From positions 1 through 33,051 of the forward strand of contig NZ_CANPWG010000034.1 in NCBI RefSeq assembly GCF_947581915.1: a stretch of DNA of 33,051 nucleotides, read 5' to 3'. Below, one piece after another: positions 1 to 33,051 of this stretch; the stretch's first letter is position 1; every line of letters starts with the position of its first letter. Origin of the DNA: Candidatus Palauibacter scopulicola (GTDB lineage Bacteria; Gemmatimonadota; Gemmatimonadetes; Palauibacterales; Palauibacteraceae). The notes below the pieces were generated by a model. That model saw only the letters and a list, made by a program, of their open reading frames with translations, did not search any database and was not told where the DNA came from. Both the position numbers and the translations under genes were made by a program.

Positions 1-62
1 ACTGGTGAAAACACGCCGGTAAAGCTCTGCCATGAAGCGATTTACGGACGAGAACTAGCTAG
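1..62 (-). mobile_element. left copy of 62-bp terminal inverted repeat, probable insertion-element end
   Basis: Bases 1-62 are the exact reverse complement of 32990-33051; the match stops at base 63 (T against C). The segment is about 50% GC in a window of about 70% GC. Read outward (minus strand) it begins CTAGCTAG, and an ATG at 33-31 opens a frame running off the contig that encodes MAELYRRVFTS. Its RRxFT stretch recalls the N-termini of some IS-type transposase OrfA proteins, but 11 residues cannot establish this. The TAG ending the adjacent beta-propeller fragment (57-55) lies inside the repeat, so that gene is cut by it. The repeat itself is certain; its nature as an IS end is inference. 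Confidence 0.6.
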
Positions 63-812
63 TGCAGTTCCACGCCCAGCGCCCGTACGAAGACATTTTC
101 CGGGGGGTTCGTCCGTCGTGGTGGAGTACGGCCAGCCCTCCCGCGCGAGCGAGACGGCTCGAGCGGCCCCGGTCGCGGCTCCGGTAGGCCGAAACCTCCG
201 CCGGACTCGCGCCGTCGAGGATGGAAACCGGAGTCTCTTCGAGGGCCTGGAATGACCGGATCCAGACGATGGACCCATCGTCGTAGGCGCCGGGACCGTA
301 GACCAGAAAACCGTCGGCGCAGCCACGCGCCGCAGATGTCGGCCAGAAATCGATCGGCCGGTCCTCGACGAGTTCCCCGTCCAGTGTGAGCACGGAGGCG
401 CGGCCCGGTTCCAGCACGAGGATGCGGTCGTTGGAAACCGCCAGCGCCTCGGGACTCTCGGCTTCGCCGGGTCCCTGGCCGCGTGGAACAAAGGCGGCTT
501 CGAGCGATCCGTCGGGGTTGAAGACATGCACGAACGGCGGACTTGCATCGAGCGCCACGATGAAGCGGCCGTCCGGCGTCAACTGCGCGTCGAGAATCCG
601 CCGAAAGGCCTCGGCCTCCGAAGCAGGGTTCACTTCCACCCCGATTCGCACGCCGGACCCGATGGCGCCTCCAGCGACGCGGAGACGTCAATCAGCTCCC
701 GATCGTCCGCAACTCGCAACTCCGTGACGTCGCCCTCACGCCCACAAGCGAGGAGGCTCGCCAGGAGTAGCAACGCGCCGTGGGACAGGTCCACTCTCGG
801 GCTGTACGGCAT
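55..812 (-). pseudogene. frameshifted and 3'-truncated 6-bladed beta-propeller lipoprotein
   Basis: The 5' part (812 down to about 650) encodes a lipoprotein-type leader (SHGALLLLASLLAC, Cys lipobox) followed by VTELRVADDRELIDVS, then runs into a stop at 632-630. The propeller sequence continues in another frame (651-55, about 198 residues) with typical blade turns: LTPDGRFIVALDAS, VHVFNPDGSLEAAF, RGQGPGEAESPEALAV and DRILVLEPG. A single-base indel near 650-690 would join the two. The second frame ends after about half the usual length of this family, at a TAG inside the terminal repeat, so the 3' half is missing. Such lipoproteins are usually about 350-400 residues, outer-membrane or periplasmic, and of unknown function. 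The start may be the ATG at 812 or the GTG at 791. Sequencing error as the cause of the frameshift cannot be excluded. Confidence 0.65.
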
Positions 813-885
813 GGGAGGAGTCTACCGGACTCCGAACTGCGTGGACACTCCGAAGAGTACGTAGCGCAGCCTGGCTCCGGCGGCG

Positions 886-2334
886 TCAGTTATCGCAGCG
901 GCGCAGGTGGGGGCCGGAGCGGTCTTTGGGCTCCAAGACGAGGAGGACGCGGGCCTGCCCGGCCTCTGAGACGACGACCCGCGGCGTCGGCGACTCGAAG
1001 CCGCCGCAGTCGGCCCGCACCTGGTACGAGCCCGGAGGCAGATCCTCCATCGTGAAGCGACCCCTTCCATCGGTCACGGCCCGCACATCTGTGCCGACCA
1101 GCACCACGGGCACCGCGGAGAAGCCCCGTCCCGTGTTCCCGTTCACCACCCGACCCACGACGGATCCCGGCATCGTGACGGGGACGACCAGACGAGCCGC
1201 GGCGCCGGGTTCGGCGCGGAGCGTGGCGGTCTCGCCCGGGTGGGGGCCGTAGGAGGGCACAAGCGCGATGTCGGTTCCCGACGGGAGGTCACAGAGCCGG
1301 AAGCGGCCCGTCGAATCGGACCGCACCTCGAGCTCGCGGAGTTCAGGCGGCTCCTCCTCCCCAGCCGGCGCGAACGACGCCCGGATGCGGGCCGCCGGCA
1401 GCCGTACCTCGGTGAGCCGGTCCTCGACCGTCCCGTCGAGTGTCACCTCGGTGGTGCCGCCGGCCGGCTCGCAGAGCTTCACGTCGATCTGCGGAACCTC
1501 CCCCCCTATCCGCGCCAGCCAATCGGACCACAAGATGATGGCCCCGCAGCGAACCGTGTGAGTGTTGAGCGCAAAGAGCGGGATGGGAGACGAAGTCGGG
1601 TACAGTTCAGCGGCGCCCAGATCCGCCACGGACAGTTCGTCCAACAGTCGCGCGGGCGACTCCACGGTGGACTGGTGCGTGCCGGCCGGATTGAGCGACG
1701 CCGGCTTGCTGGTCCCCCAGCCATCGACTGTCCCAATAAGTCTCCGGTCGTACCAGACCTGCACCGTGGGACACCGGGACAGGGGGGCCCGCATCTGCAG
1801 GTTTGACAGGAAGTGCGGCAACCGGGTGAAGCCCGCGCTTCGGGTTCTGATCCACTCCGGCTCGAAGTACGTGCCCCAGCCCTCCTCCAGCCGGTCGTAG
1901 AAGCCCGTCTCGACCAGGCGGAGCGGTCGGCCCTCGACATCCACCTCCAGCGGCGCCAGCTCGACCGGGTCCACCGACAGCCGCACATCGAGCGGGGCCG
2001 CCCCGTCGGGTCCCACTTCCAGCGGCACGCTGTACGCGGCAAACCCGATGCGCCGTACGCCGAGCACATACTCACCCGGCGCGATGCCGTCGAAGGAGAA
2101 GGCGCCGCTCGCGCCCGTAACGGTTTCAGCCACTGCGACGTCCCCTCCCGCCAGCCGAACGGCGGCGCCCTCGACGGGCACGCCGGTGTCCTCGGCGCGG
2201 ACCACCCCCGCCACCCGACCCGGTTCCTGCCCCGCCGCCGCCATCGGCCACGCGACACTCAGGGCTATCGCCGCAAGCAGCAGGTGCCGCGTGCCGGAGC
2301 GATCGTCCCGCCGGGCGAAGGCTGCCGGTCTCAC
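886..2334 (-). CDS. secreted carboxypeptidase-regulatory-domain protein with plug-like segment
   Basis: A 482-residue exported protein. The GTG start at 2334 overlaps the TGA of the upstream propeller fragment (GTGA) and is preferred to a TTG 42 nt upstream. The signal peptide has core LLLAAIALSVAWPMAAAGQ. A first carboxypeptidase-regulatory (Ig-like) domain follows at about residues 40-125 (VAGVVRAEDTGVPVEGAAV ... GEYVLGVRRIGFA). A segment GFYDRLEEGWGTYFEPEWI at about 145-170 then resembles the start of TonB-receptor plug regions in related proteins. A second regulatory domain closes the protein (VVGRVVNGNTGRGFSAVPV ... PGSYQVRADCGG). There is no 22-strand barrel, so it is not a full TonB receptor. 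It is paralogous in layout to 16193-17278. Function is unknown; a cell-surface or periplasmic binding role is a guess. Confidence 0.75.
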   Translation of the reverse strand: MRPAAFARRDDRSGTRHLLLAAIALSVAWPMAAAGQEPGRVAGVVRAEDTGVPVEGAAVRLAGGDVAVAETVTGASGAFSFDGIAPGEYVLGVRRIGFAAYSVPLEVGPDGAAPLDVRLSVDPVELAPLEVDVEGRPLRLVETGFYDRLEEGWGTYFEPEWIRTRSAGFTRLPHFLSNLQMRAPLSRCPTVQVWYDRRLIGTVDGWGTSKPASLNPAGTHQSTVESPARLLDELSVADLGAAELYPTSSPIPLFALNTHTVRCGAIILWSDWLARIGGEVPQIDVKLCEPAGGTTEVTLDGTVEDRLTEVRLPAARIRASFAPAGEEEPPELRELEVRSDSTGRFRLCDLPSGTDIALVPSYGPHPGETATLRAEPGAAARLVVPVTMPGSVVGRVVNGNTGRGFSAVPVVLVGTDVRAVTDGRGRFTMEDLPPGSYQVRADCGGFESPTPRVVVSEAGQARVLLVLEPKDRSGPHLRRCDN

Positions 2335-2963
2335 GGCGCGCCTCCGGCGGCTCCCCGCTCGGTATCCCCGCCCCAAGAAACAACACGCAGCGTGGGGAAC
2401 GGAAGCCGGGCCGACAGCAGGGCGCCGCCAGGATACAAGTCCCGAACGGTATCGAGATCGCCATCCATTAGGCTGCCTGCCCCGCCGTCCAAGTCGAATA
2501 CGTACGTGGAAATGTCTGGAGCCTCACCCCTTCTCCGGCGCTCCCGCGTCACAAAGGCCACCTGGAGTATCACCGCGTTGAGGTCCTCGTCGGCTTGTAC
2601 CGCCACTGTCCCATGGTATCCTTCCTCCGGCGTTCCGGTCGCAATGGCCCCATTGGGCATCTCCTCCAAGTACACCGGCGACAGGCCGTCCAAAGCGGAC
2701 CACCAGAGCAATCGTCCGTGTGCGTCGTACTTCCTGAGTTCTGGCAGAAACACCGGCGCCACGACAATCTGCCGCGATGCTTCCAGGCAAGCCACCTTGG
2801 AACGGTGGAGGATGGCCGAGACGCGATGATTGTCGGTATCGTAGAAGTGGCCGAAAGACCGCAGCCACTCTCCCTCCAGGGTAAAAACGTGTATCGACCC
2901 AGGCCGCTGCAGGTCCCTGCCGGCGACGACGAGTTCCGAACCCAGAATACACCAGGTATTGGC
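2331..2963 (-). pseudogene. 5'-truncated 6-bladed beta-propeller protein (C-terminal half)
   Basis: The frame from 2963 (just after an in-frame TGA at 2966-2964) to the stop at 2331 reads like propeller blades: GSELVVAGRDLQRPGSIHVF, TLEGEWLRSFGHFYDTDNH, PELRKYDAHGRLLWWSALDG and GAIATGTPEEGYHGTVAV. The first possible start codon (GTG, 2795) lies well inside this homologous stretch. The N-terminal half, including any signal peptide, is therefore gone. Its stop overlaps the GTG of the next gene (2334) by 4 nt, so the operon downstream is preserved. Directly upstream is a regulator that has lost its C-terminus, which suggests a deletion joined the two. The family assignment is by pattern recognition, with moderate certainty. 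Confidence 0.6.
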
Positions 2964-3024
2964 TCAGGGTCGTCCTGCCGCCCTGTGCGTCACGCCCAGC
3001 CAACCCAGACCGGCCGCCGCACGG

Positions 3025-3429
3025 CAGCGCGGTTCTGAGGGCGGGAGGCAGCGTCGCTTCCCCGGCTTGCTCGGCCAGGCGCAGGAGTGGGACCGACCCG
3101 CGGGCGGCTTCGATCTCGAGCGGGAGTTCGGTGTGGAGGTCCGCGAACCAGACGACGGCCGACGTCTTGACGTCGCTCAGCCGGCGCACGGCTTCGGGTT
3201 CGCGATCCGTGACGAGGATGAGGGGAATCCACAGCCTCTTCCGTTCGATGTCCCGCAGGAGTTCGATCGTCTCCGCCGGGATAGGATGGCGGCAACCGAG
3301 AATCAGACACTCCACGGGGCCATCGCCGTTCGTGAACTGAACGGCATCCGTCACAACCCGTGCGGCCGTGCCGGCCGCTCGCGCGATCAGCGCCGCGTCG
3401 TTTTCCGAGCCCGCGAGAACGATGATCAT
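3025..3429 (-). pseudogene. 3'-truncated receiver-like regulator
   Basis: The ATG at 3429 is preceded by a strong Shine-Dalgarno sequence (GGAGGAGGT, 5 nt spacing). About 135 residues look like a compact alpha/beta receiver-type domain: MIIVLAGSENDAALIARAAG, GPVECLILGC, ERKRLWIPLILVTDREPEAV and SAVVWFADL, ending in a helix LPPALRTAL. In proteins I recall with this layout, a DNA-binding helix-turn-helix domain follows the LPPALR segment. Here the sequence becomes low-complexity and the frame runs on to 2524 across the propeller remnant in a different reading frame. I therefore read it as a regulator that has lost its output domain. The conserved Asp of phosphorylated receivers is not evident. 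It would have controlled the neighbouring surface-protein operon; that is inference. Confidence 0.45.
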
Positions 3430-3478
3430 CCGCTACCTCCTCCGACTCCTCCGAACGTTTCCGATGCACCCCCCACTT

Positions 3479-3484
3479 CTTATA
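3479..3484 (-). promoter_or_regulatory. possible -10 element of the 3429 regulator operon
   Basis: The minus strand reads TATAAG here, 49 nt before the ATG at 3429. It is a close match to the sigma-70 -10 consensus in otherwise GC-rich DNA, but no good -35 box lies 16-18 nt upstream. The rest of the 163-nt gap between apgM and the regulator (3430-3592) shows no gene or clear hairpin. Confidence 0.3.
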
Positions 3485-3592
3485 CGTCGCCCGAGGGTGA
3501 TACTTCGCTCTTGTTGGATGAGCGGTGAGGCTGGATGGGGGCGTCGGAATCGCCGAAAACCCGCTTGGGCTGTACGGATTCGCGCGTTCGGG

Positions 3593-4798
3593 CTAGGCTC
3601 CGAACTTCGTGAGGCGACCGGCGCTGGCCGTGGCGAGGCGCATGAGGTCGCAGCCTCGGACGCGGCCGTGGACGCCGGCGCGGCAGGCGGTCTCGCCGAA
3701 GGTGGTGGCGGCGTCGTTGCGGGCCGGGGGGCCGTGGAGGAGGAAGGGCACGGGGTGCCAGCTGTGGCTGCTCATGACGGAGGGGGTCGAGTGGTCGCCG
3801 GTCACGAGGATGACGTCGGGGCCCGCATCGACGAGGTCGGGGACGATGACGTCCGCTTCCTCGATGGCGGCTACCTTGCGGTCGAAGTCGCCGTCTTCTC
3901 CGGCCTTGTCGGGAGGCTTGAAGTGGAGGAAGAAGAAATCGTAGTCGGCGAACCGCGCCTTCAGGGCGTCGACGAGCGGGGGGGCGCCCGCGGGCACCGT
4001 GCGCGCGTCCATGCCGACGAGGCGCGCGACGCCGCGGTACATGGGGTACGCGGCGGCTGCGGCGGCGCGCATGCCGAACACGTCGCTGAAGCGGGGCCAG
4101 CCGGGCTGGCTGGAGACGCCGCGCAGGAGCGCCATGTTCGCCTGCGCGTGGCCGGCGAGCCGTTCGGCGGCGGCTTCGAGCCAAGCGGCGAGGAGTCGCG
4201 CGGTCGGCTCGGATGCCGCGTTCCGCGCGACGGGGGCTCGGGTCGGCAGCCCGGGCTGGCCGGGGTCGGTGTCGTTCACGGCGTCGCCCGCCGGCCCATC
4301 GGGGTGCAGGACGAGGACGAAGCGGTGTTCCTTCACGTGGCGCACGGTGCAGCGGGCGCCGTCGAGTTCGATGCCGTTGAGCCGGGCGGCCAGGGGGGCG
4401 GCTTCCTCGCACGGGATGCGGCCCGCGCGGCGGTCGGCCACCCGGCCGTGGGCGTCGAGGGTGCAGAAGTTGGCGCGCACGGCGATGTCGCCCGGCCGGA
4501 GGGGGAATTCGATGCCGAGGGCTTCGAGCACGCCGCGGCCGGTCTCGTACACGAGGGGGTCGTAGCCGAACAGGGCCAGGTGGCCGGGGCCGCTGCCCGG
4601 GGTGATGCCCGGCGCAACGGGGTCGTGGAGGCCGCACGTTCCGGCGCGGGCGAGTTCGTCGAGGTGCGGGGTGCGGGCGGCCTCGAGTTCGGTCGGTCCG
4701 CCGGGCTCGCGCGGCAGCCCGCCCAGCCCGTCGAGCACGTAGAGCAGCACCTTGCCCCCGCCGCCTCCGGCGAGACGGGCGATCCGGTCGAGTTCCAT
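3593..4798 (-). CDS. apgM: 2,3-bisphosphoglycerate-independent phosphoglycerate mutase, archaeal type
   Basis: A cytosolic glycolytic and gluconeogenic enzyme interconverting 3- and 2-phosphoglycerate. The 401 residues match the usual length of the archaeal-type family (alkaline-phosphatase superfamily). Visible motifs are the metal-binding Asp in LLYVLDGLGG (residue 23), the nucleophilic Ser in GSGPGHLALFGYDP (residue 69), the late metal-binding stretch HFKPPDKAGEDGDFDRKV near 300, and VTGDHSTPS followed by HSWHPVPFLL. The ATG at 4798 has no Shine-Dalgarno sequence, but a -10-like TACGTT lies 7 nt upstream, suggesting a leaderless mRNA. It is divergent from ccmA across 53 nt. Confidence 0.92.
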   Translation of the reverse strand: MELDRIARLAGGGGGKVLLYVLDGLGGLPREPGGPTELEAARTPHLDELARAGTCGLHDPVAPGITPGSGPGHLALFGYDPLVYETGRGVLEALGIEFPLRPGDIAVRANFCTLDAHGRVADRRAGRIPCEEAAPLAARLNGIELDGARCTVRHVKEHRFVLVLHPDGPAGDAVNDTDPGQPGLPTRAPVARNAASEPTARLLAAWLEAAAERLAGHAQANMALLRGVSSQPGWPRFSDVFGMRAAAAAAYPMYRGVARLVGMDARTVPAGAPPLVDALKARFADYDFFFLHFKPPDKAGEDGDFDRKVAAIEEADVIVPDLVDAGPDVILVTGDHSTPSVMSSHSWHPVPFLLHGPPARNDAATTFGETACRAGVHGRVRGCDLMRLATASAGRLTKFGA

Positions 4799-4805
4799 GC
4801 GGCGG

Positions 4806-4835
4806 AACGTATGAGCGGTCCCGGCGGCTGGCCAA
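4806..4835 (-). promoter_or_regulatory. putative leaderless promoter of apgM
   Basis: On the minus strand: TTGGCC (4835-4830), an 18-nt spacer, TACGTT (4811-4806), then 7 nt to the ATG at 4798. Transcription starting 6-8 nt after the -10 would begin at or next to the start codon. The -35 matches consensus at TTG; the -10 fits the TANNNT pattern. Confidence 0.5.
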
Positions 4836-4851
4836 TCGCGCGGGCGCGCCG

Positions 4852-5502
4852 GTGAGCCTCGCGGTCGCCGCGGAGGGCGTCACCCGGCGCTTCGGCCGCC
4901 GCTGGGCGCTGCGCGGGGTCGACCTCGCCGTGCCGCGCGGGGCGGTCGTCGCCCTGCTCGGCGCGAACGGGACGGGCAAGACGACGCTGCTCCGCCTCAT
5001 CTCGACGCTGCTCCGGCCGACGGCGGGCCAGTTGAGGGTCCTGGGTCATACCCTCCCCGCGGGCGGGGACGAGATCCGGGCGCGCACCGCGTTCATGACG
5101 GCCGGCGGGCACGCGTACGAGGAGTTGACCGGGGTTGAGAACCTGCGCTTCGCGGCTCGCATGTCGGGGACGGACGCCACGGACGCCGACCTGCGGGGCG
5201 CGCTGGCCGCGGTCGATCTCGGCGGAGCGGCGGACGTCCCGGTGCGCGCGTGGTCGACCGGAATGCGCCAGCGTCTCGAGCTGGCGCGGCTTCGGCTCCG
5301 CCCGCTGGAACTGGTGCTGCTCGACGAGCCCTTCGTGAGCCTGGACGAGGACGGCGTGGGCCTCGTGCACGAGGCGGTGCGCGGGTGGCGCGAGGCCGGC
5401 GCCGCCGTGGTCATCGCCTCGCACCGGGTCGAGGACGCGACCCGACACGCCGACGAGGTCGTGCGGCTGGCGGGCGGCCGGGTGGCCGCCGAAACCGCAT
5501 GA
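4852..5502 (+). CDS. ccmA: cytochrome c maturation ABC transporter ATP-binding protein CcmA
   Basis: The ATPase subunit of the CcmABCD complex, which releases heme-loaded CcmE during System I cytochrome c biogenesis. It has 216 residues, typical for CcmA. The Walker A is GANGTGKT (37-44), the signature is WSTGMRQR (a degenerate LSGGQ, usual in this family), the Walker B is LVLLDEPF, and the H-loop is ASHR. The GTG at 4852 is the first usable start before the conserved LAVAAEGVTRRFG. Its stop overlaps the ccmB start (ATGA), and ccmC and a ccmD-like gene follow. Specific CcmA identity rests mostly on this context. No ccmE, F, G or H gene is in the window. Confidence 0.9.
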   Translation: MSLAVAAEGVTRRFGRRWALRGVDLAVPRGAVVALLGANGTGKTTLLRLISTLLRPTAGQLRVLGHTLPAGGDEIRARTAFMTAGGHAYEELTGVENLRFAARMSGTDATDADLRGALAAVDLGGAADVPVRAWSTGMRQRLELARLRLRPLELVLLDEPFVSLDEDGVGLVHEAVRGWREAGAAVVIASHRVEDATRHADEVVRLAGGRVAAETA

Positions 5503-6179
5503 GCGCGCTCGCGCGGCGAGCCGCCGCCATCCTGTGGAAGGACATCCTCTCGGAGACCCGCACGCGGCAGGGCTTCACGGCGATGCTCTCCTTCGCCGCG
5601 CTCGTCCTCTTCATGTTCAGCTTCGCCATCGGGGTGGACAACGACCTGCTCGGACGGCTGGCCGGCGGCCTCCTCTGGGTGGCGATCGTCTTCACCGGCA
5701 CCCTCTCCCTCGGCCGGACCTTCCAGAACGAGGAACTCGCGGGCGGCACCCACCTGCTGCGGCTCTATCCCGGCGACGTGCGCGCGATCTACCTGGGCAA
5801 GCTGGCCGGCAACCTCGTCGTGCTCGCCGCGCTCGAGGTCCTCCTCTTCCCCGCCGCCGCGATCCTGTACAGCGTCGACTTCGCCGCGCAGGCCGGCCCA
5901 CTCCTCCTTGTGGCCGTCCTCGGCACCTTCGGCTTCTCCGTCATCGGGACGTTCTTCTCCGCGCTCACCGTCCACCTGCGTGCGCGCGAACTCCTGCTGC
6001 CGCTCCTCCTCTTCCCCGCCCTCGTCCCCGTCGTCCTCGGGAGCGTCGGGGCCACGGAAGCGTTCCTGGCGGGCGACCCGCTCGGACGGGCCGGCGGGTG
6101 GCTGAGGTTACTCGCGTCCTACGACGTGATATTGTTCGTCGTCTGTGTCTGGGTCTTCCCCGTCGTCCTCGAGGAGTGA
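5499..6179 (+). CDS. ccmB: heme exporter permease CcmB
   Basis: A 226-residue integral membrane protein, the permease partner of CcmA. The start ATG overlaps the ccmA stop in ATGA, which decides it over upstream in-frame codons. The N-terminal RRAAAILWKDILSETRTRQG is the characteristic cytoplasmic lead-in of CcmB (WKDL.SE.R). Six hydrophobic segments follow, with the conserved FQNEELAGG / LRLYPGDVRAIYLGK loop after the second. Length and order fit CcmB well. It ends 10 nt before ccmC. Confidence 0.92.
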   Translation: MSALARRAAAILWKDILSETRTRQGFTAMLSFAALVLFMFSFAIGVDNDLLGRLAGGLLWVAIVFTGTLSLGRTFQNEELAGGTHLLRLYPGDVRAIYLGKLAGNLVVLAALEVLLFPAAAILYSVDFAAQAGPLLLVAVLGTFGFSVIGTFFSALTVHLRARELLLPLLLFPALVPVVLGSVGATEAFLAGDPLGRAGGWLRLLASYDVILFVVCVWVFPVVLEE

Positions 6180-6189
6180 TGCGGGTTCA

Positions 6190-6849
6190 ATGAATAGACT
6201 GGCCAAGCTCGGGTGGATCGCGATCGCCCTCATCGCCGTCAGCACCGTGCTCGGACTCGCCGTCCTGCCCGCCGACGGGCTGCAGGGCGAAGTCCAGCGC
6301 CTGCTCTACGTCCACGTGCCGGTCGCGTGGGTGATGATGCTCGCCTTCTTCGTCGTCTTCCTCATGAGCATCCTCTATCTCGTACAGCGCCGGCTGAAAT
6401 GGGACCTGCTCGCGGTTTCCGCCGCGGAACTCGGCGTGGTCGCCGCTGTCCTCACGCTCATCCTCGGCACCCTGTGGGGCCGGCCCACGTGGGGGATCTG
6501 GTGGGCGTGGGACCCGCGAGTCACAACCACGGCGCTCCTCGTACCCATCTACACGGGATACCTCGTCGTGCGGTCGATGGCGGAGGATCCGGACCGGCGC
6601 GCGCGCTGGGCGGCCGTGATCGGTCTCATCGCGTTCGTCCAGGTCCCGATCGTGTACCTGTCGGTGTTCTGGTGGCGGAGCCTGCACCAGCCCCCGTCGT
6701 CCCCGCAGTCGATGTGGAGCGCGTACGGGCTCGTGATGCTGCTCGGATTCCTCGCGTACACGCTCCTGTTCGCCTACCTGTGGCTGCGGCGCTACCGGCT
6801 GGCTGCAACGGAACTCGAACTCGAACTGTCGGGACCGGAGGAAGGGTGA
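6190..6849 (+). CDS. ccmC: cytochrome c biogenesis heme-handling protein CcmC
   Basis: A 219-residue membrane protein with six predicted helices that presents heme to CcmE in the periplasm. The tryptophan-rich motif WGRPTWGIWWAWDPR (residues 96-110) is diagnostic. The two heme-ligand histidines lie in the flanking loops: His42 in YVHVPVAW and His167 in WWRSLHQP. The ATG at 6190 is 10 nt after the ccmB stop and precedes the first helix directly. An in-frame GTG/ATG further upstream would overlap ccmB and is not needed. Confidence 0.95.
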   Translation: MNRLAKLGWIAIALIAVSTVLGLAVLPADGLQGEVQRLLYVHVPVAWVMMLAFFVVFLMSILYLVQRRLKWDLLAVSAAELGVVAAVLTLILGTLWGRPTWGIWWAWDPRVTTTALLVPIYTGYLVVRSMAEDPDRRARWAAVIGLIAFVQVPIVYLSVFWWRSLHQPPSSPQSMWSAYGLVMLLGFLAYTLLFAYLWLRRYRLAATELELELSGPEEG

Positions 6850-6856
6850 ACCGGGT

Positions 6857-7009
6857 ATGAACGAACACTGGCTGTTCATCGGCGCCGGATACGGCATCAC
6901 CTGGGTCACCCTGTGCTGGTATCTCCTCCGCCTGCGACGCCGGGAACGCGCGGCGGCCGCGGCTTCGGGCCGGGGCGGCGAGGGAGCCGGAGCGGGGTCT
7001 CGGGGGTAG
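6857..7009 (+). CDS. ccmD: CcmD-like small membrane protein
   Basis: A 50-residue frame starting 7 nt after ccmC: MNEHWLFIGAGYGITWVTLC, one membrane helix, then a basic RLRRRER stretch and an Ala/Gly-rich tail. Size, a single N-terminal helix, the positively charged cytoplasmic side and the position right after ccmC all match CcmD, which tethers CcmE to the CcmABC complex. Sequence conservation in CcmD is too low for a motif-based call, so the assignment is mainly by context. It closes the ccm cluster; the sigma-factor gene follows after 104 nt. Confidence 0.75.
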   Translation: MNEHWLFIGAGYGITWVTLCWYLLRLRRRERAAAAASGRGGEGAGAGSRG

Positions 7010-7025
7010 AAGCAGTCGGGAAAAC

Positions 7026-7090
7026 GTGCGGTTCGCTTCCATTTCCTCTATTATTTGAGGTTTGTACCAAAGAATGATCGGACAACCGAC
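7026..7090 (+). promoter_or_regulatory. AT-rich probable promoter region of the sigma-factor gene
   Basis: The only AT-rich patch in this area lies between the ccm cluster and the sigma gene. TATTAT at 7049-7054 is a good -10 candidate but has a poor -35 partner (GTGCGG) at 17 nt. A TTGAGG at 7055-7060 could serve as a -35 but lacks a -10. A leader of about 60 nt before the ATG at 7114 would result, so this gene does not show the leaderless layout seen elsewhere in the window. Confidence 0.3.
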
Positions 7091-7113
7091 CCGGGTCAGG
7101 ATTCGGACTTAAT

Positions 7114-8004
7114 ATGGCGAAGACGGCTACCAGCCGACGCATGTTCTTCGACACGCACGCGCTCGACTCGTTCGACCAGTATCTGCAGGACGTGGAGCGC
7201 TATCCGCTCATCGAGAACCCGCAGATCGAGCGGGAGATCGCGCGCAAGGCGCGGGCGGGCGACCGTCACGCGGCGGAGCGCCTCGTCACGGCGAACCTGC
7301 GCTTCGTGATCTCGTATGTGAAAAAGTACCAGGGCCGGGGCCTCAACCTGGCCGAACTCGTCTGCATCGGGAACGAGGGTCTGCTCAAGGCCGTCAAGAA
7401 GTTCGATCCTGACAAGGGCGTGAAGTTCATCTCCTACGCGGTGTGGTGGATCCGGCAGACGGTGCTGCAGGCGCTGGCCGAGCAGACCCGCTCCGTGCGC
7501 ATCCCGCTGAACCAGAACTCCAACCTCGTCAAGCTCTCCCGGACGGAGACGGCGCTCACGCAGAAGCTGGGGCGCTCGCCGACGGACCGTGAGATCGCCG
7601 AGGAGATGGAGGAGCCGGTGGAGACGGTGCGCGCGCTGCGCCGCGTGGCCTCGGCCGAACTCAGCCTCGACGCGCCGCTCGACAAGTCCGACCGCGACAG
7701 CGCGTCCTTCGGGGAGCGCTTCTCGGGGATGGACGACGCGGACATTGAGGAGGATGTCGAGGACCAGGCCCGCCGGGAGTTCCTGGAGAAGATGTTCGAG
7801 CGCTACCTCACCGAGCGCGAGCGGAAGATCCTCGTCCTCTACTACGGCCTCGACGACGGCGAGGAGATGACGCTGGAGGAGATCGGTTCGCTCCTCGGCG
7901 TGACCCGCGAGCGCATCCGGCAGATCCGAAACCGGGCCTTCGACAAGCTGCGCGCCTCGCCGGACGGAGAGGCGCTGGAAGGGTTCTGGCGCGCCACCGC
8001 CTGA
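7114..8004 (+). CDS. rpoD: RNA polymerase sigma-70 factor, primary-type (RpoD/SigA-like)
   Basis: A 296-residue sigma factor with regions 1.2 (DSFDQYLQDVERYPLI, 18-33), 2.1-2.4 (NLRFVISYVKKYQGRGLNL ... FISYAVWWIRQTVLQALAEQ ... SVRIP), 3 (LGRSPTDREIAEEM ... LSLDAPL) and 4.2 (MTLEEIGSLLGVTRERIRQI). Region 1.1 and the non-conserved insert of the proteobacterial RpoD are absent. Primary sigma factors of Bacteroidota and Gemmatimonadota are this short. The near-consensus region 2.4 and region 4.2 argue for a housekeeping or group 2 factor rather than an alternative one. The ATG at 7114 has only a weak Shine-Dalgarno sequence (TCAGGA). Confidence 0.9.
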   Translation: MAKTATSRRMFFDTHALDSFDQYLQDVERYPLIENPQIEREIARKARAGDRHAAERLVTANLRFVISYVKKYQGRGLNLAELVCIGNEGLLKAVKKFDPDKGVKFISYAVWWIRQTVLQALAEQTRSVRIPLNQNSNLVKLSRTETALTQKLGRSPTDREIAEEMEEPVETVRALRRVASAELSLDAPLDKSDRDSASFGERFSGMDDADIEEDVEDQARREFLEKMFERYLTERERKILVLYYGLDDGEEMTLEEIGSLLGVTRERIRQIRNRAFDKLRASPDGEALEGFWRATA

Positions 8005-8044
8005 CACCTTCCGGGGGGCCTGCCAGCACGACAGGAGAGGTCCC

Positions 8045-8998
8045 ATGCGACGATCCGTGCCCGTCTCGACGCTTTCGCTGGTTGTCCTCCTTTTCCTCGC
8101 TCCCGCGGCGGCCGCCCAGACGAACCCGCTGACGAACCCGCTGTGGACGCAGGAGAAGGTGAAGAACTACCTGCCGCACATGACCGTGCCGGAGGTGCGG
8201 GACTTTCTCGCGCGCAGCGACATGGTCCTGATCCCGGTCGCCGCGCTGGAACAGCACGGCAACCACCTGCCGATCGGCACCGACTACCTGAACGGGGTCG
8301 AGCAGGCGAAGCTCGTGGCGCAGCGGGCGGACGTCCTCGTGGCGCCGATCCTGCTGCCGGGGCAGTCCCCGTATCACATGGGGTTGGAGGGGACGATCAC
8401 CCTGCCCTCGACGCTGATCCAGGAGGTGTACGTCGAGGCGGTGAAGAGCTTGATCGCGCACGGCTTCAAGCGCTTCCTGATGCTGAACGCGCACGGAGGG
8501 AACCGGGCCATCACGACGTTCATCGTGGACCGCATCAATCAGGAAACATCGGGGATCGCGGTGGACCTGGGGGCCGTGTCGGGGCCGTTCCGGGATCGGG
8601 AGCGGATGGCCTCGGTCCCGACGCCGCCGCCCGACGAGCTCGACCGTCACGGCGGGACGCCCGAGACCTCGAGTTCGCTCTACCTCATGCCGACGCTGGT
8701 CGACCTGGACGCGGCCGTCCCGGCGGAGGTCACGATGCCGGCCCACCTGGAGGCGATGCTCCCGGACGTGCTGGCCGGCGACCCGACGGCGCTCGCCGTG
8801 TTCCTCGCCGAGGGACTCAAGGACGAATCGACCGGCAAGGGCACCTCGTCCGCGGAGATGTCGTCCACGGGCGTGTGGGGCACGCGCCATCCGGCCGAAG
8901 CCACGACCGAACGCGGCCGCATCGCCACCGAGATCTTCGTCGACGCCGCCGTGGCCTTCATCGAGCGCTGGAACGAACTCCGCCCCCCCGGTTCCTGA
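8045..8998 (+). CDS. secreted creatininase-family amidohydrolase
   Basis: A 317-residue protein with a clear Sec signal peptide (LSLVVLLFLAPAAAAQ, cleavage near 24-25) and a good Shine-Dalgarno sequence (AGGAGAGG before the ATG). Creatininase-family metal-ligand motifs are present: ALEQHGNHLPIGTD (Glu69, His71, Asp80), LNAHGGN near residue 150, and HGGTPETSSS further on. The family hydrolyses cyclic amides or formamides; true creatininase activity cannot be inferred, and secretion is unusual compared with the cytosolic enzyme. It is probably monocistronic, ending in a convergent gap with hairpins before the VKOR gene. Confidence 0.85.
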   Translation: MRRSVPVSTLSLVVLLFLAPAAAAQTNPLTNPLWTQEKVKNYLPHMTVPEVRDFLARSDMVLIPVAALEQHGNHLPIGTDYLNGVEQAKLVAQRADVLVAPILLPGQSPYHMGLEGTITLPSTLIQEVYVEAVKSLIAHGFKRFLMLNAHGGNRAITTFIVDRINQETSGIAVDLGAVSGPFRDRERMASVPTPPPDELDRHGGTPETSSSLYLMPTLVDLDAAVPAEVTMPAHLEAMLPDVLAGDPTALAVFLAEGLKDESTGKGTSSAEMSSTGVWGTRHPAEATTERGRIATEIFVDAAVAFIERWNELRPPGS

Positions 8999-8999
8999 C

Positions 9000-9016
9000 C
9001 CGACCGGTCCGGTCGG
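9000..9016 (+). terminator. small GC hairpin after the creatininase-family gene
   Basis: CCGACC (9000-9005), a 5-nt loop, and GGTCGG (9011-9016) form a 6-bp GC stem right after the stop at 8998. No U-tract follows. It could contribute to termination together with the AT-rich hairpin downstream. Confidence 0.25.
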
Positions 9017-9041
9017 ACGACACGGTCCCGCTCTTGAATGT

Positions 9042-9072
9042 CGAAAATCAAAAATGCAACTTTTGATTTTCG
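9042..9072. terminator. perfect 12-bp AT-rich hairpin between convergent genes
   Basis: CGAAAATCAAAA (9042-9053), a 7-nt loop ATGCAAC, and the perfect complement TTTTGATTTTCG (9061-9072). It lies between the stop of the plus-strand gene (8998) and the stop of the minus-strand VKOR gene (9075), so it could terminate both directions; A and T runs flank the loop rather than follow the stem. It is strikingly AT-rich for this genome. Confidence 0.5.
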
Positions 9073-9074
9073 CC

Positions 9075-9533
9075 CTATCGTGTCGCGCTGTCGGCTCGGC
9101 TGCGCATGAAGGTGCGGAACTCGGGGAGGGTGAGGAGGAAGATTCCGAGGGTGACGACGGCGCTGCCCACGCACCAGCGGCAGATGGCGTGGATGACCCA
9201 GAGTTCGAGGGCCGTCAGGTAGATCGTGAAGGCGAGTCCGCCCAGGGCGAGCACGGCCAGCACACGCGGGATCCAGCCGGCGGCGGCGCTGCCGTCCCGG
9301 ATCCCCAGCATCGAGACGCCGAACACGGCCACGTACCAGCCCACGCCCCAGCCCGCCACGGGGAATCCGAGGAAGCGGGCCCAGCGCGACCCCTGCACGA
9401 GATCGCAGCCGCCGCCCGCGCCGCACACGAGTTCGCCGTAGTAGCCGAGCGCGTAGAGGAAGAGGTAGGTGGAGAGGAAGGCGCCGGCCAGCGCCAGGAG
9501 CGCGATCCCCCGGCGCCGGTTCAGTTCGCTCAC
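9075..9533 (-). CDS. vitamin K epoxide reductase (VKOR) family protein
   Basis: A 152-residue membrane protein with four or more helices that reoxidises DsbA-type thiol oxidases by passing electrons to quinone, the role DsbB has in E. coli. The family's four cysteines are present: the loop pair Cys37/Cys43 in VCGAGGGCDLVQGS, including the nearby conserved Ser, and the active-site CRWC (118-121) in the last helix pair. The GTG start is 5 nt downstream of the DsbA-like stop, so the two are co-translated and form a disulfide-generating pair. It is the last gene of the gyrA chain. Confidence 0.9.
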   Translation of the reverse strand: MSELNRRRGIALLALAGAFLSTYLFLYALGYYGELVCGAGGGCDLVQGSRWARFLGFPVAGWGVGWYVAVFGVSMLGIRDGSAAAGWIPRVLAVLALGGLAFTIYLTALELWVIHAICRWCVGSAVVTLGIFLLTLPEFRTFMRSRADSATR

Positions 9534-9537
9534 GGGC

Positions 9538-10293
9538 TCAGGGCGCTCCCTCGGAGGAAGCGTCGCCGGACGACATCTCCTCCAACCGGGCCTGGATCAT
9601 CCCCTCGAGGAACGTATACGGGTCCGCTCCCTGCCAGTTCACGCGCTGGCCGTCCACGAAGATCGTTGGAGTGGAGTTCACGCCCCGCGACTCGGCGACC
9701 CTTTGCGACTTGGCGACGTCATCGAGATAGCGGCGCTCGCGCATGCACTCGTTGAAGGTGTCGGAGTCGACGCCCCCGTCCCGGGCGATTTCGGCGATCG
9801 CGCCGGCGGGATCCTGTTCCAGGTACCAGCGCGTCTGGCGGGCGAGCAGGAGGTCGTGCACGGGCCAGTACAGGCCCTGCTCGTTCGCGCAGCGCTCCGC
9901 CAGCGCCGCGGCGACCGAGTTGGGGAAGGTGCCGAGGATGATGGTGTACGCAACCCAGCGCACCGGGCCGTTCGCCGGCTCGACGTAGTTCTGCCGGATG
10001 AGCTTGCCGTGGAACCCCGAGAACTGCGCGCAGGCGGGACACGACGGATCGTAGAACTCCTCGATCATTACCGGGGCCGATTCCGCGAGCTCGTAGCCGA
10101 CCGAGGGGTCCGCTTCAGCCGCCGCGAGCACTTCGGCCAACTCGGCGGGGGACGGCGGCGGACCGGAGCCGCTCTGTCCACCTCCCACGAACAGCCAGTA
10201 TCCGCCGGCGGCCACGATGACGACCAGGGCGATCGGGAACCACCGGTTCTTGCGCGCGGGAGCGCTCGTCTGCTGTGCCATCTTCCTTGCCAT
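9538..10293 (-). CDS. membrane-anchored DsbA-like thiol oxidoreductase
   Basis: A 251-residue protein with an N-terminal anchor helix (WFPIALVVIVAAGGYWLFVG, about 18-37) and a periplasmic thioredoxin-fold domain of the Thioredoxin_4/DsbA type. The redox motif CPAC (85-88) sits in FYDPSCPACAQF, and the cis-Pro loop is STPTIFVDG near the C-terminus, with a helical insertion between. It starts at the ATG at 10293 with GGGAG upstream, 22 nt after the preceding gene, and ends 4 nt before the VKOR gene. It probably introduces disulfides into exported proteins and is recharged by the adjacent VKOR. Confidence 0.9.
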   Translation of the reverse strand: MARKMAQQTSAPARKNRWFPIALVVIVAAGGYWLFVGGGQSGSGPPPSPAELAEVLAAAEADPSVGYELAESAPVMIEEFYDPSCPACAQFSGFHGKLIRQNYVEPANGPVRWVAYTIILGTFPNSVAAALAERCANEQGLYWPVHDLLLARQTRWYLEQDPAGAIAEIARDGGVDSDTFNECMRERRYLDDVAKSQRVAESRGVNSTPTIFVDGQRVNWQGADPYTFLEGMIQARLEEMSSGDASSEGAP

Positions 10294-10315
10294 CTGTCGT
10301 ACTCCCTGTCCTGAA

Positions 10316-11764
10316 TCAGATCCCGGGCCAGCCAGGGATCAGGTCGCGGGCCAGCCAGGCCAGCGCGGCAGCGACGAAGAACGTCACTATCGCGAGAATC
10401 GCCCATCGGGCCCGCTTCGACAAGCGCCGGGCGCGAAGGGCCGCCAGCGCCCGGAGGCCGGGGATCATGCGATCGGACCACAGGGCCCCGATTTCGAGGA
10501 GCGCCGCGGCGGCCGCGGAGACGTATCCCCGGTCGAGCTTCGTCACCTCGTCCGTCCAGGCCCGGATCGCCTCCTCGACGCCCGCTTCCTCCGCCTCCGG
10601 CGGGGCGAGATCGCGCGCGTGCAACTGCTGCAGGAGGAGCTGCTGCCGGGCCAGCGCGGCGTCGAACGCGGGGCTCAGGGCGTCGATGTGTTTCGACAGC
10701 GCCTCCCGCAGGGCGGGCTCCTCGGCCGCGGCCAGCGCCTTCTCGGCCTTGTCCCGGTCGAGACGACGGGTCCGGACGACCGCCTGGACTTCGGCCGTGT
10801 ACACCCGTACCAGCTCCTCCGCGGCGCCGCGAAACGCGGCCGCGGCGTCCTGCCGCATCTGCTCCGCATCCATGGCCTGAACAGCGCCGCGGACGGAGTC
10901 GGCTTCGAGCGCGGCGGAGCGCCGCAGCATGAGCGGGCCCAGCGCGATCTCGCCGAGCGTCCGGAAGTGCCGCTCGAAGTAGCGCCGGTCGAAGCTCTCG
11001 CCGATCGAGGGGTCGATCCGCACCCGCTCGACCGCCGCCTCGCACACCTGCTGGAGCGTGTCCGCGCCCACGGAAAAATCGGGCAGGCGCGCCGGCAACG
11101 GACGCGCGACTTCCCCCTTGTCGAACATCTCGAGGGCGTCGTCGGTGTCCGGCGGCGCCGGGACGGTGCCGGCAACCTCGAGGACGGCGCGGATTTCCTC
11201 CGGGAAGAGATAGCGGAGCTCGAAGGACGCATCCCCCTTGGCGAGTTCGAGGACGGGGCGGCGATCCTGATGAGCGTCGGCCGCGGCGTCGGCGGCGGCG
11301 GCTTCGGCCGCGTGCTCGGTCGGCCAGCGCAGGGTGTACTCGTGCTCTTCGGCGAAGAGATGCAGCCCGCGCCTCGTGAACACCGCGAGGTAGAGCCCCT
11401 CGAGGGGCGCGTCGCCGATCCTGCCCGCGATCTCGGTACCGGCGGTACACACGACGACGTCGGCGGCAAGCGGCCGGAGGAGGGACCGGCGGCCGGCCAC
11501 GTCGCTCCCCCGCTCTACGGTGCGCGCGAAATCCTCCAGGTCTCCGCTGTCCCCGAAGAAGGCGACCGTGTGCCCTCGGGCGAAGACGAGAATGAGGCCG
11601 GCCCGTCTCGAGACCCAGAAGACGGACGCGAGCGGGATCTGCCGGTCCTCGAAGTGAATCCCGGCCGGCGTACAGACGACCGAGACCTGCGACCGCACCT
11701 GCTCGCCCGCGAGGTGGACGTCGAATCGATAGGCTTTCGGGTCGCCTTCCGGGCTCGGATTCAT
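10316..11764 (-). CDS. unrecognised protein with PH-like N-terminal domains and C-terminal membrane anchor
   Basis: A 482-residue protein I do not recognise. The ATG at 11764 overlaps the HAD gene's stop (ATGA). Residues about 10-75 look like a beta-rich PH-type fold (YRFDVHLAGEQVRSQVSVV, IPLASVFWVSRRAGLILVF), and about 90-150 like a second copy (VVVCTAGTEIAGRIGDAPL ... YLAVFTRRGLHLFAEEHEY). A long, charged, largely helical region follows (about 200-450, rich in Ala, Glu, Arg). The end is a single transmembrane helix (ILAIVTFFVAAALAWLA, about 455-472), as in tail-anchored proteins. It lies between a HAD phosphatase and the DsbA/VKOR pair. The domain reading is a visual impression; function is unknown. 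Confidence 0.7.
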   Translation of the reverse strand: MNPSPEGDPKAYRFDVHLAGEQVRSQVSVVCTPAGIHFEDRQIPLASVFWVSRRAGLILVFARGHTVAFFGDSGDLEDFARTVERGSDVAGRRSLLRPLAADVVVCTAGTEIAGRIGDAPLEGLYLAVFTRRGLHLFAEEHEYTLRWPTEHAAEAAAADAAADAHQDRRPVLELAKGDASFELRYLFPEEIRAVLEVAGTVPAPPDTDDALEMFDKGEVARPLPARLPDFSVGADTLQQVCEAAVERVRIDPSIGESFDRRYFERHFRTLGEIALGPLMLRRSAALEADSVRGAVQAMDAEQMRQDAAAAFRGAAEELVRVYTAEVQAVVRTRRLDRDKAEKALAAAEEPALREALSKHIDALSPAFDAALARQQLLLQQLHARDLAPPEAEEAGVEEAIRAWTDEVTKLDRGYVSAAAAALLEIGALWSDRMIPGLRALAALRARRLSKRARWAILAIVTFFVAAALAWLARDLIPGWPGI

Positions 11765-12483
11765 GCGCTCGCCAGCGCCGACATCACGCGGCCGGTGTCC
11801 TGGAGCGAAGGAAGCGCTTCGTCGGCGCCGGCGCGGCGGAGGTCGTCCACGGAGAAGCGGCCGGTGGCCACGCCGAGCACGGACAGGCCGGACCCGCGGG
11901 CGCACTCGATGTCGTGCGGAGTGTCCCCGATGATCCAGGTGCGGCCGGGGCCGTAGCGCGTGCCCGTGTGGCGGAAGGCCCGCTCGAGCGCGATGGGCGG
12001 GAGGCGGTTCCGGTCCGCGTCGTCGCACCCGAAGGCACCGAACGGAAAGCGGCCCCAGAGCCCGACCGCCGAGAGCTTGCCCTCGGCGCCGGCGACGATG
12101 TTGCCCGTCAGGAGCCCGAGCGTCGCCCCCTCCGCTTCCAGCGCATCGAGAATCCCGGGGACGCCCGGCGTCGGGCGCATCCGTTCGCGGCGCTCGTCGA
12201 TCTCGCCCTGCAGTCGGGCCGCGTAGGCGGGCCACAGCCGGTCGAACCCCGGGGCGATCTCGGCCTCGGACAGGCCTTCGGCGCGGAGGAGGGTGCGCAC
12301 GATCTGCGGGTCCGTCATCCCGTCGAAGGGGAGATCGTCGATGGGACCGGGCGTCCCGTACACGTCGATCATCGCGCCCTCGATGGCCGCGCGGCCGACC
12401 CCCGCCGCGTGCACCAGCGTTCCGTCGATGTCGAACAGGACGAGCCTCCCGGCCGATCCCGGAGCGCCGTTGGAGACGGTCAA
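11761..12483 (-). CDS. HAD-superfamily phosphatase (phosphoglycolate-phosphatase-like)
   Basis: 240 residues. HAD motif I is LVLFDIDGTLV (Asp18 nucleophile, Asp20), motif II is LLTGN, and the late motif is WIIGDTPHDIECARGSGL. A helical C1-type cap lies between motifs I and II, as in Gph-like enzymes. The start is a TTG at 12483 overlapping the dehydratase stop (TTGA); no ATG or GTG lies between it and motif I, so the rare start is well supported. It is co-translated with genes on both sides by 4-nt overlaps. The substrate is unknown; phosphoglycolate is one candidate. Confidence 0.85.
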   Translation of the reverse strand: MTVSNGAPGSAGRLVLFDIDGTLVHAAGVGRAAIEGAMIDVYGTPGPIDDLPFDGMTDPQIVRTLLRAEGLSEAEIAPGFDRLWPAYAARLQGEIDERRERMRPTPGVPGILDALEAEGATLGLLTGNIVAGAEGKLSAVGLWGRFPFGAFGCDDADRNRLPPIALERAFRHTGTRYGPGRTWIIGDTPHDIECARGSGLSVLGVATGRFSVDDLRRAGADEALPSLQDTGRVMSALASA

Positions 12484-13478
12484 CCGCCGATCCAGTCGGC
12501 GAGGAGGGCGGGCTCGATGTTGCCGCCGGACAGGATCGCCACGGTCTCCCCCCGCGCGGCGGGCGCCACCGCGCCGCCGAGCAGCGCCGCCACGGTGGCC
12601 GCTCCCGAGGGCTCCACGACGAGCCGCAGGCCGAAGAGCCAGCGCACGGCGTCCCGGATCGCCTCGTCGTCCACCGTGATCACGCGGTCCACCAGGTCGC
12701 GGCAGTGGGCAAAGGTGAGGTCGCCGGGGCGCACCGGCTTGAGGCCGTCGGCGACCGTGGACACGCGGTCGAGCGTGACGGGCGCGCCGTGCTCGAGCGA
12801 GCGCAGCATCGAGGCCGCTCCCTCGGGCTCGACGCCGATCACCTCCGCCTCCGGGCACCGGCGCCGCACCGCGGCCGCCACCCCCGACAGCTGCCCGCCG
12901 CCGCCGACCGGAGCCAGCACCATCCCTGGTTCCCGGGAGCCGAGTTGCTCGATGATCTCCAGCGCCACGGTCCCCTGCCCGGCGATGATGTCGGGGTCGT
13001 CGAAGGGCGGCACCATCGTCCCGCCGACTTCCCGCTGGATCCGCTCGGCGCGCGCCTTGCGCTCGGCCGACGTCGTGCCCTCGAGTTCGACCTCCGCCCC
13101 GAGGGCGATCGTCGCCTCGCGCTTGACGTCCGGGGCATCGACGGGCATCACGATCCGCGCCGGCACGCCGAACGCGCGGGCGGCCCACGCCACGGCCTGC
13201 GCGTGATTGCCCGACGAGTAGGTGAGGAGCCCGGCGGCCCGCCCCTCCGGCGAGAGCCGGCTCACGAAGTTGTACGCGCCGCGCGCCTTGAAGGCGGAGA
13301 CGCGCTGGAGGTTCTCGCACTTGAGCCACACGCCGTCCGGCGCATCGGTCGCCCCGCGCCCGCCCGCCCGCGGGAAGGGGGCAGGGATCAGGGGCGTGCG
13401 CCGAACCGCTCCCCGAATCCGCTCGTGCGCGGCCTCGACATCGGCGAGTGAAACGAGGGTCGCGACAGCCCCGCTCAC
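12480..13478 (-). CDS. PLP-dependent threonine/serine dehydratase
   Basis: 332 residues, fold type II PLP enzyme. The Schiff-base Lys64 is in [10 protein letters not shown], the substrate loop is [10 protein letters not shown], the phosphate-binding glycine loop is [10 protein letters not shown], and the cofactor-end motif is ILSGGN. There is no C-terminal ACT-like domain, so it resembles catabolic threonine dehydratases or serine racemases rather than the feedback-regulated IlvA. The GTG start overlaps the gyrA stop (GTGA), placing it directly downstream of gyrA in one operon, a pairing with no obvious functional logic. It deaminates L-threonine or L-serine to 2-oxo acids; which substrate cannot be read from sequence. 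Confidence 0.9.
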
Positions 13479-16009
13479 TCGGTGTCCCCGGCCTCGGCTC
13501 CGTCGCCGCCGCTCGGCTCGGAGCCACCCTCGGCGCGGGCCGTAGCGTCCGTCTCCGGATTCTCTTCCCCCTCGTCCGTGCCGACCGGATCGATCATCCC
13601 GGCCACGTCCACGAGTTCGTCTCCCTCGTCGAGGGAAACGAGCCGCACACCCTGCGTGTTGCGCCCGATCACGCGGATCTCCTCCGCCCGCTGCCGGTTG
13701 ATGACGCCGTTGCGGGTCACGAACATCAACTCGTCTTCGTCCGTCACCTCCCGCACCGCCGCGACGAGGCCCGACTTCTCCGTGGGCTTGAGGTTGATGA
13801 GGCCCTTGCCGCCGCGCTTCTGAATCCGGTAGTCGTCGACGTCGCTCCGCTTCCCCATCCCCAGTTCCGACGCGGTGAGGAGGGAGCCGCCGCGGCGGGC
13901 GACCACAAGCCCCACGACGGTGTCGTCGTCCGACAGCCGGATGCCGCGCACGCCCTGGGCCGGCCGCCCCATCTCCCGGGCGTCGCTCTCCGAGAAGCGG
14001 ATCGCCATCCCGCGCCGGGTGGCGAGGAGCACGTCGTTCGAGCCATCGCTCAGCTTGACGTCGATGAGCCGGTCGTCCTCGCGGATGTTGATGGCGCGCA
14101 GCCCGCCGGCGTGCACGTTCCGGTAGGCCGCGAGGCTCGTCCGCTTCACGAGTCCGCGCCGGCTCGCGAAGATGAGGAAGCGGTCGTCGGAGAACTCCCG
14201 CACGCGCACGATGGAGGCGACCTCGTCGCCCTTGTTCATCCTGAGCAGGTTCACGATGGGCTTGCCGCGGGCCGTGCGGCGCGCCGGCGGGATCTGGTAC
14301 ACCTTGAGCCGGTACAGCCGCCCATCCCGCGTGAAGATGAGGAGGTAGTCGTGGGTCGAGGCGAGGAAGAGGTGCTCCACCCAGTCCTCTTCCTTCGTGC
14401 CCATGCCCGCGATGCCGCGCCCGCCGCGCCGCTGCGCCCGGTAGACCTGGGGCTCGATGCGCTTGATGTAGCCCGAGTGCGAGACGGTGATGACCATTCG
14501 CTCTTCGGCGATGAGGTCCTCGTCCGTGAGGTCCGAGGTGTCGGGCACGATCTCGGTCCGGCGCTCGTCGCCGAACTTGTCGACGAGGGCGGACAACTCA
14601 TCCCCGACGATCTCCATCCGCCGGCCGCGCGAGGCGAGGATGGCCTCGAGTTCCTGGCGGCGCGCGCGGACCTTCTCCAGTTCCTCCTCGAGTTTCTCGA
14701 TCTCGAGACCCGTGAGGCGCGCGAGCCGCATGTTGAGGATCGCGTCGGCCTGGCGCTCGCTGAGATCGAAGGCCGAACGGAGTTCCGCGCTCGCGATTTC
14801 CGTCTCGGAGGAGGCGCGGATGATGCGGATGACTTCGTCGATGTTGTCGACGGCGACCTTGAGCCCCTCGAGGACGTGTTCCCGGTCCTTCGCCACGCCG
14901 TACTCGAAGCGCGTCCGCCGCTCCACGACCTCGTGCCGGTGTTCGAGGAAGTGCCCGAGCATCGTCTTGAGGTCCATCACCTGCGGCTCGCCGTTCACGA
15001 GCGCGAGCATGATGACGCCGAAGGTGGACTGAAGCTGCGTGCCCTTGAAGAGCTGGTTGAGGACGATCTGCGGCACCGCGTCGCGTTTCAGCTCGATGAC
15101 GACCCGGATCCCGTCCCGGTCGGATTCGTCGCGGAGGTCGGAGATATCCGTGACCTTCTTGTCGCGCACGAGACCCGCGATCTGCTCGATGAGGCGGGTC
15201 TTGTTCACCATGAACGGGATCTCGCGGATGATGATGCGGTCGCGGCCGTCGCGTCCCTCCTCGATATCTGCCTTCGCGCGCATCACGACCCGGCCCCGGC
15301 CCTGCCGGTAGGCTTCGCGGATTCCGGCCCCGCCGAAGATCGTGCCCCCGGTGGGGAAGTCGGGACCCCGGACGATCTCCATCAACTCGTCGAGCGTCGT
15401 ATCGGGCGCCTCGATGAGGCGGTGACAGGCTGCGGCCACCTCGCGGAGGTTGTGCGGGGGGATGTTCGTGGCCATGCCCACCGCGATGCCCGACGAGCCG
15501 TTGACGAGGAGGTTGGGGAGCGCGGAGGGCAGGACGGTCGGCTCCTGCAGCCGATCGTCGAAGTTCGGCGTGTGGTCGACCGTGTCCTTGTCGATGTCCC
15601 CGAGAAGCTCGCTCGCGAATCCGGCGAGCCGGGCCTCGGTGTACCGGTAGGCCGCGGCGGAGTCGCCGTCCACGGACCCGAAGTTGCCCTGCCCGTCGAC
15701 CAGCGGATAGCGGAGCGAAAACTCCTGCGCCATGCGGACGAGCGAGTCGTAGACGGCCGAATCGCCGTGCGGGTGGTACTTGCCGATCACGTCGCCGACG
15801 ACGGTGGCGCTCTTCCGGTAGGGCCGGGTCGGGCCGAGGCCGGCCTCGTGCATCGCGTACAGGATCCGCCGGTGGACCGGCTTCAGGCCGTCGCGAACGT
15901 CGGGGAGGGCGCGCTGCACGATGACGCTCATCGAGTAGTCGATGAACGATTCGCGCATCTCTTCTTCGAGCGGTCTCTGCTCGACGCGTTCTATACTCTC
16001 GGTGGTCAT
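13475..16009 (-). CDS. gyrA: DNA gyrase subunit A
   Basis: 844 residues, full length. The winged-helix/tower region holds the catalytic Tyr123 ([11 protein letters not shown]). The quinolone-resistance region [20 protein letters not shown] keeps Ser84 and Asp88, the wild-type residues at E. coli positions 83 and 87. The C-terminal beta-pinwheel carries the GyrA box as QRRGGRG (canonical QRRGGKG). An acidic Glu/Asp/Gly-rich tail ends the protein. The ATG at 16009 has only a weak Shine-Dalgarno sequence. It is the first gene of a chain reaching to 9075, joined by a 4-nt overlap to the dehydratase. gyrB is not in the window. Confidence 0.97.
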
Positions 16010-16096
16010 GGATTCCCGCTGGAACTGGCGTGTTCGAGATCCTCGAGGACGCGGCAGCCGGGGGCTTTGGCAGGAGCCCGGCCACGCTCGAAAGGA

Positions 16097-16108
16097 GCTT
16101 GTAACTTA
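16097..16108 (-). promoter_or_regulatory. possible -10 region of gyrA
   Basis: On the minus strand an AT-rich stretch, GTAAGTTACAAG, contains TAAGTT and TTACAA, both passable -10 elements, about 90 nt before the gyrA ATG. No convincing -35 is visible. The 183-nt gap 16010-16192 shows no other element. Confidence 0.25.
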
Positions 16109-16192
16109 CGGGTTTCGCGGGTGTCTCGCGACCTGAATCCGCGCCGGGCGGTTATGCGGGCTGTGGCTGGGAAGGGCGGGATGAGACGGGGA

Positions 16193-17278
16193 CTACTTCG
16201 TCCAGATGGCGATGACCCCGCACCCGGAATCGGATCCACTGAATTCTCCGGGAAGAGATGCCGCCCCTCGGTATATCTCGAGTCCCGCCACCTCGCTCGG
16301 CTTCACCAACCTGTCAATCGTATCTCCCTGTCGCACGCGCAGTCGCACGTCGTCGATAATGATGCTCATCAAACAGCCGCCCGGTTGGAACCGGGACGCC
16401 CCCCGGGTGTTCAGAATCCTGCAGTTGCGATGACGAATGCCGCAGTCCAGACGGACTCCTGGTGCGTCGGCGATCATGTGGGAGATTTGGATGGGATTGC
16501 GGCGCTCGATGTCCGCGACGGTGAAGAACATGCCCCCGCTGACGAGTTCGCCCCAGTATTTTCGCTCGTAGAACCCCTTGACCTCCAGCCGGCGGGACCT
16601 CGGCGCCGTGGCCACGATCGGCGCCATCTCCACGGGCTCCGGAACCAGCCCGATCTCGACCTCCGTCGTGATTCCGCGCGACACCGTGACCTCATGGGCA
16701 AGGGGCGTGTACCCCAGATGCCGCACCGAAAGCTCGTGAACGCCGACCGGGACGCCGCTCAGGATGAACCGCCCCATGCGATTGGTCTCGACCATCTCGG
16801 TCCGGCCCTGGACCGACACCGCTGCCGCTGCCACGGGGTTCTCCGTGAGAGCGTCCCGCACCTCGCCGATCAGGCGTCCCGTTCGTACCTGGCCCATATG
16901 AAGCAGGAGCCTCGCCTCTCGCGACGCCCCGGCCGCGGTGGCAACGACGGACTCGTCGCTCGACGCGTCCCCGAACTCGGCCCACACGGTGGCCTGCCGG
17001 GCGTCGCGAGGGGCGCAGAGGACAAGTTGCCCGTCGGATCCGGCGTCCTCCCGCACCGGCCTTCGCGCGCTTTCCGCGTCGGTCCACCGCAGGACGACCG
17101 TCGCCCCCGGAATCGGGACCGACCCGGACTGGTCGAACACTACCACGCGGAGCACCCCGCGCCCGCCGCAGTCAGGCTCCTGGCCTGCCAGATCCGCACC
17201 GCCAGCCGCCAACGCGGCCACTGCGCCGACCGTCCTCACGAACCGAAGGAAGTCGAAGCAGCTACTCGAACGTCTCAT
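16193..17278 (-). CDS. secreted carboxypeptidase-regulatory / TonB-plug-like protein without barrel
   Basis: 361 residues from the ATG at 17278, with GAGGGGG upstream. A signal peptide precedes QEPDCGG. Domains in order: a beta-sandwich at about 40-120 (VVVFDQSGSVPIPGATVVL); a carboxypeptidase-regulatory domain at about 130-215 (LIGEVRDALTENPVAAAAV ... HELSVRHLGYTPLAHEV); then a plug-like region (GFYERKYWGELVSGGMFF, IERRNPIQISHMIADAPGVR, IIIDDVRLR, EVAGLEIYRGAASLP, CGVIAIWTK). These are the hallmarks of a TonB-receptor plug, yet the protein ends where the barrel should begin. Cysteines around the plug (LDCGIRHRNC, GGCLMS, SGCGV) may form disulfides. It is a paralog in layout of 886-2334. Function is unknown. 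Confidence 0.8.
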   Translation of the reverse strand: MRRSSSCFDFLRFVRTVGAVAALAAGGADLAGQEPDCGGRGVLRVVVFDQSGSVPIPGATVVLRWTDAESARRPVREDAGSDGQLVLCAPRDARQATVWAEFGDASSDESVVATAAGASREARLLLHMGQVRTGRLIGEVRDALTENPVAAAAVSVQGRTEMVETNRMGRFILSGVPVGVHELSVRHLGYTPLAHEVTVSRGITTEVEIGLVPEPVEMAPIVATAPRSRRLEVKGFYERKYWGELVSGGMFFTVADIERRNPIQISHMIADAPGVRLDCGIRHRNCRILNTRGASRFQPGGCLMSIIIDDVRLRVRQGDTIDRLVKPSEVAGLEIYRGAASLPGEFSGSDSGCGVIAIWTK

Positions 17279-17406
17279 TCCAACCCCCTCGACCACGATA
17301 TTCTCCACCCCGTGACTGTGGGCAGCCCCAGAGCATCCCAGGTTCTCGTCCACAGCAGGATGACGTGCCCGTCACCGATGCCGTCACAATTGGCCGATTC
17401 TGTCGC

Positions 17407-18009
17407 TCATCGAAGACGCCACTCCACGCCTCGGGGGCCGGCGTTGACGATGGGGGTGTTGCCGGCGCGGGAGCGGACGCCCCAGGAGCCGTGGATGTGG
17501 CCGCAGACGACGAGGCGGGGGCGGGTGCGTTCGATGGTCTCGAGGACGGCGGTGCTGCCCATGTGGCGACCGGAGGCGTCGGCGTCGGCGTGGCCGCGCG
17601 GGGGGGAGTGGGATACGAGGACAGAGCCCTCGGGGCAGGGTGCGAGGAGGTCCCGCGCCTCGTCTTCCGTGAAGTCGTAGCTCCAGGCGCCGAACGGCGT
17701 CACCGGCACGCCGCCGCCGAGTCCGAAGAAGGGCACGCCGTCGATGTCGACGCCGTCTCCGTGCAGGACGTGAGCCGCCGGCCAGCTTTGGCACGCCGCG
17801 GTGAGTTCCTCGGCGGACTCGCCGTTTCCGGGCACGAGGACGGTCGGGGTCTCGATCGCGGCCAGGACTGCGACGATCGTGTCCAGGCCGCGCCGCTTCA
17901 CGGCGAAGTCGCCCGCCCCGACGACCGCGTCGAAGCCGGCGGCGCGCTCGACGATCGACGTGGCGGCCGCGAGATCGGTGTGGAGATCGCTGAACAGCAG
18001 CAGACGCAT
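17407..18009 (-). CDS. calcineurin-like metallophosphoesterase
   Basis: 200 residues with the metallophosphoesterase motif series: FSDLHTD (Asp8, His10), GAGDFAV (Asp34), PGNGES (61-66), VSHSPPRGHAD and CGHIHGSWG. In the third motif the usual GNHE is GNGE: the metal-binding Asn is kept but the catalytic-site His is replaced by Gly. Other small phosphodiesterase-like members show this too, so activity is uncertain. The ATG at 18009 lies only 26 nt from the ATG of the divergent gene at 18036, so one or both promoters must lie inside the opposite gene. The substrate is unknown. Confidence 0.85.
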   Translation of the reverse strand: MRLLLFSDLHTDLAAATSIVERAAGFDAVVGAGDFAVKRRGLDTIVAVLAAIETPTVLVPGNGESAEELTAACQSWPAAHVLHGDGVDIDGVPFFGLGGGVPVTPFGAWSYDFTEDEARDLLAPCPEGSVLVSHSPPRGHADADASGRHMGSTAVLETIERTRPRLVVCGHIHGSWGVRSRAGNTPIVNAGPRGVEWRLR

Positions 18010-18023
18010 GGCGAGTCGCTCCG

Positions 18024-18029
18024 TAGGTT
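18024..18029 (+). promoter_or_regulatory. putative -10 of a leaderless promoter for the gene at 18036
   Basis: TAGGTT fits TANNNT and lies 6 nt before the ATG at 18036; there is no Shine-Dalgarno sequence. No good -35 is seen at 16-19 nt, and the upstream promoter half would sit inside the divergent phosphoesterase gene. Confidence 0.35.
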
Positions 18030-18035
18030 GTGGAC

Positions 18036-19127
18036 ATGCGTGAACCGAAACTGCTCATCTACGGCGCCACGGGATATACCGGACGGCTCGCGGTGGCCGA
18101 GGCGGTGCGCTGCGGGCTGCGGCCCGTCGTCGCCGGCCGGGACCCGGAGAAGCTCGCGGCGCTGGCGTCGCCGGGGGCCGCGGCGCAGGGGCTGGAGACC
18201 CGGGCGTTCGGGCTGGACGACCCGGCTGCGCTTGTCGGCGCGCTGGAGGACGTTGCGGTCGTCCTCCATTGCGCGGGACCGTTCTCGCGCACCGCCTTCC
18301 CGATGTACGACGCCTGCCTGAAGACGGGCGCGCACTATCTCGATATCACCGGGGAGATCGATGTGTTCGAGGCGTTGGCCGCGCGCGGGGCGGAGGCCGC
18401 CGGGGCGGGCATCATGGTCCTGCCGGGGGTCGGGTTCGACGTCGTGCCGAGCGACTGCCTGATCGCGGACCTCGCCGCGCGGCACCCGGGCGGTCGCACG
18501 CTGAGGCTGGGGCTCGCGGCCCGCAGCGGCGCTTCCCGCGGCACCCTGCGCACGGTCACCCAGGCGATCGGGCAGTTTCGGGTCCGGCGCGATGGAGCGA
18601 TCGCGACGGTGCGCCCCGGGCAACTGCGTCACGCGTTCGATTTCGGACCCCCGCCGGACGCCGCGCTCGTCGGCGTGCTGGGAGACGTGACGACGGCCTT
18701 TCATTCCACGGGAATACCGAACATCGAGACCTACCTGCAGGCGACCCGGCGCTTCACGCGCCTCACGCGGATCCTGCGCGGCTTCGGTCCGCTGCTCGCC
18801 GCGCGGACGGGACAGGCGCTGCTGAACGGCCTGCTCGACCGCGGGCCGGAGGGGCCGAGCGAGTCGGCGCGGCGGACGGCGCACGCGATCCTGGTCGCGG
18901 AGATCGAAGACGCGGAGGGGAGGCGGGTGGCGGCGCGCGTGCGGACGCCGGACCCCTACGGCTTCACCGCGACGGTGGCCGTCGCCATCGCCGCACGCGC
19001 GCTCGCCGGCGACTTCAAGCCGGGCTACCAGACCCCGTCTTCCGCCTACGGCGCGGAGCTGCTGCGGGAGTTCGATGGAGTGACGTGGGAAGTGCTTGAC
19101 GATGAGCGGGGCTTCGTCACGCGCTAG
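18036..19127 (+). CDS. saccharopine dehydrogenase-like / trans-acting enoyl reductase-like oxidoreductase
   Basis: 363 residues. The N-terminal Rossmann motif is LLIYGATGYTGRLA (GxxGxxG), followed by VVAGRDPEKLAAL (dinucleotide selection), HCAGPF and GAHYLDITGE, which is the signature series of the saccharopine dehydrogenase-like family including mycobacterial trans-acting enoyl reductases. The downstream half (LPGVGFDVVPSDCLIADLA) also fits. The ATG at 18036 is chosen over a GTG at 18030 because a -10-like TAGGTT lies 6 nt upstream. Physiological substrate unknown. Its stop shares the bases CTAG with the stop of the convergent glycosyltransferase. Confidence 0.8.
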   Translation: MREPKLLIYGATGYTGRLAVAEAVRCGLRPVVAGRDPEKLAALASPGAAAQGLETRAFGLDDPAALVGALEDVAVVLHCAGPFSRTAFPMYDACLKTGAHYLDITGEIDVFEALAARGAEAAGAGIMVLPGVGFDVVPSDCLIADLAARHPGGRTLRLGLAARSGASRGTLRTVTQAIGQFRVRRDGAIATVRPGQLRHAFDFGPPPDAALVGVLGDVTTAFHSTGIPNIETYLQATRRFTRLTRILRGFGPLLAARTGQALLNGLLDRGPEGPSESARRTAHAILVAEIEDAEGRRVAARVRTPDPYGFTATVAVAIAARALAGDFKPGYQTPSSAYGAELLREFDGVTWEVLDDERGFVTR

Positions 19128-20206
19128 GCCACGGCGCGGTAGTCCTCGATCTCCCTGAAGCCCAGGCCTTGCAGCGCCTCCCGGATATCCCGGCGCGCGC
19201 CGGGCGTGCCCACGGCGAGGAGCATGTACGGGCGGGCGGGCGCAGCGAACGCCGGGAGACCCTCCGGGCGGAGGACGACGGCGCCGTGGATGTTCTGCCC
19301 GATCTTGCGGGGGTCGAGGTCCACGAACGCCTCCACGGGGGGCACGCGACCCGCGGAGCTGGCCTGTTCGAGCCAGCCGCGCGCGAAGGCCTTGCCGACC
19401 TTGCCGGCGCCCCAGATCACGAGCGGCCGGCCCGCCGGCACGCGGCCGTTCGCGACGTGCATAATTTTCAGGCGCCGGAACGCGTCCGGGCTGTAGCGGT
19501 CCGACCGCTCCGACAACCGGTGCGGGCCCAGGCGCCACTCGTGGAGGACCCGCGGCACGTTCGTCATGCGGCAGCCCGCCGCGGCCAGCCGCAGGATGAG
19601 GTCGTAGTCCTCCGGCCCCCCGGCGTCGAGATAGCCGCCGGCCGCCTCGAAGGCGTCGCGCCGCACCATCAGCGTGGGGTGGGCGATCGGACACTCGACG
19701 AACAGGTCCCGCTCGACCGCGGCGGGGTCGGTGAGCCCGTTGATCCAGCGCTCGTAGCGGAGGTAGCCGGAGCCGGGCCGGGGGCGCGGGAAGTAGCGGA
19801 CGCCCGTGCCGCACGCCGCGATCTCCGGGTGCCGGGCGAGGAGGCGGAGTTGCGCGGCCAGCCGGCCGGGGCGTGCCACGTCGTCGGCGTCCATGCGGGC
19901 GAGGAGCGGCGACCGCGCCTCGCCCGACAGCCGGCGCAGCGCCGCGACGATCCCCGAACCAGCGCGATCGACGAGGCGGACGCGGGGGTCGCGGTCTGCC
20001 CACGCCCGGAGCAGCGGCCCGGTGCCGTCTCTCGAACCGTCGTCGAGCGCGAGCACCTCGAAGCGCGGCTCGGACTGGGCGGCGAGGCTCTCTATGCACG
20101 CGCCCAGGAACGGTTCGGCGTCGCGGCACGGCAGAAGGATGGAGACGTGCGGCGAGACGGTTTCGGTCGCGGCGACTCCCGCTCCGGTCACGCGGACTCC
20201 GTTCAC
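19124..20206 (-). CDS. family 2 glycosyltransferase fused to a C-terminal Rossmann-like domain
   Basis: 360 residues. The GT-A fold is seen in VSILLPCRDAEPFLGACIES, the nucleotide-binding LALDDGSRDGTG (53-64), the DxD motif ARMDADDVARPGR (Asp106, Asp108), and the ED motif in GGPEDYDLILRLA. After about residue 255 a second domain begins with PLVIWGAGKVGKAFARG, a nucleotide-binding glycine loop, then AFVDLDPRKIGQNIHG and LLAVGTPGARRDIREAL. That pattern is known from sugar-modifying enzymes linked to glycosyltransferases. The GTG start overlaps the uvrA stop (GTGA). The acceptor is unknown; a surface polysaccharide or LPS is plausible. Confidence 0.85.
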   Translation of the reverse strand: MNGVRVTGAGVAATETVSPHVSILLPCRDAEPFLGACIESLAAQSEPRFEVLALDDGSRDGTGPLLRAWADRDPRVRLVDRAGSGIVAALRRLSGEARSPLLARMDADDVARPGRLAAQLRLLARHPEIAACGTGVRYFPRPRPGSGYLRYERWINGLTDPAAVERDLFVECPIAHPTLMVRRDAFEAAGGYLDAGGPEDYDLILRLAAAGCRMTNVPRVLHEWRLGPHRLSERSDRYSPDAFRRLKIMHVANGRVPAGRPLVIWGAGKVGKAFARGWLEQASSAGRVPPVEAFVDLDPRKIGQNIHGAVVLRPEGLPAFAAPARPYMLLAVGTPGARRDIREALQGLGFREIEDYRAVA

Positions 20207-23112
20207 GCCGACTCCGCCGCGGCCGCGGAATCGAACGCCAGCCGCTTCGCCCGCGCGCGCAGGAAGGCGCCGGTGAGCGAGGTCTCGGACTCCGCGATGA
20301 GGGCGGGCGGGCCCGCCGCCACGATCCGGCCCCCGTCCTCCGCGGCCCCGGGCCCCATGTCGATGACCCAGTCGGCTTCCGCGACCACGTCGAGGTTGTG
20401 TTCGACGACGATGACGGTGTGCCCTTCCTTCACGAGTTCGCGCAGCACCGCGACGAGCGTGCCGACTTCCGCCACGCCGAGGCCGACGGTGGGCTCGTCG
20501 AGGATGTACAGCCTGTGCCCCGCACCTCCCCGGCGCGCGAGTTCGCGGGCGATCTTGAGGCGCTGCGCCTCCCCTCCGGAGAGCGTCGTGGCCGGCTGGC
20601 CGAGCCGAAGATACCCGAGACCCACCCGTTGCAGTTGCCACAGCCGGGCGCCGAGGCGGTCGTGCCGGATGAAGAAGCGAATCGCCTCGTCCACGGTCAT
20701 GTCGAGGGCGTCGCGGATCGAGCGGCCGCGGATCCCGACCTCCAGCACCTCCGGTCGGTAGCGCGAGCCCCCGCACGCCTCGCAGGGCACGGAGACGTCG
20801 GCCAGGAAGACCATCTCCACCGTCTCCTCTCCCGCGCCCTTGCATTGCTCGCAGCGTCCGCCCGGACGGTTGAAGGAGAAATATCCCGCCTCGTATCCGC
20901 GGGAGCGCGCTTCCGGGAGGGCGGCGTATGCGTTCCTCAGCGCGGTGAAGGCTCCGATGTAGGTCGCGGGATTCGAGCGCGGGGTGCGGCCGATGGGCCG
21001 CTGGTCGACGAGCACGACATCCTCGAGGAGTTCCGCGCCTTCGAGCCGGTCCCAGGCGCCGGCGGGCTCGCCCAGGTGCGGCTTGGCTGAGGACCGGTCC
21101 GTGATCTCCCGCTCGAGGGCGTGGTACAGCACCCCCCGGATGAGCGTCGACTTCCCGGAGCCGGATACGCCGGTGACGAGCGTGAGCGACCCCAGCGGGA
21201 TCGCCACGTCCACGTCCCGCACGTTGTGCAGGCGGGCACCGCGCAGGGCGAGCCGCGGACCGTCGCCCCCCCGGGCGCCGGCCTCCCGTGCGCCACCCCG
21301 CCGCATGCCGCCCTGTCCGGCGGCGGCCGCCCGCCGCGCAAGGGCCTGTCCCGTTCCGGTCTCCGCCGCGAGGAGGTCGTCCCAGCCGCCCTCGAACACG
21401 ATCTCGCCGCCCTGTTCCCCGGCCCGGGGGCCCAGTTCCACGATGCGGTCGGCCCGTGCCAGCACTGCGGGCTCGTGCTCGACGACGAGGACGGTGTTCC
21501 CGCGGCCGGCGAGCCGCTCGAGGACGCCGGTGAAAGCGTCGATGTCGTGCGGGTGAAGGCCGATCGTGGGTTCGTCGAGGACGTAGAGCGTGCCGACCAG
21601 CCGGCTCCCGAGACAGCTGGCGAGGCGGATCCTCTGCATCTCCCCTCCGGAGAGGGATCGGGCCTGTCGGTCCAGCGTCAGGTACCCGAGCCCGACTTCC
21701 GCGAGAAACGAGGTCCGGTGCTCGAGTTCGCGCAGGATCGTCGCCGCCACGTGACGCTGGAAGGGGGTGAGGTCGAGGCCTTCGGCGAGCCAGGCGGAGA
21801 TCTCCTTCACCGTCCAGCGGGCGACCTCGGCGATGTGCCGCCCCCCGACGCGCACGTTCAGCGCCTCCGGCTTCAGGCGGTAGCCCTCGCAGTCGGAACA
21901 CCGCTCCGGAAGCTGATACTGGCGCAGGAAGACGCGGATGTACGCTTTGTACCGCTTTTTCTCCTTCGAGCGGAGGAAGGGGATCACGCCCCGGAAGCGC
22001 TCCTCCGCGTACCTCCCTCCGTTCAACAGGACGTCGCGGCCCTCCTCGGGAAGCGCCTCCCACGGGAGGGTCGGGTCCAGCCCGGAGGCGGCGGCGAACT
22101 GTCTCAGGCGCGAGCGCTCGCGCCGGTAGCGGGGCTTCGACCACGGATCGAGGGCCCCCTCCTCCAGCGAACGGCCCGCGTCGGGAACGATGAGTTCGGG
22201 GGAGTACTCCAGCACGGCGCCGAACCCCGTGCAAGTATCGCACGCGCCGGCGGGGCTGTTGAAGCTGAACAGCTGGGGGGTGGGCCGCGGAAACGCGGCG
22301 CCGCAGGGCCCGCAGCGATGGGCCTCTTCAAAGTCGCGGCGCTCGGGGGTCGAGGCGCCGCGGGGCCAGACGAGCGCGACGGCGGCGCCCCTTCCCTCGG
22401 CGAAGGCGGCCGCGAGCGAGTCCGCGATGCGTTCCCGGTCCTCGGGCCGGGAGCCGACCCGGTCCACGACTACGAGCGCCTCCCGCGCCTGCGTCAACGC
22501 GCGCGTGGCGTCCCCTTCTCCCTCTTCTTCTCCCTCCAGATCGATGTCCGGCAGGTAGAGTTCGCGGCCGTCGGCGAGGAGGCGGACGTACCCCCGCGCC
22601 CTGAGGTTCTGCACCACTCTCGCGCCATCCGCGCGCTCCTCGGGGGGGACGGGGAAGGCGATGGCGAGCCGCGCGTCGGGACCGGCATCGAGGAGCGCGT
22701 CGGTGGCCGAGGTCACGGTGTCCGGCACGACGGCACGGCCGCACTGCGGACACACGGTCGTCCCCACGCGCGCCCACAGCAGTCTCAGGTAGTCGTAGAC
22801 CTCCGTGATCGTGCCCACGGTGGAGCGGCTCGACTGCACCCGGTTGCTCTGGTCGATGGCGACGGAGGGGCTCACGCCCTCGACGAGGTCGACGGCGGGC
22901 TTCGGCATCCGCTCGAGAAACTGCTTGGCGTAGGTGGACAGCGACTCGATGTACCGCCGCTGTCCCTCGGCGTAGATCGTGTCGAAGGCGAGGCTGGATT
23001 TCCCCGAGCCGGAAGGCCCGGTGAGGACGGTGAGGGCCCCGCGCTCGATGTCGATATCGACGCCCTTGAGGTTGTGCTGCCGGGCGCCCCGGACCCGGAT
23101 TCGCTCGCTCAT
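20203..23112 (-). CDS. uvrA: excinuclease ABC subunit UvrA
   Basis: 969 residues, the damage-recognition ATPase of nucleotide excision repair. Both ABC modules are complete: Walker A GPSGSGKSS (32-40) with the UvrA-specific FDTIYAEGQRRYIESLS, and a second GVSGSGKST. The signatures are SLSGGEMQRI and TLSGGEAQRL. Zinc-binding cysteines occur in CPQCG, CGPCG, CDTCTGFG, CSDCEGYR, CEQCKGAG and CEACGG. The ATG at 23112 is preferred to an upstream one at 23148: it begins the conserved SERIRVRGARQHNLKG and has a -10-like CATCAT 6 nt upstream, suggesting a leaderless mRNA. The glycosyltransferase downstream is co-translated. Confidence 0.97.
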   Translation of the reverse strand: MSERIRVRGARQHNLKGVDIDIERGALTVLTGPSGSGKSSLAFDTIYAEGQRRYIESLSTYAKQFLERMPKPAVDLVEGVSPSVAIDQSNRVQSSRSTVGTITEVYDYLRLLWARVGTTVCPQCGRAVVPDTVTSATDALLDAGPDARLAIAFPVPPEERADGARVVQNLRARGYVRLLADGRELYLPDIDLEGEEEGEGDATRALTQAREALVVVDRVGSRPEDRERIADSLAAAFAEGRGAAVALVWPRGASTPERRDFEEAHRCGPCGAAFPRPTPQLFSFNSPAGACDTCTGFGAVLEYSPELIVPDAGRSLEEGALDPWSKPRYRRERSRLRQFAAASGLDPTLPWEALPEEGRDVLLNGGRYAEERFRGVIPFLRSKEKKRYKAYIRVFLRQYQLPERCSDCEGYRLKPEALNVRVGGRHIAEVARWTVKEISAWLAEGLDLTPFQRHVAATILRELEHRTSFLAEVGLGYLTLDRQARSLSGGEMQRIRLASCLGSRLVGTLYVLDEPTIGLHPHDIDAFTGVLERLAGRGNTVLVVEHEPAVLARADRIVELGPRAGEQGGEIVFEGGWDDLLAAETGTGQALARRAAAAGQGGMRRGGAREAGARGGDGPRLALRGARLHNVRDVDVAIPLGSLTLVTGVSGSGKSTLIRGVLYHALEREITDRSSAKPHLGEPAGAWDRLEGAELLEDVVLVDQRPIGRTPRSNPATYIGAFTALRNAYAALPEARSRGYEAGYFSFNRPGGRCEQCKGAGEETVEMVFLADVSVPCEACGGSRYRPEVLEVGIRGRSIRDALDMTVDEAIRFFIRHDRLGARLWQLQRVGLGYLRLGQPATTLSGGEAQRLKIARELARRGGAGHRLYILDEPTVGLGVAEVGTLVAVLRELVKEGHTVIVVEHNLDVVAEADWVIDMGPGAAEDGGRIVAAGPPALIAESETSLTGAFLRARAKRLAFDSAAAAESA

Positions 23113-23118
23113 GGAAGC

Positions 23119-23148
23119 ATGATGGGCGGCGGCGACGGGGGGCGCCAA
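23119..23148 (-). promoter_or_regulatory. putative leaderless promoter of uvrA
   Basis: Minus strand: TTGGCG (23148-23143), an 18-nt spacer, CATCAT (23124-23119, four of six consensus bases), then 6 nt to the ATG at 23112. I saw no LexA-type operator. It is back-to-back with the promoter of the divergent exporter. Confidence 0.45.
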
Positions 23149-23153
23149 CGTGA

Positions 23154-23182
23154 TTGGACCGGAGGCGGCGAGTTCGTACTAT
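23154..23182 (+). promoter_or_regulatory. putative leaderless promoter of the ABC exporter
   Basis: TTGGAC (23154-23159), a 17-nt spacer and TACTAT (23177-23182), followed by 5 nt and the ATG at 23188. Spacing is ideal for sigma-70 and places +1 at or beside the start codon. No Shine-Dalgarno sequence fits between. Confidence 0.55.
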
Positions 23183-23187
23183 GGGGC

Positions 23188-25080
23188 ATGCAAGCGCCGG
23201 ACGGTCCCCTCCAGGAAGAAGAAGCGCTCGGGAAGGCGTACGACGCCCGTCTCATGAAGCGTCTGCTCGGGTACCTGAGACCGTACCGGGGCAGAGTCGC
23301 GCTCGCGGTGCTCATGCTCGTGGCCGCCTCGGGTCTCGCCCTCGTCGGCCCCTGGCTGACGATGGAGGTCATCGACCACGCGATCCCGGACGGCGATTTC
23401 GGCGCCATCCGCACGCTCGCGATCCTCTTCTTCGTCTCGCTCCTCCTCTCCGGGCTCCTGGAGTACGGGCGCACGATCCTGACCACTTGGATCGGGCAGA
23501 ACGTGATGCTCGACCTGAGGCAGGAGATCTTCCGGCACCTGCAGCGCCTGCGGCTCGCGTATTTCGACCGCAACCCGGTCGGACGCCTGATGACGCGGCT
23601 CACGAGCGACGTCGAGGTCTTGAACGAGATGTTCACCTCCGGGGTCGTGACGATCTTCGGGGACGTGTTCACGGTCGCCTTCATCATGATCGCCATGCTG
23701 GTCATGGACTGGCGGCTCGCGCTCGTGACGTTCGCGGTCCTCCCGCTCGTGTTCGTGGCCGCCTGGCTCTTCCGCAAGAAGGTGCGCGAGGCGTACCGCG
23801 ACATCAGGATCCGGCTCGCGCGCATCAACGCCTTCCTGCAGGAACGGATCACGGGGGCGCGCGTCGTGCAGCTGTTCCGGCAGGAGCGGGCGGCGACGCG
23901 ATGGTTCGGCGAGATCAACGACGACCACCTCGAGGCCCACCTGCGCTCGATCACGTACTACGCGCTCTTCTTTCCCGTCATCGAGGTGCTCGCGTCCGTC
24001 GCGCTCGCGCTCATCATCTGGTACGGAGGCAACCAGGCCCTCCAGGGGACGCTCACGATCGGGGTCATCGCGGCCTTCCTGCAGTACGCGAGACGGTTCT
24101 TCCGCCCCATCCAGGACCTGTCCGAGAAGTACAACATCCTGCAGGGCGCGATGGCGAGTTCGGAGCGGATCTTCCGGCTCCTGGACGAGGCGCCGGGGAT
24201 CGAGGATCCGAAGAACCCGACGGAGCTTCCGGCGCGCGTGAAGGGCCGCATCGAGTTCGAGGACGTCTGGTTCCGGTACCTGTCGCCGGAGGAGGACGCG
24301 GCGGGTGTCACGACGCCCGCCCTGGCCCACGCGGCGGCCTGGGAAGGTGCGGAGGGGCGGCTCGACGAGGACGCGCCGGACGACGGCTGGGTGCTGCGCG
24401 GCATCAGCTTCACGGCGGAGCCGGGACAGCGGCTCGCGGTCGTCGGGGCGACCGGCGCGGGCAAGACGACGCTGTTCAGCCTTCTCATGCGCTTTTACGA
24501 GCCGCAGCGGGGGCGCATCACGCTGGACGGGGTCGACATCCGGGACCTCCGGCTCGCCGACCTTCGGCACCGGATGGGCCTCGTGCTGCAGGACGTCTAT
24601 CTCTTCTCGGGCTCGGCCGCGAACAACATCGCGCTCGACCGGGAGGCCGTGGGGAGGGACGAGATCCGCGAGGCGGCCCGTCAGGTCGGGGTCGACCGGC
24701 ACCTCGCGCGGCTGCCGAAGAAGTACGACGAGCCGCTGAGCGAGCGGGGCGGGAATCTGTCGGTCGGCGAGCGCCAGTTGGTGTCCTTCGCCCGCGCGCT
24801 GGCCGGCGACCCGCCCATCCTGCTCCTCGACGAGGCGACGAGTTCGGTGGACTCGGAGATCGAGGCGGAGATCCAGGCGGCGCTGGAGCGCCTGATGGAG
24901 GGGCGGACGAGTCTCGTCATCGCCCACCGGCTCTCCACCATCCAGGGGGCCGATCGCATCCTCGTGCTCCACCACGGACGCATCAGCGAATCCGGCACGC
25001 ACGAGACGCTGCTCGAGAGCGGCGGCCTCTACGCGCAACTCCACCGCCTCCAGTTCCAGAAGCCGACGGCCGCCGCATGA
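23188..25080 (+). CDS. MsbA-like ABC exporter (fused permease and ATPase half-transporter)
   Basis: 630 residues. A six-helix transmembrane domain spans about 25-325 (GYLRPYRGRVALAVLML, ..., VASVALALIIWYGGNQAL-type helix 5/6). The coupling-helix region is AYFDRNPVGRLMTRLTSDVE. The ATPase has the A-loop VWFRYLS (360-366), Walker A GATGAGKT (420-427), signature LSVGERQ (524-530, Gln in place of LSGGQ order), Walker B ILLLDEA (544-550) and H-loop IAHRLST. An acidic insert of about 30 residues (366-398) separates the A-loop from VLRGISF; most relatives have only a few residues there. It works as a dimer exporting lipid or drug-like substrates; the real substrate is unknown. The 25077 gene overlaps its stop. 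Confidence 0.9.
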   Translation: MQAPDGPLQEEEALGKAYDARLMKRLLGYLRPYRGRVALAVLMLVAASGLALVGPWLTMEVIDHAIPDGDFGAIRTLAILFFVSLLLSGLLEYGRTILTTWIGQNVMLDLRQEIFRHLQRLRLAYFDRNPVGRLMTRLTSDVEVLNEMFTSGVVTIFGDVFTVAFIMIAMLVMDWRLALVTFAVLPLVFVAAWLFRKKVREAYRDIRIRLARINAFLQERITGARVVQLFRQERAATRWFGEINDDHLEAHLRSITYYALFFPVIEVLASVALALIIWYGGNQALQGTLTIGVIAAFLQYARRFFRPIQDLSEKYNILQGAMASSERIFRLLDEAPGIEDPKNPTELPARVKGRIEFEDVWFRYLSPEEDAAGVTTPALAHAAAWEGAEGRLDEDAPDDGWVLRGISFTAEPGQRLAVVGATGAGKTTLFSLLMRFYEPQRGRITLDGVDIRDLRLADLRHRMGLVLQDVYLFSGSAANNIALDREAVGRDEIREAARQVGVDRHLARLPKKYDEPLSERGGNLSVGERQLVSFARALAGDPPILLLDEATSSVDSEIEAEIQAALERLMEGRTSLVIAHRLSTIQGADRILVLHHGRISESGTHETLLESGGLYAQLHRLQFQKPTAAA

Positions 25081-25295
25081 ACGCCGCGCTGGACTGGGCG
25101 GCGGCGCTGGACCCGCGCCTCGTGCTCGTGGCCCTTCTCGTGGCCCTGAACCTCTGGGCGACGGGCATCACCGCGCTTTCCAAGGCGCCGAGGCGAGAAA
25201 AGGTGCTGTGGGTCGCGGTGATCTTCCTCTGCCCGATTGTCGGCAGCGTGCTCTGGTTCGTGTTCGGCCCGAAGCTCTGGGCGGAGAAGCGCTGA
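25077..25295 (+). CDS. PLDc_N-type two-helix membrane protein
   Basis: 72 residues starting in the ATGA overlap with the exporter stop. Two hydrophobic helices (LVLVALLVALNLWATGITAL and VLWVAVIFLCPIVGSVLWFV) are separated by a basic turn KAPRREK, and the protein ends FGPKLWAEKR. The second helix with CPIVGSVLWFVFG is the pattern of the phospholipase D nuclease N-terminal (PLDc_N) domain, which also occurs as free-standing small proteins. No phospholipase domain is attached. Co-translation with the exporter suggests an accessory role, which is inference. Confidence 0.75.
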   Translation: MNAALDWAAALDPRLVLVALLVALNLWATGITALSKAPRREKVLWVAVIFLCPIVGSVLWFVFGPKLWAEKR

Positions 25296-25323
25296 CGGCG
25301 TTACCGGCGGCCGCGGCCGCGGG

Positions 25324-26655
25324 TCAGGACGGCCAGAGGGGGCGCAGGAGATCCGCCGTGCGGTCGGCGGCGCCGGCGCCCGCCTCGACGAACGCGCGGG
25401 CCGCCCGGCCGTGGCGCCGGCGGCGAGGCGGGCGGGCCAGCCCGGTCAGGGTGTCCGCGAGCGCGCCGGCCGGGGAGACGAGCGCGCCGCCGGCCGACGC
25501 GAGGGCGCGGGCGTCGGCCCGGTCGTGGCGCGGGCCGAAGACGACGGGCAGCCCGGCCGCGGCGGGCTCGAGGACGTTGTGGAGCCCGGTGCCCCCGAGG
25601 CCACCGCCGACGTAGGCCACATCGCCCGCCGCGTACAGCTCGGCGAGCCGGCCGACCTCGTCGAAGACGACGACGGAGGCGTCGGGCTCCGCGGCGGCAT
25701 CGCCGATCTCGCTCCAGCGGACGACGCGTTCCCCGCGGGCCGCGCACGACGCGACGAGGGCGTTCACGTGCGCGGCGGTCGGCTCGTGCGGCGCGATCAC
25801 GAGCTGCCAGCCCGGGCCGCCGTCGCGCCGCACGGCCGCCGCGGCATCGAGCAACGCGCGCTCGTCCGCGGGCCACGTCGAACCGGCGACGAGCCGCGGG
25901 ACCGCCCCGTCCGACGCTCCGTCCGACGCTCCGAGCGCGGCGCGGAAAGACGCGGCCGCGCCGCCCGCCCGAGCCCGATCGGCCCGTTCGAGTGCCAGGT
26001 CGAACGCCGCGTCCCCCGTCACCGCCAGCGCCCCGGGCCGGACGCCGAGCGCCTCGAGTCGCCGCGCGTCCTCCGGGCTCGCGGCGCCGACCGCGTCCAG
26101 CCGCGCGTACGACGCGCGGAAGAGCCGGCGGGCGAGGGCGCCGGAGCGCCGGCTCCCATCGCGGACGGTGCCGTTGATGAGCGCGGCCGGCACTCCCGCG
26201 CGCGCGGCCGCCGCCACGAGTCCGGGCCACACGTCCAGCTTCGCGAACACAAGCAGGCCGGGCCGCAGGGCGGCGAGCGCGGCATCGCAGTCGCGCGCGC
26301 GGTCGAGCGGCGGCGGGCCGGCGTGATCCGGATCGATCCACGCGAGCGCCGCCCGGCCCGAGGGCGATCCGTACGTAACGACGAGCTGCGCCCGCGCCCC
26401 CGCGCGCGACCCGGATCGTGCGCCGCGCAGGCACCAGATGGCCGGCGCGGCGCCGAGCAGTTCACCGGCGGAAGCGCCGTGCAGCCACACGAGCGGCCCG
26501 GGCTCCCGGCCCCGCCCCCAGGCGGCCAGCTCCGCGGCACCGCGCCGCCGGGCCGCCACCGCCCGCGCGATGTCCGGCCGGGCACGCCGGAGCAGGGGCC
26601 CCGCCGCGAGGGCGATGCCGGCGGCCACCTCCGTCAGGCGCGCGCCGGCGTTCAC
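25324..26655 (-). CDS. waaA: 3-deoxy-D-manno-octulosonic acid (Kdo) transferase
   Basis: 443 residues, family GT30; it transfers Kdo from CMP-Kdo to lipid A precursor at the inner membrane, so the cell makes LPS. The acceptor-binding N-domain has WLHGASAGE with the catalytic base Glu64, then VVTYGSPSGRAAL and LDVWPGLV. The donor domain has VAGSTWPADE, IAPHEP and LAELYAAGDVAYVGGGLGGT, with NVLEPAAAGLPVVFGP. It starts at the GTG at 26655 right at the N-terminal anchor helix. A 12-nt tandem repeat near 25912-25936 encodes GASDGASDGA in a non-conserved loop. It is divergent from the methyltransferase across 50 nt. Confidence 0.92.
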   Translation of the reverse strand: MNAGARLTEVAAGIALAAGPLLRRARPDIARAVAARRRGAAELAAWGRGREPGPLVWLHGASAGELLGAAPAIWCLRGARSGSRAGARAQLVVTYGSPSGRAALAWIDPDHAGPPPLDRARDCDAALAALRPGLLVFAKLDVWPGLVAAAARAGVPAALINGTVRDGSRRSGALARRLFRASYARLDAVGAASPEDARRLEALGVRPGALAVTGDAAFDLALERADRARAGGAAASFRAALGASDGASDGAVPRLVAGSTWPADERALLDAAAAVRRDGGPGWQLVIAPHEPTAAHVNALVASCAARGERVVRWSEIGDAAAEPDASVVVFDEVGRLAELYAAGDVAYVGGGLGGTGLHNVLEPAAAGLPVVFGPRHDRADARALASAGGALVSPAGALADTLTGLARPPRRRRHGRAARAFVEAGAGAADRTADLLRPLWPS

Positions 26656-26671
26656 GGCCGCCGCCCGGAGC

Positions 26672-26700
26672 TTTTCGCCCGCATCCCGTCTCCATATTCT
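26672..26700 (+). promoter_or_regulatory. putative leaderless promoter of the adenine methyltransferase
   Basis: TTTTCG (26672-26677, weak -35), a 17-nt spacer, TATTCT (26695-26700), then 5 nt to the GTG at 26706. This is the same spacing as before the exporter at 23188; no Shine-Dalgarno sequence is present. Confidence 0.45.
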
Positions 26701-26705
26701 CCCGC

Positions 26706-27842
26706 GTGCGCTATCTCGGGAACAAAACGAAGCTCGTCCCCTTCCTGCTGGAGACCGTGGACGGGTTCCAGGAGACGCCCGGCGTCGCCTGCGACCCGTT
26801 CGCCGGCACCGCCAGCGTGTCGGCGGCGCTCAAGGAGAAGGGCTGGCAGGTCCATGCGGGCGACCTGATGGCGTCCTCCTACGCCCTCCAAGTCGCGCGG
26901 GTGCAACTCGACGCGGCCCCGCGGTATCCCGCCTCGCTCCTCCCGGCGGCGGCCCGCAACGGAAGGCGGGAGATCGGCTACCACGCCCTGCTCGAGGGGC
27001 TGGCCGAACTCGATGATCCCGGCGGCGACGGTAGCGGTGATCTCCGGGACGGGGAGGAGCCGGACGGCGGGTTCATCTCCGAGCACTACTCGAGCGACGA
27101 GACCGCCGGGCGGGCGCACGGGCGCATGTACTTCTCCCCCGAGAACGGACGGAAGATCGATCGGGTCCGGAGGCGGATCGAGCGCTGGACGCGCGGGACC
27201 TCCCACAGCGAAGCCGCGGCCCAACTCCTCATCGCGACGCTCATCGAGGCCGCCGACCGCGTGGCGAACACGACGGGCGTGTACGCCTCCTTCGTGAAGA
27301 CGATGCAGCCGAACGCCCTGCGCCCGCTCGAGCTTCGCCCCATCGACCCGACGCCGCGCGAGGAAGGCGCCGGCGCCTGCAGCGCGTTCCGCGGACCCGC
27401 CGCCCGCCTCCTGGAATCCATCGGTCCCGTCGATCTCGTCTATCTCGACCCCCCTTACAACGGCCGGCAGTATCCCGCGTATTATCACATCCCGGAACTC
27501 CTCGCGCTCGGCTGGGCCACGCCGCCCGAGATCCGCGGAAAGACGGGACTCATTCCCGACGAGGCGCTGCGCTCGGACTGGTGCCGGAAGCACCGGGCCC
27601 CGGACGCGCTACGGGAGGTGCTGGAGGCCGCGGACGGACGCCACATCCTGTTCAGCTACAACGACGAGGGGCACCTGGACCGCGCCGCCATCGAAGCGGC
27701 GCTGCGCGAACGCGGCCTGCCCGACACCTACGCCTTCCACGACCGGCCCTACCGCCGCTACCGGAGCGACGCGGACGGCCCAGGGCGGAGCTACCTGCGC
27801 GACGACGTGCGGGAACACCTCCACTACGTGAGGTGCGCGTGA
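26706..27842 (+). CDS. D12-class N6-adenine DNA methyltransferase
   Basis: 378 residues. The N-terminal motif X is RYLGNKTKLVPFLLETV, the AdoMet-binding motif I is CDPFAGTASVSAAL (29-42), and the catalytic motif IV is YLDPPYNGRQYP (DPPY 248-251); this order is typical of D12/alpha-type adenine methylases. A region of about 100 residues between (90-190) would hold the target-recognition domain. The GTG at 26706 is chosen because it opens directly on motif X and has a -10-like TATTCT 5 nt upstream. No restriction endonuclease is adjacent, so it may be an orphan (regulatory or repair-marking) methylase; the recognition site is unknown. Its stop overlaps the next start (GTGA). Confidence 0.88.
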   Translation: MRYLGNKTKLVPFLLETVDGFQETPGVACDPFAGTASVSAALKEKGWQVHAGDLMASSYALQVARVQLDAAPRYPASLLPAAARNGRREIGYHALLEGLAELDDPGGDGSGDLRDGEEPDGGFISEHYSSDETAGRAHGRMYFSPENGRKIDRVRRRIERWTRGTSHSEAAAQLLIATLIEAADRVANTTGVYASFVKTMQPNALRPLELRPIDPTPREEGAGACSAFRGPAARLLESIGPVDLVYLDPPYNGRQYPAYYHIPELLALGWATPPEIRGKTGLIPDEALRSDWCRKHRAPDALREVLEAADGRHILFSYNDEGHLDRAAIEAALRERGLPDTYAFHDRPYRRYRSDADGPGRSYLRDDVREHLHYVRCA

Positions 27843-28891
27843 GCCGCGCGCGCCGGAGAACCGCGCTCGTGCTGCTCCTGCTGTGCGCGGGCGGCTGCTC
27901 GCCGGCGTACGTCCTGCGCGCCGGCTGGGAGGAGGCCCGCATCCTCGCGGCGCGCCGCCCCATCCGGGCCGTGATCCACGACACGACCGTGGCCCGCGAG
28001 ACCCGCGACAAGTTGCGGCTCGTCCTCGACGCGAGAGACTTCGCGGAACGCGACCTCGGGCTGCGCGCGGGGGCCAGCTACGAGTCGTTCACACAGCTCC
28101 ACCGCGACACGCTGGTCCTGATCGTGCTCGCCGCCCCGGAGTTCGATCTGCGTTGGAAAACGTGGTGGTTCCCCATCGTCGGCGACGTCCCGTACAAGGG
28201 ATACTTCGACTTCGACGACGCCCGCGCGGAGGCCGCCAGCCTGGCCGAGGAAGGCTACGACGTCTCGGTCCGGCCGGTCTCCGCCTTCTCGACGCTGGGT
28301 TGGTTCCCCGACCCCATCATGTCGACGACGCTGCGCCTCGACAGCCTCGGGATCGTCGAGACGGTGATCCACGAGATCACGCACAGCACGTACTTCCCCA
28401 CCGGCCAGGCCGATTTCAACGAGAGCTTCGCGAACTTCGTCGGGTACCGCGGCGCCATCGAGTTCTTCTGCGAGGCGGTGACGGACGAGAGCGCCTGCGT
28501 GCGGGCGCAGTGGAGGTGGGAGGACACGCGCCTGTTCGGCGACTTCTTCCATTCCATCCTCGCACCGCTGGAGGAGGTGTACGCCTCTGCCCTGCCCGAC
28601 GAGGCGAAGCGGGCGGCCAAGCGCGAGGTGTTCGAGGCGGCGGCCCAACGCTTCGAGACGGAGTACAAGCCGCGGCTGCACGCGCAGTACAGATCGATCG
28701 ACCCGGACGGGCTCGACAACGCGTGGATGATCTCGCGCCTTCTCTACTACACGAGACTGGATGACTTCGAGCGCGTGTTCGAGTCGCACGGCGGCCTGGT
28801 ACCCTCCGTCCAGGCGCTGATGCGGGAGGCCGCGGACGGCGACCCGTGGGAGGCCCTGACGCGTCTGCTGGATCGGGAGACTTCGAGATGA
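27839..28891 (+). CDS. lipoprotein zinc aminopeptidase-like protein (PF10023 family)
   Basis: 350 residues from a GTG overlapping the methyltransferase stop. Lipoprotein signal LVLLLLCAGGC, with Cys20 as lipidation site. It continues SPAYVLRAGWEEARIL, typical of the putative-aminopeptidase family PF10023 (opening C.p.YylQa..GQ). The zinc-binding HEITHSTYF (HExxH, 178-182) is followed by the third ligand region FNESFANFVG (Glu195). It is membrane-tethered in the periplasm and probably a metallopeptidase. The stop overlaps the next gene (ATGA), so three unrelated-looking genes form one operon. Confidence 0.85.
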   Translation: MSRARRRTALVLLLLCAGGCSPAYVLRAGWEEARILAARRPIRAVIHDTTVARETRDKLRLVLDARDFAERDLGLRAGASYESFTQLHRDTLVLIVLAAPEFDLRWKTWWFPIVGDVPYKGYFDFDDARAEAASLAEEGYDVSVRPVSAFSTLGWFPDPIMSTTLRLDSLGIVETVIHEITHSTYFPTGQADFNESFANFVGYRGAIEFFCEAVTDESACVRAQWRWEDTRLFGDFFHSILAPLEEVYASALPDEAKRAAKREVFEAAAQRFETEYKPRLHAQYRSIDPDGLDNAWMISRLLYYTRLDDFERVFESHGGLVPSVQALMREAADGDPWEALTRLLDRETSR

Positions 28892-29175
28892 CGGAACCGT
28901 TCGCCTGTGTGCGCTGCGACCGCGACGACGGGGGCCGGATCGAGCGCCTCCCGTTCCCGAGCGAACTCGGCGAGCGGATCGTGGCCGAGATCTGCGCCGC
29001 CTGCTGGGAGGAGTGGAAGAAGCGGCAGATGCTCCTCATCAACCACTACGGGCTCAAGCTCCACGAAGCCGCGTCGCGCGAGTTCCTCTACAAGAACCTC
29101 CGGATCCACCTCTTCGGCGAGGAGGGCACCGCCGCCCCCATCGACACCGGCGCGGAAGGCTCCGTCGACTGGTAG
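28888..29175 (+). CDS. YggX-like Fe(II)-trafficking family protein with two CxxC motifs
   Basis: 95 residues starting in the ATGA overlap. Residues 22-77 (PFPSELGERIVAEI, CWEEWKKRQMLLINHYGLKL, EFLYKNLRIHLFGE) follow the YggX pattern YPGELGKRI ... W.QW...QT.LINE..L ... FLF. YggX protects iron-sulfur enzymes and may move ferrous iron. Here the single conserved YggX cysteine is extended to CVRC (7-10), and a second pair CAAC (36-39) replaces SKEA. This four-cysteine arrangement would suit a zinc or iron site and is not in the E. coli protein. It ends 11 nt from the convergent leuS stop. Confidence 0.75.
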   Translation: MTEPFACVRCDRDDGGRIERLPFPSELGERIVAEICAACWEEWKKRQMLLINHYGLKLHEAASREFLYKNLRIHLFGEEGTAAPIDTGAEGSVDW

Positions 29176-29185
29176 GACGCGCTCC

Positions 29186-31696
<2,511 letters not shown>

Positions 31697-31755
31697 GGGT
31701 CGCGGGTCCGCTCCGTCTACGGGATCACGCCGGGGAGATGCACCAGCGGCGGTGG

Positions 31756-31793
31756 CAAAAGCCGAGACGGCGGCACCCTGCGGAGGCCGCCGT
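31756..31793 (-). terminator. possible rho-independent terminator between doxX-like gene and leuS
   Basis: On the minus strand ACGGCGGC (31793-31786), an 11-nt loop and GCCGCCGT (31774-31767) form a perfect 8-bp GC stem. CTCGGC and a short T run (31759-31756) follow 7 nt beyond the stem. It lies after the stop of the DoxX gene and 71 nt before leuS. The late T run makes it imperfect. Confidence 0.4.
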
Positions 31794-31839
31794 CCGGCCG
31801 CACAAGATGGGGCCGGAACGGCGGCCGAACAACTTGGGG

Positions 31840-32247
31840 CTACTCTTCCTGGCCGGGACCCGGGACCATGTGGTCGAGGCTGAACTTCCCGCTGCCCGTC
31901 GTCCACAGGAAGAGGAAGATGGCGCAGTACAGGACGGCCAGTTCTCCACCGTTCACGATCGGCACGAGCTCCATCTCGCGGCCGAAGAAGTGGCGCCACC
32001 AGTAGACGACCGCGAAGTGCCCCGTGAGGATGAAGGCGACCAAGCGCGTCCGGATCCCGAGGACGATCAGGATCGGCAGGAAGAACTCAATGAGTCCCGC
32101 GATGCCCACCGGCCAGGAAAACCAGTTGCCGACGGCTTCCCTTCCGAACCAGCCGAGCAGCTTCTGGGCTCCGTGCTGCCACAACATGAGGCCGGCGGTG
32201 ACCCGGAGCACGGCGTGAGTGGTTTCCTTCGAGACGGGTGCATTCAT
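31840..32247 (-). CDS. DoxX-family membrane protein
   Basis: 135 residues with four hydrophobic helices: THAVLRVTAGLMLWQHGAQK opens the fold, then the conserved LLGWFG and WPVGIAGLIEFFLPILIVLG, then LVAFILTGHFAVVYWWRHF and ELAVLYCAIFLFLWTTGSG. This is the DoxX/MauE-like pattern (R...G.....HG..KL.g.fG). The start is the ATG at 32247 with Shine-Dalgarno GGGAGG 4 nt upstream; an upstream in-frame ATG would only add a basic stretch. The role is unclear; relatives are tied to quinone or thiosulfate oxidation. It is divergent from the V4R-like gene across 77 nt. Confidence 0.85.
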   Translation of the reverse strand: MNAPVSKETTHAVLRVTAGLMLWQHGAQKLLGWFGREAVGNWFSWPVGIAGLIEFFLPILIVLGIRTRLVAFILTGHFAVVYWWRHFFGREMELVPIVNGGELAVLYCAIFLFLWTTGSGKFSLDHMVPGPGQEE

Positions 32248-32287
32248 GACGCCTCCCATAAAGGGGGGCTCCGGCGTCCGGCGCCGC

Positions 32288-32316
32288 TTGCAGGCCCGGA
32301 AGTACCGCCGTAGCCT
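32288..32316 (+). promoter_or_regulatory. putative near-leaderless promoter of the V4R-like gene
   Basis: TTGCAG (32288-32293), a 17-nt spacer, TAGCCT (32311-32316), then 8 nt to the ATG at 32325. No Shine-Dalgarno sequence is present. It fits the same -10-to-start spacing as four other genes here. Confidence 0.4.
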
Positions 32317-32324
32317 TGCGACCC

Positions 32325-32993
32325 ATGATGCCGGTTGATTCTCCGCGCGCACAAGACGGGGAGCTCGAGGGCGAGATCCCCGTTCGTATTCCGCTCGCCC
32401 TTCTGCTGACCCTCAGAGACCTCGACACGCCCGAAGATCCGCGGGAACTCGAGGAAGTGGACCTCTCCCTGAACCTCCGCCGCCGACTCGGGCTGTCGAG
32501 TGTCGTGCTCAAGCAGATTCGCCGTTACGAGGAGGATGGCGGGGATGTGCCCGCGACCGAGGTGGCGAACCTGTTCGAACTCGTCGCGCGGCGGGTCGAT
32601 GCTCCGGAGATCTTCGCCTCCACGGGACGCCGGATCACGCGTGAGGCCTTCGGCCCCGGCGGGCGCGTGATGCTGCGCTTCGGGTGGCGGCTGATCCCCC
32701 TCGGTCTCCGGCGGATCCTTGCCTGGGGGCGAGCGAAGAAGATCGCCCGCCGCCTCAGTCCCTCCTCGGAGATCCGGATGGCGAAGGGGTTGAACGGGCT
32801 CGTGATCCGGCGCGGCCTCCCCCTGCTGGCCACAGCGGCCAAGGACGGGCGCGGCTGCGAGATCCTGTCCGGGATCATCGACGAGTCGTTCCGGACGTTT
32901 CGGGCAGTGGAGAGCGATGTCTCACACCCGCGGTGCGAAACTCTGGGGGAGGATCACTGCCTGTGGGTGGTCGACGCGGTGGACGCGTGCTAG
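32325..32993 (+). CDS. unrecognised protein with V4R-like C-terminal segment
   Basis: 222 residues from the ATG at 32325, chosen for the promoter-like TAGCCT 8 nt upstream. The N-terminal third is acidic and helical (LALLLTLRDLDTPEDPREL ... LKQIRRYEEDGGDV). The middle is basic and helical. The C-terminal 60 residues (ILSGIIDESFRTFRAVESDV, HPRCETLGEDHCLWVV) resemble the end of V4R (4-vinyl reductase/small-ligand-binding) domains, where two cysteines in C..(x)GxDxC often close the fold. The TAG stop lies inside the right terminal repeat, whose first base ends the last Cys codon. The natural C-terminus may have been cut, though the domain looks nearly complete. Confidence 0.55.
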   Translation: MMPVDSPRAQDGELEGEIPVRIPLALLLTLRDLDTPEDPRELEEVDLSLNLRRRLGLSSVVLKQIRRYEEDGGDVPATEVANLFELVARRVDAPEIFASTGRRITREAFGPGGRVMLRFGWRLIPLGLRRILAWGRAKKIARRLSPSSEIRMAKGLNGLVIRRGLPLLATAAKDGRGCEILSGIIDESFRTFRAVESDVSHPRCETLGEDHCLWVVDAVDAC

Positions 32994-33051
32994 CTAGTTC
33001 TCGTCCGTAAATCGCTTCATGGCAGAGCTTTACCGGCGTGTTTTCACCAGT
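32990..33051 (+). mobile_element. right copy of 62-bp terminal inverted repeat, probable insertion-element end
   Basis: This is the exact inverted copy of 1-62. Read in the plus direction it starts CTAGCTAGTTCTCG. The first TAG is the stop of the V4R-like gene (32991-32993), and an ATG at 33019 opens an 11-codon frame to the contig end (MAELYRRVFTS), identical to that at the left end. Two copies of the same element end, pointing away from each other, fit two insertions in opposite orientation. Housekeeping genes in between rule out a single transposon spanning the window. Confidence 0.6.

Follow-up and report, generated by a model that had tools for sequence, protein, structure and literature searches.

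The genome of Candidatus Palauibacter scopulicola (Gemmatimonadota; assembly GCF_947581915.1) codes for a relative of YggX that carries two CxxC pairs, and the question raised by this locus is what its four cysteines do in a family whose E. coli member has only the first of them, Cys7. To our knowledge, there is no settled explanation for the mechanism of YggX or for its need of Cys7. Across three publications, YggX is associated with protection from oxidative stress and a critical N-terminal cysteine is reported (PMC3989283, PMC1360075, PMC11078426). The stretch of DNA analysed, called the window here, comprises positions 1 to 33,051 of contig NZ_CANPWG010000034.1 (33,051 nucleotides) and holds the following features:

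27581..28891, + strand: upstream neighbour, putative aminopeptidase (PF10023), given by its ORF limits, the true start being probably inside
28888..28891, + strand: ATGA, seen in the sequence, in which the start codon of the yggX-like gene overlaps the TGA stop of the upstream gene
28888..29175, + strand: yggX-like gene (PF04362), 95 aa plus stop, with ATG start and TAG stop; from the ORF, profile score and codon-position G+C
28906..28917, + strand: codons of Cys7-Val-Arg-Cys10 (CVRC), proposed zinc knuckle; from the sequence, conserved in homologues
28993..29004, + strand: codons of Cys36-Ala-Ala-Cys39 (CAAC), second pair of proposed ligands, where helix 37-54 begins; from the sequence and the predicted helix
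29140..29172, + strand: C-terminal tail IDTGAEGSVDW, with the motif (I/V)D-x2-x2-G-x-(I/V) found in homologues

The G+C content of the ORF at 28888-29175 by codon position (65/44/95%) is as expected in a high-G+C genome, and we therefore take it as a real gene. Its product belongs to the PF04362 family, with 61.7 bits against a gathering cut-off of 27, and is the sole match to this profile at E <= 0.001 in its own, 96%-complete genome. The NCBIfam equivalog for YggX (NF003817/PRK05408, oxidative damage protection protein) gave 68.4 bits against a cut-off of 74, so the window protein is filed as a member of the family and not as that equivalog. The PF10023 gene (284 bits) lies directly upstream of the yggX-like gene in each of the 16 loci read from the same genus (L033-L048).

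Aligned with E. coli YggX (NC_000913), the window protein is 33% identical over 86 columns, with Cys7 common to both, Cys10 standing for Leu10 of E. coli, and CAAC at 36-39 standing for SKEA (35-38 in E. coli numbering), where the one-residue offset comes from a loop indel. The core of YggX is kept (ELGxRI, two Trp, Gln, LIN and the LFG end) and the cysteines follow the layout C7-x2-C10-x25-C36-x2-C39. The initial annotation of this DNA had described a retained Cys7, a preserved YggX core and two CxxC pairs 25 residues apart, and the alignment agrees with it on these points. The solved YggX proteins (1YHD, 1XS8, 1T07 and 2MZY) share the family profile, the predicted fold, Cys7 and the W..W, Q, IN core with the window protein, but have Leu/Phe/Tyr, Ser and Ala where it has Cys10, Cys36 and Cys39, and they also differ from it in the C-terminal tail.

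The four cysteines were present in all 30 best loci of a search of the phylum (L002-L031) and in all 30 loci of a search of the order (L032-L061, of which L032 is the window's own). Since these picks were biased to good scores, a second sample of 120 Gemmatimonadota genomes was searched with the PF04362 profile and every match was read. The gene was found in 101 genomes, and its homologues had, at positions 7, 10, 36 and 39, CCCC in 92 cases, CHCC in seven and CPCC in one, with Pro at position 10, the last one having an unreadable base. C7, C36 and C39 are thus invariant in the 101 homologues and only position 10 varies. The seven CxxH homologues appear to be mostly from one genus, in which another member has the Pro at position 10, and they may go back to one event. 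Zinc sites tolerate such a replacement of one Cys ligand by His when the remaining three stay in place. The conservation of the cysteines, which had been proposed earlier as the check on a metal site, therefore holds within this phylum.

A wider pattern scan covered one genome per species in 84,980 species and looked for the second CxxC (with the last codon fixed to TGT) and the W..W, Q, I-N core, without requiring the first CxxC. It returned 77 stretches, 76 of them YggX homologues, and 70 of these 76 were CCCC. The other six were cut by the edge of the locus (L077, L092, L112 and L116), had unreadable bases (L114) or carried the CxxC farther upstream (L135). The one stretch discarded, L086, was the sole match from Bacteroidota; it is a chance match and no homologue, and it was left out of the alignments.

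Other phyla, named after the titles of the records, were searched with a profile built from the four-cysteine form (A1). The gene was found in 106/247 genomes of Acidobacteriota, in 55/201 of the phylum of a Chloroflexi record (50 of the 55 were read, 22 being CCCC and 28 Ser-type), in 8/121 of that of the Chthonomonadaceae record (Armatimonadota; all eight CCCC) and in 23/151 of that of the Nitrosopumilus record, where all 23 were CCCC. The phylum of L083 gave 1/8 genomes, L083's own alone, and that of the Bacteroidota record gave no match in 148 genomes in a run made without a positive control. Proteobacterial sequences numbered only five, from E. coli K-12 and 4/28 records of a plasmid collection. 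JAHEKL010000197.1 (L072) is titled Gammaproteobacteria, but searching the phylum of its genome led back to the phylum of the window; the title looks wrong, and L072 was counted with Gemmatimonadota. The initial annotation had suggested a distinct branch of the family, and the occurrence of the four-cysteine form in Acidobacteriota, Chloroflexota, Armatimonadota and archaea means that it is not special to this lineage. Contamination as the origin of the archaeal copy L106 was rejected on the number of genomes of its phylum that carry the gene and on the nine archaeal rows of the tree described below, which form one group. One Nitrosopumilus-type protein reaches 29.1 bits in Pfam PF04362, above the cut-off of 27. 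In 23/23 archaeal rows (L144-L166) the loop that parts the two CxxC pairs has 19 residues, against mostly 24-25 in bacteria.

The tail motif, (I/V)D....G.(I/V) and often ended by W, was seen in 79/101 Gemmatimonadota and 23/57 four-cysteine Acidobacteriota, and in 0/80 Ser/Ala-type homologues, 0/23 archaea, 0/8 Armatimonadota and 0/22 four-cysteine Chloroflexota. Five proteins of the Acidobacteriota phylum (L187, L188, L189, L191 and L291) are fused forms in which a winged-helix-like N-terminal segment replaces the first Cys. This segment matches HTH_9 at E 3e-4 with 21.2 bits, under the cut-off of 23.4, which hints at a link to DNA or RNA. L426 (G1185:C1:155600-156700), from the phylum of the Chloroflexi record, has two Ser-type YggX domains in tandem in one open frame of 192 aa.

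The states of the ligand positions were also counted in 293 homologues together (101 from Gemmatimonadota, 106 from Acidobacteriota, 50 from Chloroflexota, 23 from archaea, eight from Armatimonadota and five from Proteobacteria). Positions 10, 36 and 39 were all Cys/His in 205, none of them in 80, and mixed in eight. The mixed cases are four Acidobacteriota whose N-terminal insert is longer (L135, L345 and L363, with a CxxC upstream of the insert, and L337, with a CxxxC), the homologue with an unreadable base, the one with Pro at position 10, and the Acidobacteriota L326 and L328, which have a half-lost site with C-x2-H and Cys36 kept and Cys39 lost. Both forms retain Cys7; the exceptions are five Ser-type rows of Acidobacteriota, the five fused-form rows and the four rows with the insert, where it falls in an alignment gap. 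The Ser-type proteins that lack it (L332, L333, L334, L351 and L352) do so even though this residue is reported as essential in S. enterica. Four conserved cysteines, three of which come and go as a set, and a swap of Cys to His at one of them point to one metal site. Together with the predicted YggX fold, this supports what the initial annotation had called a plausible metal site, to the extent that sequences and a model can tell.

The AlphaFold2 model of the window protein (69 sequences; pLDDT 83.0, pTM 0.69) has helices at 26-34, 37-54 and 61-76, positions 17 and 36 as single bridge residues, and a C-terminal tail modelled at low confidence. Foldseek ranked the four solved YggX proteins first for this model (E 8e-4 to 5e-3), and VIA-align gave Z values of 10.8 (1YHD), 10.5, 9.5 and 8.2 for them and 2.3 for the next chain. 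C7 and C10 are in coil and the second CxxC is at the start of the long helix 37-54, so that the four cysteines of the window protein stand where the treble-clef motif needs its ligands. The window protein resembles treble-clef zinc fingers in that its CxxC knuckle precedes a helix opening with a second CxxC, but it differs from them in an additional YggX-specific helix and in the conserved WxxWxxxQ...IN core, and its zinc is a predicted one. The model of the archaeal L106 was poorer (pLDDT 76.3, pTM 0.60) and its first match was again YggX (1T07, E 8e-4); its weaker matches to ribosomal proteins, a nuclear-receptor domain and ZZ, RING and LIM domains had E >1 and were dismissed as not significant. 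Among PDB sequences, the profile picks up ShdD (7ae4, 7ae7) at E 0.05-0.06. Kaur and Subramanian (2016) place E. coli YggX among treble clefs whose solved members are without zinc (PMC4999995).

Which of the two forms is older was addressed with a maximum-likelihood tree of 132 rows and 86 columns, in which the four cysteine columns were left out; the rows had been thinned by identity within groups (thresholds of 70-95%), and those with >25 gaps were dropped. The 25 Ser-type rows (ten Acidobacteriota, ten Chloroflexota and five Proteobacteria) form one clade with support 99/98, inside a group of 74 rows (100/98) that also holds Gemmatimonadota and some four-cysteine Acidobacteriota. Outside this group branch the other four-cysteine Acidobacteriota, Chloroflexota and Armatimonadota, the Gemmatimonadota row L281 and the archaea, and the midpoint root lies on the archaeal branch. 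The tree has few columns, which drew a warning of the program, and its root rests on the archaea or on the midpoint. The four-cysteine form is probably the older state on these sequences, with Cys7 of E. coli looking like the last of four ligands, and this depends on the root. Our reading is that the ligands would have been lost mainly once and, separately and in part, in L326/L328. The initial annotation spoke of a remodelled YggX with an added Cys10 and of SKEA replaced by a CxxC at 36-39; the residues do align in that way, but the tree, rooted as above, nests the E. coli-type form as one clade that lost ligands, and the direction of the change is probably the reverse. A gain of Cys10, Cys36 and Cys39 from an E. 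coli-like YggX fits the unrooted tree, in which one branch parts the Ser/Ala rows from the rest, although neither this branch nor the number of changes is enough by itself to separate a gain from a loss. It would require three ligands to arise together and sits poorly with a nested Ser/Ala clade and with archaeal and deep bacterial rows that have four cysteines. The AU test also rejected a topology in which the 95 four-cysteine rows from bacteria group together (p-AU 0.005; the group was named after the tree had been seen), and we regard such a gain as quite unlikely.

The genes around these loci were examined as well, with neighbouring ORFs picked by length, some of which may be wrong (44/66 upstream and 44/55 downstream candidates scanned). 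An AhpC/TSA peroxiredoxin was found in 15/44 upstream neighbours scanned, and apart from it no family among the scanned neighbours was above 5/44. BLAST with one of these AhpC/TSA neighbours (E <= 1e-10) found a relative in 31 loci, all of them four-cysteine Acidobacteriota (L139 repeats the gene of L062). In these loci the peroxiredoxin gene is always upstream and on the same strand, within about 255 bases in 26 and at 620-2797 in five. It was present in 20 of the 26 Acidobacteriota loci of the pattern scan with at least 700 bases upstream (21/31 of all) and in 10/30 Acidobacteriota loci from the A1 search of the phylum, and the same BLAST found it in 0/45 other loci of the pattern scan and in 0/60 Gemmatimonadota loci (L002-L061), the window's own included. 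The support for a link to oxidative stress thus comes from some of the Acidobacteriota, and the genes next to the window's own copy give it none.

The peroxiredoxin gene adjoining the yggX-like gene in Acidobacteriota could mean that the site is a redox switch, in which oxidants would oxidise the cysteines, zinc would be released from the thiolates and the activity of the protein would change, by analogy with the zinc-redox chaperone Hsp33. Cys7 is essential in S. enterica YggX, according to the title of a work cited in PMC11078426, and this would suit such a switch. A structural zinc that is conserved would account for the sequence pattern equally well, and we hold the switch to be doubtful as the explanation of this pattern, but it may be compatible with a structural zinc and both could hold. 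CxxC pairs are able to bind zinc or iron, and rubredoxin has a CxxC ... CxxC with similar spacing; the four cysteines might then hold iron as rubredoxin does and make the protein a Fe(II)/Fe(III) carrier or an electron-transfer protein of the oxidative stress response. However, both CxxC of rubredoxin are in loop knuckles, and membership was rejected since the second CxxC of the window protein is at a helix start in the model. CxxH variants occur more often in zinc sites, and rubredoxin is absent from the listed fold matches and the listed profile matches to PDB sequences, where a missing match alone excludes nothing. The name of the family (Iron_traffic) and the weak Fe(II) binding of S. enterica YggX, reported with a Kd of about 1e-5 to 1e-6 M (PMC3989283), speak for iron, which we still find improbable; the metal is likelier to be the structural zinc of a treble clef. 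That there is no metal at all, and that the cysteines pair as disulfides or owe their conservation to something else, would agree with the retention of Cys7 alone in most of the metal-less relatives, but the spacing, the joint presence or absence of the other three and the swap of Cys to His make it very unlikely.

The explanation that we prefer, and consider likely, is that the window protein is an intact treble-clef zinc-finger YggX, of the older form, with a role in dealing with oxidants or iron; here we infer which metal is bound, that the sulphurs meet, the direction of the change and the function in this organism. Cys7 and Cys10 would form a zinc knuckle and Cys36 and Cys39, in the opening turn of the long helix that follows, would complete four ligands for one metal ion, most likely a structural zinc, which would pin the N-terminal loop to the helical core. 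In one lineage, the source of the E. coli-type YggX found in Proteobacteria, some Acidobacteriota and some Chloroflexota, Cys10, Cys36 and Cys39 would have been lost, with Cys7 usually kept. The cellular role would most likely be that of YggX, in withstanding oxidants and handling iron, and the thiolate site could perhaps be a target of oxidants or Fe(II).

That YggX is a treble clef without zinc is already known (PMC4999995). In the literature collection searched, we found no account of four-cysteine YggX homologues, their spread to archaea or a tree with a single loss, and the supplement of PMC4999995 or papers outside the collection may have them. A bolder idea, tentative and rather unlikely as a whole, treats YggX as a fallen zinc finger. 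Bacteria and archaea would share an old metal-thiolate protein, intact to this day in the window, that might work as a zinc or iron switch sensitive to oxidants, accompanied in some lineages by a peroxiredoxin; the loss of three ligands might then have left E. coli with a single essential cysteine of unexplained purpose. The family is extended here to Nitrosopumilus-type archaea. If the four-cysteine form is the older one, Cys7 would be the remnant of a metal site, and the metal-binding and metal-less forms of YggX could be compared in one knockout strain.
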